DNA of 64,000 bases, from positions 3,159,001 through 3,223,000 of the forward strand of contig NZ_CP116967.1 in NCBI RefSeq assembly GCF_032050975.1, written 5' to 3'. Within the stretch, counting starts at the first letter, position 1. Each line of letters starts with the position of its first letter. The notes below the pieces were generated by a model. It saw nothing but the letters and a program-made list of their open reading frames with translations. It was not told the DNA's origin and ran no database searches. A program made the translations under genes and the position numbers. This DNA comes from Candidatus Nitrospira allomarina (GTDB lineage Bacteria > Nitrospirota > Nitrospiria > Nitrospirales > UBA8639). Below are positions 1 to 64,000 of the stretch, piece after piece.

Positions 1-410
1 ACATCATTCCCTTGCGTGTTTGGTGTACAAGGATTCTGGGCCTTACTCGCCCGAACTAGTAGGGTAACCGGATATTAATTGCATAACTGATACCTCAGAA
101 GACGACAGGGTGTTTGGAACCGGCACAGAAGCCAGGGATGATATTTGTCCAACAGCATTGGAGTTCCCTGAATATAGGAACAAAGAGAAAAAGTTCATTT
201 CTCAGTTCTGGGTAGGCCATGAGCGGTTTTGCATCGCGCGTTTAGTGCGAATTCGCTCCAAGCGGTAGCGCTGACAGGAATCAAGATAAGATGGTGGACT
301 GTGAACTCTAAACGGGTATGCCTGCGTGTTTCATAAGATGGTCAAATCCATGGTTGCCGGTTTTTAGCCACGACAATGATATTTTTGTGCCATGGACTGG
401 TACCTCAGGG
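1..410. other. Leading intergenic stretch, no gene seen
   Basis: I see no convincing coding frame, tRNA or known RNA motif here. Reading frames on both strands are short and lack a ribosome binding site. The left edge is the window boundary, so it may hold the leader or tail of a gene lying outside. Confidence 0.5.
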
Positions 411-433
411 CCAGTCACTTCACTGGTTTTTTT
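411..433 (+). terminator. Weak rho-independent terminator candidate
   Basis: CCAGT (411-415) pairs with ACTGG (422-426) over a 6-base loop and is followed at once by seven T residues. The stem is only 5 bp, so the call is weak. It would end a plus-strand transcript entering from outside the window. Confidence 0.3.
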
Positions 434-570
434 AATGCGGGTCAACTTCATTGGGAGGCAGACTTATATCCTTGCGATTGCCCCATAAAGGTGACCAATT
501 AGTGAATGGGTAGGCAGGATGTGGATGATCAATATGATACTCATTTTTTCGGTGTTTGGCCGGGAATTTT

Positions 571-1398
571 TTAGGACTCCGAGTAGAAAAATAATTGCAC
601 GCCGATAGTAATGACCAGGAGAGCCCAGAGGATTTTGAATGCAAATTTGACGCGGGCGTTGGTCTGCAACGCGACATGAGATCGTGGTATGAACTCGCCG
701 GCAAACCAGGCTAGACCACCTGCCAAGGCCAATGTGCCCATGATGTTATGGTGAGTCTGAATGTCGTGGCCGCCTGGGTGGAGGCCATGCATGTGGCGAA
801 ACAACATAAGCCCACCGACCAGTGCAAAACCCGGCAGAAGCGACCGCCAGAACACGTGAGAAAATTTCCCAGCCCGAAGGAACCCTTCCACCAGGCCGAC
901 AGCCAGGGCCAGGATGCCGAATATTTTGTGTTGCAGCATTTCAGGATCCTTGCCGGATAAGGTGTCGGCTAATGTCCATGAGCCAATGGGCCATGCCAAA
1001 TGATCGCTCCAGATCAATAGGAAGATTCCTGATCCTATTAGTGAACCCGGCAAGAGCCAACGAACCCACATGAATGCCTGCCAGCCCATTACTCTTTGCC
1101 ATTCACTGAAACCCATCAGAATGACACCGACTCCAACAAACGCATGGTTGAATTCGCTATAGGCAATCCCTTCCGGGGAGCCTTCCCACTGTCCAACCTG
1201 CGGAGCAGCGTCCTGATGGTGGACGGTGTGATTGTGGTGAGTTTCTTCCTTCGAAATGTTGCGTGGTTCGGCCCAGGCGGAAGGTAGCCCAAGGTGCAAC
1301 TCGTGGTTTATTGGTTCCCATAGGCCTAAAATAAGGAGTAACCCGAAAAAAACCCGATAGAGCCAGATAAACAGGACAGTAGAAGGCATGATGCTCAC
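571..1398 (-). CDS. His-rich polytopic membrane protein, unknown function
   Basis: A 275-residue integral membrane protein with about seven hydrophobic segments. An N-terminal segment (about residues 8-28) is followed by a His-rich loop near residues 50-65 (HHNHTVHH) that should lie outside the inner membrane. A second His cluster sits late in the protein (HMHGLHPGGHDIQTHHN), next to a transmembrane segment. The His clusters suggest metal (copper) or haem binding, but I do not recognise the family and no ligand geometry can be proved. It stands alone, about 200 bases from the end of thiI on the same strand. A copper-handling membrane protein of the CopD type is one possibility; confidence in the gene is good, in the function low. 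Confidence 0.75.
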   Translation of the reverse strand: MSIMPSTVLFIWLYRVFFGLLLILGLWEPINHELHLGLPSAWAEPRNISKEETHHNHTVHHQDAAPQVGQWEGSPEGIAYSEFNHAFVGVGVILMGFSEWQRVMGWQAFMWVRWLLPGSLIGSGIFLLIWSDHLAWPIGSWTLADTLSGKDPEMLQHKIFGILALAVGLVEGFLRAGKFSHVFWRSLLPGFALVGGLMLFRHMHGLHPGGHDIQTHHNIMGTLALAGGLAWFAGEFIPRSHVALQTNARVKFAFKILWALLVITIGVQLFFYSES

Positions 1399-1594
1399 GT
1401 TTCCCTCACTGAAGATTTCCTTTGGTTATGGTATTGCCAATGTAGGGGGGTTGAAGAATGATCTCATGCTGCAAATTGAACATAAGATTCGAGCATTTCG
1501 CTAAATTTGAATATGTCTGATCATATCGCTTATTCAGTGTATGGACGTGTACTGTCTGATAGTGTGCGGTGGTTTTAACCTGGGAAGAAGCATT

Positions 1595-2797
1595 CTACTG
1601 TGGTGCCCTTCGATCCATCCGTTCTGCATGGGAGAAAGTGACCAATTCCTTTTCTTGTAGGCTTTGCTGAACCAGCTTGGGAATGTCTAGGGCTTGCTCG
1701 ACTTTGAGGATATGGGGTAGCTGGCATCGTGTTTGTGGATGTTTTGGGACAAAGAGCGTGCAGCAGTCTTGGTCCGGTTCGATGGAGGTCTCGAACGATC
1801 CCAGCGCTTGAGCTTGTTGCGTGATTTCCAACTTATCCATCCCGATGAGCGGACGAAGGATGGGAAGTGACGTGGCTTCGTTAATGACAGAAATATTTTC
1901 CGGCGTTTGGGACGCCACTTGACCCAGGCTGTCTCCGGTCGTGAGGGCCCATGCCTCCTCCTGCTCGGCAATTTTTGCAGCGATGCGGAGCATCAAGCGA
2001 CGGTAAAGCACGACGCGCACGGGTGGCGGCGTGTTGATGACGATTTGGCTTTGAATATCCCCAAAGGGAATGAGGTGAAGACGGGAAGACAGTTGATACT
2101 TCGTGAGTAACGCGACCTGATCGCGGACTTTTTCCTCAGAAACCCGTGAGAGATATGGACGACCATGAAAATGCACAAAGACGGCTTTACAGCCACGTTT
2201 CATCATGCGATAGGCTGCCACTGGAGAATCGATACCACCGGAAATGAGGCAAATGACTTTTCCTCCGGTCCCCGTCGGTAGTCCCCCGGGTCCTGCCTCC
2301 CGTTGATAGGAGTAGTAGGCGTAGGGCGGGACTAATTCGCTAAAAATCGACATATCGGGGTGTGAAAGGTTGACTCGCTTGCCGGTATGGGCGGCGACGG
2401 CGGCCCCAATTTCTCGTTCCACATCCATTGAAGTTTTGACGAATCGCTTGTCTGCCCGTTTGACACTGACTCGAAAGGTGGCATAAGGATGAGTGGGCAG
2501 GTGTGCAATGATCGCATCTTTGAGAACCGTGAGATCGGATTGGTTGTAAGCCAATGGCACGGCTCTGGTCAAAGAAAAATTGACGATACCGAATACGCGC
2601 TTGATCTGTTCCTGCAAGCACGGCCACGCCGCCTCTTCCTCGAAGCTCACCCGTATTCGTCCCTGGAGTGCTTCGACATGCACATGTGCCAGGGGTTTCA
2701 GGGCTCCTCGCAGATGGTGGACTAACCGGTATTCGAAATGTTTCCGGTTGCCTCCCTTGAGAGCGAGTTCATGATAATGCACTAAAACATGAAGCAT
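1595..2797 (-). CDS. thiI: tRNA 4-thiouridine synthase ThiI
   Basis: Adenylates U8 of tRNA and transfers sulfur to it; in many bacteria it also supplies sulfur for the thiamine thiazole. The 400 residues show a THUMP-type N-terminal half (to about residue 165), then a PP-loop ATPase domain with SGGIDSP at 186-192 and TTGDSLGQVASQT at 286-298. The C-terminal rhodanese domain of E. coli ThiI is absent, so this is the short form; Cys345, Cys346 and Cys358 lie near the C terminus. The start ATG overlaps the trxB stop by one base (TAATG), so it is probably translationally coupled to trxB. No thiamine-biosynthesis gene is adjacent (tenA is 16 kb away). Confidence 0.95.
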   Translation of the reverse strand: MLHVLVHYHELALKGGNRKHFEYRLVHHLRGALKPLAHVHVEALQGRIRVSFEEEAAWPCLQEQIKRVFGIVNFSLTRAVPLAYNQSDLTVLKDAIIAHLPTHPYATFRVSVKRADKRFVKTSMDVEREIGAAVAAHTGKRVNLSHPDMSIFSELVPPYAYYSYQREAGPGGLPTGTGGKVICLISGGIDSPVAAYRMMKRGCKAVFVHFHGRPYLSRVSEEKVRDQVALLTKYQLSSRLHLIPFGDIQSQIVINTPPPVRVVLYRRLMLRIAAKIAEQEEAWALTTGDSLGQVASQTPENISVINEATSLPILRPLIGMDKLEITQQAQALGSFETSIEPDQDCCTLFVPKHPQTRCQLPHILKVEQALDIPKLVQQSLQEKELVTFSHAERMDRRAPQ

Positions 2798-3721
2798 TAG
2801 TGGAGCGATTCTAGATATCGCTCGGCGTCGATGGCCGCCATGCAGCCTGACCCTGCAGCCGTAATGGCCTGGCGATAATGTGAATCCTGCACATCACCTG
2901 ATGCAAAAACGCCGGGGATGTTGGTGGTAGAGCGATTTGGCTGAGTGCGGATGTAGCCTTGCTCGTCCATATCGATGAGTCCGGTAAACAGGCTGGTGTT
3001 CGGCGTATGGCCGATGGCCACGAAGACCCCAGATAGCGGAATCTCTTCAACCTGGTTGGTTTGGACGTTGCGGACCCGGATTCCCTTCCACGACCTCATC
3101 ACCCAGGACCTCTTCAAGAGCACTATTCCATTGAAAGGCGATCTTTTCATTGTTGATGGCCCGGTCCTGCATGATTTTTGATGCACGCAATTTATCGCGA
3201 CGATGAACGAGGGTGACCTTTGAAGCGAATTTTGTCAGGAATGTCGCTTCTTCTACGGCGCTATCACCGCCGCCGATGACGGCAATCTCTTTGCCACGAA
3301 AGAAGAACCCGTCGCAGGTGGCACATGTCGAGACGCCATGACCCATGAGACGGCTTTCGGAGGGCAGACCCAGTAAATTGGCCGAGGCTCCGGTCGCAAT
3401 TATCAAGGTTCGGGTCTCTAAAGTGGCTTCATCGTCAACCGTGATCTGAAAGGGGCGCACCTGGAGATCTACCTTGGTGACATGGCCCTGGCGAAATTGG
3501 GTGCCGAACCGTTCGGCTTGGGCCCGCATGTCTTGAATGAGTTGAGGGCCCATGATGCCTTTGGGAAATCCGGGAAAATTCTCCACATCGGTGGTGATGG
3601 TTAATTGTCCGCCAGGCTGCGAACCATCAATGAGCAAGGGGGAAAGATTGGCTCGAGCGGTATAGACGGCGGCGGTTAATCCAGCCGGTCCCGATCCCAG
3701 AATAATGACGTCATGCACCAT
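2797..3721 (-). CDS. trxB: Thioredoxin reductase TrxB, split by a +1 frameshift
   Basis: NADPH-dependent flavoenzyme that reduces thioredoxin. The N-terminal frame has the FAD-binding GSGPAG (residues 9-14), the redox pair CATC (133-136) and the NADPH-binding GGGDSA (150-155). It then runs out of homology near base 3090. The rest of the enzyme continues in another frame and holds VAIGHTPNT and the FAD-binding GVFASGDVQD. Removing one base at about 3080-3085 (GGGAA on the coding strand) joins them into a normal 307-residue TrxB: the span is 925 bases, one more than a multiple of three. Either a sequencing or assembly error or a recent inactivation; the near-perfect conservation on both sides favours error. 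It lies between coaE and thiI on the same strand. Confidence 0.93.
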
Positions 3722-3759
3722 GCGTAAACTCCTTACAGTTAGACATGTAGGTGAACGGT

Positions 3760-4398
3760 CTATGGGGTGTTGAGGCTGCGGCGGGCTGTTCGTGACCTCG
3801 CCTCACTGACATATGTCCTATACAATGACTGGACCGCATGGCGCAACTGTGTACGGGACCATGATCCATCCAATACGGCGTCGGCATAATCGAGCTTGTG
3901 CCGAAGGGGCATTTGTTGTCTGATTCGCCGGAGGGCTTGGGCCTTGGTCAGACCATCACGACGGCAGGCGCGGGCGAGTTGAGTGGCCCGGTCGGCGGTG
4001 ACCACGATGACATGATCCATACGCTTGTGTGCACCGGCTTCCAATAATAGCGCAGCATCATAAATGATAACCGCATGAGGATATTCGTGTCGCATGCTCC
4101 TGACCTGTTTGGCCTGTTCTCGGGCGACACGGGGATGAATGATTGCTTGCAAAACGTGTAATTTCTTAGGGGATTTAAACACGATATCAGCGAGAGCTTG
4201 GCGATTGATGGTGTGGTCTTCGGCGAGCACTTGTGTCCCGAATTCCTTGACGATATCCCTCCAAGCAGGTTTTCCAGGATTAACAACAGCTCTGGCCAGT
4301 TCGTCGGCGTCAATAATTCTTGCTCCCAGTGATTGAAAAATCTTGGCGACGGTCGTTTTTCCTGATGCCAAGCCTCCAGTTAATCCGACGACGACCAT
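3760..4398 (-). CDS. coaE: Dephospho-CoA kinase CoaE
   Basis: Phosphorylates dephospho-CoA at the 3'-OH of the ribose, the last step of coenzyme A synthesis. A P-loop (GGLASGKT) opens the protein, followed by the family signatures DADELAR, IHPRV and the lid region with QMPLRHKLDYAD. At about 212 residues from the chosen start it has the usual length. The frame opens five codons upstream at 4413, but the Met directly before VVVGLTGG fits the family start better, so 4398 is used. It is upstream of trxB with a gap of about 40 bases and probably cotranscribed. Confidence 0.93.
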   Translation of the reverse strand: MVVVGLTGGLASGKTTVAKIFQSLGARIIDADELARAVVNPGKPAWRDIVKEFGTQVLAEDHTINRQALADIVFKSPKKLHVLQAIIHPRVAREQAKQVRSMRHEYPHAVIIYDAALLLEAGAHKRMDHVIVVTADRATQLARACRRDGLTKAQALRRIRQQMPLRHKLDYADAVLDGSWSRTQLRHAVQSLYRTYVSEARSRTARRSLNTP

Positions 4399-4550
4399 AG
4401 CCAACCATAGCATAGGGGGTTGGGAGCGACAATAAATGAGGAAAAATTTTGGTACCAGCTTGACCCTGCCAAACCCCTTGGGTTATTGACTCGATGAGAG
4501 TCCTTTCCTTTGGGTGAGCCGACCGCCGGCCAAGAGCGTGACAGGAGGAA

Positions 4551-5615
4551 TTGAACACCGTGAGAGTTCAACGCATGTCGACCACCATTCGACCGGGTTT
4601 CTTTTTATGTGCTCTGATTCTGTGTGTCCTGCCTGGATTGGCGTCTGCCAATACTGAGGAACTTGCGCCCTCGGAGGCCGTTGTCTCGTCAGTATGGCAA
4701 GTTGCCTTGGATGGATCAGGGCATTTCACCTCGATTCAAGAAGCGATTGATCAGGCTGCATCAGGTGATACGATTTTGATTAAACGGGGAGCCTATGCCG
4801 AGGATGTTACGGTACATAGCAAGGAGGGTTTGTCGATTATCGGCGAAGGCATGGACCTGGTAGTCTTGACCGGGAAAAAGCGTGTCGGGACTCTGCATAT
4901 TGGTAAGTGGCCGTATGGGGCAACGAATGTGACGATTCAAGATCTGTCCGTGATTCAACACGGAGGATTGGGAGTTGGGATTTTTAATGGCAGTGGCGTG
5001 CGATTAACACGAATTCGAGTCAATGGAATGGTGTTTAGTCAACAGGTGCAGGATGTTCTTTTGGAAGATTGTGTGATTGGTGACAGTGAGACAACAGGTG
5101 TGGCATTTGCGGATTCTACAGGCACCCTATCGGGCAACCTGATTTACCATAATGACCATGGCGTGGCTATCGGAGGCACCTCTGATGTGACCCTCAAACA
5201 GAATGTGATAACCCGAAGTCTATATGAAGCCGTGTTGATGACCGATCAGTCCAAAGCCCGGTTGATTCAGAATACCCTGGCTCAGAACGGAGGCGGGGCT
5301 GCTTTTCATGATGATGCCCAAGCCGATGTGCAGGGGAATATTATTACTCAGAGCGCAGTAGGTTTCTTATTTTTTCCCGGGAGTCACACCACGCTGGCCT
5401 TTAACGCCTTGTCAGGCAACCAGGGGGATTATGTCATGACCGGGACTCCACCCACACCGGCTCCGGATAGGGCAGGGAAAACCGATGTACAATTTGCTCC
5501 AGGATTTGTCAGTCCTGAGAATGGGGATTTTCGTCTTCAGTCGGATTCTTCCTTGATCCAGGTTGGTGCCTTTCCATATTTAGGGGCTCTGCCTCCGGTT
5601 TCTTCCAACCCATAA
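4551..5615 (+). CDS. Exported right-handed beta-helix (NosD/pectate-lyase-like) protein
   Basis: The 354-residue protein begins with a signal peptide (hydrophobic FFLCALILCVLPGLASA). It then shows the opening signature of periplasmic beta-helix proteins: DGSGHFTSIQEAIDQAASGD, followed by KRGAY. Repeated rungs of the form N-x-I-x-x-N-x-x-G-V run to about residue 300. Such folds occur in carbohydrate-active enzymes and in NosD-like copper-site maturation factors; no catalytic set can be picked out, so the substrate is unknown. Start choice is open: AGGAGG at 4543-4548 favours GTG at 4560 (spacing about 11) over TTG at 4551 (spacing 2), and an in-frame ATG lies at 4575. It is divergent from coaE. 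Confidence 0.85.
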   Translation: MNTVRVQRMSTTIRPGFFLCALILCVLPGLASANTEELAPSEAVVSSVWQVALDGSGHFTSIQEAIDQAASGDTILIKRGAYAEDVTVHSKEGLSIIGEGMDLVVLTGKKRVGTLHIGKWPYGATNVTIQDLSVIQHGGLGVGIFNGSGVRLTRIRVNGMVFSQQVQDVLLEDCVIGDSETTGVAFADSTGTLSGNLIYHNDHGVAIGGTSDVTLKQNVITRSLYEAVLMTDQSKARLIQNTLAQNGGGAAFHDDAQADVQGNIITQSAVGFLFFPGSHTTLAFNALSGNQGDYVMTGTPPTPAPDRAGKTDVQFAPGFVSPENGDFRLQSDSSLIQVGAFPYLGALPPVSSNP

Positions 5616-5892
5616 ATTCTTTTCCGGCTGTCCAAGTGTCTGCGGCCTTCTCTTCGAGAGGTTTTAGTGCATGCCCGGTTGAGTCTTTTTCCACACGCCA
5701 TGAGTTTTCCACGGTTGGCTTTATCACTCATGCGTGAATGAGAAGACGAATATTTAAAACTTTTGAGAGTCCTCTTTGTGGCGGGACAGCGTTGGAGCAG
5801 GAATATATAATCTGCCCCTGTCTCGCCTCGCATCAACGCTATGCCACGCGGACCCAGGGATTCTGCACATCCCGCAACTACAATATTTTGGA

Positions 5893-6639
5893 TTAGGGTT
5901 TTTGCTTGGGACGGAGAATCAATTGAGCATGCTCCGCATCCAGCGTCACGAGAAAGTGTTTAAGGAAGGACATCCCGAGCAGACCCTCGATGTGTTCCGG
6001 AATATCCGGGAGATCGTGAAGGGCTACGGCGACATTGGTGGCCCGTGCGGTTCCGACCGTGATGGAAGAGAGATAGTTCATGTTGACTTGCACCGACCCT
6101 CCTGCGGTATTGACGGTCAAGAGTTCATTGTCGGTGGTTCCCAGGATTCCGAGATCAATGGCGACCTGAGTCGAAAGGACTGTCATGGAGGCACCGGTAT
6201 CCACAATGAGTTGGGCCAATCGTTCTTGATTTAACATGACAGGAACGACAAATGACCCTCCACTTTTGGTAAGGGGTATGGTGATTTCCTGATTAACAGG
6301 TCTGTCCTGCTCTTCCTCATTCAAGGAAGATATCTGAGTAGAAATCTGAGTGTCAGGAGGTGCTTGCTCAGGAACGGACTTTGGGGTTGCTTGAAGTGTT
6401 GCAGTCGTGGATGACGCTTGATTGCTGAGAGAAGGGCTTTGTGATGGCAATAGCGTGCAGTTAAATAGTTGGGCTGGATTGTCTGTTAAAACGCGTGTTC
6501 TGGACTCATCAAAACAGTCATATGTCGCTGAATGCCCTGGAGACACCAATAGGGCAGTATATACCATCAATCCTGGCACCCACCAAAAGGTGGTGTGGTG
6601 AGGATTCCTCAGAAACGAAACACGGCGACCTTCATACAT
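5893..6639 (-). CDS. Exported retropepsin-like aspartic protease
   Basis: A 248-residue protein with an N-terminal hydrophobic export segment (about residues 18-37) and a low-complexity linker to about 120. A single retropepsin-type domain follows, with the catalytic motif DTGAS at 147-151 and the GLLGMSFL signature near the end. Such domains act as dimers, each chain giving one Asp. Residues 40-62 hold two cysteines in a region resembling the short DUF4124-like domain of envelope proteins. The gene is 48 bases past the PilP-like gene and is the last gene of the pilus-like operon by position. Whether it processes a pilus component is inference. Confidence 0.85.
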   Translation of the reverse strand: MYEGRRVSFLRNPHHTTFWWVPGLMVYTALLVSPGHSATYDCFDESRTRVLTDNPAQLFNCTLLPSQSPSLSNQASSTTATLQATPKSVPEQAPPDTQISTQISSLNEEEQDRPVNQEITIPLTKSGGSFVVPVMLNQERLAQLIVDTGASMTVLSTQVAIDLGILGTTDNELLTVNTAGGSVQVNMNYLSSITVGTARATNVAVALHDLPDIPEHIEGLLGMSFLKHFLVTLDAEHAQLILRPKQKP

Positions 6640-6687
6640 AATGGAAAATAGAATACCAAGATGCGGGGGGAAAACGCTATGAAGAGA

Positions 6688-7284
6688 TTACCCGCTGGTA
6701 TCGGGGGTTAAGGGAATGGTGGCCTGCACATGCGAGCCGGTTTCCAACACCTGGGTGGACAGAACTACGGTTTCTGGTTCGATCTTGTTCACCTGCACGC
6801 GACCTTCCAACATCTCTCCCTGTTTGACGATATAGATGGCCTGCCCATTGGTCAGGAAGGCCTGACTTTCTCCCCCTTTGGTTAAATACCCCAGGAACCG
6901 GAATTGGTTAAGTTGTTCCCTGGCCCGTTGCCCTGCAAGATCGGCCATAGATGGACCTGGGGGGGGCGGTTGGGGCAGAGCTGGGGAGGGCGCTGTTTTG
7001 GGAGGGCGAGGAGTGGGGGCGTTATCTATTTTTTTTTGGTGGGCCACCTGGGACATGCCTAATGGTGCAAAGATGTTGCGGGGTAGAGAGAATTTTGCGG
7101 TTTGGCGAGGGTTAGAAAATGCCGGATCTAACTCCAGATCTTTAATCGGTGGAAGTGGGACTCCTGACGTGGCAGAGGAAAGCAGGGGATCTGTTGGCGT
7201 AGAATCCCACATTTGGAAGATCGTCACCATTCCCCAGGCCAATAATAAGCCTCCTAACACCAGCCATTTTCGTTGATTCGTCAT
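6688..7284 (-). CDS. PilP/GspC-like inner-membrane assembly protein
   Basis: 198 residues. One transmembrane segment (about residues 8-25) is followed by a periplasmic Pro-rich linker (about 85-112) and a C-terminal beta-rich domain (about 125-190) that contains FRFLGYLTKGGESQAFLTNG. That layout is typical of PilP and the HR domain of GspC, which link the inner-membrane platform to the secretin. Assignment rests on position (after PilM, PilN and PilO-like genes) and topology, since sequence conservation is low. Its ATG overlaps the preceding stop in a TAATG junction, indicating translational coupling. Confidence 0.75.
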   Translation of the reverse strand: MTNQRKWLVLGGLLLAWGMVTIFQMWDSTPTDPLLSSATSGVPLPPIKDLELDPAFSNPRQTAKFSLPRNIFAPLGMSQVAHQKKIDNAPTPRPPKTAPSPALPQPPPPGPSMADLAGQRAREQLNQFRFLGYLTKGGESQAFLTNGQAIYIVKQGEMLEGRVQVNKIEPETVVLSTQVLETGSHVQATIPLTPDTSG

Positions 7285-7856
7285 TAGGCTTTTGTTTTTT
7301 TAACCGGTTCAGGAAATTCTTTCAGAAAGGTGGAGACCTTCAGTTTAAAGATAACCCCTTTCTGTTTTTTAGATGTTTCAACGGACAGTTTTTCGATAAA
7401 GAGATAAGGCCAGCGTTGCTCCAGTTCGAAAATGAATTTTCGAATAGCTTCATAGGGGCCTGCGGCTTCAAACGCAAACGTGCCTTTTGTGGCCAGTTTA
7501 TGGGCGAGGGGTTTGAAGTCGTATCCCATACCAGGAATTTGTACGTGATTTTGTTTCGCCAAATCGGCAATGTCTAAACTTAAATCTGTGAATTCACCGG
7601 AATCCGGAAGAGCATTCCACATGGTGGATAGAATGGTTTGGGTCTGCCGGGCTGTCTGCATGGTTGTCTGTGTATGCAAAGAGGCTTGATTCATGGCCGT
7701 GATATGTTGAAAACGGTCCTGGGCCGGGTAAAAGATGAAGGCAAACATCCCGACCGATGACAAACCGGCAAGGACCGTCACGATGAACAGCGGACCTAAA
7801 TATTTTGAAATCCGGATCGTCGTCCTGGATTCTTGTATGATCTGGAAAGAATTCAT
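7284..7856 (-). CDS. PilO-like pilus assembly protein
   Basis: 190 residues: a short cytoplasmic tail, one transmembrane segment (about residues 20-43), a coiled-coil-prone stretch (about 50-80) and a ferredoxin-like C-terminal domain. This is the plan of PilO and GspM, which pair with PilN/GspL to form the inner-membrane alignment complex. Gene order supports the call. The start overlaps the upstream gene by four bases (ATGA) and the stop overlaps the next start by one. Confidence 0.75.
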   Translation of the reverse strand: MNSFQIIQESRTTIRISKYLGPLFIVTVLAGLSSVGMFAFIFYPAQDRFQHITAMNQASLHTQTTMQTARQTQTILSTMWNALPDSGEFTDLSLDIADLAKQNHVQIPGMGYDFKPLAHKLATKGTFAFEAAGPYEAIRKFIFELEQRWPYLFIEKLSVETSKKQKGVIFKLKVSTFLKEFPEPVKKTKA

Positions 7857-8467
7857 CGTTGCTTGGGGACCCCTGTCAGGTGAGAAGTTGGGTGTCGGGC
7901 ATCATAGGTGACGGTGAGCGAAAATACGCTATGTGAGCCACCTTGCTCTTCTTTGGTAGTTTTTGTGGAATGCTGCGATAGCAACACATTCTGAAAGGCT
8001 GCATGCTTCTCTAACTGGTGAATGAGTCGATTGAGGTCGGGTAAAGATGCTGCCGATCCTTGGAGAAGGATTGTGTCGGTTTTTTCATCGAGAGACACTG
8101 AGTTCAGGGTGATATCCGAGGGAATCGCTGTTTCCAGATCCGTCAATAATTGTGTCCAGGAAAATCCCACCCGTTCACGAACCTGTTTCACAAAAGTGAC
8201 TTTTGAGGGAATGCTTCGAATGGCCTGGTGTGAAAGGTCAAGCCCGGCCGCCCTGGCTTGAGCGACCAATTGTTGGTTGGCCGCCTCGACACCGGCGGCT
8301 TGCTCTTCCAGGACATCAATCTGTTCATGTAATGAGTTTCCCTCCCACCAGAATGAAGCGGTCAGGGCAAGGGCCCCAGCGGTGAGAAGGGTGAGTCCGA
8401 GTTGGGACAATTGAAGAAGAGGAATCCCGGGTGCAGATAAATTTCTATGTACACGTGGGATCATCAT
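7853..8467 (-). CDS. PilN-like pilus assembly protein
   Basis: 204 residues with a short N terminus and one transmembrane helix (about residues 20-45). A coiled coil (LHEQIDVLEEQAAGVEAANQ) and a C-terminal ferredoxin-like domain follow (about 85-190, with SFSWTQLLTDLETAIPSDI-like spacing typical of PilN). PilN binds PilM through its N terminus and PilO through the periplasmic part. ATGA overlaps with both neighbours place it in a tightly coupled run. Confidence 0.78.
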   Translation of the reverse strand: MMIPRVHRNLSAPGIPLLQLSQLGLTLLTAGALALTASFWWEGNSLHEQIDVLEEQAAGVEAANQQLVAQARAAGLDLSHQAIRSIPSKVTFVKQVRERVGFSWTQLLTDLETAIPSDITLNSVSLDEKTDTILLQGSAASLPDLNRLIHQLEKHAAFQNVLLSQHSTKTTKEEQGGSHSVFSLTVTYDARHPTSHLTGVPKQR

Positions 8468-9648
8468 GCCACCATCAGACTGGCATAGCCTGGCAATGCC
8501 GCTTCTTCCTGGTGGCTCGCCGCCAGGTGTGTATTTGATAGATGAAAATGTGAGGCCGGGGATAGTGAGGTGATCCGAATTTGAGGCTCATGTCCTCCAC
8601 TGGCCTTAAGGGTCTGTTGAATGTGCTCGAGAGGCGGCATAAGGCTCTGCCCGAAGGTCAGATCAGTGGTCATAAATAGATTAACCGGGGAAGATGCCGT
8701 GGCAACGGATATGGGAAACATTTCAAAATAATATTGCAGTGTTGCCAGGATTTCCTTTTCCACCTTCATAGCAGTGTACGAAGGGTAGGGAGTATGTCCT
8801 GTGGCGTAATCTTGATGGGCGTCAGAAGAGAAACCTCCTGACGATGTCGGGCGATGATCTTCGGTCTCCCTGTACTTCTCCGACTCAGGATCCAGTGAAG
8901 GGTCTTGATGATCATGGGGCTCTGTTTTTATGGCAAGAGCTTTCGTCCGAATGAAGCGTGGGCTGCCATCCTGAAAGGCCAAGAATGTAAACCCCCAATG
9001 ACTGATGAAGAGGAACATGAATGTTGGGGGATGAAAAGACCGAGAAGAGTTTTCAGCCGTGAGCCGGTCCTGGATATTGGGGCCGTACAGATCAAAGACG
9101 TCGAGCCCCGACACTCCAATAGCAGTTGGGATGAGATCTGCCTCTAAGCACAGGTTCTCATATTGTTCAATAATTTCATGGCGAATGGCCGTGCCTAACA
9201 CTCTGACATGTTCTGTGGTATCCGGGGAAAGGGAATCCCTGACCGAAGTGGGCACATAGAGACCGAAGGACAGCCGTGATTGGGAGGTATCCAGTTTGAG
9301 GTCCTGTTGAAAACGCCAATTCACCAGTGCCGTCTGCTCCGGTTTTTTTGTGGGAAAGGATGCAAAGTCAAAAATGCTCGTCCGTGCGCATATGTCCGGG
9401 AGACTGAGTGCAATGGAAATTGGGCGACGATAGGGCTTGGCCAGTGCCTTGAGTTGAGTAAGAAACTCATCGGAATTGGCAATATTGGGTTTGGTCGAGG
9501 AGAGCCTGAGGACCCCGGGGGAAAGCGGGAGTCTGGCGATGTGTCGGAGCGAACTTTTACGCCATTGCTTTTTGATTTCCACCAGGCATAGCTCTTCATC
9601 AGAAAGAGAGAGCGCGACGGTGGGGGCCGAGATGGGAAAAAAATGCAT
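8464..9648 (-). CDS. PilM-like actin-fold assembly protein
   Basis: 394 residues, cytoplasmic, with no signal peptide or membrane helix. The N-terminal part (VALSLSDEELCLVEIK and ISIALSLPD) follows the PilM/GspL actin-like fold, which binds ATP and docks the N terminus of PilN. A low-complexity acidic insertion lies around residues 255-290. The gene begins at a TAATG junction with the ATPase gene and is followed by the PilN-like gene with a four-base overlap. Sequence alone is diverged; gene order strengthens the call. Confidence 0.78.
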   Translation of the reverse strand: MHFFPISAPTVALSLSDEELCLVEIKKQWRKSSLRHIARLPLSPGVLRLSSTKPNIANSDEFLTQLKALAKPYRRPISIALSLPDICARTSIFDFASFPTKKPEQTALVNWRFQQDLKLDTSQSRLSFGLYVPTSVRDSLSPDTTEHVRVLGTAIRHEIIEQYENLCLEADLIPTAIGVSGLDVFDLYGPNIQDRLTAENSSRSFHPPTFMFLFISHWGFTFLAFQDGSPRFIRTKALAIKTEPHDHQDPSLDPESEKYRETEDHRPTSSGGFSSDAHQDYATGHTPYPSYTAMKVEKEILATLQYYFEMFPISVATASSPVNLFMTTDLTFGQSLMPPLEHIQQTLKASGGHEPQIRITSLSPASHFHLSNTHLAASHQEEAALPGYASLMVA

Positions 9649-11375
9649 TAGATTTCCTCGATCGGAGTCACCCGATTAATTTCTTTGAGCGTCGTTTCTC
9701 CTCGGTAGACTTTTTCAAGGGCTGCTTGGCGTAGCGAGGTCATTCCCTGAGCCATAGCAGCCGTGCGAATTTCCGAAATAGATTTCTCGTTTAAAATCAT
9801 TTCCTTGATGGAGTCGGTCATATCCAAAAATTCTGTAATGGCTTTTCGACCTCGAAAACCTAATCCGTGGCATTCATTGCATCCTTTTCCTTCGAAAAAG
9901 GTCAGGTGTTTCACGTCTTCATATTCAATGCCGGATTCCTGGCACTGCTCGGGATGTATCTGAACGGGGATCCGGCAGGTTGGGCAAATGGACCGCACCA
10001 GGCGTTGGGCGAGAATACAACTCAGGGACGCCACAAAGTTATACGATTCAATGCCCATATTCACAAACCGGCTAATGACGTCAAAAGCATTATTCGCATG
10101 CACGGTAGAAAAGACCAAATGCCCGGTGAGTGCCGATTGAATGGCAATTTGTGCCGTCTCTAAGTCCCGAATTTCTCCGACCATGATTTTATCGGGATCG
10201 TGCCGCAAAATGGATCGGAGGCCTCTGGCAAACGTGAGTCCCTTTTTTTCATTGACGGGAATTTGTACGATCCCCTTTAATTGATATTCCACCGGATCTT
10301 CAATGGTAATGATTTTATCTTCGTCGGAGTGCACCTCATTGATCGCGGCATACAGGGTCGTCGTTTTTCCGCTTCCTGTGGGTCCGGTGACCAGCACCAT
10401 GCCATAGGGGCGGGTAATGGCTCGCCGGAATCGGCGAAGGTCTTCCCCGGTATACCCGAGGGCTTCCAGGCGTAACCCCTGGACCCCTGCGGATATGTGT
10501 TGTTTATCCAGAATTCTGATGACTACCGATTCTCCGTACACACTTGGCAATATGGAGACCCGGAAATCAATGGTTCGGTGATTCAGTAGCAGTTTGAAAC
10601 GACCATCTTGCGGCGTTCGACGTTCCGCAATATCGAGTTCCGACATGATTTTGAGCCTGGAAATGAGAGAGGGGTGAATGCCGGTATCAAAAGGATCCAT
10701 GGCTAAATAGAGGACGCCATCAATCCGGAACTTGACATCCACCGTGCGTTCCGTGGGCTCAATATGAATGTCGCTCGCCTGCTTTTGCAGAGCCGTTAAG
10801 ATTATCGTATTGACCAGCTTGACTACCGGGCTGAGGTCCTTGGTGATCCGTTCTACGGAGAGAACTTCTTCGCCTTTCTCGTCTTCTTTAATCAGCACTG
10901 GATCCAATTCCGCTTTGATGCGTGTGAGCACCTGGCTATTGCCTTCACTATTGCTCAAGGCTTCAACTATAGCCGAGTGAGATGTCACCACTAATCGCAA
11001 CTCAAATCCCAATTGGTGCTCCAATTCATCGATCATTCGCAGGTCATGTGGTTTTGCGAGAGCGATGGTCAGAATCTGACCTTCTTGTTCAATGGGCACG
11101 AATTCATACCGATGCATGAGTTCGACCGGAATGGACTCCATGAGCGGTGAGGGGATACGAAATTCCTTAAGCGTATTCCATGGTAAACCATATTGATCAG
11201 CCAGGACCTGGCCGATCACCTCTTCCGTGTGGGTGCCTCGTTCTAACAAAATGCTGGGAATAGTCTGATTGGTTGATCGGGCCGTTTCGATCAACGTCTC
11301 TTTTTCCCGTTCCAGGATGAGCCCCTTTTCCACCAGGAGGTCCTCGAATGGCATGCGTTTAACTGGTGTGGTCAT
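9648..11375 (-). CDS. GspE/PilB-type secretion ATPase
   Basis: The hexameric ATPase that drives pseudopilus assembly from the cytoplasmic face. Over 575 residues it has an N-terminal MshEN-like domain (about residues 10-150), Walker A GPTGSGKTTT at 331-340, the Asp box and Walker B region around HDPDKIMVGEIRD (392-404), the His box near STVHANNA (423-430), and a tetracysteine zinc motif with Cys464/467 and Cys499/502. All key motifs are intact. It lies 30 bases after the gspF homologue. No PilT-type retraction ATPase is in the window, which favours a secretion or pseudopilus role over twitching. Confidence 0.95.
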   Translation of the reverse strand: MTTPVKRMPFEDLLVEKGLILEREKETLIETARSTNQTIPSILLERGTHTEEVIGQVLADQYGLPWNTLKEFRIPSPLMESIPVELMHRYEFVPIEQEGQILTIALAKPHDLRMIDELEHQLGFELRLVVTSHSAIVEALSNSEGNSQVLTRIKAELDPVLIKEDEKGEEVLSVERITKDLSPVVKLVNTIILTALQKQASDIHIEPTERTVDVKFRIDGVLYLAMDPFDTGIHPSLISRLKIMSELDIAERRTPQDGRFKLLLNHRTIDFRVSILPSVYGESVVIRILDKQHISAGVQGLRLEALGYTGEDLRRFRRAITRPYGMVLVTGPTGSGKTTTLYAAINEVHSDEDKIITIEDPVEYQLKGIVQIPVNEKKGLTFARGLRSILRHDPDKIMVGEIRDLETAQIAIQSALTGHLVFSTVHANNAFDVISRFVNMGIESYNFVASLSCILAQRLVRSICPTCRIPVQIHPEQCQESGIEYEDVKHLTFFEGKGCNECHGLGFRGRKAITEFLDMTDSIKEMILNEKSISEIRTAAMAQGMTSLRQAALEKVYRGETTLKEINRVTPIEEI

Positions 11376-11405
11376 GGTTTTTCTCTCGTCGAGGTCACTG
11401 GGTCG

Positions 11406-12611
11406 TTACACCGCTCCTGCCATTTGGAAAATAGGAAGGTAAAGGGCAATGACCACCCCTCCCAAAATTACGCCAATCAGAATGATGAACATAGGTTCGA
11501 TCCATGTCATCAGTCGAGATAATTGAAAATCCAATTCTCCTTCATGAAATTCGGCGACCTCAAAAAGCATGGCTTCCAACGATCCGGTCGTTTCACCGAC
11601 TTCAACCATTTCCAGGGTGAGGCGAGGAAGAAAGTTCTCTTTTTTTAATGCCGCGGAGAGGCTGGTCCCTTCCCGAACATGGACAATGACTGATTGGAGC
11701 GCTTTGGCAAAGACTTTATTGGGCATGGATTTCGCTGTGACTTGCAAGGCGGATAACAAGGGGATTCCGCCTCCAAGAATGGTTGACAGTGTTCTGGCTA
11801 ACCGAATCACTTGATTTTTTAAAAACAAAGGCCCAAGCACCGGAGCATGGAGAAATAACCAATGTATTTGCCATTGACCTTGAGGGGTGTTTTTCCACCA
11901 ATAGATCACCATCCCCGCAATTCCTATGAAAATCAGCAGTCCGATCATCCATTGGGTGGCGGAATGGGTCAGATCAATCAAAAGCTGGGTGGCCCAGGGC
12001 AATTCCACGCGACTTTCTTGATAGACTTCCGCGAATGACGGAAGCACAAAAAATAACAGACCCATGGTCACCAGGAGACCAAACCCCAATAAAAATATAG
12101 GGTAAATGGTCGCTTTCACGACTTTTTCCCGAACCCCAATAAGCATTTTTAAATACGCAATGTATCGGCTGAGGACTTCCGGGAGGTTGCCAGCCTGCTC
12201 CCCGGCTCGTAAGGAAGCTTGATAGAGTTCCGGAAAGTAGGTGGGGTGATGGGTCATGGCTTCGGAAATGGCCGATCCTCCTCGAATATGCTCTCGTACG
12301 GATTGCAGAGCTTGTTGGAACCCCCCCTGGGTGTTTCGTTCTGCCAGAAGATCAAAGCACCGCAACATGGGCAATCCGGCTTTGAGTAGGGCTAAAAATT
12401 CCTGATTGAAAATCAGGAAATCTCTAAGCGCTAAAGGACGTTGCCGTTTTTTTCGTGAGACGATCTGCCTGGCGCCAGAGCCAGCCAGGTCAAGAACAAG
12501 CAGTCCTTGAGCCTCGAGTTGAGAGCGAAGGCTTTGAGATGTTTCGCCGTCTCCATCGGTTTCAATGATCGTTCCATCCGGACGAGCGGCTTTGTAATGA
12601 AACCGGGGCAC
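11406..12611 (-). CDS. GspF/PilC-type inner-membrane platform protein
   Basis: 401 residues with two T2SSF repeats (about residues 65-190 and 265-390), three transmembrane segments (about 165-195, 215-240 and near the C terminus) and an N-terminal FHYKAARPDG motif typical of GspF/PilC. It is the polytopic platform on which the ATPase and pseudopilins act. It probably starts with GTG at 12611, whose first base is the last base of the preceding TAG (TAGTG junction). Confidence 0.95.
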   Translation of the reverse strand: MPRFHYKAARPDGTIIETDGDGETSQSLRSQLEAQGLLVLDLAGSGARQIVSRKKRQRPLALRDFLIFNQEFLALLKAGLPMLRCFDLLAERNTQGGFQQALQSVREHIRGGSAISEAMTHHPTYFPELYQASLRAGEQAGNLPEVLSRYIAYLKMLIGVREKVVKATIYPIFLLGFGLLVTMGLLFFVLPSFAEVYQESRVELPWATQLLIDLTHSATQWMIGLLIFIGIAGMVIYWWKNTPQGQWQIHWLFLHAPVLGPLFLKNQVIRLARTLSTILGGGIPLLSALQVTAKSMPNKVFAKALQSVIVHVREGTSLSAALKKENFLPRLTLEMVEVGETTGSLEAMLFEVAEFHEGELDFQLSRLMTWIEPMFIILIGVILGGVVIALYLPIFQMAGAV

Positions 12612-13543
12612 TAGGGTGACTCAGGTAAATGAGGATTGCCAAGCGAGAGTATATGTTTTGGCTCAGGGGCACTTTCCACACGATTGTCCTGTAGGGGAAG
12701 GCTTTCATGTTGTACCGGTTCCGCCAGGGCCTCTGGGATGACGGGGGTATCCGCTGCCTGATTTGGATGACTCGAAGTGTTTACGGCATTCGGTTGAGAT
12801 GCCATCGGCTGGGTGACTTGAATTTTGAATCCGGTCATAATCACGTCAGAATCGAGATCATTCCATTCATGTAATTGGGCAATGGAGACATGATACATTT
12901 GGGATAACTTCCAGAGGGAGTCGCCATTTTGAATGACAATCCGTCCCTGGGAATCCGGTTGACGTTTATTCACGGACGAGGATGGTGGTTTGGAAATTGA
13001 GTGTTTCGTTTGCAAGGGTTGTCCCTGACCTGAGGACCGGTGGAGTTCCTGTTTAATCAGCGTGATATCAGTGGAAAGCTGTTTCATGCTCGTCATAATT
13101 TGCTGAAATGATTGGTTGAGGATTTGAATATCTGACACGAGCTGCGTGGTATCCGGCATGCTGGCAACCTGGCCCTCAAGTTCCATGTTGTGTTTTCGCA
13201 GTTGATCTCGCTCGGCCTGAATGTCCAGAAGTTCTCCACGAATATGTTGCAGCTCAAGCCCTTGATCCTGTTCCCGATGCTGAATGGATTGCGTATGGCC
13301 TCTCAGCGATTGCAGTTCACCCGCTTGTTTGGCCATGAGAATTTTTAATGCCCCTATTTCAGCCCGTAAATTTTCATTTTCTATTCTGGCTTCTTGAAGG
13401 AGAACCTCTTGGTGAGAAGTCTGGGAGGCATACTCTATCGATGAATCGACCGCGACCGGTTTTGTCGGTTTTTGAGCACAGCCGCCTAAAATCAGAATAA
13501 ATGTTCCGCTCAGAATCATGTGCGTCCAATGATTACATTTCAT
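12611..13543 (-). CDS. LysM-domain lipoprotein with coiled coil
   Basis: 310 residues. A lipoprotein signal ends in LILGGC (Cys22), followed by a long coiled coil (about residues 50-165, many Glu, Gln and Leu) and a LysM peptidoglycan-binding domain at about 200-245 (NGDSLWKLSQMYHVS, then ITGFKIQV-like end). A Pro/Ser-rich tail completes it. Lying between the pseudopilin and platform genes, it may tether the machine to peptidoglycan, comparable in role (not sequence) to FimV or TapV; that is inference. Confidence 0.85.
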   Translation of the reverse strand: MKCNHWTHMILSGTFILILGGCAQKPTKPVAVDSSIEYASQTSHQEVLLQEARIENENLRAEIGALKILMAKQAGELQSLRGHTQSIQHREQDQGLELQHIRGELLDIQAERDQLRKHNMELEGQVASMPDTTQLVSDIQILNQSFQQIMTSMKQLSTDITLIKQELHRSSGQGQPLQTKHSISKPPSSSVNKRQPDSQGRIVIQNGDSLWKLSQMYHVSIAQLHEWNDLDSDVIMTGFKIQVTQPMASQPNAVNTSSHPNQAADTPVIPEALAEPVQHESLPLQDNRVESAPEPKHILSLGNPHLPESP

Positions 13544-13550
13544 TTCCTAC

Positions 13551-13952
13551 CTACCATTCTTTATAGGGAGTGCCATCCAGCGCTTGGCCGTCACTCCCAC
13601 TTTTAACATCAAATATTCCAGCAGGAGAGTCCTCGCCCTCCTCCTGTTCTTCATAAATTTCGGTCCATGTGGTCGAGGAGTGGGTAAAAGGATCCACGGG
13701 GATGGCTCGAAGATACTTCTCTTCCACCAGGTCCTCTAGGGTCGCCGGATATTCCTTTCTGTCCGCATAAAATTGATCAATGACCGCTCGCATTGTGAAC
13801 AAATTTTGCTTCAAAGCCGCTTCCTTGGCTTTTATTGCCGTGTGTTGAAATGTGGGAATCGCAATAGAAACCAGAATCCCCACGATTGCCACGACAATCA
13901 TGAGCTCGAGTAAAGTGTAGCCCTTTTTGCCAAAAACTACAAAGTGGGTCAT
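13551..13952 (-). CDS. Major-pseudopilin-like protein (GspG/PilA type)
   Basis: About 133 residues. A type III signal KKG followed by YTLLELMIVVAIVGILVSIA marks a prepilin cleaved before Tyr with Glu at mature position 5. The C-terminal half has the GspG pattern (AIPVDPFTH, then an Asp-rich loop and DGQALDGTPYKEW end), which in GspG forms the calcium loop. ATG at 13952 overlaps the upstream stop (TAATG) and is preferred to GTG at 13958. The prepilin peptidase needed is not in the window. Confidence 0.92.
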   Translation of the reverse strand: MTHFVVFGKKGYTLLELMIVVAIVGILVSIAIPTFQHTAIKAKEAALKQNLFTMRAVIDQFYADRKEYPATLEDLVEEKYLRAIPVDPFTHSSTTWTEIYEEQEEGEDSPAGIFDVKSGSDGQALDGTPYKEW

Positions 13953-14491
13953 TACCATTCACGATAGGGGGTCCCATCAATTGCCTTCTTTTCGCTGGTG
14001 GTATAGATGTCAAAGACATCTTCCCCGCACCACCGGGATTCGTCTGGTTCATCCTGGAAACACCGGAGCCCCCATTCCGTGGTCTCTGTTATTGGATCAA
14101 AGGGTATTTTCCGGAGGTATCGTTTAATTTCCGATTGCTCGCCGAGTTGGGCTTTCTCGCCGGTCAATTTAACCTTCAAGAGAGTTTCCAAGGTTTTAGG
14201 GTAACCGGTCACTCCCGTGGACTCCTGACAAGTCGTCACATTTTCCACGCAGAGTTTTCCCGTGCGCACGGTTCCATCTCTTGCCCAATCCTGTTGAAAC
14301 GCATCAATTGCGGTTCGTACCGTTCGTAAGGTGTGGCGAAGCTCCAATTCTTGCGACCGTTTAATGCTGACTTTTGCAATGGGTAGGGCGACGGAGGCTA
14401 ATATGAACATAATGACCAACGTGACCAAGAGTTCGATTAAGGTTACCCCCTCTTGAGTTGGGGAGGATTTATTCCACCAACACTCTGCCAT
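13952..14491 (-). CDS. Second pseudopilin (GspG-like)
   Basis: About 179 residues from the chosen start. After a short leader (MAECWWNKSSPTQEG) comes VTLIELLVTLVIMFILASVA, a standard class III prepilin signal with Glu5. The C terminus (IPFDPITETTEWG, then AIDGTPYREW) matches the neighbouring pseudopilin, so the two are paralogues. A longer frame opens at 14599, but the leader would then be far too long. ATG at 14491 overlaps the secretin end by 23 bases. Confidence 0.88.
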   Translation of the reverse strand: MAECWWNKSSPTQEGVTLIELLVTLVIMFILASVALPIAKVSIKRSQELELRHTLRTVRTAIDAFQQDWARDGTVRTGKLCVENVTTCQESTGVTGYPKTLETLLKVKLTGEKAQLGEQSEIKRYLRKIPFDPITETTEWGLRCFQDEPDESRWCGEDVFDIYTTSEKKAIDGTPYREW

Positions 14492-16853
14492 GTTCCACCA
14501 TGACCGGGATAGATTGGCCATTGGCTCCCAAGACGGTTGATTGTTGAATGTGAATGTTTGAGTTTCCAGTTCCCGTAGCTTCAAAAACCACCGTGGCAAG
14601 TGATCCGCTTCCTTGGACAGCTGTTCCCTCCTGACCCATCTGAAGGACCAGTTGTCCTAAGTGTGGCACGGCGGAAACCGTCATACTTGGAGCCATCTGC
14701 TGAGATGTCCATACTGTCCCTTCATTGGCCTGCGCAAAGGAAAGGACCGCCGGGTCATAGGTCAGGGTGAGAGAGGTTTTTCCGACCGATGACAGGTTTT
14801 CTCCTTGAATGGTGATGGATAATTGATCTCCAATTTTAACTGACGCTGCGGTCGGCAGGACTTGTAGACGAGGTCTATCGGTCACAGACTGCGATGCATC
14901 CCCCGAGCCCGGTTCCACGGATGTTGTAATGGGTGTCTTCCCCTCAGTTAATGAGGAATCTTTGGGGAATCCTGCCGATTCGGAAGAATCGGGAGTGTCT
15001 GTGAGCAAGTCCTGCGTGTTCAGAAGTGACACCGCCGGATTGGGTTGTGAAAACATCGGCTTCGTGCTGTACTGGTTGCTTGTGCCTGACCACATCGTAT
15101 GTTTCGCTAATTGGGGGGGAGTGACGCTGCGAACGATGTGCGGGGTAATGACCAAAATGACCTCGGTCACAACTTTATTGGTATTGGTATTACTAAAGAG
15201 TTCCCCAAGGACTGGAATGTCATCGACTCCGGGTACGGAATCCCGCGTCTTTGTGTTGTCTTCGGCAAGGAGCCCGCCGAGTACGACGGTTTCACCATCC
15301 CGCATATTGAGCGCCGTGTCCGCGGTACGGGTTCCAAACTTGAATTGGGTAATGAGGGGAGAAGCTTGAAGAATAACCCGCTCGCCGAGCCGTGTGACTT
15401 CTATTTGCAATCGAAGGGAAATGGTTCTGTTTAAATGTACGGTCGGTTCAACGGTGAGTTTGATGCCCGTATCCTTAAACTCAATGGAAGTCACGGTTGA
15501 AGTCGTGGGAACGGCACCCGTGGACGCTTGTCCCGGTAAGACGTTGGTGGTTGAGAGAAGAATGGGCTGCTTATCTCCGACATTGATGGAGGCCTTTTCA
15601 TTATTGAGCACTCTGAGTTTAGGCGAAGCCAGAGTTTTGGCCTGAGACTCCTGTTTGAAAAAATTCAATAACACACTGCTGGGAAACCGAAAAAGAAAAG
15701 ACTCTTGACCAATGTCCGTTAATTGTTTGAACGAAAATGTTGATGGGAGGGAAAATGCGGCGGAATTTGGAGACTCCGTGCCTGGGGGAAAAATACCAAA
15801 TCCAGCCTCTTTGGCAAACTGCAAGCCCAGGTTTTGAGTGTTGGTACGGTTGACTTCCAAGACCTCCACTTCAAAAAGGACTTCCGAGTCGTTTCGATCA
15901 TTGGCCAGAATGATCTGTTCCGCCAGACCGACTTTGTCCGGTTCGTCCCGGATGACCACAGTGTTCAAGGGCTCATTCACATAGACGCGTTTCGTTTCTA
16001 AAATCGTACGAAGTAAGTTCGCCATGTCTTTGGCTTTGGCATTGGAGAGATAAAATGTGCGAATTTGCAGGTCATCATATTGCTCCCGTTTTTGTTTGGT
16101 ATCCGGGATGACTAAAAGCCGGTCAGGGCCTACCCGCTTGGCAAACAGTTGATTGGTCGTCAAGATGAGATTTAAGGCCTCATCAAATGGCGTGTCCTTA
16201 GTGAAAATAGTAACCAGGTCATCTCGCACATCCTTGTCGAATAAAATATCGATATTGGCGGTTCTCGCTAAAATTTCAAAGACTTGTTTGAGTCGGGTAT
16301 TCTGGAATCGAAGCGTGACGGGCTCGGCCGAGCCACCGATGGCTTGGGTGGCTTTTTGCAATTGGACCACTCTGGTGATGCCTTCAACAGCTTCTACCAG
16401 AGCGTGATCCATTTCGACGGCAGATTCATAGAGTTGTAAAGCCTCGTCATATCGTCCCAGACTTTCCATACCTTTAGCGTCCAATAATGTCTGTTGGGCT
16501 GTTTTGGAGCGCCAGACATCGTTGAGGGCTGTATGGTGCTCAGTATTTTCAGGATCGAGCCCTACAGCGATCTGGAATTCCTGAAGAGCTTCTCCAATTT
16601 TCTGTTCTTTCAACATTTGCTTTCCACGGGAGAAATGTTGTTCTGCCGCCCGGATTTTTACCGTTTTCAGTTTTTCATTGAGTTCTGTATTAAAGGGGTC
16701 TTTTCGAACAGCTTCCCGGTAGGCCGCCACGGCGCCATCGAAATCGCCCTTTTGTTCAAGTTCATCTCCAAGTTGTGTTTCACGAAGAGTGCAGGACATC
16801 AGAGCCATCATAAAGACCATGGCCAACACGCAAAACCGATTCAATCTAAGCAT
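14469..16853 (-). CDS. TPR-secretin with C-terminal cohesin domain (GspD-like)
   Basis: Outer-membrane channel of the secretion/pilus machine, 794 residues. Its parts in order: lipoprotein signal ending LMSC (Cys21); TPR-like repeats (about 24-170); N0/STN domain (about 175-245, LKQVFEILARTANIDILFD); N1 domain (about 265-320); secretin core (about 320-560, with VVLGGLLAEDN and VPGVDDIPVLGELF); a linker rich in Ser, Thr and Pro (about 565-660); and a cohesin-type beta-sandwich (about 665-794, LTLTYDPAVLSF). The lipidation may allow pilotin-independent insertion. It heads the tightly coupled run; about 310 bases separate it from the gene upstream. Confidence 0.93.
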   Translation of the reverse strand: MLRLNRFCVLAMVFMMALMSCTLRETQLGDELEQKGDFDGAVAAYREAVRKDPFNTELNEKLKTVKIRAAEQHFSRGKQMLKEQKIGEALQEFQIAVGLDPENTEHHTALNDVWRSKTAQQTLLDAKGMESLGRYDEALQLYESAVEMDHALVEAVEGITRVVQLQKATQAIGGSAEPVTLRFQNTRLKQVFEILARTANIDILFDKDVRDDLVTIFTKDTPFDEALNLILTTNQLFAKRVGPDRLLVIPDTKQKREQYDDLQIRTFYLSNAKAKDMANLLRTILETKRVYVNEPLNTVVIRDEPDKVGLAEQIILANDRNDSEVLFEVEVLEVNRTNTQNLGLQFAKEAGFGIFPPGTESPNSAAFSLPSTFSFKQLTDIGQESFLFRFPSSVLLNFFKQESQAKTLASPKLRVLNNEKASINVGDKQPILLSTTNVLPGQASTGAVPTTSTVTSIEFKDTGIKLTVEPTVHLNRTISLRLQIEVTRLGERVILQASPLITQFKFGTRTADTALNMRDGETVVLGGLLAEDNTKTRDSVPGVDDIPVLGELFSNTNTNKVVTEVILVITPHIVRSVTPPQLAKHTMWSGTSNQYSTKPMFSQPNPAVSLLNTQDLLTDTPDSSESAGFPKDSSLTEGKTPITTSVEPGSGDASQSVTDRPRLQVLPTAASVKIGDQLSITIQGENLSSVGKTSLTLTYDPAVLSFAQANEGTVWTSQQMAPSMTVSAVPHLGQLVLQMGQEGTAVQGSGSLATVVFEATGTGNSNIHIQQSTVLGANGQSIPVMVEHGRVLVE

Positions 16854-17163
16854 TGGAACCTTCGCTATATTTTAATGAGAATGACGGGGGGGTAAGACAG
16901 AAGAAATCAAAAATCCTCCTGAACATAGCATATCTGTCAAGTTCGAGCTAGAGATCCCTGCTCGTTTCTTTAAGCTACTCTAGTTTCTGTATCGGATATC
17001 CCTTCGTCAATATTAAGCCTGGAACATGTTGTCGGAAAATAAAGGAGGTCACGTTTGGGCCTGAACGAGCCAGGGAAAGTTTACGCTCCTTGAAGTACCT
17101 GAAGGATGTACGAATAGGAGCATTATCACACTTAATCGTCATGGAAACTCTAATGGTTTAATC
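16854..17163 (-). promoter_or_regulatory. Intergenic stretch upstream of the secretin operon
   Basis: No gene is seen. On the minus strand a perfect -35 box TTGACA lies at 16940-16935, but the best -10 at proper spacing is poor, so a standard promoter is only suggested. This is the one sizeable gap before the coupled secretin-to-PilP run, so it is the natural place for the main promoter. Confidence 0.35.
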
Positions 17164-17862
17164 TTACTGAAAAGTTGGGGGTTCCTCTGCGGGGGCTTCT
17201 GTTGCTGGAGCCTGAACAGGGGAAGTTGTGGAAGGGGAATCCCCTAGGGGAGTTGCCCCTGAAGGAGGGGTGTTCGCTGCGGGAGCACAGTTGGTCGGCG
17301 CATTAGGATTGAGCGGGTTGACCTGGCAGTTGGTGCTTCCCTTGGCTTCGAACCGGATGGCCTGATATGTCTTGGCACCCTTAAAGATATCCTGGTTGTA
17401 TGGGGTCTCGATGCTGGTACTTCTGACTCCATGAATCTCCTGGCCAATTTTTATAAGCGCAAACTGGTCTCCCGTCATGGGGTCAGCGTAGACTTTCCTG
17501 AGATACCGTTTGGGTGACTTCTTCGTTAATTCTTCAAGCGTTCGCGGCCATTGGTTGGGTCGCGTGGCTTTTTGAATTTCCCAGTCCGCCACAAATCGCT
17601 CAATCGCTTTCGCAATACTGGTCCCACGAAATTGTAGCTCAGCCTCTCGATCCCGTTGCATGATGACGGACCATGGTTGAGTGACTTCCAATGTGGCAAT
17701 GGACATGACGACAACCAGTATCATGACGAAAAGGTAGGTTACCCCATTCTGGTTCGCGAGAGAGGCCATCCGGCTTTCCGAAAATTCCTTGAAAAATTTT
17801 CTCATTGAGTGATGCTGTCTGCGTGTGGGGGTGCAGGCATCAGTTTCAGACCACTGTGTCAT
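17164..17862 (-). CDS. Pseudopilin-like membrane protein lacking Glu5
   Basis: Up to 232 residues. A leader ending NQNG is followed by VTYLFVMILVVVMSIATLEV, which looks like a prepilin cleavage site and N-terminal helix but lacks the Glu at mature position 5. The globular part shows pseudopilin features (EELTKKSPKRYLRKVYADPMTGD), and the C terminus is a Pro/Ala/Ser-rich tail. Starts at 17805 or 17769 would give more typical leader lengths than 17862. It lies upstream of the secretin on the same strand and is probably a minor component of the same machine; missing Glu5 is a known trait of tip pseudopilins of the GspK type. Confidence 0.78.
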   Translation of the reverse strand: MTQWSETDACTPTRRQHHSMRKFFKEFSESRMASLANQNGVTYLFVMILVVVMSIATLEVTQPWSVIMQRDREAELQFRGTSIAKAIERFVADWEIQKATRPNQWPRTLEELTKKSPKRYLRKVYADPMTGDQFALIKIGQEIHGVRSTSIETPYNQDIFKGAKTYQAIRFEAKGSTNCQVNPLNPNAPTNCAPAANTPPSGATPLGDSPSTTSPVQAPATEAPAEEPPTFQ

Positions 17863-17877
17863 GGGGTTGGGTGAGTG

Positions 17878-18267
17878 TTACTTGCGAATAGTCAGCCGTC
17901 TTCGTCCTTTCTCTGTTATAAGCACCCAACCAAAAATTAAAAATGCGGCACCAAAAGTATCGGCAACTAGATCCAAAATGTCAGCCTGACGCTGAGGGAC
18001 AAACCATTGATGGATCTCATCGGAAATCCCGAATGCAATAACGCAGATGATGGCGAGGCCCATATTTCCCGCGTTCGGGGTGGTATATTTGAATGCGCGA
18101 TAGAGCAAAATCCCGAGTACGCCATATTCGCAGGCATGTAAAAATTTATCATTAATATTGAACATAAAGGAAGGAAGGTGGAGTTGTTGGGCAGGATTGG
18201 ATTGAGAGGATAGATACACAATAGCGAGCGCATAGAGGACCACTGGTCCCCAATACTTCAATATCAC
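17878..18267 (-). CDS. VanZ-like membrane protein
   Basis: 129 residues with four hydrophobic segments and the VanZ-family signature around NDKFLHACEYGVLGILLYR and SDEIHQWFVPQRQADILDL. The biochemical role of such small VanZ proteins is not settled; the original member raises teicoplanin resistance. It starts 49 bases past the next upstream gene and is followed closely by the pseudopilin-like gene, so it may share its transcript. Confidence 0.88.
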   Translation of the reverse strand: MILKYWGPVVLYALAIVYLSSQSNPAQQLHLPSFMFNINDKFLHACEYGVLGILLYRAFKYTTPNAGNMGLAIICVIAFGISDEIHQWFVPQRQADILDLVADTFGAAFLIFGWVLITEKGRRRLTIRK

Positions 18268-18315
18268 GAATGGTTTTGATATGGTTTGAGTCGGAGAAAT
18301 CGGACACGTCCTTTT

Positions 18316-19038
18316 TTAATGGTGGCTTAATTGATTGGATGATAATCGGTTTGGCCGGGTAATGAAATACCGTACGTCTTCAATTTGCACGACGGGCAAG
18401 ATCATCCCGTCCCCTTTCTGATCATGTGAAAAACTATAGATGAGTGATTCATCGGCAACTAGAGTACCAAAAAAAAGGACGCCGATGGCAATTTGCTCAC
18501 CCTTTTGTTGCTGACTCTGGATTTGCTTGGCCGATTCAAGAGAGGGGATGGCCACCAGATAGTCGGGCAATCCCATGGGCTTAAAGCGAACAATACCCCA
18601 TGATGTGGATGTGATTTCTGGGCCAAGGGCCACCAAAAATCCCTGGTATTCGGGCATATATTTACGGAGAAAGCCTGACCATAAGAAGGCAATGGGTTGT
18701 TGAAGGATGTCCTTGTGAATGAGGCGGGCCTCGTCTCGTGCGCGATTCAATTGGAACAGGCGTTCGCTTTGCTCCGTGTGATCCAGGCTTTGTAAGGTGC
18801 GCCAATCCGGCGGGTGCCCTTCAAGTTCCTGAAGGAATTGTTCCTGTTCTTTTTGAAGCAGGAGGGGCCGGATATTCGTAGGAATTAGTTGGTGCAAGGA
18901 AGGGCTTTCCAGTTGGATAAGGGGTTGGATGCCTTTAGCCTTGGGAGGTTGTCCGCTGACCTGATCCGGAAACTGAAGCCCTACCCAAAGGTTGAATAAC
19001 GCGAGAGAATACAATAAGGCGGTTAGGCTCCTTTTCAT
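18316..19038 (-). CDS. Exported protein of unknown function
   Basis: About 240 residues from the chosen ATG, which begins a clear signal peptide (MKRSLTALLYSLALFNLWVG). The frame extends upstream to 19143, but those 35 residues do not resemble coding sequence before a signal peptide. The mature part has a region around PIAFLWSGFLRKYMPEYQGF and a C-terminal part with many Val and Ile, with no cysteines or known catalytic motif. I do not recognise the family. It sits between tenA and the VanZ-like gene on the same strand. Confidence 0.75.
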   Translation of the reverse strand: MKRSLTALLYSLALFNLWVGLQFPDQVSGQPPKAKGIQPLIQLESPSLHQLIPTNIRPLLLQKEQEQFLQELEGHPPDWRTLQSLDHTEQSERLFQLNRARDEARLIHKDILQQPIAFLWSGFLRKYMPEYQGFLVALGPEITSTSWGIVRFKPMGLPDYLVAIPSLESAKQIQSQQQKGEQIAIGVLFFGTLVADESLIYSFSHDQKGDGMILPVVQIEDVRYFITRPNRLSSNQLSHH

Positions 19039-19146
19039 GTGTTTGCGTTCTCGGAGACAGGGGTTGGGTGAAAGAAAGCTCAGAGTGTTGAAATGGGTGA
19101 ATTCAGCCCACGTCATGATATTAAAAAGATAAACATACCCCATCGG

Positions 19147-19815
19147 CTATATAGGCCATTTTTCTTCACGCCAGGCCATATCCCAAAACATCCATTCGTA
19201 TTGCGAACTGATGAGAAAGGCTTCCTCCATCCTGACTTTTTCTGTCCTGCCTGCGGTTTTCGCGCAGCGATCGACGACGTCGCGCAGCCATCGGGTGACT
19301 TCCGCAAATTCGGGTGACCCATATAGTTGTAACCATTCATAATACGGATGTGAGGGTTTGGGAGCTGCCTTTTCGAGGAGGTGCTGTCCGACTTCACAAT
19401 AGACCCATGCACAGGGGAGAGCTACCACCGTAATTTCCCCGAGTGTCCCGGCTTGAGCCACACTTCTCATATGCCGGCAATAAGCATAATTCGTTGGAGA
19501 AAGGGGGGTGGATCGCATGTCCCTAAGGGAAAGAGCCCATTGTTTTCCATACGATTCATGAAGCCCTCGTTCGACGGTAATCGTGTCTTCAACGAGTTTG
19601 GCAAAGCGAAGGGCCGTATCTCCATCCGTCGCTTTGGCCGATCCTAGGGCAAAGACTCGGGCCAATTCTTCTAAATACCTGGCATCTTGTAGGATGTAAT
19701 ATTGAAACTTTTTTGCCGGTAAGGTGCCTTTCCCCAATGCCACCACGAAGGGATGTTTTAACTGGGCTGCCCAAATAGGCGCTGCACGATTTCGTAATTG
19801 TTGTGAAAACGTCAT
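19147..19815 (-). CDS. tenA: TenA-family thiaminase II
   Basis: 222 residues, cytoplasmic and all-helical. TenA salvages the pyrimidine of thiamine by hydrolysing aminopyrimidine breakdown products. The family cysteine nucleophile is Cys135 in VALPCAWVYCEVG, and the acidic residues of YYILQDARYLEE (39-50) and the C-terminal EEAFLISSQYEWMFWDMAW fit the active-site set. Length is normal. It is the only thiamine gene nearby, and I see no TPP riboswitch upstream. Confidence 0.93.
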   Translation of the reverse strand: MTFSQQLRNRAAPIWAAQLKHPFVVALGKGTLPAKKFQYYILQDARYLEELARVFALGSAKATDGDTALRFAKLVEDTITVERGLHESYGKQWALSLRDMRSTPLSPTNYAYCRHMRSVAQAGTLGEITVVALPCAWVYCEVGQHLLEKAAPKPSHPYYEWLQLYGSPEFAEVTRWLRDVVDRCAKTAGRTEKVRMEEAFLISSQYEWMFWDMAWREEKWPI

Positions 19816-19855
19816 GAGAGTCCCTGGTAATTTTTTTTCGATGTGTGCGGTGCCA

Positions 19856-20509
19856 CTAGGTTGGTAGTACGGAGCGAGCCACTTGAAATGCTTTTTCCAT
19901 ATCCGGCATATGGCCGAGATCAGGAGTGACCTGGAGATAGCGGATCACATTATTCGCATCGACAACCATGACGGCTCGTGCCAGGACATGGGGTCCCTCC
20001 AATAGTAATCCGTGGGATAAACCAAATTCTCCGCCTCGAAAATCGGACAGAAATTGAACATTGGTGATGCCCGCTTCTTTCGCAAATCGTTCTTGGGCGA
20101 AAGGGGTATCGACACTAATGGTTATCAGTTGCACCTGTTGATCAAGACCCTGGTTCTTCTCACTCAGATAATGGGTTTGTTGTTCGCACACTTTCGTGTC
20201 CAGGGAAGGCACAATATTGATGATGCGGACTTTTCCTTGCGTTTCATGAATGTTTATGAGTGATAAATCGCCTTTTGCCAATGGGACCGCACGAAGGGTC
20301 TCTCCGGCTTTCACTTCCATGCCACTTAGCGGCAAAGGGGTGCCTCGAAATAGAATGGTCGAACCCTCTCCTGTTCTGGCGCTTTCTTTGTCAACCGGAA
20401 TGGATTTGTAGGAGAAATCGTGTTCTGACTGACCATTAAGGGTCGAACAACCCGGCAATGAAACAGCGGTTAAGATGAGAAGTAATGAAATTATCGAAAT
20501 TTTTGGCAT
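19856..20509 (-). CDS. Lipoprotein thiol peroxidase (Tpx family), one-Cys form
   Basis: 217 residues. An N-terminal lipoprotein signal ends in SLPGC (Cys21), followed by a full Tpx domain with the peroxidatic motif PSLDTKVC (Cys108) and the family end region (LARAVMVVDANN). In classical Tpx the resolving cysteine sits in RFCGAEG; here the matching stretch reads RFAKEAG, with Ala143 in that place, and no other cysteine remains in the mature chain besides the lipidated one. It would reduce peroxides at the outer face of a membrane using an external thiol partner. Family assignment is firm; the one-Cys mechanism is inferred. Confidence 0.9.
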   Translation of the reverse strand: MPKISIISLLLILTAVSLPGCSTLNGQSEHDFSYKSIPVDKESARTGEGSTILFRGTPLPLSGMEVKAGETLRAVPLAKGDLSLINIHETQGKVRIINIVPSLDTKVCEQQTHYLSEKNQGLDQQVQLITISVDTPFAQERFAKEAGITNVQFLSDFRGGEFGLSHGLLLEGPHVLARAVMVVDANNVIRYLQVTPDLGHMPDMEKAFQVARSVLPT

Positions 20510-20621
20510 AAGGATGCTCCTTCTATACAGATCGGTGATCCGAGCTTGAAATGCGGTGGTGTGTATAAAATATCATTGTTCTTTCAAGCCTAAGTGAATA
20601 GCCTGTTGAATAATAGTTTTT

Positions 20622-21578
20622 TCAGGATTTTCGTTCCAAAAATGAGAGGATGTATTGATTCACGATTGTGGGTGCTTCCCATTGTGCAAGGTGCCCGGCT
20701 TCAGGGATGACATGCCATTCAACATGCGGTAACTGGTCTTTTACCCGTTCACCGACTTCGAGTGGAAATACCCGATCATGCTCCCCCCACAAGAGCAGGA
20801 CCTGATGAGAAATCTTTTGAAGCCTATTTCCATATTGTCCCTCCCATGTCTTGATATTGTCCATTAAAGAATAGAGAGGGGCAAGAAAGTCGCCCCGTTG
20901 GCGATTGTGAAATGAACGGTCAATGATCGTAGGGGAAATGAGTGCTGAATTATAAATGATTTCTTTGAGAATATGTTCCGTGGTCTTTTTTCCTGCCATC
21001 CAATTCCCCAGTTTTGCGAGCCAGAGGGGAGGGCGGTGATAGAGAAAGCTTTTGTAGTGCGGGGAAGCGATGCTGGTTTCAACCTGGGCAGGAAATCCGG
21101 AAATGAGCACAAGTCGGTCCACACGTTCCGGATAGTCAAGGGCCATGGCCATCGCCAACCCGGCTCCCATGGAGTTTCCGACTAAGGTGGCTCGTGGAAT
21201 ATCGAGGGCATCCATGAATTCCCGAAAAAACTCCAAGAGGTATTTTGGTGTGTATGCCGCTTCCGGTTTATCAGAGAGCCCAGAGCCGAGTAAATCCAGG
21301 ATGATGACCCGATGAGTATGGGCCAAAACAGAATATTGATGTTCCCATTGCCACATCGACCCGCCGAATCCATGAATAAAGATAAGCGGTGGACCTTGCC
21401 CGACGTCAAGATAGGCAATGCGATGGGTGTTAACTCTGGTGATCTGATAGGGCACACGTTGGATCAGTTCGATTCCGGAAGGAAGTGTCCTGAGAGAGGA
21501 GCAACCCAAGATCGTCAAGCATCCAAGCGCAGCCATGAAAAGAAGGAGGCGGGATCGAAAATCAGAACGGCCCCGCAT
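20622..21578 (-). CDS. Alpha/beta hydrolase, predicted lipoprotein
   Basis: 318 residues. A lipoprotein-type signal ends in LTILGC (Cys26). The hydrolase domain has an oxyanion HGFGGS (69-74), nucleophile Ser136 in GNSMGAG, Asp in LLWGEHDRVFP and His in EAGHLAQWE, a complete triad. A lid region lies between about residues 165 and 250. Substrate is unknown; the sequence resembles the MhpC/haloalkane-type hydrolases. It starts two bases after the pycB stop, which makes cotranscription likely even though the functions are not obviously linked. Confidence 0.88.
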   Translation of the reverse strand: MRGRSDFRSRLLLFMAALGCLTILGCSSLRTLPSGIELIQRVPYQITRVNTHRIAYLDVGQGPPLIFIHGFGGSMWQWEHQYSVLAHTHRVIILDLLGSGLSDKPEAAYTPKYLLEFFREFMDALDIPRATLVGNSMGAGLAMAMALDYPERVDRLVLISGFPAQVETSIASPHYKSFLYHRPPLWLAKLGNWMAGKKTTEHILKEIIYNSALISPTIIDRSFHNRQRGDFLAPLYSLMDNIKTWEGQYGNRLQKISHQVLLLWGEHDRVFPLEVGERVKDQLPHVEWHVIPEAGHLAQWEAPTIVNQYILSFLERKS

Positions 21579-21580
21579 TA

Positions 21581-23521
21581 TTATTCCAGATGAATCAGGG
21601 TTTCATCAGGATTCACTTCATCTCCTTCTTTCACGTAGATGGTGATGACGGACCCGGCAATAGGCGACTGGACGCGATTCTCCATTTTCATGGCTTCCAC
21701 CACCAACAGAGAATCACCGACATTGACGCTTGAACCCTCGGTCACAAGGACCTTGACCACCCTGCCAGGCATGGGTGTGGTCACGTCCCCGGGTTGTGAT
21801 GGCTTGGGACGCTTTTCCGTCTTTGATGTGTGGGACGGTGGAGGGTCAGGTGAGCCGGCTAAGACCTCTTGAATCGGTTCGAGATACACTTCTTCAAGTT
21901 TGTCATTCACCTTAATGTAATAGGGTTTCACGCCGTCAACCGTTTGGCCGGATCCCGACACTCGAATATGGTACGCTTCGCCGTGAACCGTCACGTTAAA
22001 TTCTACCGGGGCTAAATGAAGATCGTGAGCCACGGCCGGTCCACTCTCCGAGGAGTCATGAAGGGGTTCGGGTTTTAGCTCCCCTCGCTCCCGTTCATCA
22101 AAAAATTGCAACGCCACTGATGGGAGCAGTGCATAGGAGACAATGTCTTCTTCAGCCATCTCTCGCCCGACGAGCTCCTGTTTGGCATCGTCCAGTTCAG
22201 GGTCAAGGTTGTCAGCGGGACGACCGGACACGGGCACATCACCTTCCAAAGCTTTTTGTCGTATCTTGGAGTTGAGGGTGCCAGGTGGTTTCCCATACAA
22301 ACCTTGAAAGTAATTTTTGGTTTCATTGGTAATCACTTTATAGCGTTCACCGGTTAAAATATTCAGCGTCGCTTGCGTTCCGACAATTTGGCTGGTGGGG
22401 GTGACGAGAGGAGGATACCCCATGTCTTTTCGCACGCGTGGGATTTCTTCCAGCACTTCTTTGATTTTCCCCAACGCATTTTGCTCGGCCAATTGAGCTG
22501 CCAAATTCGAAAGCATTCCACCAGGCACTTGGGAGAGAAGAATGTCCGTGTCGACACCGGTAAAATCGCTTTCAAATTGGCGATAGCGTTTTCGGGCCTT
22601 GCGTAATTTATCCGCAGCCGGAGCAATTTGCTCAAGATTCAATTTCGTGTCATACGGTGTGTTCCGCAGGGCGGCAATAAACGATTCGGTTGGAGGGTGG
22701 GAGGTGCCCCCGGAAAGGGGAGATAAGGCGGTATCCAGAATATCCAGCCCGCCCATAATCGCCATGAGGGAAGACATGGAAGCCATACCGGAGGTGTAAT
22801 GTGTGTGCAGGTGAATCGGGACTCGAACCGTGGCCTTTAATCGTGAAATCAGTTCATAGGCTTCAAAGGGAGGAAGGAGTCCGGCCATATCTTTGATGCA
22901 AATGGTGTCGGCCCCAAGATCTTCGAGTTGTTTGGCTTGTTCCACAAAATGATTCAGACTGTGGACCGGACTGACGGTATAACAGATGGTGGCTTCGATA
23001 TGCTTGCCACAAGCTTTCACCACTTCCATGGCCGGCCTGATATTTCTGATGTCATTCAGCGCATCAAAGATCCTGAAGACATCAATGCCGTTTTGAGCAG
23101 ACAATTCAATGAATTTTTCAAGGACGTCGTCAGCATAGTGTCGATATCCCACAAGGTTTTGCCCACGCAAGAGCATTTGAAGACGGGTTTTCGGCATAGC
23201 CTCCCGGAAGGCTCGTAGGCGCTCCCAGGGGTCTTCCTTCAGAAACCGGAGGCAGGAATCGAAGGTGGCACCACCCCACACTTCCAGTGACCAAAATCCG
23301 ACTTCGTCCAATTCCGATGCCACGGATAAGAGATCCTCTGTGCGCATGCGGGTCGCCAACAGAGATTGGTGTCCATCTCGAAGAGCCACATCGGTTAAAA
23401 AGACCTGGCGCTTCGGAGACGCTTCGATATCCAGAGCGGGAGCGGCATCCAATTTTGTCCGGGTAGGGACGGGACGACTGGGTTTCCTGCTTTTATCAGA
23501 GTGTGTGGTTTTTCGTGACAT
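21581..23521 (-). CDS. pycB: Pyruvate carboxylase subunit B (carboxyltransferase plus biotin carrier)
   Basis: About 646 residues: an HMGL-like carboxyltransferase domain (DGHQSLLATRMR near the start, CIKDMAGLL and HLHTHYTSG for metal binding), a PYC/OADA middle domain, an acidic linker and a C-terminal biotinyl domain with the biotin Lys in VEAMKMEN (about residue 617 of the longest frame). With the neighbouring biotin carboxylase it would convert pyruvate to oxaloacetate. Oxaloacetate decarboxylase alpha is similar, but the membrane beta and gamma subunits are not present here, and pairing with pycA favours carboxylation. Start is at 23536 or 23521; the Met of MSRKTTH at 23521 is chosen. 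Confidence 0.9.
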   Translation of the reverse strand: MSRKTTHSDKSRKPSRPVPTRTKLDAAPALDIEASPKRQVFLTDVALRDGHQSLLATRMRTEDLLSVASELDEVGFWSLEVWGGATFDSCLRFLKEDPWERLRAFREAMPKTRLQMLLRGQNLVGYRHYADDVLEKFIELSAQNGIDVFRIFDALNDIRNIRPAMEVVKACGKHIEATICYTVSPVHSLNHFVEQAKQLEDLGADTICIKDMAGLLPPFEAYELISRLKATVRVPIHLHTHYTSGMASMSSLMAIMGGLDILDTALSPLSGGTSHPPTESFIAALRNTPYDTKLNLEQIAPAADKLRKARKRYRQFESDFTGVDTDILLSQVPGGMLSNLAAQLAEQNALGKIKEVLEEIPRVRKDMGYPPLVTPTSQIVGTQATLNILTGERYKVITNETKNYFQGLYGKPPGTLNSKIRQKALEGDVPVSGRPADNLDPELDDAKQELVGREMAEEDIVSYALLPSVALQFFDERERGELKPEPLHDSSESGPAVAHDLHLAPVEFNVTVHGEAYHIRVSGSGQTVDGVKPYYIKVNDKLEEVYLEPIQEVLAGSPDPPPSHTSKTEKRPKPSQPGDVTTPMPGRVVKVLVTEGSSVNVGDSLLVVEAMKMENRVQSPIAGSVITIYVKEGDEVNPDETLIHLE

Positions 23522-23572
23522 AAGGCGACCTTTCACATGTGCAACGGGATCACAACGTTATCATGACGGTTG

Positions 23573-24991
23573 TTATAGTCCTTCAAATGCGGCGATGGCT
23601 GCGGACAGGGCAATAACCAGATCCTCCGGTTCTTCTGCTTCCTCATATTCAAAGAGTTCCGGATGGCGTTCAAGATAGGATGTGTCAAATCGCCCGGCTC
23701 GGAAATCCGGTTCTTCCATGAGCTTTGTCATAAATGGAATAGTGGTTTTGACGCCCCGCAGGACAAATTCTTCGAGTGAGCGATGAGTTCGGCGAACCGT
23801 TTCGTCCCAGGTTCGGCCATGAACCGTCAACTTGGCTAACAGGGCATCATAATACGGAGGGACGGTATAATCCTTGTACACCGCTCCGTCAATGCGGACT
23901 CCAACGCCGCCAGGGGACAAATAGGCTGTGATTTTTCCCGAGGAGGGTCGGAATCCGTTTTGGGGATCTTCCGCATTCACCCGACATTGAATGGCATAAC
24001 CCTGGAGATTGACCTCATGCTGCCCGAAGACCAGAGGGCGTCCTGCGGCAATCCAAAGTTGGGATTGCACAATATCAACGGTGGTAATCTGTTCCGTGAC
24101 GGTGTGTTCCACTTGAATGCGGGGGTTCATTTCCATGAAATAGTATCGTCCATCGGGATCCAACAAAAACTCTACGGTCCCGGCATTATAAAACTGGGCA
24201 GCCCGTGCCATGGCGATGGCCGCTTCTCCCATTTCTGCCCGTAGTCGAGGGGTTAACACAAGTGACGGGGCGATTTCTATCAATTTTTGATGACGCCGCT
24301 GAATAGAACAATCCCGTTCTCCCAGATGAATCACATAGCCGTTTTTGTCTGCCAGTAATTGAAATTCAATATGATGGGGCCGTTCCACATATTTTTCAAG
24401 AAACAATTCCCCGTTTCCAAAGGCTGCCAGAGCTTCACGGGCTCCTGCCTCCATGGCATCTTGTAATTCATCATCCGAACGCACGACGCGGAGTCCTCGC
24501 CCTCCACCCCCGGCGCTGGCTTTGACCATAACCGGGTATCCCGCCTTATGGGAGAACGTGAGTGCCTCTTCTAGGGTACCCACACTGCCATCTGTCCCTG
24601 GAACAACGGGGACGCCAATTTTAATAGCCAGTGCTCGAGCCTGGACCTTATCGCCCAGTAGTTCAAGTGAATGAGGGGATGGGCCAATAAAGAGGATGCC
24701 GGCTTCTTCGCAGAGGCGGGCAAAATCGGCATTTTCTGCTAAAAATCCATATCCTGGGTGAATGGCATCCGCTCGAATACGCTTCGCCAATCCTACAATT
24801 TGTCGAGCATCAAGGTAGCCTTGTACAGGACCTGGACCGACTAAATACGCTTCATTGGCTTTTTTGACGTAAATGGCGGTGGCGTCACTTTCTGAATAAA
24901 TCGCCGCCGTGGCAATGCCGAATTCTCGACATGCCCGGATGACCCGCATCGCAATTTCTCCTCGATTGGCAACTAAAACTTTTTTTAACAT
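23573..24991 (-). CDS. pycA: Pyruvate carboxylase subunit A (biotin carboxylase)
   Basis: 472 residues. Opens with KKVLVANRGEIAMRVIRACRE, followed by an ATP-grasp domain with the glycine-rich loop KASAGGGGRGLRVV, the metal-binding EMNPRIQVEHTVTE and the C-terminal biotin carboxylase domain. It carboxylates biotin on its partner with ATP and bicarbonate. It lies 37 to 52 bases upstream of pycB, forming a two-gene unit. An acetyl-CoA carboxylase AccC would look nearly the same; adjacency to the carboxyltransferase decides. Confidence 0.92.
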   Translation of the reverse strand: MLKKVLVANRGEIAMRVIRACREFGIATAAIYSESDATAIYVKKANEAYLVGPGPVQGYLDARQIVGLAKRIRADAIHPGYGFLAENADFARLCEEAGILFIGPSPHSLELLGDKVQARALAIKIGVPVVPGTDGSVGTLEEALTFSHKAGYPVMVKASAGGGGRGLRVVRSDDELQDAMEAGAREALAAFGNGELFLEKYVERPHHIEFQLLADKNGYVIHLGERDCSIQRRHQKLIEIAPSLVLTPRLRAEMGEAAIAMARAAQFYNAGTVEFLLDPDGRYYFMEMNPRIQVEHTVTEQITTVDIVQSQLWIAAGRPLVFGQHEVNLQGYAIQCRVNAEDPQNGFRPSSGKITAYLSPGGVGVRIDGAVYKDYTVPPYYDALLAKLTVHGRTWDETVRRTHRSLEEFVLRGVKTTIPFMTKLMEEPDFRAGRFDTSYLERHPELFEYEEAEEPEDLVIALSAAIAAFEGL

Positions 24992-25112
24992 TCGATTCTA
25001 GTGTTGTGTCGAAATAATTTGAAATAAATGACCGCGGCAGATAATCCTCCGGTCTTTTTCATGAGGCTGAGATGGTATCAGAAGATGGACGCCGAATCAG
25101 GGTTTCCGTCAA

Positions 25113-26036
25113 TTATTGACTGGTAAGAAGTGGATAAAATTTACCTTTTCGCATCAGTTTTTGGCCTTCCCGTGAGAGGGCAAATTGTTCAAAGGCCTGG
25201 GCCTGAGGTGAAAGTTGGGCATTCGTGATGAGCATCACGGGTCGTTGGAGTGGGTAACGATTATCCAGTACGGTTTGTACTTCCGGCTCCACGCGATTAA
25301 TAAACAGAAGATTGATCGCGACTCCATCTTCTTTCGCCCGGAGAGCTGGAGTCATGGATACAAACGTGATGGCTTCCAGATTTCCACTTACCGCTTTAAT
25401 GGCCTCATCCTCGGTTCCCGCTCGATAGGCGGAACGCGGGATACCATCTTGAATGCCTAAGGTCTTTTCGAAACCTTGTCGAATATTTTCATTCGTGGTT
25501 CGATTGATTAGCACGATTTTGGTTTGAGGGGCTTCCTCATAGACCTGAGACCAATACCGGATTTTTCCGGAAAAGACATCGGCAACTTGCTGGGTGGTCA
25601 TTTCTTTCACCGGGTTTGAAAAGTTGGTTAAGACAGCGACCCCGTCTCTGGCAATTGCCGTAGATCTGAGGGAAGGAACCTCTTCCCCCGTGATGCCAAT
25701 GTCGGCTTCGTTGAGTTCGATGGTTCGGATTGGCTTGGCATTGGGATGCCAAAAAATATCAACGGAAACCGAGGGATGGCGGGACTCAAATTCCGCAGCA
25801 AGAATTTCCAAAAGATATCGCTCTGGTCCATTTCCAACAATAAGAATGGTCCCTGAAATCGGAGTTGGAACCGTCGGGGGAGGCTCTGAGTTAGAAGATT
25901 CTTTTGAATGTACAGGGACTACTGGAAGAATCAGTCCACAGAGAAAACCTATCCCGACCACACAAGAAACCTTGCCCACAATTTTATTAAAGAGCCGGGT
26001 GGCCGCCATATTTCTTAGGTTCCTTAGCAAGAACAA
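25113..26036 (-). CDS. PstS-like phosphate-type substrate-binding protein
   Basis: 307 residues with an N-terminal signal or anchor (about residues 18-43, VGIGFLCGLILPVVPV). A periplasmic binding domain of the PBP-like type follows (ILIVGNGPERYLLEILAAEF; DGVAVLTNFSNPVKEMTTQQVADVFSGKIRYW; later INRTTNE). The typical phosphate-binding serines are not fully conserved, so the ligand could be another anion. No pstC, pstA, pstB or phoU is present; the gene stands alone, upstream of nothing obvious on its strand. Confidence 0.82.
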   Translation of the reverse strand: MFLLRNLRNMAATRLFNKIVGKVSCVVGIGFLCGLILPVVPVHSKESSNSEPPPTVPTPISGTILIVGNGPERYLLEILAAEFESRHPSVSVDIFWHPNAKPIRTIELNEADIGITGEEVPSLRSTAIARDGVAVLTNFSNPVKEMTTQQVADVFSGKIRYWSQVYEEAPQTKIVLINRTTNENIRQGFEKTLGIQDGIPRSAYRAGTEDEAIKAVSGNLEAITFVSMTPALRAKEDGVAINLLFINRVEPEVQTVLDNRYPLQRPVMLITNAQLSPQAQAFEQFALSREGQKLMRKGKFYPLLTSQ

Positions 26037-26194
26037 CCATTGCGCAAGTGGTCGAAACTACAGAAAAAGTTATCGCCAAGAATAAAAAACGGGCACATCT
26101 TTCCGGTTTATGGAAATAAATGTCAAGGGGAGAGGAATGTGGAAGTTAGAAAATCTTGGGCGACGACCATTCAAAGGGCCGCCCAAGCTTCATC

Positions 26195-26488
26195 CTATTC
26201 TCCTCCGGAGGGTTGGGAATTGGCCTCGGTCGGGGCCGCGCGCTGGCCCATAATTGGGGGGAGTTTGGAAAACTTATCCATTCGTTCGTTCAGCATATTA
26301 TAGGCTTTGCCTTCAGCGAATCCTGGTTTATGTGTTCCCACAATTTTCGACGCAAACGAGGACATAATTCGTCGGCTTTGGGTGGTGTTGCATTTTGGGC
26401 AAAGCGTTTCTTCCGGTTTTGCGCTCAGGGCTTGCATGGCCTCATAACGATGATCGCACCCTTCGCAGACATATTCATATAATGGCAT
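26195..26488 (-). CDS. FmdB-family zinc-ribbon protein
   Basis: 97 residues. The N terminus MPLYEYVCEGCDHRYE and later LCPKCN give two CxxC pairs forming the zinc ribbon of the FmdB/CxxC_CXXC_SSSS family, followed by a disordered charged tail. The family was named from a putative regulator of formamidase; its true role is unsettled. It appears monocistronic. Confidence 0.9.
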   Translation of the reverse strand: MPLYEYVCEGCDHRYEAMQALSAKPEETLCPKCNTTQSRRIMSSFASKIVGTHKPGFAEGKAYNMLNERMDKFSKLPPIMGQRAAPTEANSQPSGGE

Positions 26489-26616
26489 AAGTAACTCCTT
26501 TGAAATTATACGAGGATGAACATGAATAATATCTCCGTCAGTGTTCGAGTATATCGAAGATTATATTGAGGTGGCCAATAGCTAATTGAGGTGTATCTGA
26601 AATTGTTCAGAAAAGA

Positions 26617-26646
26617 TTGACGGCAAGTTTATGATTTCACTATAAT
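26617..26646 (+). promoter_or_regulatory. Sigma-70-type promoter
   Basis: TTGACG (26617-26622) and a perfect TATAAT (26641-26646) are separated by 18 bases. Transcription should start near 26653, about 37 bases before the next gene's ATG. This is the clearest housekeeping promoter I found in the window. Confidence 0.7.
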
Positions 26647-26689
26647 TTTTCGTTGGTCTTTTTACAGGCAAATTTTGGAGGAATGAGTC

Positions 26690-26869
26690 ATGTCGGTGTT
26701 AATTCGGAAATTTAAATTGCCCACTGGAATGGTCAAGGAAGAGCGCATTGACGATCCAGATCGCATTGAACGGTATATGCAGTTTTTTGATAAGGAACAG
26801 CAAGCCAAGCTTGATGCCGGCCAAAAAGTTTTTTTAGACAAGGATGAGTGGCAGTTTGTTGATAACTGA
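26690..26869 (+). CDS. Small conserved-looking cytosolic protein
   Basis: 59 residues beginning MSVLIRKFKLPTGMVKEERI and ending KDEWQFVDN, charged and without signal peptide. It is preceded by TTTGGAGGA with 7-8 bases spacing and by a strong promoter, so expression is likely although no family is recognised. It heads a plus-strand run of three small genes. Confidence 0.65.
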   Translation: MSVLIRKFKLPTGMVKEERIDDPDRIERYMQFFDKEQQAKLDAGQKVFLDKDEWQFVDN

Positions 26870-26986
26870 ATCCCTGAAGTGCAGGCTTCCTCTCCGTTAT
26901 ATTCCTGGCGGTTGTTTCCATGTCAATCTTTGATTGTACTTATGGGACAGGTTCGGCTCACCATCCAGTGAAGGAGCATCACGACT

Positions 26987-27190
26987 ATGGGATATTGGAT
27001 CCATTTGAAACGATCACTTGATGAAGCGATGATCCACCGGGATCGTTGTCCGGAGGTTCCTTCTGGACCGCATCGGTCTGACTTTTGGGAGGGTGGGTGG
27101 ACCGAATATCCGGATAAGGATACGGCTCTGGAATATTTGGAAAATACTGACGCCTCCCTCCAACTCAAATGTCCCTTATGTAAGCCCTAA
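26987..27190 (+). CDS. Small protein of unknown function with C-terminal CxxC
   Basis: 67 residues, charged and aromatic (GYWIHLKRSLDEAM at the start) with a C-terminal LKCPLCKP that gives one CxxC pair; another Cys is at residue 21. AAGGAG lies about 11 bases upstream of the ATG. It may bind a metal, perhaps as a dimer. No family recognised. Confidence 0.6.
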   Translation: MGYWIHLKRSLDEAMIHRDRCPEVPSGPHRSDFWEGGWTEYPDKDTALEYLENTDASLQLKCPLCKP

Positions 27191-27262
27191 CTCGTGTTTG
27201 CGGATAACCGGTTCATCAGTCCATGAACAGGATTGGTCATTATTTTTTAATACATCTTTTGT

Positions 27263-27697
27263 ATGGCTGAGAAATTTGCGAATGCCCGTTGGGTCAAAGA
27301 GGGATTTTTAGACAATCGGATTGTCGGATCCGTTATTGGGCAAATTACCTTTGCCGGTCTTGAGAACGTGGATGTGTATTTAGTTGGTGATTTTGTCGGA
27401 GAGATTGCCGGAAAGGTGATTGGTTTTCGCAACCCGCGCTTTTTGGATGACCCTCAGGCAGGCGAATCGTTATATGATTTTTCCGTGCCTCAATTAGGGA
27501 AAGTCAGTCTCATGTCGTTTGATCCGCATCCTCTTCTTGAACCCCATCCCTACTTTGAATGGTTTTCTGCTCATCAACAACATTATCGCATTGAGCTGCA
27601 GCCGGATGAGGCGTGGCTTCTGTCTGAAATTGAACGAGATGCTGTGGAAGACCAGGCTCAGCGGATCCGGCAAGAGCTCACACCTCTCCTGCCATGA
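27263..27697 (+). CDS. Hypothetical protein
   Basis: 144 residues, cytosolic, no cysteine. The first half has beta-strand-like alternation (IVGSVIGQITFAGLENVDVYLVGDF), the second half is acidic and helical. Its third position of codons and hydrophobic pattern look like genuine coding sequence. I do not recognise it. It ends 20 bases before a hairpin at 27719 and about 165 bases before hemE. Confidence 0.6.
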   Translation: MAEKFANARWVKEGFLDNRIVGSVIGQITFAGLENVDVYLVGDFVGEIAGKVIGFRNPRFLDDPQAGESLYDFSVPQLGKVSLMSFDPHPLLEPHPYFEWFSAHQQHYRIELQPDEAWLLSEIERDAVEDQAQRIRQELTPLLP

Positions 27698-27718
27698 CCA
27701 GAAGCGAGTTTAAGTTGT

Positions 27719-27740
27719 GGCCTTGTTGTACCCCAAGGCC
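27719..27740 (+). terminator. Hairpin, possible terminator
   Basis: GGCCTTG (27719-27725) pairs perfectly with CAAGGCC (27734-27740), loop of eight bases. A run of five T follows only after about ten bases, so efficiency as a rho-independent terminator is doubtful. It sits between the small unknown gene and hemE. Confidence 0.35.
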
Positions 27741-27862
27741 AGGAATCAAATTTTTATGGTAATTGGTGGTCTCGGGAAATTGATCTGTGCATATTGACCA
27801 GTTGCGCCACCCGTGGTCGTTATTGATTGACTCACTCTTTCTCCATTCGTAGAATGCCCGCC

Positions 27863-28900
27863 ATGAATGATCGATTTTTAAAAGCCTGCTTGCGTCAACC
27901 CGTAGACCGAACCCCTGTCTGGTTTATGCGGCAAGCGGGTCGATACATGGAAGAGTACCAGGCTATCCGACGCAAGCATTCTATTTTGGAAGTATGCAAA
28001 ACGCCGGCGTTAGCTGCCGAGGTCACGCTTCAACCTATTAATCGCTTTGATCTGGATGCAGCGATCATTTTTGCGGATATTCTATTGCCCCTCCAAGCCA
28101 TGGGATTAAACCTGGAATTTGTTGAGGGGAAAGGTCCGGTCATTGATAACCCGATACGAGGTGAGATGGGAATAGTGGATCTGCGTCCGGTCGATGGCGA
28201 GGCCTTTGCCTATGCCGGAGAAGCCATTCGCCAGGCACTTCAGGCCCTCGATAATCGAGTTCCGTTACTGGGATTTGCCGGAGCGCCGTTTACATTAGCC
28301 AGTTATGCGATTGAAGGCGGAAGCTCGCGTGACTATGCCCGAACCAAGCACTTAATGTTCTCGCAGCCGACCGTGTGGCATCAATTGATGTCCAAACTGT
28401 CCGTGGTTGTTGTGGAGTATTTACGAGTACAAAGTCGAGCAGGGGCACAAGCCATTCAACTCTTTGACAGTTGGGTCGGGTGTTTAAGTCCTGGCGATTA
28501 TGAAGAATACGTCCTTCCTCATGTGCAAAATATTTTCTCCGCCTTACGGGTTGAGGGGATTCCCCTCATCTATTTTGGAACGGGGACGACCGGCCTTCTC
28601 TCGCTGATGCGAAAGGCGGGAAGCGACGTGATGGGTGTCGATTGGCGGGTTCGTTTGGATGAAGCATGGGGCACTATCGGGTTTGATGTGAGCATTCAAG
28701 GCAATCTGGATCCCCTGGTTCTGTTCGCCCCAGAAAAAGAAATCGAGCGCCGGGTGAAGGATATTATGCAGCAAGCCGGCGGCAGGCCCGGTCACATTTT
28801 CAACTTGGGTCACGGAATTCTTCCCAATACCCCTTTACACAGCGTTGAATTTGCCATTGAATGTGTTCGCCGGTTTTCAACGGCTTCCTCACGTGAATGA
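27863..28900 (+). CDS. hemE: Uroporphyrinogen decarboxylase HemE
   Basis: Removes four acetate carboxyls from uroporphyrinogen III to give coproporphyrinogen III in haem synthesis. About 345 residues. The N-terminal signature RTPVWFMRQAGRYMEEY is diagnostic, and GFAGAPFTLASYAIEGG, the catalytic Asp region and HIFNLGHGILPNTP follow. The frame opens further upstream (27827, 27854), but MNDRFLKACLRQPVD is the family start. It is followed by a protoporphyrinogen-oxidase-type gene. Confidence 0.97.
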   Translation: MNDRFLKACLRQPVDRTPVWFMRQAGRYMEEYQAIRRKHSILEVCKTPALAAEVTLQPINRFDLDAAIIFADILLPLQAMGLNLEFVEGKGPVIDNPIRGEMGIVDLRPVDGEAFAYAGEAIRQALQALDNRVPLLGFAGAPFTLASYAIEGGSSRDYARTKHLMFSQPTVWHQLMSKLSVVVVEYLRVQSRAGAQAIQLFDSWVGCLSPGDYEEYVLPHVQNIFSALRVEGIPLIYFGTGTTGLLSLMRKAGSDVMGVDWRVRLDEAWGTIGFDVSIQGNLDPLVLFAPEKEIERRVKDIMQQAGGRPGHIFNLGHGILPNTPLHSVEFAIECVRRFSTASSRE

Positions 28901-29010
28901 TGTAGCGGGACTTTTCCCCTGTCCGATTTCTTCCCTTCCTCCATGAAAACCTGTTTATTTCAAAGTCTTAGCCACATACATGCATTTCCATTTTGATTGC
29001 TTGGGACTTC

Positions 29011-30510
29011 ATGAGGAAAATTCCATACCAAGTCGTCATTGTCGGAGGGGGGATATCCGGACTGGCCACGGCCTATGCTCTCACGGAGGAGGGTGCGAAA
29101 ACACAGACACCCGTTCAATGCACAGTCGTTGAACGAGAGCCTCGGTGGGGTGGAAAAATTCTGACACATGTGACAGACAACTATCTGATTGAAGGTGGAC
29201 CTGACTCGTTCCTGACTTCCAAGCCCTGGGCTCTGGAAATGTGTCGCACGTTAGGACTTCAGGATCAGTTGATTTCTACCAACCCCCAACACAATCGGAC
29301 ATTTTCATTTTGCCGGGGAGCTTTGCGAGAACTGCCACAAGGCTTATTGGCCTTTCGGCCCCGACGGATTGATACGCTTGTTTCCAGCGGGCTCTTATCC
29401 TGGGGGGGGATGCTTCGCATGGCTGCCGAACGGTTCTGGCCAAAGCAGAATCCCTGGACGGCAGACGAATCTTTGGGAAAGTTTTTTCGTCGACGATTTG
29501 GCACCGAAGCCTTTGAAAATGTAATCGAACCGTTGGTGGCAGGTATCTATGCCGGGGATGCAGATGAACTGAGTATTGAGTCGACCTTTCCTCGATTTCG
29601 CGAATTAGAGCGCGAACATGGCAGTGTCATTAAGGGCATGCGAAAGGCTCTGGCCAGCGCGCCCCCGGCCCCGCCTTCCTCCGGCGCAGCCATGACCATG
29701 TTTATGTCGCTTCGTGGTGGATTAAGTGAACTCATTCAGGCTGTGGTGGAGGCGTTGCGCAAACGTGGAGTAGGGTTGATGGCAGGGGTCGGGTGTCTGG
29801 AAATTCAATCTCCGACTCTGGAGTCAGGGGAATTTCACGTCATGTTGGAGAATGGAAATCGGCTTCCGGCTGATGCGGTCGTGTTGGCCACTCCGGCATA
29901 TCAGACCGCTCGTTTACTTCGTGTAATTCGCCCTGAAACAGCGAACCTGTTAGATGGGATTCCCTATGCTTCGACCGCGACGATTTCTATGGCCTATTCC
30001 GCTGAGTCTATTGCTTCACAGATACGAGGATTTGGATTTGTGGTGCCTCGGAAAGAACAACGCTCATTGCTAGCCGCAACCTGGACTTCGTTGAAATGGC
30101 CCGATCGCAGCCGGGCTGGAGAAACGCTGATCCGTTGTTACCTCGGAGGGCGAGGGCGAGAGACGGTTGTGGAGCAGGATGATAGCTCCCTTGTGAAATG
30201 TGTTCGTGGAGAATTGCTCTCTATGGTCGGAATCACAGCTGCCCCGACCTATACAGAAGTCCATCGATGGAGGCAGGGAATGCCTCAATACATACTTGGA
30301 CATCGGGATCGGTTGGCTAAGGTTCAGGAACAGTTGGCCCATTCTCCGGGTCTTTATGTCACGGGAGCTGGCTTGTATGGCATCGGTATCCCTGATTGTA
30401 TCCGGGAAGGCACGAAGGTTGGAAAGCAACTGCTACTGGATTATGCCGCGAACCATGGAATAAAAAATTCTGGGAGCACAGAATCCGGTGGAGGGGGCCA
30501 GGTCGGATAA
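29011..30510 (+). CDS. hemG: Protoporphyrinogen/coproporphyrinogen III oxidase (HemY/HemG type)
   Basis: FAD-dependent oxidase of late haem synthesis. About 499 residues: an FAD-binding start IVGGGISGLATAYAL, the region LIEGGPDSFLTSKPWALEM, the substrate-pocket stretch FENVIEPLVAGIYAGD and a C-terminal FAD loop VTGAGLYGIGIPDCIREG. These match the HemY family, not the flavodoxin-like HemG of E. coli. Whether it oxidises protoporphyrinogen or coproporphyrinogen cannot be told. ATG at 29011 is chosen over TTG at 28993. Its end overlaps the start region of the acylphosphatase frame. Confidence 0.93.
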   Translation: MRKIPYQVVIVGGGISGLATAYALTEEGAKTQTPVQCTVVEREPRWGGKILTHVTDNYLIEGGPDSFLTSKPWALEMCRTLGLQDQLISTNPQHNRTFSFCRGALRELPQGLLAFRPRRIDTLVSSGLLSWGGMLRMAAERFWPKQNPWTADESLGKFFRRRFGTEAFENVIEPLVAGIYAGDADELSIESTFPRFRELEREHGSVIKGMRKALASAPPAPPSSGAAMTMFMSLRGGLSELIQAVVEALRKRGVGLMAGVGCLEIQSPTLESGEFHVMLENGNRLPADAVVLATPAYQTARLLRVIRPETANLLDGIPYASTATISMAYSAESIASQIRGFGFVVPRKEQRSLLAATWTSLKWPDRSRAGETLIRCYLGGRGRETVVEQDDSSLVKCVRGELLSMVGITAAPTYTEVHRWRQGMPQYILGHRDRLAKVQEQLAHSPGLYVTGAGLYGIGIPDCIREGTKVGKQLLLDYAANHGIKNSGSTESGGGGQVG

Positions 30511-30523
30511 CGTGGAAGAGCAC

Positions 30524-30814
30524 ATGGAAGCGATTGTTCGGGCTCATGTCCATGTCAGTGGAAAAGTTCAAGGAGTCGGGTTTCGAGCGTTTGTGCAAAT
30601 GCAGGCCAACCAAATGGCATTACATGGGTGGGTGCGAAACCTTGCTGAAGGAGGAGTCGAATTGGAAGTAGAAGGGCCTCAAGCATCTGTTCATACCTTT
30701 TTTGAAGCCATTCACGAAGGACCTCCTCTCTCTCGAGTTCTTCAGGTAACGGTTGACTGGAAAGACCCAAACAGGCAAACTGAAGGGTTTCATGTCCTTC
30801 GTACTTCTCTGTAA
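30524..30814 (+). CDS. acyP: Acylphosphatase
   Basis: 96 residues, the normal size. It contains the phosphate-binding loop GKVQGVGFRAFVQ with the catalytic Arg and the later catalytic Asn in GWVRNLAEGGVELEVEG. It hydrolyses acyl phosphates. MEAIVRAHVHVSG at 30524 is the family-like start, 13 bases beyond the preceding stop; the frame opens at 30488 inside the previous gene. Confidence 0.93.
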   Translation: MEAIVRAHVHVSGKVQGVGFRAFVQMQANQMALHGWVRNLAEGGVELEVEGPQASVHTFFEAIHEGPPLSRVLQVTVDWKDPNRQTEGFHVLRTSL

Positions 30815-30898
30815 GGGATGGGGGCCTTGCGGATCGGGGAATTCCGATCTCAAACATTGAACCATTCACGGGCGTCATCAAGGTTGAGTCGTGATTTC

Positions 30899-31414
30899 AT
30901 GAACTATAAAGCACATATTCGTGAGGTCCCGGATTTTCCTAAGCCGGGTATCCTTTTTTACGATATTACGCCCTTATTAAATAATCCTGTTTGTTTTCGA
31001 TCCATCATCGATGAGTGCATTCGTCACTATCAGGATGCCGGTATTACCAGAGTGGTTGGCATTGAATCGCGAGGATTTATCTTGGGGAGCCCATTGGCCT
31101 ATCACTTGAATGCCGGCTTTGTTCCTGTTCGGAAGCCCGGCAAATTGCCGGCCGATGTGTTTGAAGTCAATTATAATTTAGAATATGGCTCGACGACTTT
31201 GGCGATTCATCGTGATGCGATTCAAAAGGGAGAGCGAGTGCTTGTGGTTGATGATCTCCTTGCCACTGGAGGGACGGCCGGGGCGACCGTCCATCTGATT
31301 CAGCAATTGGGTGGCGATATTGCCGGCGTGGTATTTTTAGTCGAATTGCTGAAGCTCGATGGACGAAACAAATTGAACGGGTGTGACATTCACTCCCTGA
31401 TTACCTATGAGTAA
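30899..31414 (+). CDS. apt: Adenine phosphoribosyltransferase
   Basis: About 171 residues. Salvages adenine to AMP with PRPP. N-terminal REVPDFPKPGILFYDITPLL is the APT signature; the PRPP-binding loop reads RVLVVDDLLATGGTA. The ATG at 30899 matches the family start; residues encoded from 30818 do not align. It is 85 bases past the acylphosphatase gene. Confidence 0.95.
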   Translation: MNYKAHIREVPDFPKPGILFYDITPLLNNPVCFRSIIDECIRHYQDAGITRVVGIESRGFILGSPLAYHLNAGFVPVRKPGKLPADVFEVNYNLEYGSTTLAIHRDAIQKGERVLVVDDLLATGGTAGATVHLIQQLGGDIAGVVFLVELLKLDGRNKLNGCDIHSLITYE

Positions 31415-31523
31415 GAACATAGACTATCGTATTGCCGCATGATGCAACGGGGAAGGTGTCCGCAATACATCCTCCTGTCGTGTGAGAGAATGGTTAACTT
31501 TGGAAGGAAGAAAGGAATGTAGT

Positions 31524-32039
31524 ATGGCCGAAAGACCAGTCAAGAAAGAAACCAAAACCACGGCCTCCGCCGGAACAAAAAAAGGTCCGGCAAAAGGCCC
31601 CTCAAAAGCCACTTCCCCAACTCCCGCCTCGCGGAAGCCCGCGAAAGCGCCAACAGAAGATCGTCATGTCGCATTAAAGGAAATTCTCCTGGCGAAACGA
31701 GAAGCGCTGATTCAAGAAATCAAACAACAGCTTGGACAATCAGTGACAGAAGAACAACAACGCCGGCTGGAAGCCGCCATGGATAGCGGGGACCAGGCGC
31801 TGGTGGATTTGGATCGCGAAATGGGGATTTCGCTTCAGGAAATGCGAAACCGTGAACGCCAATTGATTGATGACGCCTTGGATAGTTTGGATGAAGGTAC
31901 CTATGGCGTGTGCGCGGAATGTGGCGGAGAAATTAATGAAAAGCGTTTGCAAGCGCTTCCGTTTGCGCGTTTGTGCGTCGAGTGTAAATCCAAACGTGAA
32001 CTGATGGAAAAGATTGAACGATCGGAACAGCGGCAATAA
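31524..32039 (+). CDS. DksA/TraR-family zinc-finger protein
   Basis: About 171 residues. A Lys/Ala/Pro/Thr-rich N-terminal extension (first 40 residues) precedes a coiled coil (about 45-115) and a C4 zinc finger (CAECGGEI, then LCVECKSK). DksA-type proteins insert their coiled coil in the RNA polymerase secondary channel; the coiled-coil tip here does not show the DxxDxA motif clearly, so ppGpp-linked action is not certain. A ribosome site (AAGGAA) precedes ATG at 31524. Confidence 0.88.
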   Translation: MAERPVKKETKTTASAGTKKGPAKGPSKATSPTPASRKPAKAPTEDRHVALKEILLAKREALIQEIKQQLGQSVTEEQQRRLEAAMDSGDQALVDLDREMGISLQEMRNRERQLIDDALDSLDEGTYGVCAECGGEINEKRLQALPFARLCVECKSKRELMEKIERSEQRQ

Positions 32040-32237
32040 CTATCAGGTTTGCCGCTTCTGTTCTTTCATGTCTAGCTGGAATTGGCTTACACCCATCCAA
32101 ATTGGCATTGGTGTTTTTCACCTTCAACTATCCTCCCACCAACACTTGAGCCTGTGACTGTTCATTCCTTTACAAAAAAATCCAGATCCATTTGATAGGC
32201 GGGAGAAAAAGAGTGCAAGGGCGGCTCTGATAAGCTC

Positions 32238-32918
32238 ATGTCAAAGATTGTTGTTCTGGCAAGTGGCGGGTTGGATTCGACGGTGACGGCCGCCATTGCT
32301 AAATCAGAAGGAGATGAGCTGTATTTCTTAACTGTTGATTATGGGCAACGCCATCGAACGGAAATCGAATGTGCGCAAAAAATTTCTGAATATTTTGAGG
32401 TCAAAGAACACAAACTTATTCGATTGGACTTGCGAACCTTCGGTGGATCGGCGCTAACCGATCAGATTCCCGTCCCCACTAATCGAACCGGACGGGAACG
32501 TGCACAGCAAATTCCCGTCACCTATGTTCCGGCCAGAAATACAATATTCTTGAGTCTGGCGCTGGCCTATGCGGAAGTGTTGAATGCCACCAGCATATTT
32601 TTTGGGGCCAATATTCGTGACTATTCCGGCTATCCGGATTGTCGGCCTGAATTTATTCAGGCCTTCAAGGAGGTGGCTCGTCTTGGCACCCGAATGGGAT
32701 TGGAAGGCCAACCGGTCGACATTCTCGCCCCGCTACTCTTTTTGACCAAGCGTGAGATCATCCAAAAAGGGCATGCCTTAGGGGTGCCTTTTCAATGGAC
32801 CAATAGTTGTTATAATCCAGGTCTACAAAACCAACCGTGCGGGCACTGTGATAGTTGCGTGATTCGTCAAGAAGGATTTAAGGAGGCACAACTTCCTGAT
32901 CCGCTACTCGCCAGATAA
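32238..32918 (+). CDS. queC: 7-cyano-7-deazaguanine synthase QueC
   Basis: 226 residues. ATP-dependent conversion of CDG to preQ0 in the queuosine pathway. PP-loop LASGGLDSTVTAAIA near residues 7-21 and the C-terminal zinc site with four Cys (CYNPGLQNQPCGHCDSC) are intact. No queD, queE or queF is adjacent. No preQ1 riboswitch was noticed upstream. Confidence 0.96.
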   Translation: MSKIVVLASGGLDSTVTAAIAKSEGDELYFLTVDYGQRHRTEIECAQKISEYFEVKEHKLIRLDLRTFGGSALTDQIPVPTNRTGRERAQQIPVTYVPARNTIFLSLALAYAEVLNATSIFFGANIRDYSGYPDCRPEFIQAFKEVARLGTRMGLEGQPVDILAPLLFLTKREIIQKGHALGVPFQWTNSCYNPGLQNQPCGHCDSCVIRQEGFKEAQLPDPLLAR

Positions 32919-32975
32919 ATGTGGGACCGTGGCCCCCTCTGATTGCGAACGGGTCTGGTATAAAGGAACGTGGAC

Positions 32976-33404
32976 ATGAACAATCATTATAGGCGAACAA
33001 TACTCAGCGGTGTGGCAGGGGTTCTTTGTTGGGTTGTCGTTGGATGTTCTGAGAATGGGACGAATGCCCGGGAATCCTCTCCGCCTGCTACCATCGCCCA
33101 AGTATCGGTAGAGAAAGACCTGCCAGAAGAATTCAAAGACGGCGAGACAAAATTCAATACATTTTGTTCTCCCTGCCATGGAGTGCAGGCCGTGGGAACG
33201 GCTCAAGGTCCCCCCTTGGTGAATAAAATCTATGAGCCCAGTCACCATGCGGATTTCGCGTTTCAGCGGGCTGCGGCTCAAGGGGTCAAAGCCCACCATT
33301 GGAAGTTTGGGAACATGCCGAAGATCGAAGGCGTGACTGCAGATGACGTCACGCAGATTATTGGCTATGTTCGGTGGCTTCAGCGCCAAGCTGGAATTTC
33401 CTAG
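32976..33404 (+). CDS. Monohaem c-type cytochrome, predicted lipoprotein
   Basis: About 142 residues. A lipoprotein signal ends in VVVGC (Cys24), then one haem site CSPCH at 64-68 and a likely axial Met in FGNMPKIEG near residue 112. The size and layout fit a small electron carrier anchored in the membrane facing the periplasm. AAGGA at 32963-32967 points to ATG 32976 rather than GTG 32970. It is followed at once by the palindromic repeat. Confidence 0.92.
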   Translation: MNNHYRRTILSGVAGVLCWVVVGCSENGTNARESSPPATIAQVSVEKDLPEEFKDGETKFNTFCSPCHGVQAVGTAQGPPLVNKIYEPSHHADFAFQRAAAQGVKAHHWKFGNMPKIEGVTADDVTQIIGYVRWLQRQAGIS

Positions 33405-33409
33405 AGCGA

Positions 33410-33524
33410 GTGTTGAAAAATGCCGCCAGCGGCGTTCTCGCCGCTTGAACGTGCTCACGTACTTCTCCGTACGCTACGCTCGCCCAAGCGGCTGCGGCCT
33501 TGCTGGACGAGCCATTTTGAACAC
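33410..33524. repeat. 115-bp imperfect palindromic element (MITE/REP-like)
   Basis: The ends are inverted copies (GTGTTGAAAAATG at left, CATTTTGAACAC at right). The interior folds back on itself, for example CCAGC with GCTGG, GCCGCTTG with CAAGCGGC, and GTAC flanking a short TTCTCC tip. It can form one long hairpin and lies between convergent genes, where it may also end transcription. I recall very similar intergenic elements in Nitrospira genomes, unchecked here. Confidence 0.75.
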
Positions 33525-33625
33525 TCCCTTATTTTTCCTCGTTGGGGTTTCCGTCATTCATCTAAGGCAAAATATGAGAAATATTCAACAGCCTCTCAGA
33601 CATCGCGGGATGTCGTCCAAAACGT

Positions 33626-35389
33626 TCACGGCATACTTCGTTCCAGTTCAGTAACTAGCCCACGGATCCGTGTAAATCCCGCCTGCCAGAATGTCGTAGA
33701 GTTCATATCTACCTGTAGGGGTTTGAGCAGGTCTTGAGGACTGGCCGACCCACCTCCTGACAGCAATTGCAGGTATCGAGGGACGAATGAAGGCCCTTCT
33801 GCTTGATAGCGTTGAAACAACGACAAGACTAATAGACTGCCAAAGCTGTAGGCGTAGCAATAAAACGGACTGGCAAAGATATGAGGAATGGCTAACCATT
33901 CCCATTGAAACTCCTTGTCCACGGGTAGGCGAGGCCCGAATTGCTCACGAAGAAGGGTCAGATAGGTTTGAGCGAGAGCATCTATGGTCGCGCCTTGTTG
34001 AATCATGTGATGGGCTTGCCGTTCAAATTGAACAAAGTAGGCCTGTCGCATAATGGTGGCATACGCATCGTCGAGTTGATCGACAAGAAGTCCCGCCCTG
34101 ACCTTCGGGTCATTTTCCTGTTGGAGAAGTAAATCGGAGAGCAGGTGCTCGCCAAACACAGAGGCCGTTTCCGCCAGAGGGAGCGACGAATGAAACGTGA
34201 AGATGGAATGCTCCCTTGCCATCATCGCGTGGACGGCATGACCCAGTTCATGTGCTAAGGTCGAGACATCACGGGGCTCTCCGGTGAAATTTACCAGGAC
34301 ATAAGGAGTCTGCGTGGGGAGCACGCTATAGCAAAAAGCTCCGCCCATTTTGCCGGGCCGAATCGCGGCATCAAGGTGATTCTCTTCAAGAACCCGCTTC
34401 GCCCGTTGGGCCAATTCCGGGGAAAAGGCTTGATACGCTTCCATCACTATCTCTTTCGCCCGGGCAAAAGAATATTTGGATTTCTTCGCCGCGAAGGGAG
34501 CATAGAGATCGTAACGTTGAAACTGTTTTATCTTCAGTAGCCGTGCCTTTAACCGAAAATATTCCTGGAAAATGACGGCATTCTTTCGGCAGGTTTTGAG
34601 CAGAGCATCGACGGCTTTTTCGGGGACATCATTCGTGACATTGCGCACGGCCATAGGAGAAGCGTAATGCCGCAAGGTGAGGCCTTCATTTCCCCAATCC
34701 TGAACCAGGCTTTTATACATTTCTCCAAGGACATCCCGGTGTTCACCATAAACCTTGAATAGCGCGTGGTAGGCTCCTCGACGAACAGAAGGCAGGGGAT
34801 GCCGGACATATCCCATGAGTTGTTCGCGGGTCAGACGGGTCGTCCGGCCTTTCACTTTCATGGGAAATGTCAAACTATTCGTGGTGACGCCATACAATGT
34901 TTCGAGAGCCTGGCGACCGGTCGTACTTTTAATGGTTAAAATCCGTTCTTCAGGCTCACTCAAGGTATGGGGTGTGAAACGAGTCAGGGTCTCCAGATGG
35001 TACCGAAACCGCTCGGCTTTTGCGGTTAGCCGGGCCGCATTGGTGGGATCGAGGCTTTGCCACCAGAGGTCAAGAAAGACCAGTCGATTAGAACAGTCTG
35101 TCAGTCTGTTTCGTACCTGGGTGTCAAATGCGCGGGCTTCTTGATTTTTCGTATTTTCTGAAAACCATAAAAACGAAAAGGCCCGCAACGTCGTCATGTA
35201 CTCGGTGACGGTTTCGTATTGCTCCCAGATTTTCTTGAAACGGGCGGCAGAAATATCCGGGGATAACTGCGGTCGTGTTGCCTCGAGTTCGGAAATGAGG
35301 GAGTCAAGCTTGTTGGTGATCCGCTTGAAGTCTTTGGTCGGATGGCGCAAGAGACCTTGAAGGTCCCAGGATGGAAGAGTCTTCGACAT
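33626..35389 (-). CDS. pepF: M3-family oligoendopeptidase F
   Basis: 587 residues, cytosolic zinc metallopeptidase that cleaves short peptides. The zinc motif HELGH lies in STLAHELGHAVHAMM, with the third ligand Glu in LAETASVFGEHLL. The N-terminal helical part (about residues 1-200) and the substrate-channel region (YCYAYSFGSLLVLSL) match PepF. It has a long coding frame with no break. A 12-bp gap with AAGGAGC precedes the ATG on the minus strand. Confidence 0.94.
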   Translation of the reverse strand: MSKTLPSWDLQGLLRHPTKDFKRITNKLDSLISELEATRPQLSPDISAARFKKIWEQYETVTEYMTTLRAFSFLWFSENTKNQEARAFDTQVRNRLTDCSNRLVFLDLWWQSLDPTNAARLTAKAERFRYHLETLTRFTPHTLSEPEERILTIKSTTGRQALETLYGVTTNSLTFPMKVKGRTTRLTREQLMGYVRHPLPSVRRGAYHALFKVYGEHRDVLGEMYKSLVQDWGNEGLTLRHYASPMAVRNVTNDVPEKAVDALLKTCRKNAVIFQEYFRLKARLLKIKQFQRYDLYAPFAAKKSKYSFARAKEIVMEAYQAFSPELAQRAKRVLEENHLDAAIRPGKMGGAFCYSVLPTQTPYVLVNFTGEPRDVSTLAHELGHAVHAMMAREHSIFTFHSSLPLAETASVFGEHLLSDLLLQQENDPKVRAGLLVDQLDDAYATIMRQAYFVQFERQAHHMIQQGATIDALAQTYLTLLREQFGPRLPVDKEFQWEWLAIPHIFASPFYCYAYSFGSLLVLSLFQRYQAEGPSFVPRYLQLLSGGGSASPQDLLKPLQVDMNSTTFWQAGFTRIRGLVTELERSMP

Positions 35390-35774
35390 GTGTGCTCCTT
35401 AATGGGGATATAGTGAACAGTATATTCTATTTTTTAAGAGTGGTTGTGTCCTAATTCACTAAAGTTTCGGGGGACAGCCTTCGCCCTCTTTTCGCCGGTA
35501 TTTTACTCGGTGGAATTTTGGCTCTCTTCTGTGCTGGCTTGCCAGCCGAAGCCTTGGCGAAGGCTGGCGGAGGGGGTGGGAATTCGAAGTCGTGCGGGTC
35601 TGGCTATCCCCACACTCCCACTAGGGGGCCATGCCCACTCGTGCCTTCGCCAGGCTTCGGTCACCCCATGAAGGGGGCACACCCCCTTCAATACCCCCGT
35701 TCGAATCCCACTCAGTTATTGCGTGCCTCTTGGACCAATTGGTGATTTTAGAATTCAGTACGTCGTTTAGTTGC
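35390..35774. repeat. Non-coding block with tRNA-Ser fragment and nested inverted repeats
   Basis: No gene seen. Bases 35563-35581 repeat exactly 19 bases of the tRNA-Ser 3' end (35773-35791), with six more matching bases after a one-base insertion. The same motif returns inverted: GTGGGAATTCGAA at 35576-35588 against TTCGAATCCCAC at 35700-35711. A further inverted pair is 35548-35564 with 35643-35658. This looks like a remnant of an inserted or rearranged element beside the tRNA gene. Confidence 0.6.
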
Positions 35775-35862
35775 TGGCGGAGGGGGTGGGATTCGAACCC
35801 ACGGTCGCTTTCACGACGCCGGTTTTCAAGACCGGTCTATTCGACCACTCTAGCACCCCTCC
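35775..35862 (-). tRNA. tRNA-Ser (UGA anticodon)
   Basis: 88 bases on the minus strand including an encoded CCA. The acceptor stem GGAGGGG pairs with CCCCTCC, the anticodon stem ACCGG/CCGG(T) holds loop CTTGAAA giving anticodon TGA, a long variable arm follows, and the T-arm is GTGGG-TTCGAAT-CCCAC. The long variable arm is as expected for serine. serS lies 269 bases upstream on the same strand. Confidence 0.97.
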
Positions 35863-36130
35863 GAATTTTTTAGATTCAAAAACTTGAGGATTGTTGGTAG
35901 GACTGATTTTCACCCAATTGCGGCCCTAACTCCAATTGCCTGAAGACGTTCCATTTGACACGGGATGCAATGAATCTCATAAAGCTCTCCATCCAAGGCT
36001 ATAGTAGCCGACTGAAACGGGAATGTGAATTCTCTAGCATAAAGAAATTTGGTGGGACTCCACTAAAATTTTTTGGGTCATCCACGAGCTCGAAGATCCC
36101 ACATGAGGAAAGGGTTCATCAAAATTTCAC

Positions 36131-37438
<1,308 letters not shown>

Positions 37439-37513
37439 CTATCATGAGTCCCCATCTCAGTCAATGAATGCAAACTAGAAAACCTTTATCATTTCCGCCG
37501 CAGCCTAGCATCC

Positions 37514-37642
37514 ATGCCGTATCTCTTTCCTCATGAAGACGTGTTTGTTGTCGTGGTGAGTTTGATCATAGCGGGATTGCTGTTCTTTCGCTGGTATGTC
37601 GTTCAGGATCGTAAAAATGATTCATCTGGCTCCCAAAATTAA
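37514..37642 (+). CDS. Possible small single-pass membrane protein
   Basis: 42 residues, MPYLFPHEDVFVVVVSLIIA then a basic and polar C terminus ending in NDSSGSQN. The hydrophobic core (about residues 10-27) is followed by positive residues, like a small type of membrane-anchored peptide. No clear ribosome site; support is only the topology. Confidence 0.4.
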   Translation: MPYLFPHEDVFVVVVSLIIAGLLFFRWYVVQDRKNDSSGSQN

Positions 37643-37777
37643 CGATGTAGATTGTGCGTCTTCGCCATCCAAATAGATCAGCCATTCTTTCAACCTCATG
37701 TGACAAGGTGTGTGGTGTATTTGTGTTTTGCAGGAGCCCTCTTTATAATTCAACCCTTTTTTTTAATGTGAGGAATA

Positions 37778-38521
37778 ATGTTACCGACACTTGGAATCCC
37801 GCGTACAGATAATCGACGGGCGGATGAACTGCGGCCTGTCAAAATTACTCGTCCCTTTACCAAATATGCCGAAGGATCGGTGCTTATTGAAATGGGAGAG
37901 ACCAAGGTCGTGTGTACGGCCTCGGTGGAAGAAAAGGTTCCCCCTTTTTTACGGGACAAAGGACAAGGCTGGATTACCGCTGAGTATGGGATGTTGCCCC
38001 GGTCGACCCATGACCGGATGTCCCGTGAAGCCAGCAAAGGCAAGCAGGGTGGACGAACCCTGGAAATTCAACGGCTGGTGGGAAGATCGCTCAGGGCCGT
38101 CACGGATATGCATCAAATGGGAGAACGCTCCATTTGGATTGATTGTGATGTGATTCAAGCGGATGGGGGAACCAGGACTGCCTCTATCACGGGTGCCTAC
38201 ATTGCCCTGGCTGATGCCTTTACGACTTTGAAAGAGAAAGGGCTGATCAAGCAATGCCCGCTTCTGGATTATTTGGCGGCCATCAGTATTGGAAAGATTG
38301 CCGGGGAGATCCGGTTAGACCTGGCCTACGACGAAGACTCTCAAGCAGACGTGGATATGAATTTAGTCATGACCGGGAATGGGCGGATGGTTGAGGTGCA
38401 GGGAACCGCCGAACAATCTCCATTTTCCAAAAAAGATTTGGATGATTTTTTGGCCTTGGGATGGGAAGGGATTCAACGCTTGATTACCCTGCAGAAGGAG
38501 CTTATCGGCTCTATTGCCTAA
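37778..38521 (+). CDS. rph: Ribonuclease PH
   Basis: 247 residues. Phosphorolytic 3'-5' exonuclease trimming tRNA 3' ends. The core reads [20 protein letters not shown], then [10 protein letters not shown]-like active-site loop ([18 protein letters not shown]) and [28 protein letters not shown] binds phosphate and metal. It is followed by rdgB, the common rph-rdgB pair. Confidence 0.96.
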
Positions 38522-38535
38522 GTTGGATAAGGGTG

Positions 38536-39148
38536 ATGGTCATTGATTCTTTAGTTCTGGCAACCGGGAATCGGCATAAAGTTGAGGAAATTCAGTCCAT
38601 TCTCAATGATGTGGGCATACCCATGCTCACCTTGAATGAATTTCCTGATTTTCCGGCTGTTAATGAAGATGGGCTTACCTGTCAGGCCAATGCCGTGAAA
38701 AAGGCCGTGGCCACAGCCAAATATACCGGACACTGGGCCTTGGCGGACGATACCGGGTTGGAAGTGGATGCGTTACAGGGACGTCCAGGGGTTTATGCGG
38801 CCCGATACGCCGGCGAGCATGCAACATACGAGGATAACTGTCAAAAACTGTTGCAGGAATTACACGGGGTGCCTTCGGACCAGCGAACCGCCCGTTTTAT
38901 CACCGTGGTGGCCCTGGCCAACCCGGATGGTGAGACGGAAACGGTTGAAGGCGTGTTAGAGGGAATTATTACCCAGGAGTTTCATGGAACGGGTGGATTC
39001 GGGTATGATCCAGTATTCTATGTTCCTCAATTAGGAAAAACACTAGCCGAGATGACCTTTGCAGAAAAAAATCGAATCAGCCATCGCGCTCAAGCGGTGA
39101 CCAATGCCAAGAGTCTTCTCACCACACATCGCCATCTAGCACAAGAGT

Positions 39149-39171
<23 letters not shown>
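38536..39171 (+). CDS. rdgB: XTP/dITP diphosphatase RdgB
   Basis: About 211 residues. Hydrolyses non-canonical purine triphosphates. Opening [13 protein letters not shown], catalytic region [15 protein letters not shown], and [13 protein letters not shown], then [11 protein letters not shown], are all present. The ATG at 38536 fits the family start and lies 14 bases after the rph stop; the frame extends upstream inside rph. The stop TAG lies inside tRNA-Pro: the last seven codons overlap the tRNA by 23 bases and encode a tail not expected in the family. Confidence 0.95.
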
Positions 39172-39227
<56 letters not shown>

Positions 39228-39505
39228 TACTCAGGTAAGACACCCTCTCCTGGTATCACGCCAAAGTTTTTAACAGCAAACTTTTCGCCTCTCGCTTAGT
39301 TGAATGGACCAGTCTGAACAAACCATGCGTTGTGTCTGTATGACTCCTCCAACTTTATCTCGTATGTTGAGGACGAAAGAGATCGCTCGCTCGCAGTCGT
39401 CTAGCTAATTGAGGTAGGATGACACTGTCTGGACTTGACCAGCCGTGATTTCATCATCTGCTGGATCTTGAGGGTTCAATCCATACACAAAAACGCTCAC
39501 CAGTC

Positions 39506-40240
39506 ATGTCTACTCTTTCTACTCATACCGTTCGGTCTTCCATTTTCGCTAAGTATCAACCGATCATTGATCTCACCACAAATCGTATCGTTGGCTGTGA
39601 AGCCCTTGCCCGGTGGCGAGCGGATGGCGGACGTGAGATCAGTATAGAACCCGTCATTGACGAGTTCGAATCGCAGGAAGACTTAGCCTTAGAGTTAACC
39701 ACCTGTATGTTTGCCTGTCTTAAAGCGGATTTAGGCACCCTGCTGCTCGAACATCCCACGTTTTCAGTAAGCGTGAATTTGCCCCCCATTGTGATGGGGA
39801 AAAACAAGATCTTGCCGGTGCTGGAAAAATTAGGTTTGATACCCCATCTCCCACAGCTCACCGGGGAAATCACTGAACGGCAAGCACTCAATGAGAAAGG
39901 CCGGGATGCCATCCGCCTGGCTCGGCAATTGGGTGCCAAAGTGGCCATTGATGACTTCGGCACCGGGCATTCAGGACTGCAACAACTCATTGACTTGGAA
40001 GTGGATACCCTTAAAATTGACCAATCCTTTATTCAGCAGTTGGGAACCAATGTTGCGGCGGAACGTCTGGTGCGTGGGATTGCAGCCTTGGCCACTATTC
40101 TCAAGGTGGATATTGTTGCCGAGGGCATTGAGACCCCGGAACAAGCGGACTTTCTTCGGGCTATCGGGATTGAAAAGGGGCAAGGGTGGTTGTGGGCGAA
40201 AGCCCTTGACGCCCATGAATTGTATGCGTGGTTGGACTAG
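39506..40240 (+). CDS. Stand-alone EAL-domain c-di-GMP phosphodiesterase
   Basis: 244 residues, only an EAL domain, no sensor or membrane segment. Catalytic motifs look intact: EAL at 32-34 (CEALARW), the Asn in SVNLPP, GEITERQAL, the DDFGTGHS pair of Asp, Lys in TLKIDQSF, Glu in VAEGIET and GQG near the end. An active phosphodiesterase that lowers c-di-GMP is therefore likely. It follows tRNA-Pro by about 280 bases. Confidence 0.92.
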   Translation: MSTLSTHTVRSSIFAKYQPIIDLTTNRIVGCEALARWRADGGREISIEPVIDEFESQEDLALELTTCMFACLKADLGTLLLEHPTFSVSVNLPPIVMGKNKILPVLEKLGLIPHLPQLTGEITERQALNEKGRDAIRLARQLGAKVAIDDFGTGHSGLQQLIDLEVDTLKIDQSFIQQLGTNVAAERLVRGIAALATILKVDIVAEGIETPEQADFLRAIGIEKGQGWLWAKALDAHELYAWLD

Positions 40241-40453
40241 CGCTGCCAAGTGTCGTGTACGTTCATAAGCAAAGAGGAATCGCTCTTCCATTAAGGGTCT
40301 GGATTGTTTGTTGGGAAGTTCTTCCCGCTGCCTCTTGACGGTAAGCCGACAGGACCTTCTTCATTTCATCTTGGTTGGGAAATTTCTTCGCCTAGCAAAC
40401 AGGTGTATTGAAAAGCTGACGTGTGGCAGGAATGGACCGAAGCGGTAAGTGAC

Positions 40454-40482
40454 TTTACCGGGCTTTTAGCCTGGTCTATACT
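40454..40482 (+). promoter_or_regulatory. Candidate sigma-70 promoter
   Basis: TTTACC (40454-40459) and TATACT (40477-40482), 17 bases apart. It is placed well to transcribe the dihaem cytochrome gene beginning at 40533, about 45 bases downstream of the predicted start point. Confidence 0.35.
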
Positions 40483-40532
40483 CAGCAACTATCAATCAGC
40501 GTTAGTTGATCGGTAAGAAGAATGGGGTATTT

Positions 40533-41423
40533 ATGGTCCGCACAGGTCTTTCTGCATGGAGACTTCCTGTCCTTCTCCTTGCTCTTTTAATCGTGGTGCT
40601 TTTTTCGCCATTCCAATTGGCCTTTGCAGGTGGAGCTGAAGGCAATCCTGTGAAGGTGACGGATGTCACCCACGGAGATCCCGCCGCGAAGTTCTTACAC
40701 AGGGGTACTCTTCCATCGGTCGATGATGTTCCTGCAGGCCCAAAGGGCGAGGCCATTCGGTACGGATTTGAACTTATTGTCCACACGCAGCAGCATTTAA
40801 AAGAGTATGTCGGAAACAGTCTGACATGTCAGAATTGCCACCTTGGTGCCGGGCGAACTCCCCATGCCGCCCCCTTCGTAGGGCTGTATTCCCTATATCC
40901 CATCTATCGAACAAAGAATGACAAGGTCACGACCCTCGAAATGAGAATTAATTCCTGCTTCCGACGAAGCATGAACGGCAAGCCTCTTCCATATGACAGC
41001 AAAGAGATGACGGCACTGGTTAGTTACATGGCCTGGCTGTCTGAGGGAATTCCAGTTGGGATTGAAATTCCAGAACGCGGGTTCCCACGCATTGAGCCAA
41101 CCCGGCCGCCGGATCCAACCCAAGGAAAGAAGCTGTTTACGGCGAAGTGTGCGGTGTGTCATGGGCTTCATAGCGAAGACACCGCGGTTGCTCCTCATTT
41201 ATGGGGTCCATATTCTTTTAACAATGGGGCTGGTATGGCACGAATTCCCACGCTGGCCGCATTCATCAGGCACAACATGCCGCGAGACCAGGGAGACACG
41301 CTCACGAAGGATGAGGCCTATGATCTAGCCGCATTTATTTTAAGCCAACCTCGTCCGGATTTTCCCGATCGAATTCATGACTATCCGAAAGGGCATGACC
41401 CGGACAAGGCACCACTGTTCTGA
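40533..41423 (+). CDS. Dihaem c-type cytochrome, TsdA (thiosulfate dehydrogenase)-like
   Basis: About 296 residues. Signal peptide to about residue 32, first haem CQNCH at 99-103, second haem CAVCH at 206-210. Between them lies INSCFRRSMNGKPLPYDS, with Cys142 in the place where TsdA-type enzymes have the unusual Cys ligand to haem 1. TsdA oxidises thiosulfate to tetrathionate (or the reverse). The fold is also shared by SoxA-like proteins. ATG at 40533 begins a standard signal sequence; TTG at 40506 is the longer alternative. Confidence 0.88.
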   Translation: MVRTGLSAWRLPVLLLALLIVVLFSPFQLAFAGGAEGNPVKVTDVTHGDPAAKFLHRGTLPSVDDVPAGPKGEAIRYGFELIVHTQQHLKEYVGNSLTCQNCHLGAGRTPHAAPFVGLYSLYPIYRTKNDKVTTLEMRINSCFRRSMNGKPLPYDSKEMTALVSYMAWLSEGIPVGIEIPERGFPRIEPTRPPDPTQGKKLFTAKCAVCHGLHSEDTAVAPHLWGPYSFNNGAGMARIPTLAAFIRHNMPRDQGDTLTKDEAYDLAAFILSQPRPDFPDRIHDYPKGHDPDKAPLF

Positions 41424-41545
41424 TCCAGAATCAATAGGGCCTGGCCCCTTCAGGTGAGAACCAACCTGATCTCTTGCCAATGATTTTTACAAGCCAATTG
41501 AACGACCTGCCTCGTGTCCTCGAAGGACATTCCGCCATGACAGCA

Positions 41546-43138
41546 TTAAAATGTTAATGTCGTGGAAACATAGAAATACGTTGAATTCTTGTTATTGGGT
41601 TTTCCCGGTTGTTGCAGGTTTTCAATGAAACTTCCTTTCAATAAATACGCTAAGCCCGTTTCAAATACCACGTTTTCTGTCGCGATCCAATGAGCTCGTG
41701 CCTCGAAGTGTTGTCCCAGAAATTTTCCGGCTTTGCCAGAGCGATCTTGTAGGCCCGTCCCGACCCATTGGTCCTTGGCCTGGGCAAGCCAGAAAAAACG
41801 ATGCGCCACAAAGAAGGAAAAATCCTTACTGGGTGTCAGGTGCAGACGATAACCGGGCGAGTTGATATTCGAACGACGGAAGGGGCCCCAAATACCAGCC
41901 GGATTTAATTCGAAGTTCACACCTCCAAAGAGGGTATCGAATCGTTGATCCTTATTGTCGTTGGGATTGCGGTCACCGCTGGCATAATCATATTGGACCA
42001 AAAATCGGGGAGTCCAAGGGATATCGAAGGTATAGCCGACCTCCACATGCTGGAAATGGGCAAAATGATCAAGCGTCTGAGCGCTCCCGGGTGCTTCCGC
42101 CAGATTCCCGAATTGCCAGATTGATTCAATTTCGTAATCCATCTGTCCTACGGCATTCGGTTTAAAGACGCGTAACCCCGGTGTCTGGAAATGACGCCTT
42201 CGACTGTCGGTATTGGGGGGGCGATCTGTTTCATTGAGAAAATACACATACAGATCGGTTTGGAGCCAGGAGATCTGTCGCTGCCCAAGAAAAAATCCCC
42301 AGAACATCGTTCCGTGTTCTTCAGTATCGCCTTTATTTTCAAATTGGAAAACCGGTTCGACGACAAAGCTTCGGAGATGTAATTTCTCTTCTCCCAGCGC
42401 CAAATGGAGGCCGGTGAATGAAACCGGGACATTCCGGAAGTTTCCTCTTCTGATTAATCGTCGGTTACCGAAATCCATGGTGAAACGCCCAACCGTGAGT
42501 TCGGCCGGGACTCCGAGTCCGAGGAGATTCGACGAGCCCAAGCCTCCATAGAGTTGGAGGATGTCTGTTTGATCTTCAGTCCCGCTCGGAATTGTGGATC
42601 CGTTGTCGGTTAGGAAGGCGCGGGCATCGATAAATTCCGTAAAGAAACGGATCGGATCATATCGGATTCCCAATCGCACGAGGGTATGAAGGGGAAGCTG
42701 CTGATCGCTGCCAACCTGATTGAGGCGAAACGGCTCATTATAGGTTTCGTACCGCGTGCGATGTTCAACCCCCAGATGCAACCATCGAGGTCCGTCAATC
42801 GTGTTTTCGATGGTGAAAGGACTTTTTCGCAGCACGCGTATTGATCCATCAGGTCGCATGATCGCACGCTGCTCGGTGGTTCCTTGATCTAAAATTTCCC
42901 GGTTTAATCCCGGAGACGCTTCATCGGGTTGACCTGACTGGTTGGCGGGCGTTGTGTCAGAGAGGGCTCCAATCAGAGGGCCCCCTTCAGTTCCTCCAAC
43001 TGCAGTAACTTGAATGAAAGATAGGAGCACGGCGATCGCGGAGCCGATCAAGACCGTCGTTCCGGCTTTCCGTACTACCTCAAACACGCCAACATAACTT
43101 TCTTGGCCCGATAGGGCCGATGGAAGGTAATGGGCCAC
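41546..43138 (-). CDS. Outer-membrane beta-barrel porin of the Alginate_exp family
   Basis: 530 residues. An N-terminal hydrophobic signal (about residues 28-50) is followed by a low-complexity stretch and a barrel with alternating strands, aromatic girdle residues and a C-terminal Phe (STTLTF). The start LHLGVEHRTRYETYNEPFR matches the Alginate_exp signature. In Nitrospirota many such proteins occur with no alginate genes, so the cargo is unknown. It is convergent with the TsdA-like gene and divergent from the copper oxidase. Confidence 0.85.
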   Translation of the reverse strand: MAHYLPSALSGQESYVGVFEVVRKAGTTVLIGSAIAVLLSFIQVTAVGGTEGGPLIGALSDTTPANQSGQPDEASPGLNREILDQGTTEQRAIMRPDGSIRVLRKSPFTIENTIDGPRWLHLGVEHRTRYETYNEPFRLNQVGSDQQLPLHTLVRLGIRYDPIRFFTEFIDARAFLTDNGSTIPSGTEDQTDILQLYGGLGSSNLLGLGVPAELTVGRFTMDFGNRRLIRRGNFRNVPVSFTGLHLALGEEKLHLRSFVVEPVFQFENKGDTEEHGTMFWGFFLGQRQISWLQTDLYVYFLNETDRPPNTDSRRRHFQTPGLRVFKPNAVGQMDYEIESIWQFGNLAEAPGSAQTLDHFAHFQHVEVGYTFDIPWTPRFLVQYDYASGDRNPNDNKDQRFDTLFGGVNFELNPAGIWGPFRRSNINSPGYRLHLTPSKDFSFFVAHRFFWLAQAKDQWVGTGLQDRSGKAGKFLGQHFEARAHWIATENVVFETGLAYLLKGSFIENLQQPGKPNNKNSTYFYVSTTLTF

Positions 43139-43507
43139 GTTCCTTGCGACATGTCAACAAGGCATCTATTCCCGACATGGTTGTATGACGGAGCCATTCT
43201 TCATAACGCAATTCGTCTGGAGGGTCCTTCTCTCCCCACAATGGGGAGTCGAAGTCAATGTCCGAAGGATATCTGAGTCTATTTTTGGTGGGATGCCAAG
43301 TCAATGAGGCCATGTCAGAATAAGGATGATTGGGTTGTGGAGGTGGACACATGCCTCTGTCTTGGCCGGTGCCCTTAATTACTCTGGAGCGTAAGAACAC
43401 CCTTTCATTGAGTCCTGTAAATCCTTATGATGCTCACCTAATGAAGCGGTGGATCTCATGCGTGGTGCAATCCACAGCGCCCGTATGCGCATGAGCTAAC
43501 CAGGAAA
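43139..43507. other. Divergent intergenic region between porin and oxidase genes
   Basis: No convincing gene. A short minus-strand frame reaches 43400 but runs into the porin gene in another frame, so I do not call it. Promoters for both neighbours should be here. The notable content is the pair of inverted repeats just before the oxidase gene, listed separately. Confidence 0.45.
43449..43495 (+). promoter_or_regulatory. Two overlapping hairpins upstream of the copper oxidase
   Basis: GTGGAT (43449-43454) pairs with ATCCAC (43470-43475); CTCATGCG (43455-43462) pairs with CGCATGAG (43488-43495). The two stems interlock, so one RNA could form only one at a time. As DNA, the second pair could be an operator. 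They end 12 bases before the ribosome site. Confidence 0.45.
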
Positions 43508-43513
43508 AGGAGG
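43508..43513 (+). promoter_or_regulatory. Ribosome binding site deciding the oxidase start
   Basis: AGGAGG ends one base before the first ATG (43515) but seven bases before the second in-frame ATG (43521). The spacing strongly favours 43521. Confidence 0.75.
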
Positions 43514-43520
43514 CATGGCG

Positions 43521-44441
43521 ATGGGACTGAAATCGTGGTGGGACAAGTGGCTCCGGCCTATTCACCTCACCGGTTGTATGCTGTTGGCGATGGCACTTGA
43601 TGGAACGGCACTCGCCAAAACGCAGCCGGTCAGAGATTTTACGGTGGTTGTTCAGGAAAAGACCATTGAACTGTTAGGCCAACCCAAAAAAGAAGTGACC
43701 GTCTGGGCATTTGGATTTGAAGGTCAGGAAGCCACGGTTCCGGGTCCGGTTATTCGAGTACCCATGGGGACCAGGGTGCGAGTCCATTTTAAAAATACGC
43801 ATGTGTTGCCTCATAGTATGCACTTTCATGGGGTACACCCCTTCAATATGGATGGGAACGGTATTCGGGAATTGGGCAAGGAACAGTTACAGATGCCCCG
43901 AGAGAGCTACACCTATGAATGGACTCCGGCTGCACCAGGTTATTACCTCTACCACTGTCACTTCGATACGGCTAATCATATGGACCATGGGATGTATGGT
44001 TTTTTTATTGTAGAAGATCCTGCCTGGCCTAAGGTGGACCGCGAAATACTGACAGTTTGGGACGAGTGGGACATAGATGGCGATGGACGGTACGACACGC
44101 ATACGATCAATTCCAAATCCACGCCGGACGAAGAACCCTTGACCGCCAAGGTTGGAGAGACGGTTCGCCTCGTTATGGCCAATGTCGGTGCAGAGGTCCA
44201 TGCGCCCCATATGCACGGTGTTAAATGGACCGTTCTTGACCCGGATGATCTGACTCCCATTGACAAGGATTACAATGGGGTCGTCAGCCTGGCTTCCGCT
44301 CAGATAAAAGTGGTCGAATTCGTCCCATCAAATTTGGGCACGTGGCTCTTCCATTGCCATGTGTTGCCCCATGTGGCGGATGATGGACTCTATCATCGAG
44401 GAATGCTCACCCGGCTCAACGTCCTGAAAGGACCATCGTAA
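43521..44441 (+). CDS. Two-domain multicopper oxidase, apparently type A
   Basis: 306 residues with a signal peptide to about residue 33. Domain 1 (about 35-170) has HSMHFHG (98-104) and HCHFDTANHM (145-154); domain 2 (about 175-306) has HAPHMHG (227-233) and FHCHVLPH (277-284). Each domain keeps the HCH cysteine of a type 1 copper site, which in the two-domain family marks type A. Such enzymes work as trimers with trinuclear copper between subunits. A loop DIDGDGRYD (184-192) looks like a single calcium loop. Nitrite reductases of the NirK type are close relatives, but NirK keeps type 1 copper only in domain 1. Substrate unknown; periplasmic. Confidence 0.9.
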   Translation: MGLKSWWDKWLRPIHLTGCMLLAMALDGTALAKTQPVRDFTVVVQEKTIELLGQPKKEVTVWAFGFEGQEATVPGPVIRVPMGTRVRVHFKNTHVLPHSMHFHGVHPFNMDGNGIRELGKEQLQMPRESYTYEWTPAAPGYYLYHCHFDTANHMDHGMYGFFIVEDPAWPKVDREILTVWDEWDIDGDGRYDTHTINSKSTPDEEPLTAKVGETVRLVMANVGAEVHAPHMHGVKWTVLDPDDLTPIDKDYNGVVSLASAQIKVVEFVPSNLGTWLFHCHVLPHVADDGLYHRGMLTRLNVLKGPS

Positions 44442-44597
44442 ACGGTTCAGCCGAAAATTCGCTCTGTCATCGCCGGGTAAACTGAGTTTCGGCTTTGGTC
44501 TGACATTCGGATCCTGTCCCTCATATAGGGCCAGGAAAATCTCCAGGTGAATAATCTCTCTATGGTCGTGAGATTGGCCTGACTCTTATTTTTTCAT

Positions 44598-45224
44598 CTA
44601 ATTATTTTCAAATATCGGCGGTGAGGCCTCCATATCGGTTTCTCTCCAGTTGAAAAAGAAAAATGCCGTATAAACAGTTTGCGTCACCGATCCTACCTGC
44701 GGCTCGGTTGAGAGCACAAAACGACCGGATGCTCTGTCGAAAATATCAAAATAAAAGCGCACATAGCCCTGGCTTTTCACACGTTTATAGAAAGCCAATT
44801 CGGGTGTGGCTATGGGAAATATCGTTGCCTGAGTGGCCGGTAGCCCCAACAACCTCGCGTTTTGGGTCGTCCCTATAGACTCAACGATTAAATGCACACG
44901 ATAGGTTGCATCCTCTTCTTCTTCCCGAATGATCACTCCCTGTTTTCCTAGCCAACCGGCCACGACCTGCCTCATGTGATGATTGATGGCATCTCCATTT
45001 AAACTCTGGTCCACCCTCAGATCTGTAGCGGTCAGGAGGATTGATGCTTCTTTGAGAAAGCCCACATCATAATTCTTCAGGCCTTTGTTGATTGCTGAGC
45101 TGAATAACAATTGCTCGGTGGGTGTCAGGGGATCCGTCGCCTTTTTTGATGGTATGGCGCAGCCGGACAGACTCAGGATTAGCCAACAAATCATGATGCT
45201 TCGCACGGTCTTTAATCTGTTCAT
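44598..45224 (-). CDS. Lipoprotein of unknown function
   Basis: 208 residues. Signal ending LSLSGC (Cys22), a helical first third, then a beta-rich part with YRVHLIVESIGTTQNARLLG and GYVRFYFDIFDRASGRFVLS, and a hydrophobic YTAFFFFNW near the C terminus. It resembles conserved lipoproteins found near envelope genes, but I cannot name the family with certainty. It is the first of several exported unknowns up to 47.6 kb, all on the minus strand. Confidence 0.8.
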   Translation of the reverse strand: MNRLKTVRSIMICWLILSLSGCAIPSKKATDPLTPTEQLLFSSAINKGLKNYDVGFLKEASILLTATDLRVDQSLNGDAINHHMRQVVAGWLGKQGVIIREEEEDATYRVHLIVESIGTTQNARLLGLPATQATIFPIATPELAFYKRVKSQGYVRFYFDIFDRASGRFVLSTEPQVGSVTQTVYTAFFFFNWRETDMEASPPIFENN

Positions 45225-45430
45225 CTTCCCTTACTTCCTCAATTTAGAGTGATTGTCCAACTTCGTCTTGCCTCAAACGAAAACGATAGGCATGTGCCAG
45301 AGTTTCGAAGTTTCTTGCAGAGCAGTAAAAATGTTGAAAAGGCCAAGGCTAAACCTACTAATCATTACCCCCGTTACTTGCTGCGACTCATTTTAATGTC
45401 CCAACTATGCTTTGGATAAACCGGTCTCCG

Positions 45431-46084
45431 CTAAATGGCATCGCAGTCCGCGAGCAACTCTTGAATCGTTTTGTCCACCCCCTTGCCCGGCAAAACGTCG
45501 ACCCAGCATGGCTGATCAGCGCCGGCAATACATTGCTGCATGTCTGCCCAATGTGCGACCTGGGTTGATTGAGTTCCCGATGCCATTTGCATGAGGAACG
45601 TCCATGAGCCACGCTGTTTGACGAGTTCGCCGGTGCCAGTCGTAATGGTTGGGCTTTTCGGGCCGGGAAGCTCCGTTATGCCATTGAAGGAGATTTCCAC
45701 TCGCCCGCCTGGTTGACCTGGTGTACTCGGTGGTCCAGGTGTCACCGAGCCGATCATGTATTGACAGAGAGGAGGCTGGCCTTCAAATTTGACAACTACA
45801 GGCCCGAAGAAAAATCCGTCATCGAATTTCTCGATATGCCAGACCGTCTGGTCATCAATTGGCACAGTCGTATTTGGATTGCTGGGATCATCCGTGTCCC
45901 ACGTGTAGGCCTTAAGATACTCAGATGGCACGTACCAGTAGGTGCCGCCGTTTTCTCCCAGCCAGGCCCACTGAGAAGATTGTGGCTTCGAATCTCCACC
46001 CTTTGCCGTGGATTCACCATAGAATGCGGTGACCAAAATGACCGCACACGACACCATGGCAACAAGATGTTTCGATGGTAACAT
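45431..46084 (-). CDS. Exported protein of unknown function
   Basis: 217 residues with a signal peptide (HLVAMVSCAVILVTAFYG). The mature part has YWYVPSEYLKAYTWDTDD near the start, a Pro/Gly linker (PGPPSTPGQPGG) and a C-terminal stretch with cysteines (Cys185, Cys192 and Cys214 roughly). A total of four mature cysteines suggests disulfides. The gene follows the Cys-rich gene by 108 bases on the same strand. No family recognised. Confidence 0.75.
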   Translation of the reverse strand: MLPSKHLVAMVSCAVILVTAFYGESTAKGGDSKPQSSQWAWLGENGGTYWYVPSEYLKAYTWDTDDPSNPNTTVPIDDQTVWHIEKFDDGFFFGPVVVKFEGQPPLCQYMIGSVTPGPPSTPGQPGGRVEISFNGITELPGPKSPTITTGTGELVKQRGSWTFLMQMASGTQSTQVAHWADMQQCIAGADQPCWVDVLPGKGVDKTIQELLADCDAI

Positions 46085-46192
46085 TTCGTTTCCGTCCTTT
46101 TCAGAGCAAATCTTTTATTTGTCCTTGTTGGATACCGTCCCTCTACATCCAGACTATGTTCGCGGAATCATTTAGGCGTTCCGGACAGCGAA

Positions 46193-47639
46193 TTAGTTTC
46201 CACAGAGGGTGTGATTAATTTCGCATTGGGTCATAATGCCGGCGCTGGTCTGTTCGGCATTGAGGTTCACGATCGCCGCATTTGTCTGGTCGTTGATATT
46301 ATCGCACCCACAAATTTGGCTGGCACAGCAACTACATTCGGCTAGTGCCTCGACCAACGTGATTTCTGTCAATCCATTCATATCCTGGATGCCGCTGCAG
46401 GCCTCTCCCAATAACTGAGCTTCAGTTTGATGGTCCGGCGGGGGGCCGTTCTGTCCGATCCCCACGGTGGTGCATAAGGTTGCATCGCAGGAATACCCCA
46501 ACTGAATGTTGGGATCATTGGGATTATTTTCGTTGCTTGATTCATAATAACCGCAGACACTTTGACAGAGCGCCCCATCAGGATCCAATTTTGTAGTCTG
46601 TTTCCGGGTTGAACAGAGGGCATCCACTATCCCCAGGTGAATCAGGTATGCAGGGGAGGTCGGTGAGTATTATTGGGCCACCGGCGGGGTTATACGCTGC
46701 CGACCAGACATTGTCGCCTCGTCCATGGCGCTTTTTGGCACGGGAGGAAGTGGTGACGGGAGGCGGGTCGTTTGCGTTGCAACTTTGATCTCCTTGACCA
46801 ATTTGGAACGGTCCATCATAGACCGGACATTTGCACTCCACAAGGTTACGGCCGGCCGCATCTTTTTCTCCCGTGCGGTAGCAAGGCGCTGTCATGCAAC
46901 CCGCATAGACACCTTGATCCCTTCTATCTGTACACTCTGTCGAAGTGTCTTCTCCCATGCTGACGTAATCGCGTTTGTACCGTTCTGAATACACGGATAT
47001 CAGGTCGGCGCCGGGAACCAGTAAATTGGTATTGATCGCTTCACATACCGGTGGGATTCTTCCGCTATTCAGGCATTCTGCTCCTTGTTCTCCGCAGGCT
47101 TCAACTGTTTCCTGATAGATATCCAAATTGGAAATGGCATGAATATCGACGAGGTAGGACATCTTAGGAGATACCTCATCAGTAGAGATTTCGAAACACG
47201 TGCAATTAGCCAATGTTCCATCAGGGGAAAGCGTGCAGGGCAAAGAGGGGTTTTCATCACTATTCCCTGTCGGGGCATCGGGGCCTGAGTAATAGCACAG
47301 GGCATAAGAAAATGGTCTGCCGGATGGCGGGGTACATTGCAGAAAATTCGCTGCGGACGTCCAGACATTCGCATACGCAGGACCAAAATCTGTGGTTACC
47401 GTATCATTGAAAGTATATACATCACTGAGTCTCACGCCACGGAGGATCGACTTACTATATCGATGTCCATAGTTACTGGGATTGGTCTTTGAAGAAATCC
47501 CGTCACGGTGATCCCTGTCGCCGGCATAGAGATCATTGCCATTCGCCAGCATGATACCCAAAAGAATACTCAATCCGAGAAATAAGTGGCTCGCTTCCCG
47601 CCAACCCAAGCCTAAACTGATGAAGTGTTTCATATTCAA
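46193..47639 (-). CDS. Cysteine-rich exported protein, unknown, with a +1 frameshift
   Basis: Two adjacent frames join into one protein of 481 residues if one base is removed from the T4 run at 46589-46592 (A4 on the coding strand): the first reads ETDYK to a stop, the second continues KLDPDGALCQSVCGYYES. Start has a hydrophobic export signal (SHLFLGLSILLGIMLANG). The joined protein has 28 cysteines, in spaced pairs (CTCF, CKCP, CSCCASQICGC), with no CxxCH haem site. It may be a disulfide-rich secreted protein. I recognise no family. A DsbA-like gene is divergent, about 500 bases away. Confidence 0.75.
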
Positions 47640-48134
47640 CCTCCATTCCGGACATTCCTAAGCCACAAATTCTAGCGCTTCGAAATGCTTCCGGTTTTTG
47701 TGGATCACTTTCTTAATGATCTTTCTACAGCTTTTTTCCTTGTAAACGGATCGTAGGCTTCGAATCCGATGCGCACCAGGATTTTTTTCTATACAATACT
47801 CATCAGGCTTTTCCTGTTGGTATATTGCCGTTTATCCGCAATTGTGCAACGCATCTGATGTGATGCCTTCCCTGTAAGTTCATCTATCTGACCGGAATAA
47901 ACCGGATTTTTAATCGGTCGGCAGGAAAAGTCAAGGAAATTCTCGTCGAGCTCGCTTTCCCGTGGTTGTGTAATCGGTGATGAACAATCTCATTGAATCC
48001 CTCGATCTTCAGCCCATGATTTGTTACCTTCTCTTTGAGAGTGGGTTTTAATCGAGGTGGGTTGTAATAACATTTGCACGGCAGGCTGTGCGATGAATGG
48101 GCAACTCTTTATTGCAAGCTATGAAAAGGCGGAC
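47640..48134. other. Divergent intergenic region, no gene seen
   Basis: About 495 bases between the Cys-rich gene and the DsbA-like gene. No convincing reading frame, tRNA or hairpin with T tract. It must hold two divergent promoters, but I could not choose convincing boxes. Confidence 0.45.
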
Positions 48135-49001
48135 ATGAATCGACGAATTCAGGGAATTAAGAAACCGGAGAACAGCCCAGGAGAAAAAAACAGGATCTTC
48201 CGAGGACTGATCGGCCTGCTGGTGTGTGTAGGTCTGCTCATGATTAATCCTGGACCCGGCCAGGCCGTAGTTGAAGACGATGTCAGAGTCCTTCGTGAGG
48301 ATATGGAGCAGGTGAAGAAGGATCTTGCTGAAATTAAGAGCATCCTTCAGAGTGCGATAAAACGGCCAAGTCCCGAGAAAAGCACTGGCACCGTGGGTGT
48401 GACCGGGGGTGCGATGCTGGGGGAAACCGATGCGCCGGTGACGATCGTGGAATTCTCGGACTATCAATGCCCATTTTGCCAACGGTATTCATTGACGGTG
48501 TTCCCTGTGCTCAAACGTGAGTATATTGATACAGGAAAAGTTCGGTATGTCTTCAGAGATTTTCCCTTGAGCAGCATTCATCAACAAGCGGGAAAGGCTC
48601 ATGAAAGTGCGCACTGCGCCGGAGAATTCAATAAATACTGGGAGATGCATGATGCGTTGTTTCAAAACCAGAATGATCTCACCGTTCCCTCGTTGAAACA
48701 ATATGCGGCGGACCTCGGACTGGATTCTACGACGTTCGTGGAATGCTTAGATAGCGGGAAATACCAAGTTGCTATTCAGAAGGACGTTGATGATGGCGGA
48801 GCTGCGGGAATTAGAGGAACCCCATCGTTCTTTATTGGGAAAAGCGGCTCAGGAGACTCCATCACCGGAACGATTATCCGTGGAGCTCAACCGCTGGCGA
48901 AATTTCAAACCATTATCGAGCAGCTCCTCAGTGATCATGGGTCTGACGCTGGTGGTGTTTCCCCTGAATCCGATGAAAGTCCCCCCGCTCGTCTACCTTA
49001 G
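48135..49001 (+). CDS. DsbA-like thiol oxidoreductase, membrane-anchored
   Basis: About 288 residues. An N-terminal anchor or signal (about residues 22-40), a coiled coil (about 48-75), then a DsbA/thioredoxin-fold domain with redox pair CPFC at 112-115 (DYQCPFCQRYS), the cis-Pro loop GIRGTPSFFIG and the pattern FSDYQCPFC of the NhaA-fused/DsbA family. A Ser/Pro tail ends it. It probably forms or exchanges disulfides outside the cytoplasm. ATG at 48135 gives the best signal; starts at 48057 (GTG) and 48093 are possible. It faces the gene of a protein with 28 cysteines. Confidence 0.88.
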   Translation: MNRRIQGIKKPENSPGEKNRIFRGLIGLLVCVGLLMINPGPGQAVVEDDVRVLREDMEQVKKDLAEIKSILQSAIKRPSPEKSTGTVGVTGGAMLGETDAPVTIVEFSDYQCPFCQRYSLTVFPVLKREYIDTGKVRYVFRDFPLSSIHQQAGKAHESAHCAGEFNKYWEMHDALFQNQNDLTVPSLKQYAADLGLDSTTFVECLDSGKYQVAIQKDVDDGGAAGIRGTPSFFIGKSGSGDSITGTIIRGAQPLAKFQTIIEQLLSDHGSDAGGVSPESDESPPARLP

Positions 49002-49156
49002 GCCCTCAATGGAGGCTGTTCGGTCAATCACTCCCTCGTGAGTTCACTTTTTCCGGGCAACCAACTCATCCAATCCGTTTTCAATAACCCAGGCTCACGT
49101 CGTTCAGTCGATTGCCGCATTGGTATGCTCATCTATTTTACCAACCAATAAATATT

Positions 49157-50686
49157 CTAGTTGGTGGCGCCTTTCAACCGATTCAATCGATCTTCTTTTA
49201 ATTCAATCCAGAGTGATTTCTCTCTCTCCACCGTGACGGAACCGGGTTTGAAGCCTTTGCCTTTCCTGACGAATTTCCGCAACGTATAAATCACTTCCCC
49301 TTTGCCGCATTTTCGCAAGTCACTAAACCACAGGGTCAGCGTCGCCGCATCCTTTAATGTCTCCGGAGGCACCATGGCGCCCTTCTCCAAGCGGACAACC
49401 ACGTGCGAACCGGGTGTCCCTCGAGCGTGAAGCCAGAGATCATCCGGATTGGCGACCTTCAATGTCAGATGATCATTATCCTTCGCCGTTTTTCCGACTA
49501 AAATAGGAAGCCCATCGGCAGAGATATACGTCCGGTAGCCCTGGGCTGGAGCCGGTCGGCCTTTGGATACCCCCGTCCCCTGGGGAATCGAGGAAGCTGG
49601 TTTTTTCTTCGTTTCTGGTAAGACCTCAGGATCCACAATCCCTTGTTCTAGCTGAGACAACTTCCTCTCCAATCGGGCCACCTCTTTTTGGGCCTCCTCT
49701 ACGCGGGGTTGGAGATGTTCCTGGGCCCCGATATATTTATGATATTTCCGAAAGTAATCTTCCATGTTCCACACCGCATCCTTAGCCGGGTCAAGCGGGA
49801 GCGTCAGGGTCGGCAGGGCCGGATCATAATAATCAACAATCGTGATGGCCTCTTGTCCCTTTTTGATCTCATGGAGATGACTTTTCAACAGTTCTCCATA
49901 CCGGGCATACTCCCGAAACCGCTCGGTCTTTTTGAAATCTTCTTGTAACGCCTGAATTTTTCTTTTGGCATGTTTCAGTGCTTTTCGAACCTGCGCCAGT
50001 TGCTGCTCAAGGATGGTTTCCCGGCCTTCCTCCTGTTCTCGCTGCCTATATCGGGCTTCCAGTACCGCCGATAACGGAAACATTTCGCCAAAGGTACCTG
50101 TTCCCTGAGTGGCAGCTTTAGAAAGCGGTTCACGAATTTTTCCTTCCTGCTGGATAACGATCTCGTCTTGAAAGATGCGACCATCCATGGCGGAGGAAGG
50201 GAGAGCCTCCGAGGAGGGCCCCGGTCGCATCGTGGGAGGTGTATAGCGCTCTCCCGCCTTCACGCGGGAATCCCGTAAGGATCTCAAGACCAGTTTTTTC
50301 TCATTTAGGACATGCACATTCGCCTGATTGCCGGTCAAGGCAATCACCAAAACAGACATCTGTTGGGCTTTGGCTATTGTGATAAACACAATACGGTCTC
50401 CTGCCTCTTGGCTGATCTCCGCAATGCGTCCACCCTCCACATAAGAACGCAGAAAGGCACAAAAGGGCAGGGGAGTCGGAGGATTCTCAAACTTCTGAGA
50501 GGTCAGATGCAGGCGGGCAAACCGGGCATCCGCGCACACAAGTAAGTGGCTTGTCTGTCCCTGGGAGCGAATATCGAGGGTTAAGGTCAAGTCCCGGGGT
50601 TGGTGGATTTTCTGAATAAACCCACCGACCAAACCCTTGCGTAATTCCCTGACAATGGACTCACATTCAGAAAGGGAAAGAGCCAT
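49157..50686 (-). CDS. Rqc2/RqcH-type NFACT protein
   Basis: 509 residues. N-terminal NFACT-N domain (about 1-200, SECESIVRELRKGLVGGFIQKIHQ), a helical coiled-coil middle (about 210-365), and the C-terminal NFACT-R domain with NPDDLWLHARGTPGSHVVVR. Bacterial homologues rescue stalled 50S subunits by adding Ala tails. Older annotation calls such proteins fibronectin-binding. It is transcribed alone on the minus strand. Confidence 0.9.
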   Translation of the reverse strand: MALSLSECESIVRELRKGLVGGFIQKIHQPRDLTLTLDIRSQGQTSHLLVCADARFARLHLTSQKFENPPTPLPFCAFLRSYVEGGRIAEISQEAGDRIVFITIAKAQQMSVLVIALTGNQANVHVLNEKKLVLRSLRDSRVKAGERYTPPTMRPGPSSEALPSSAMDGRIFQDEIVIQQEGKIREPLSKAATQGTGTFGEMFPLSAVLEARYRQREQEEGRETILEQQLAQVRKALKHAKRKIQALQEDFKKTERFREYARYGELLKSHLHEIKKGQEAITIVDYYDPALPTLTLPLDPAKDAVWNMEDYFRKYHKYIGAQEHLQPRVEEAQKEVARLERKLSQLEQGIVDPEVLPETKKKPASSIPQGTGVSKGRPAPAQGYRTYISADGLPILVGKTAKDNDHLTLKVANPDDLWLHARGTPGSHVVVRLEKGAMVPPETLKDAATLTLWFSDLRKCGKGEVIYTLRKFVRKGKGFKPGSVTVEREKSLWIELKEDRLNRLKGATN

Positions 50687-50832
50687 AGTTACGTGGTGCC
50701 GGCTGGAAAAAGATGGGGGACAGAAGAAATGAATATGGCAATTTCTTCGGAACCATTCCAGACAGCGGTTGTGCCGGTTGCAAAGATTGACCTGGAGATA
50801 TGAGGCCTTAGCCTAAGTTGATACACCATCCC

Positions 50833-51690
50833 TTATTCTGGATTCTTTCCGACTAAATAGGCAATCCATGAGGGGTCGGAATCCCCTTTCTCGACGCGAT
50901 GATACGTGCCGGTCCCTTCATTCGCTTCTGCATTGAGGCCTTCCCAGAGAAAGTGCACGTCTTCAAAGCCGGCTTCTTTAAGGAGTTCCGTGACTTCGGG
51001 AATCGTCCACAAGCGCCAATCATAGACAAAGGCATTCCGAAGCTCACTGCCATCGCGGAAGAGAAAATGAATCCGGGTGGTACAGAAATACGTGGAGGGT
51101 TCAAAGACATCCTGATCCCAAACGAAGATGAAATCGCCAATGCCGTCGTCAGCAGGATTGTCGATGTCTCGATGCTCCTCTTGTTCCACCTGCGTTTCGC
51201 TCCCCCCCCAGATATCCAGTATAAACAACCCGCCGGGCTGGATCGACCGTCTGGCATTCCTGAAGTATTGTAAAAGGGTCGGGCGATCACGAAACACCAT
51301 ATAACTAAAATTCATGGCAACGGTGAGTTGCGAGAGAGGGTGTTGGACGTTTAAGACATTGTCATTCACGAGGGTGAGCCGCTGCTGTTGCTCGGGAGTC
51401 AGATGAGAAACGTTGTGTTTGATACCCCAATTCAGCGTGGGCCAATCCAGGTCAATGCCCAGGGCATGATTGTCGGGATGCCGGGTCACGAAATGGGAGG
51501 ATAAAAAGGCGGTTCCGCAGAAATCCTCACGAAACTGGCGAAGGGGAGTGTTGGTATAGCTCTCGAAATATTCGGTGAGGAACGGTATATCCACTTCAGG
51601 GCTTTGCACGCTCTTTTGGTACAGAAGATGGGGGTCGGCTAATTGAGCCATGGAAACTGGTTGGGGTGAGTCATATTCGGGAGAAATCAT
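50833..51690 (-). CDS. Class I SAM-dependent methyltransferase
   Basis: 285 residues, cytosolic. Motif I region REDFCGTAFLSSHF, then GIDLDWPTLNWG (acidic residue binding the ribose), and VAMNFSYMVF for later strands. Substrate cannot be told. It begins with a moderately conserved N-terminal part (LYQKSVQSPEVDIPFLTEYF), which is known from methyltransferases of unclear function in several phyla. Confidence 0.87.
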   Translation of the reverse strand: MISPEYDSPQPVSMAQLADPHLLYQKSVQSPEVDIPFLTEYFESYTNTPLRQFREDFCGTAFLSSHFVTRHPDNHALGIDLDWPTLNWGIKHNVSHLTPEQQQRLTLVNDNVLNVQHPLSQLTVAMNFSYMVFRDRPTLLQYFRNARRSIQPGGLFILDIWGGSETQVEQEEHRDIDNPADDGIGDFIFVWDQDVFEPSTYFCTTRIHFLFRDGSELRNAFVYDWRLWTIPEVTELLKEAGFEDVHFLWEGLNAEANEGTGTYHRVEKGDSDPSWIAYLVGKNPE

Positions 51691-52049
51691 TAAAACCTCG
51701 TTTCGGTTAAGAGAGTGAATTTATTTTGAGATTTCGCCAAACAGTCGGGTGGGGTATGATTGAAATTCGGAAACTCTCGATTTATTGCTTGTTGTGCTTT
51801 GCAATCTTACGGGAATGCGGTGGTCTCTTTCCAGGGATAGGGGCCAGGAACGGATGAATGTCTTAATACTCATTCCATGTGCACCCTTGTTTCCCCTTTA
51901 TGAAAGCCATGGTTACTGGGATGAAGGAAGGAGAAAAGGGATTTTGCACATCACCTGTTCCCATTGATTACGCTCGCATCCAACTGGGCGGTTCATTGTT
52001 ACCGTTGATTCTTTATTCCACATAATAAGATCGAAAAAGGAAAATTTTC
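51691..52049. other. Divergent intergenic region, no gene seen
   Basis: About 360 bases. A 60-codon frame at 51785-51967 has no ribosome site, atypical codon use and no family signal, so it is not called. Promoters for the methyltransferase and TauE-like genes probably lie here. Confidence 0.45.
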
Positions 52050-52409
52050 ATGGATGGGACATCGTTAGCTATTATTGCGAGCGGAGTATTGGTGGGTATG
52101 GGTGCCTCCTTCACCGGGCTCGGTGGCGGGTTCTTGATGGTCCCCCTGCTCTTATTTCTCGGTTTCACGGCACAAAAAGCCGTCGGCACCTCATTCGTGG
52201 GGATCCTGGTGATTGCGGTCTCGGCCTTGATCGCCCACGGGAGGATGGCCAACGTGGATTACAAATATGGCCTCCTGCTCGGTCTAGGCGGAATCATCGG
52301 CGCACAAATCGGTGCGCGCCTTGTTGAAGGTCTACCCACTGACCTGTTCAAGAAAATTTTTGCGGTCATGCTCATGGGTTTGGCCATTTATCTCTTTGTG
52401 AAGAAATAG
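52050..52409 (+). CDS. Half-size TauE/SafE-like membrane protein
   Basis: 119 residues with four hydrophobic segments, GASFTGLGGGFLMVPLLLFLGF near the start and GAQIGARLVE later, the repeat signatures of the TauE/SafE family. Full members have about 250 residues and two such repeats, so this is a single repeat, perhaps acting as a dimer. It may move sulfite or organosulfonates, but that is family knowledge only. A ribosome site (AAGGAAA) precedes the ATG. Confidence 0.86.
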   Translation: MDGTSLAIIASGVLVGMGASFTGLGGGFLMVPLLLFLGFTAQKAVGTSFVGILVIAVSALIAHGRMANVDYKYGLLLGLGGIIGAQIGARLVEGLPTDLFKKIFAVMLMGLAIYLFVKK

Positions 52410-52757
52410 GACCAGGGCGAGACACCATCCTATCACCAGGGGGCATTGGTTCGGCACGTCGTTGGTTGTCGCTACCGAATATCCAGTGAACGGCAAAATC
52501 AATTTTTTGCTGAAAGGGATTTTTTCAAAACATGGCTCTTGCCATTACATCATACTTAATAGTAACTATGAATGGGGTGGCATCTCTTGGGCTGCATGTT
52601 CAATTCCAGTAGGCATGACCGTCCGTCAGTTGTGATGAGCTTTCTCATGATAGATTTTGGAGGAACGGCGCCATCACCTCAAGTCTCTGGCGGCCGGCCC
52701 AGGTGACGCAACAACCAAGACATTCCAGTATGGCATTGTGTTTGCGGAAAGACCCTA
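52410..52757. other. Intergenic stretch, no gene seen
   Basis: About 350 bases between the TauE-like gene and the KefB-type gene. Nothing coding on either strand; no hairpin plus T tract. CTTGCC followed by TAATAG around 52550-52575 could be part of a weak promoter. Confidence 0.4.
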
Positions 52758-54734
52758 ATGATTGAGCCGTTTTTTCTCCAGTCTCTTTTTTTACTCGGCA
52801 CGGCCGTGGTCGTTGTGGTTGTATTCCACAGACTCCATATCCCTTCGCCACTTGCCTATCTCCTCGTTGGCGTGTTGCTTGGTTCATACACCCCGGGGCC
52901 GGTCATCGAGGCACAACCGGTTCGTGCCTTGGCAGAATTCGGGATTGTCTTCTTATTGTTTACGATCGGTCTGAATTTTTCGATGCCGCAAATCCATGCC
53001 TTGCGCCATCAGTTACTGGGTCTGGGAACGGGGCAGGTCCTGCTCACGACGATTGCGGTGGGTTTCCTGGCTTGGCTCGTGGACTTACCCATTGCCGCCG
53101 CCTTTGTCGTGGGAGCGGTTTTTGCGCAGTCTTCCACGACGATTATCAGCAAGCAACTCATCGAACAAGGCGAGGAGCATAGCCGGCACGGACGATTGGG
53201 GATCGCCATGTCCGTTTTTCAGGATGTGACAGCCGTCCCTTTCGTGGTCGTCATCCCTGTGCTCGCTATGGCTAATACCCAAGTTGTGGTCCTGGCCGGT
53301 TCACTCGGGATGGCGTTTGCAAAGGCAGCCCTTGCGTTCGGACTGGTCTTTCTGGCCGGACGGTGGGTAATGCGTCCCTTATTTTATCTGGTTGCAGAGC
53401 TACGCTCTACGGAAGTGTTCACGCTGACAGTTCTGTTTGTTTCATTGGTTTCGGCATGGACCACGAGTAGTCTTGGCCTGTCTATGGCTTTCGGTGCCTT
53501 TTTGGCAGGGATGATGCTGGGTGAGACCGAATTCCGACATCAGGTGGAATCAACAATTCGCCCCTTCCGCGATGTGTTGCTGGGTCTGTTCTTTATCGGG
53601 ATCGGCATGCTGGTCGATCCGTCGTCAATCCCGGGCATTTGGCATTGGGCATTAGTGGGAGCCACAGTCTTATTGCTCATCAAGGCTGCCCTGGTGGCGC
53701 TGATGGTACGATTATCGGGTATGGACACCTTGACTGCCTGGCGGACTGGATGGCTGTTGGCGGTAGGAGGGGAGTTCGGGTTCGCTCTGCTCTCAATTGC
53801 ACTGGATGTGGGTGTAGTTCAAGCACAAATCGGTCAGATTGTGCTGACCTCTGTATTATTTTCAATGATTGTTGCCCCCTTTCTTATTCGGTATAACCAG
53901 GTGCTTGCCCGCTGGTGCGCACCGCGTCCGGCCCGGGAGGGGAAGGACGCGGTGCCCCAAATCAGTATCGATACCCTCGGGCCTCTTCGTGACCATGTCA
54001 TTATTTGCGGGTACGGGCGCATCGGTCAGAGTGTGGCCCACTTACTGGAAGAAGAAAAAATTCCTTATGTGGCATTGGATCTGGATCCGTCCAGAGTAAA
54101 GGACGCGAATATCGCCGGCGAGGGGGTCTTTTACGGCGATGCTTCGGAACGCACCATTCTTGAAGGGGTTGGTGTTGGCACCGCCCGGCTCGTCGTGATC
54201 GCCCACGCAGATGTGGCCTCGGCTCATAAAACGCTCCATCATCTTCGCACCTTACGTCCGGATCTTCCGATCATGGTCCGCACACGCGACGAAACCCATG
54301 TCGAGGAATTGCGTGCAGCTGGTGCGACGGAGGTGGTGCCGGAGACACTGGAAGCAGGTCTCATGATCGCCGCACATGCCTTGGTGTTGCTGAATGTGCC
54401 TATCTCCCGTGTGGCGCGCCGTATGCGGGAACAGCGCAATGGCCGGTATCATTTATTACGTGAGTTTTTTCTGGGCGATAGCCTTCTGGCTGACACACGG
54501 GAAGAACACAATGTCGACCGCCTTCGCCCCGTGGTTCTGCCGCCGGACAGTTCTTTTGTGGGACATTCATTACATGAACTGAATCTTAAAGGCGTTGCGA
54601 TCGCCGCTTTGGTGCGGCAAGGGCAACGGCAGCTTATGCCGTCAGGTGAGGCCAGGCTGGAGGCATGGGATGTCGTGGTGTTATTCGGCTCACCTGATGA
54701 TCTCCAGCGGGCCGAGCGTGCCCTGCTGGAATGA
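52758..54734 (+). CDS. KefB/CPA2-type monovalent cation:proton antiporter
   Basis: 658 residues. About twelve membrane helices to residue 390 (GSYTPGPVIEA, FAQSSTTIISKQLIEQG typical of CPA2 exchangers), a TrkA-N Rossmann domain (about 415-530, VIICGYGRIGQSVA) and a TrkA-C domain (about 570-655). The TrkA-N site senses NAD(H) or glutathione adducts in relatives. It would exchange K+ or Na+ for H+. It is transcribed alone, with no KefF/KefG-type flavoprotein neighbour. Confidence 0.93.
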   Translation: MIEPFFLQSLFLLGTAVVVVVVFHRLHIPSPLAYLLVGVLLGSYTPGPVIEAQPVRALAEFGIVFLLFTIGLNFSMPQIHALRHQLLGLGTGQVLLTTIAVGFLAWLVDLPIAAAFVVGAVFAQSSTTIISKQLIEQGEEHSRHGRLGIAMSVFQDVTAVPFVVVIPVLAMANTQVVVLAGSLGMAFAKAALAFGLVFLAGRWVMRPLFYLVAELRSTEVFTLTVLFVSLVSAWTTSSLGLSMAFGAFLAGMMLGETEFRHQVESTIRPFRDVLLGLFFIGIGMLVDPSSIPGIWHWALVGATVLLLIKAALVALMVRLSGMDTLTAWRTGWLLAVGGEFGFALLSIALDVGVVQAQIGQIVLTSVLFSMIVAPFLIRYNQVLARWCAPRPAREGKDAVPQISIDTLGPLRDHVIICGYGRIGQSVAHLLEEEKIPYVALDLDPSRVKDANIAGEGVFYGDASERTILEGVGVGTARLVVIAHADVASAHKTLHHLRTLRPDLPIMVRTRDETHVEELRAAGATEVVPETLEAGLMIAAHALVLLNVPISRVARRMREQRNGRYHLLREFFLGDSLLADTREEHNVDRLRPVVLPPDSSFVGHSLHELNLKGVAIAALVRQGQRQLMPSGEARLEAWDVVVLFGSPDDLQRAERALLE

Positions 54735-54959
54735 CGGGGATAGGAAATTAGCGCCGTTTTCGAATGAATTCGTCATGGATGGCTTACGTTTCCCGCAGTG
54801 GATGGGTGCCGCGCCGTAACTGCACGCGTCCCAACCAATTCTGAATTGAACGTCTCATGAGCTTCATCCCCATGTCTTTGACAAACGTCTACATTTTCAG
54901 CATATTGGTTTTAGTCCTTCATTCGACCTGACAGACCTTTATTGTTGTGAGGCATTTTT

Positions 54960-55301
54960 ATGGCACCATGGCTCATTCCGGCACTTAAAGCCGTTCTTCC
55001 ACATATCGGGACAATTATTTCGGCCACCGCACCCGCATTTACAAAAAAAGGAACGGCCCCCACCACCGATCAGACGCATCTGTTGCAGCAACAAATTAGC
55101 GAATTACAAGCAGCCGCCTCTCAAAATGCCACACATGTCAAAGAACTCGCCGAACAATTGCAACGCACCGTTGCGGCCATTGAACAGGCCGCTTCAGTGG
55201 CTACATCCAATCAGCAGCGTGCCTTGCAACTCAGTCTTGCGGCGATCGCCCTTTCCGCCATTTCGCTTTGTGCTGTGGTTTTGCATGTTCTCTTCTTCTA
55301 A
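54960..55301 (+). CDS. Small tail-anchored coiled-coil protein
   Basis: 113 residues. The N-terminal 35 residues are mildly hydrophobic (LIPALKAVLPHIGTIISATA), then a coiled coil (about 45-85, many Gln, Ala and Glu) and a C-terminal transmembrane segment (about 90-113, LSLAAIALSAISLCAVVLHV). Family not recognised. Possibly a structural membrane protein; only topology is supported. Confidence 0.65.
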   Translation: MAPWLIPALKAVLPHIGTIISATAPAFTKKGTAPTTDQTHLLQQQISELQAAASQNATHVKELAEQLQRTVAAIEQAASVATSNQQRALQLSLAAIALSAISLCAVVLHVLFF

Positions 55302-55403
55302 GACCGCATCAGTCCATTAAAAGTATCGGCCATGCCACTACACGGTGATGGAGTTCGGAGTTTTGGAAATGCAGGTGTTATGAGAGATAGTGTTTCAGTA
55401 TGG

Positions 55404-58400
55404 TTACGGGCATGTTGCACGTTGACCAGTGGCTTGGCTAAAGAGAACCGGTGGGGAATATGCCGCCCCGCGAATGGGAACAGCCTGGGCTCGATTGTTT
55501 GAACCTACATGAAGATCGAACGAATTCAGAGCACCAGAATGAGAGGCAAACGGCAGAAGGGGACTGGCCAACAAGGTTCCAGGAGTAGGCGCGATGGTGT
55601 CGGCCTTGGTATTTACAAACGAACTAAACCGGCCTTGCTCCGCCACACATTTGGTCCCATACAAAGTCGTCACTGGAACCAGATTTTGCGGCAAGGGCAC
55701 AATGGTACTACTGAGGAATTGAACCGGGGATTCAATATTGATCCTGCCGTTGCCCCCGAACTGCGAACGGGCATCCAAGAACGTGAATGGGTCCATCACA
55801 ATCGCCGAATTGGCCGTGAGGGTGATATCACCTCCGGATCCTGCAACGGCGGTACTCAAAACCTGACTATTTTTGAGTACGATAAAGTCGGGGTCGAAAT
55901 TGATACTTCCGGCCGACCCGGATCCTTCCTGAACCCGGCTTGTCACCTGACTATTGGTCACATCAATGCGGTTATCGGCCGTGAGTTTGATATTTCCACC
56001 CACCGCCGACCCCGCCTCTGTTGTCACAGAAGCCTTGTCAAGCAGGATTGAGTCACTGGCCGTAATGAAAATATCTCCGGCATTTCCCGTGCCGGTCGTG
56101 GATGCACTAATCGCGGCTCCATTTTTCATTTTGAACACGGGGGCAGTAATCCGCAGATTCCCTCCTAATCCAGGTCCTTCCGTGCTACTAAAGATTCCAC
56201 TTCGGACAACCTTGGTTCCCTCAAGAATTCCCACTCCTTTTGCCAGGAAACTTTCCGTCGCCACTATCCGAATATTGCCTCCTGCTCCCGCGTCAATCGC
56301 ATTCTCGCGAGGGATACTGCTGGCGGAAATCTGCCCTCCGCTCTTTATTTCTATCGTTTTCGAAATAACCTCAATTTGCCCAGCGTCACCTGCCCCGTCA
56401 GTACTGCTTGAAATCTTACTTTGCAGGGGTCTACCGATGGCATCCGGGAACGGGACCATACCCGACATGATGAGCTTGTCAGCTGTGAGAAGAATTTTTC
56501 CGCCCGGCCCTGCAGTCTCAGGCTGAAGATTGGTCGTGCCATTGGTGATTTGCGCGCCATTTGCAATTGTCAGATTTTTGGCCGAAACAATAATATCTCC
56601 AGCCTGATTGATTCCGTGCGTTCTGGTCCCAATGCTGGTTGGTCTAATCGTCCGCCCATTGGCTTCAGGAAAGGGATCCGATCCTATTGGATTTTCCGGG
56701 AATTCAGTACGCATAAGGTATCCGGAAAGAGTTAAACTGTCATGGGCGGTAATCGTCACGTTCCCCCGCTGAACCCCCGGAGTACCGGATTGAGATTCAG
56801 CGGTGACATCGGCTCCATCACGGATAACAATAGTATTGGCTGTTAGCGAAATGTTTCCGGTTCCTGCCGGTCCGATTACTCCAGCCCGGATGGTGGTTGG
56901 AGCCCAACCGAATTTCCCCGATCCCCCAACCGTTCGCGCGCCTGATAGGATTATTGTGTCAGCTTTAACAGTGATATTTCCTGCACGCGGGCGCTGTTCC
57001 TTTGGCATGTTGGCAACGATTTCCTCTATGGCATCCGTTATGGGGATGACTCTACCGGAGGATGACGGGGCGATGATTTCCGCCCCATCTTTCATCACCA
57101 CATTTTTCGCTGTAATCGAAATATCACCGGCATTACCAAGAGGTAAATCCGCTAGCCGATTGTCGTGTTCCTCTGCGCGCGCAATAATTCGACTTGATAT
57201 TTCCTGGGTTTTGCTGGTGTTATTGATTTCTGGATCATACACGCTCATGAAACCCGAGAGAGAAACAGTTTCTTCGGCCGTGATACTCACCCGGCCGGCA
57301 TGACCACTTCCCCGGCCTCGTGTTCTTGATGAAATCCATGCACCATCCAGCATTTCAACATTTTTGGGCCGTGATGGTAATGTCACCACCACGACCGGGA
57401 CCCTCTGTGCCACTGGAAATCTCACTTCTAAAAATTGTCCTGTTCTTGTCCACTTTTTCGTACGCACCTGACAATCGAATCGTATCTCCCACGTCAAGGT
57501 GTATGTTTCCACCAGCTCCCGCTCCATTTAGAGCCGCATTGGAAATGAGGCCTCCGCCGGCAACAAATAGGTTTTCCGCACTGATCTGAATATCGCCTCC
57601 GCGATTCACCCCCTTTGTCTGAGCACGTAGTGCACTCGGAACGACGGATCGGGGGTTAAGTGTGTTTTGTGGAAGAAGATTCGGTGGAAACTCCGTTCGA
57701 ACCGCGGTTCCCGAGATGACAAGATTTTCTTTTGCCTGTATCCGGATACCCCCGGCTTTTTCTATTCTGGTTGTGGATTCCGTTTCCGCCGTGACGACCC
57801 CTCCATCTTTAATCGTGATATTGTCTGCTTCCAACAGGATGTGTCCTGCCGAGGCCGGGCCAGTCGCGCTGGCGGTTATCTCACTTGGAATAATGTCGAT
57901 GACCGTTCCGTCTATTTCGGCTCCAGTAAGGTCCAGCGTGGTGGCCTTAATGTTCACGGTCCCGGCAGATGGAGCATTATCGAGCCTGTGCATGTCCGGT
58001 TGCTCCTGTCCTATTGAGGCGACATGTATTTTTGCCCCATCCAGGATCCGGACAGTTTGACCGGTCATGTTGATCGTTCCGCCGGAACCAAGAAGTCCAT
58101 TCCCGGGAAGAGTCAATTCACTGGCACCAGCAAAGAGACCCGATGAGGCGATGCCATTGGCATGTGTGCCTGAAAGAAGAACGTCTCCTGTAGCGGTAAT
58201 AAAGATTTTTCCGGCATCGCCGCTGCCTCGTCCAAAGGTGCCGGCCGAAATGCGAGCCCCTTCACTTATGGTGAGATTCCCGGTCTGCACCGTGATGGTA
58301 CCCGCCCGACCTGTTCCCGCCGTGTTGGCAAACAAGCCGCTAACGGCTTCTTCCTCAGGCGAAAAATCAGTCAAGCGCATATCACTCCCGGATAGGATGA

Positions 58401-59556
58401 TCTTGCCATCAGGGGCAGTGACCATAATGGTTCCCGCATCACCTTCCCCTCGGGTGCTCACTGACAGGTGTCCGCCATCGGTCAACTTTACATTATGTGC
58501 ACTGATCGTAATCGTTCCCCCCTTCCCGGTCCCTTCTGTCCTGGCAAATATTCCGCTCGGAGTGTCCGTTTGCACGCCTGTACCCGCTACCAGGACATTC
58601 TCGCTTACCTCAATATCGACATGGCCACCGTCCTGCGCTCCCAGCGTATTGGCACGGATTTGGGATTCATGATCGAGGACCAATCGACCACCCCGAATCA
58701 ACACCGTGCCACCATGTTCTCCGCCGGCATCCATGCCGGACCGGTCCGAGATCCGGATGGTGCCACCCGACTCCATGGTGTGCCCATGAATATTGGAGGT
58801 CTGTTCCAAAGTGTTCGCCAGAATTTCTCCAGGCGAGCCGACACCAGCCAGGGCAATCTGCCCTCCGGGTGCAGTGAGACTGCTACGGCCAATGGTGATG
58901 TCGCCGCCTACGAGCGAAAGCGTTTGGCCTTCCGATACCGACAACGTGGTGCCCTCAACCGAAATACCGGCTGGATTCGGACCGAGAAATCCAAAGGCCG
59001 CAATCGGAGCAATGCTGAGAAGAGAATCCTGAGCACCGGGTAGGGCGGTAAACTGTGCCCCATCTGCAAGTCGCACATAATCCGCGGTCGTAAAATGGGT
59101 GGCCCCGCCCACGTTCAAGGCAGCATTGGGGCCAAAGACTATTCCAGCGGGATTCATCAAAAAGAGATTGGCATTGCCGAAGCCTTGGGTTTGAATATTT
59201 CCAAAAATATTGGATGGATTGCCGCCGGTGACGCGACTAAGGATGTTTGAAGTCGGAAGCCCCGAATCGTTCAGGAAGTTGGCAATATTGTCCGTGGGAA
59301 CACCAAACTCCCCAAAGCTATGGAAGAGATTGCCTCCGCCACCCGGTCTTGTTCCACCGGTAATATCATGTTGAACCGCTCCGCCGGGAAGATGCCTCGG
59401 CGCACTGATCTGAGTATTGAGTCCGGATGAAGTAATGGGTGGTGTTTGAGCCGGAGCCGGCCTGCCATCCACAATCACGAAGATCCCAACGAATAAAAAG
59501 GCAACGAGTATCCTTCGCAATTTTCTTTGGAAGATATTGAAAGGAAAGCGAAGCAC
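55404..59556 (-). CDS. Haemagglutinin-type two-partner secretion exoprotein (TpsA), +1 frameshift
   Basis: Two frames join into a 1383-residue exoprotein if one base is removed from the T5 run at 57361-57365 (ITAQ joins NVEMLDGA). The N terminus has a signal peptide (RRILVAFLFVGIFVIVDG) and the TPS domain, with NPAGIVFGPNAALNVGG. The rest is a long beta-helix of imperfect repeats of the form G(D/N)I-x-I-x-A-(K/N)-x-(L/V)-x-(I/V). Near the C terminus, residues KCVAEQGRF(S) and a Pro-rich stretch match such proteins in cyanobacteria and Nitrospirota. The TpsB transporter is not in the window. Function likely adhesion or matrix, inferred. Confidence 0.88.
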
Positions 59557-59598
59557 TAGGTTCAGTCCTTACTTTTCTTTCTGGCCGAAGGTGATACT

Positions 59599-59626
59599 AT
59601 TCTATTCCGTTTGGCTTAGGAATCAA
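59599..59626 (-). promoter_or_regulatory. Candidate promoter of the exoprotein gene
   Basis: On the minus strand TTGATT (59626-59621) and TAGAAT (59604-59599) are 16 bases apart, about 45 bases upstream of the start codon. Both boxes deviate from consensus, so support is moderate. Confidence 0.35.
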
Positions 59627-60433
59627 GTGGACGTTTTAATGGAACAGCCCGACCCCTGGCCCATGGGATCAGGGTTTACCTGCCCGGACGTTGGCTTATA
59701 AGCAAATATTCCTAAGTGCCTAATGCCCTTGAGGTAATAAGCCAGAACAAGTGAAGTAAAAAAGTCGGGATTCTCTTTCAGAGATGGGGAGTGGACATGG
59801 GAAAGTAATCATCTCCCTTCTCGTTTTGTGTTTCTCTAAGGTTTCAAATCCGTTTCCAGTGGTCGACACGTTTCATTCTGACCCACTTTCAAAATCTGCC
59901 CATCAGAAACCTCGTCATGCCCGACATGTTCAGTCGGGCATTCCTCTATTGTCGTCATCCGCCCGGTAGTAAGCGGGAATCCATCTTCACTCTTTCAACC
60001 TATTGAGGCCGGAGAAAATCGAAGTGAAGTATTCCCTCCCGATTCAAGGATCTCGCCCAATAGAAAACAGGGAGGAAGAAAATCTTTGAGTTGACCAAGG
60101 CACAGCTAAAGAGGCCGTATGGGAAGACCTGCTATTAAAAAACAGAGCGGTGACAGGGCGTGAGTTTTTAATTTATCGCGAAGCGGGCTCACAAGCGTGA
60201 GTAATCTCGAGTTTCCCACCGTACGAACTCGGAGTACTTCCAATGGTACGACTGCAGCGTTTTTTCTTCCAGGGCAGAGAAAATTCCTTTCTTGAAGTTC
60301 TATGACCTTGCTAAGTCCAACTTCCGGAGGTGCGTCAGTTATAATGAACAAGGTATCAAATGGCTAATGGCTCAAGATTTGAGAGAGGAGAGGCCGTGGA
60401 ACTTCCTTACAACTGCTTGCTTTATTAAAGATT
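59627..60433. other. Long intergenic stretch with REP-like hairpins
   Basis: No convincing gene over about 800 bases. At 59918-59940 TGCCCGAC and GTCGGGCA form a perfect 8-bp hairpin, followed at 59959-59980 by CCGC with GCGG in a stretch that resembles REP elements. Short frames on both strands here lack ribosome sites. The stretch may be decayed DNA joined to the damaged amylase gene downstream. Confidence 0.5.
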
Positions 60434-60483
60434 TTGTTTGAAATCAATAGACACCATACATTCCCTAAAACCATACAATCGGA

Positions 60484-60489
60484 AAGGAG
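60484..60489 (+). promoter_or_regulatory. Ribosome binding site before a CTG codon
   Basis: AAGGAG with seven bases to CTG at 60497. No ATG, GTG or TTG lies at a suitable distance, while the CTG opens a standard signal peptide. Confidence 0.6.
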
Positions 60490-60496
60490 TTATTCT

Positions 60497-60871
60497 CTGA
60501 AAACACTCCAGTGTGTCCTTTTTCTCTATGTCGCCCTGCTAGGCACTGTTACGTCAGGAACCGATTTTGTGAATGAACCGATCCGGATGGAACATTTCCC
60601 TCCCTATTATTATCCGCATGAAGCATTTGTCTGGGCCGGTGTTCCCATTCAATGGATTAATGCGACCGCGTCTCCTCATACTGTCCAGCATGATGATTGT
60701 GGAACAGAGAAACCGTGTCTGTTCGATTCCGGGAAGGTCGCACCCGGAAAGACGTACACCCTTCCAGGGCTGCCCCCTGGACGCTATTCATACCACTGTC
60801 AAATTCATCCGATTATGGGCGGAACGTTAATCGTAGAGGATCCGAAAGGCAGAGCTGCTCCTCCGCAATAG
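60497..60871 (+). CDS. Exported cupredoxin (plastocyanin/amicyanin-like), CTG start
   Basis: 124 residues from the CTG. Signal peptide KTLQCVLFLYVALLGTVTSG, then a type 1 copper fold with ligands His61, Cys101, His104 and Met107 (SPHTVQHDDC and YHCQIHPIMGG). A pair Cys68/Cys74 may form a disulfide. It would be a periplasmic electron carrier. A TTG at 60434 opens a longer frame, but without ribosome site and with a poor N terminus. A sequence change from ATG to CTG is the other explanation. Confidence 0.85.
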   Translation: MKTLQCVLFLYVALLGTVTSGTDFVNEPIRMEHFPPYYYPHEAFVWAGVPIQWINATASPHTVQHDDCGTEKPCLFDSGKVAPGKTYTLPGLPPGRYSYHCQIHPIMGGTLIVEDPKGRAAPPQ

Positions 60872-60931
60872 GGTTGCACTCTCTTTCCAGTTATTGACCA
60901 TGATAATAGTTCTATAAAAATTTCGGGTAGG

Positions 60932-61796
60932 ATGACATACCTTCTCCGGTACTTTCTGGACGTCGCAGCCTATTGGACGAATCAGGGTATAGACGGATGG
61001 CGGTTGGATGCCGTGGCTGATGTCCGGGGCCATCAGTTTTGGAAGGCGCTCTGGCAGAAGGTGAAGAACATAAACCCGTCGTCGTATTTGGTGGCAGAAA
61101 TCTGGGGCCCTGGTCGTTCTTGGGTTCGGGATGGACAATTTGACGGAGGAACGAACTACGTACTCCGTCAGATCGTCTTGGACTACTTTATTCACGGTTC
61201 CATTTCAATCAGGCAATTCGTGTCACGGGTGAGCAAACTTCTTCGGATGTATCCATGGGAAAAGACCTTAAAGATGACGAACGTGATAGGGTCCCATGCC
61301 ACTGAACGCCTGTATACTTTAGCCCGGGGAAATGATTTACGACTGAAGTTGGCCATGCTGTTTCAGTTTGTTTTTCCAGGGATACCGGCAGTGTATTATG
61401 GGGATGAAATCGGGATGAGGGGAGGGAAGGACCCCGATAATCGTCGGGGCATGGAATGGAATCAACGCAACTGGAATCATGAATTGCGGAATTTCACCAA
61501 GCAGCTTATTGCCATCCGGAAATCTCTTCCCATGTTACGCGAAGGGGATTGGACCGTAGTTCAGATACTTTCTGACCACCAGTGTTGTGTCTTTGTGAGA
61601 AAGACGCAAAGAACCTTTGTCTTTATTCTTATTCATAATAATGATGATCACCCCATGGGTGGGGAAGACCTCTCGATGGCTTGAGGACCAGCTTACTGGA
61701 CACACGTTCAAGTGTGAACAAGGAAAGGTTGTCTTATCCGGCCTGGGGCCACGCTCAGAAATGATACTGACTCCGGTTAAACCGGCTGTCGTGTGA
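60932..61796 (+). pseudogene. Decayed GH13 alpha-amylase/neopullulanase-type gene
   Basis: Only the C-terminal half of a GH13 enzyme remains. It keeps the nucleophile region GIDGWRLDAVAD (Asp26) and acid/base VAEIWG (Glu56), but the third catalytic Asp is replaced: GSHATER has Ala123 where the family has SHD. The first roughly 250 residues of the barrel are missing. A one-base excess near 61657-61664 (GGGTGGGG) ends the frame at 61684, while the C-terminal domain continues in another frame (TSRWLEDQLTG to LTPVKPAVV, stop at 61794-61796). Three independent lesions make loss of function certain. Confidence 0.88.
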
Positions 61797-61874
61797 AAAA
61801 TGTGACTGGTCGTGTCTGAGGACCAATTTTATAAATGCAATTTTTTAGTAAGAGCCCGTGGATTTCTCGGGCAT

Positions 61875-63440
61875 TCAATGATTTCTCCACATTCGGCCGT
61901 CCCTGGCCAGCAAGGCATCGGCTTCCGGGGGACCCCAGCTCCCTGAGCTATAGGGACGAATGGCATGCGAGCCTAGGCTCTCCCACACTTTGACAATGGG
62001 ATCGACGATACTCCAGCCCACCTCGACGCTATCACTTCGCTGAAAAAGTGTTGCGTCCCCAGCCATCACGTCGTGCAGGAGCGTCTCATACCCCGTGCTC
62101 GGGGCATCACCGAAATATTCCGCATATTGGAAATCCATATCCACCGTCCCGACCTTGACCTTGGGTCCTGGAATTTTGGCTCCAAAGCTTAGGGAAATGC
62201 CTTCATCCGGTTGAATGCGAATGACCAGCACATTCGGTGTGAGCTTGTCGACTGGAGTCTTACGAAATAACATCAGCGGGGCTGATTTAAACTGAATGAC
62301 CACTTCGGTCACTCGGGTGTGTAACCGTTTGCCGGTCCGAAGATAAAAGGGCACGCCTTCCCAGCGCCAACTTTCAATACCTAAGGTCATGGCGGCAAAG
62401 GTTTCAGTCAGGGAGGCTGGATGGACATCCTTTTCCATTCGATAAGGAAGGACACTGTGACCATTAATCGATCCGGCCTCATATTGTCCGGCAACCGTTG
62501 ATTGTAAGACCTCGACGGGGTTCATTGGCTGGATGGCACGGAGCACCTTGGCTTTCTCGTTCCTGACCGCTTCGGGATCAAACGTATTCGGTGGCTCCAT
62601 CGCCACGAAAGCCAAGATCTGCAGAAGGTGATTGGAAACCATGTCTCGGAGCGCCCCGGCTTTTTCATAATAGGCCCCGCGATGCTCAACCCCTAAGGTT
62701 TCCGCAACGGTGATTTGGACATGATCAATATATTGACGGTTCCAGATTGGTTCAAAAATGCCGTTCGCAAAGCGAAATATTAAAATATTTTGAACGGTTT
62801 CTTTGCCAAGGTAATGATCGATCCGGTAAATCTGACTTTCATCGAGCACCTGTCTCAGGGCTTGATTGAGTGATCGAGCCGATGGCAAATCATGACCGAA
62901 GGGTTTCTCAATGACGATACGACGGGAAAAATCTTTTCGATGTTCGACTAATCCTTTGGCGCCAAGTTGCGCAACGATTTCCGCAAAAAATGTTGGAGCC
63001 GTGGCCATGTAATAGAGGTAATTCCCCTGAGTCCCATGTGTGGTATTTAGCTGTGTCAGCAGAGACTGAAGGCGTTCGTAGGTTTGAGAATCCCTGAAAT
63101 CTCCTGCCAGATAATGCAGGCGATCAAGGAGCCATTCTTTGATGGTGACATCGATGGGACGGGGACATAATTCCTCGATGTCCTGACGGATCTTCTCCCG
63201 AAAGTCATCCGTATGCATGGGAATTCCATCTATCCCAAGGATGGCAAATTCTTGAGGGAGATGATGACTTGAGGCCAGGTTATATAAGGCGGGAATCAAT
63301 TTTCTCTTCGTGAGATCTCCCTGGGCCCCAAATATGATAAATAACGTCGGCGGTCGCGTTTGCCCATTACTGGGCTGTTGGAAGAGGGCACTTTCTTTTA
63401 GTTCATCGGCGTGGTCGAACACAGAATGGGACGTTTTCAC
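61875..63440 (-). CDS. zwf: Glucose-6-phosphate dehydrogenase
   Basis: 521 residues. Oxidises glucose 6-phosphate to the lactone in the oxidative pentose phosphate pathway. NADP-binding [18 protein letters not shown] near residue 35, the active-site [13 protein letters not shown] with the catalytic Asp/His, and the conserved [15 protein letters not shown]. Length and ends are normal. No gnd or pgl gene lies in the window. Minus strand, with a terminator about 108 bases upstream. Confidence 0.97.
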
Positions 63441-64000
63441 TGACTCTCTTACCTTTCCGGACGTGTCATTCGCATCAAGGGTCCATGGTGAACATCATCC
63501 ACCCGAGAAATGGTACTTGATTCCTCATATTGTCTTTGCCTGATAAAAAAGGCTGCGACCATGCGTCGCAGCCTTTATAACCGTGACCGGTCTATTTATT
63601 ACTATACCATTTCCAGGGATAAGCGCTATCCACAAATGACTGTCCGGATACACCCTACGAAAGGGAGGAACACAGGCGTCTCTTAAATGGAGTGATCATT
63701 CCAAAATAAGCTAGTTCGACTGAAGAGCCATGGAAGTCTTAATAAGGTTCAGAAACGGGGGTGGTCAGATTCCCGGATTAGGAATAGATCTTTTTCTGTT
63801 GCCCGAGAAGATCGACCTGGTTACTCGTGGGTAGACCCAACAATTGCCATACAAGTTCCTATAGACAGGTGGCGAGGCGGGCAGGGTGCTATGATTCAGC
63901 CCCATGTTGGACATATGACACTTATGCTATGATAAGAAAAAAACTTTCTTTTACACGATTCTGTTTAGGCCTATGCCGCCTTTTCAGTCATTCTCTTTCC
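63441..64000. other. Trailing intergenic stretch
   Basis: Apart from the terminator at 63548-63576 I see no gene in this stretch. The minus-strand T tract of the terminator suggests a transcript coming from the right, ending here before zwf; its gene lies outside the window or is too short to recognise. Confidence 0.45.
63548..63576 (-). terminator. Strong rho-independent terminator
   Basis: AAAGGCTGCGAC (63548-63559) pairs perfectly with GTCGCAGCCTTT (63565-63576) over a five-base loop, a 12-bp stem. Read on the minus strand it is followed by a run of T, so it ends transcription entering from the right; it may work both ways. Confidence 0.85.

Follow-up and report, generated by a model that had tools for sequence, protein, structure and literature searches.

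Two genes predicted to encode Sec-exported proteins, one of them carrying 28 cysteines, sit in "Ca. Nitrospira allomarina VA" between the members of what appears to be an older divergent pair, coding for a lipoprotein and a DsbA-like oxidoreductase (Table 1). In the reading that we consider probable, the larger product is an orphan disulfide-rich protein of the envelope or the extracellular space, the smaller one is its exported partner, and folding is provided by the general DsbA/VKOR pathway of the cell. Passages of PMC10579370 describe the organism as a marine nitrite oxidizer; its genome (G000) is a single contig of 4,553,057 bases, and the window, i.e., the whole stretch of DNA analyzed, comprises 64,000 nucleotides of it. 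All four genes that a preliminary description had placed in this part of the window were found there, among them the lipoprotein and the exported protein with four cysteines behind a signal-like N terminus.

Table 1. Features of the lipoprotein/DsbA-like locus (positions in the window)
Feature	Positions	Strand	Remarks
Lipoprotein of a Nitrospirales-wide family; older neighbor, outside the orphan pair	44598..45224	-	Lipobox LSGC
Stretch holding both orphan genes	45331..47743		Replaced by 62 bases in G015
217-aa exported protein, four mature Cys, no family match	45431..46084	-	In G000 and G011 only
28-Cys exported protein gene	46193..47639	-	One extra base near 46583-46586 splits it here; uninterrupted in the orthologues of G011 and G017
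Noncoding stretch upstream of the DsbA-like gene	47744..48134		About 77% identical in G015
DsbA-like thioredoxin-fold oxidoreductase (QCPFC, GTPSF); older neighbor	48135..49001	+	

The cysteine-rich gene is present in the window as two overlapping frames, 46578-47639 with 16 real cysteines and 46193-46627 with 12. The preliminary description had joined them into one protein with 28 cysteines and no heme motif, and this repair proved right: in two relatives, G011 and the MAG HKST-UBA08 (G017), the gene is a single uninterrupted frame of 481 and 482 residues, respectively. Since the relatives have a single open frame, a programmed frameshift was rejected. The ATG at 47633, accompanied by a Shine-Dalgarno-like GGAGG, is a better start than the TTG at 47639, and the N terminus that follows is signal-like. 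Cysteine makes up 6.3% of the mature protein, far above an ordinary exported protein; the mature chain is very acidic (pI 4.1) and rich in G, S, D, T, P, and N. The 481-residue protein lacks the CxxCH motif that would mark it as a c-type cytochrome. All 28 cysteines are common to the three orthologues, and this, together with the even cysteine numbers of the two orphans (28 and 4) and the lack of a heme motif, bears out the first of two earlier suggestions, disulfides or metal ligands: the cysteines are most likely engaged in disulfides, of which the larger protein could form up to 14. Residues 91-158 and 310-374 represent a diverged internal duplication, with an alignment score reached by none of 500 shuffled sequences. 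A six-cysteine spacing at residues 236-287 (C-x11-C-x4-C-x15-C-x-C-x15-C) resembles an EGF module, an identity that we rejected: Pfam gives no match, the PROSITE patterns PS00022 and PS01186 both fail, and the spacing is near chance (46 of 1,000 shuffles).

Codon comparison of the orthologues gave dN/dS values of 0.16 to 0.23 for the cysteine-rich gene and 0.225 for the mature part of the 217-aa protein (G000 against G011). Purifying selection on both genes indicates that each encodes a genuine protein. The first 28 codons of the 217-aa gene differ between these two genomes by 19 amino-acid-changing and 3 silent substitutions, and the mature part changes far less. Neither protein belongs to a family that we could recognize, as had been noted previously. 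Searches of Pfam, NCBIfam, PHROGs, and PADLOC with the whole proteins, and of Pfam also with pieces of them, gave no match above the cutoff for either orphan, and profile searches against the PDB returned only low-complexity or chance matches. Searches by tblastn, against plasmids with both orphans and against phages with the cysteine-rich protein, yielded nothing or chance matches, and scans of viral contigs yielded no orphan matches. A tblastn match in Vibrio lies inside an unrelated 1,620-aa protein and was discarded, as were those weak matches in other Nitrospirales that were read, which fall in unrelated frames such as those of dihydrolipoamide dehydrogenase-like proteins. No usable AlphaFold2 model was obtained for the two orphans (mean pLDDT, 28.0 and 41.6), as expected when only two to four near-identical sequences are available as homologues. 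The passages searched in two papers on marine Nitrospira (PMC10579370 and PMC8115632) do not mention the orphan proteins.

The distribution of the two genes is narrow. The cysteine-rich gene occurs in 3 of the 21 genomes of the genus (G000, G011, and G017, where the locus lies on a contig of 4,407 bases), and a profile search found no further copy in 236 genomes of the order; none was found among 396 genomes sampled from the phylum. A scan of contigs from about 85,000 species with two short peptide patterns, a weak test outside the genus, recovered only the copy of HKST-UBA08. The 217-aa gene is confined to two of the three genomes and is absent from G017, though the cysteine-rich gene is present there; the co-occurrence of the two, a check suggested in the preliminary description, thus did not hold. 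Where the site could be read in other members of the genus (G015, G018, and G004), the lipoprotein/DsbA-like pair is kept without either orphan. The site is clean in G015, in which the matches to window positions 45330 and 47744 are just 62 bases apart, so that the 2.4 kb holding both orphans is absent, and the flanking genes are intact and divergent. In G018, the same divergent pair flanks another spacer, some 690 bases long; in G004, the contig that carries the lipoprotein gene has a spacer of similar kind and ends at an apparent DsbA-like start. The noncoding sequence preceding the DsbA-like gene is, for a spacer, well conserved in G015, and the spacer of G018 and G004 differs from it; Rfam gave no RNA match. 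An NFACT-like gene neighbors the pair in G000, G011, G017, and G018. In G015, the pair (L075, 4887-6934) occupies another chromosomal location, apart from that gene, which indicates that the lipoprotein and DsbA-like genes form an older unit.

These arrangements are best read as gain, or repeated loss, of the orphan genes at a site between the lipoprotein and DsbA-like genes. In a tree of NFACT, genomes with and without the cysteine-rich gene are mixed inside one clade of five with weak internal support, so that repeated gain cannot be distinguished from a gain with subsequent loss. Composition does not point to a foreign origin, the G+C content of the orphan stretch being that of its surroundings (about 50%). 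Relatives of the lipoprotein occur in 46 of 98 related genomes, one of these relatives being a second copy in the window's own genome; the protein can therefore be regarded as a member of an old family. It is weakly similar to the DUF6655 lipoproteins (E = 0.0013), its 18.5 bits falling short of the curated Pfam cutoff of 27.

The neighboring enzyme is clearly predicted to be a Thioredoxin_4/DSBA oxidoreductase. It scores 121.1 and 69 bits with these two domains (cutoffs, 23.2 and 25.6), and its CxxC active site and cis-proline loop are kept in the orthologues. Like the solved DsbA and BdbD, it is exported and has CPFC and a T-cis-Pro loop (Pfam E = 7e-35, with PDB matches); it differs from known DsbA-like proteins in an added N-terminal stretch that is charged and probably helical, and with 142 bits it stays below the curated cutoff (190 bits) of the NCBIfam family Rcas_1661. 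From the ATG at 48135, a better start than the GTG at 48057, the N terminus reads as a potentially cleavable signal peptide (GPGQA/VVEDD). Of the membrane-anchored DsbA-like protein described at first, the DsbA-like character therefore stands and the anchoring is not established. Orthologues are found in G018, G004, and G019 and, at 63% identity, in G022, which belongs to another genus. The G015 orthologue, from a genome without the cysteine-rich gene, shares 86.5% identity with the window's protein, the same value as the orthologue of G011, which has the gene. Elsewhere in the window's genome there are three further DsbA-like matches and two VKOR genes. VKOR is known as a re-oxidation partner in bacteria without DsbB, and this complement makes a general oxidative folding pathway available.

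The preliminary description proposed that the DsbA-like enzyme is a catalyst dedicated to the cysteine-rich protein. In its full form, this proposal would have the enzyme specifically oxidize that protein, with the 217-aa protein and the lipoprotein as partners, an arrangement that we regard as rather unlikely. It draws on the adjacency of the cysteine-rich and DsbA-like genes in all three genomes having the former, and the conserved 390-base spacer could be shared by divergent promoters. However, catalyst and substrate genes of such a module should be gained and lost together, and the DsbA-like/lipoprotein pair persists without both orphans in the three genomes with empty sites. The DsbA-like orthologues of G019 and G022 likewise occur without the cysteine-rich gene, so that the co-occurrence proposed earlier as a check holds in one direction only, from the cysteine-rich gene to the enzyme. 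In addition, the DsbA-like tree, in which support is weak, does not group the genomes that bear the cysteine-rich gene, the 217-aa gene is missing from one of these genomes, and relatives of the lipoprotein occur widely. There is no sign of a private oxidative pathway for the cysteine-rich protein. Under the general folding pathway that we favor, the protein would be oxidized, like other exported proteins, by the several DsbA-like proteins of the cell, which VKOR would re-oxidize. The adjacent enzyme could act as a helper that is not specific to it; a helpful link of this kind is possible given the adjacency in every known orthologue.

A further explanation is that the frameshift marks a dispensable protein that is being lost in strain VA. 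One extra base does split the frame in the window's genome, and G018 and G004 are without the gene. Yet two relatives have it intact, and purifying selection extends to the part behind the frameshift (dN/dS, 0.06 to 0.15), suggesting either that selection maintained the frame until recently or, equally possible, that an assembly error introduced the additional base. The window's own copy may be a pseudogene in strain VA, but we consider it unlikely that the gene is a decaying or nonfunctional one.

As a product of general oxidative folding, the cysteine-rich protein would most likely act outside the inner membrane, as a disulfide-stabilized protein with a structural or binding function in the envelope or the surroundings, and the 217-aa protein would be an optional companion; the disulfides, the location, and the role we infer from sequence. 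If it were abundant at the surface or secreted, it would represent an unusual instance of extensive disulfide bonding in a nitrifier from the environment and a starting point for studying the differences between closely related marine Nitrospira, for which the genomes with empty sites offer natural knockouts for comparison. As it stands, the locus holds a taxonomically restricted exported pair beside an ordinary disulfide-forming enzyme. It is conceivable, and in our view quite unlikely, that the two genes form a lineage-restricted extracellular system of marine Nitrospira, in which a 14-disulfide protein of new fold and its small partner, matured by the adjacent DsbA-like enzyme, would serve to construct or coat a structure at the cell surface or to bind to another organism. 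The orphan pair is limited to a few marine or saline Nitrospira, and its reading as a system is not supported.

It is similarly improbable that the protein is an exported metal-binding protein that binds copper or zinc through clusters such as CSCC and CGC (residues 435-445) and is linked to the two-domain multicopper oxidase encoded at 43515-44441, beyond the lipoprotein gene, since the protein has few histidines and methionines, no metal-binding family was matched, and the oxidase gene adjoins the pair only in G000 and G011. In the stretches examined of G015, G018, and G004, this gene was not seen close to the pair, which places it outside the conserved unit, a membership that the preliminary description had left undecided. 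The window's own genome contains a second multicopper oxidase DNA match with 67% identity (G000:C1:4443369-4444112). Beyond the copper oxidase gene lie genes for an alginate-export-type outer membrane porin (41546-43138) and a SoxA/TsdA-type cytochrome c (40506-41423).
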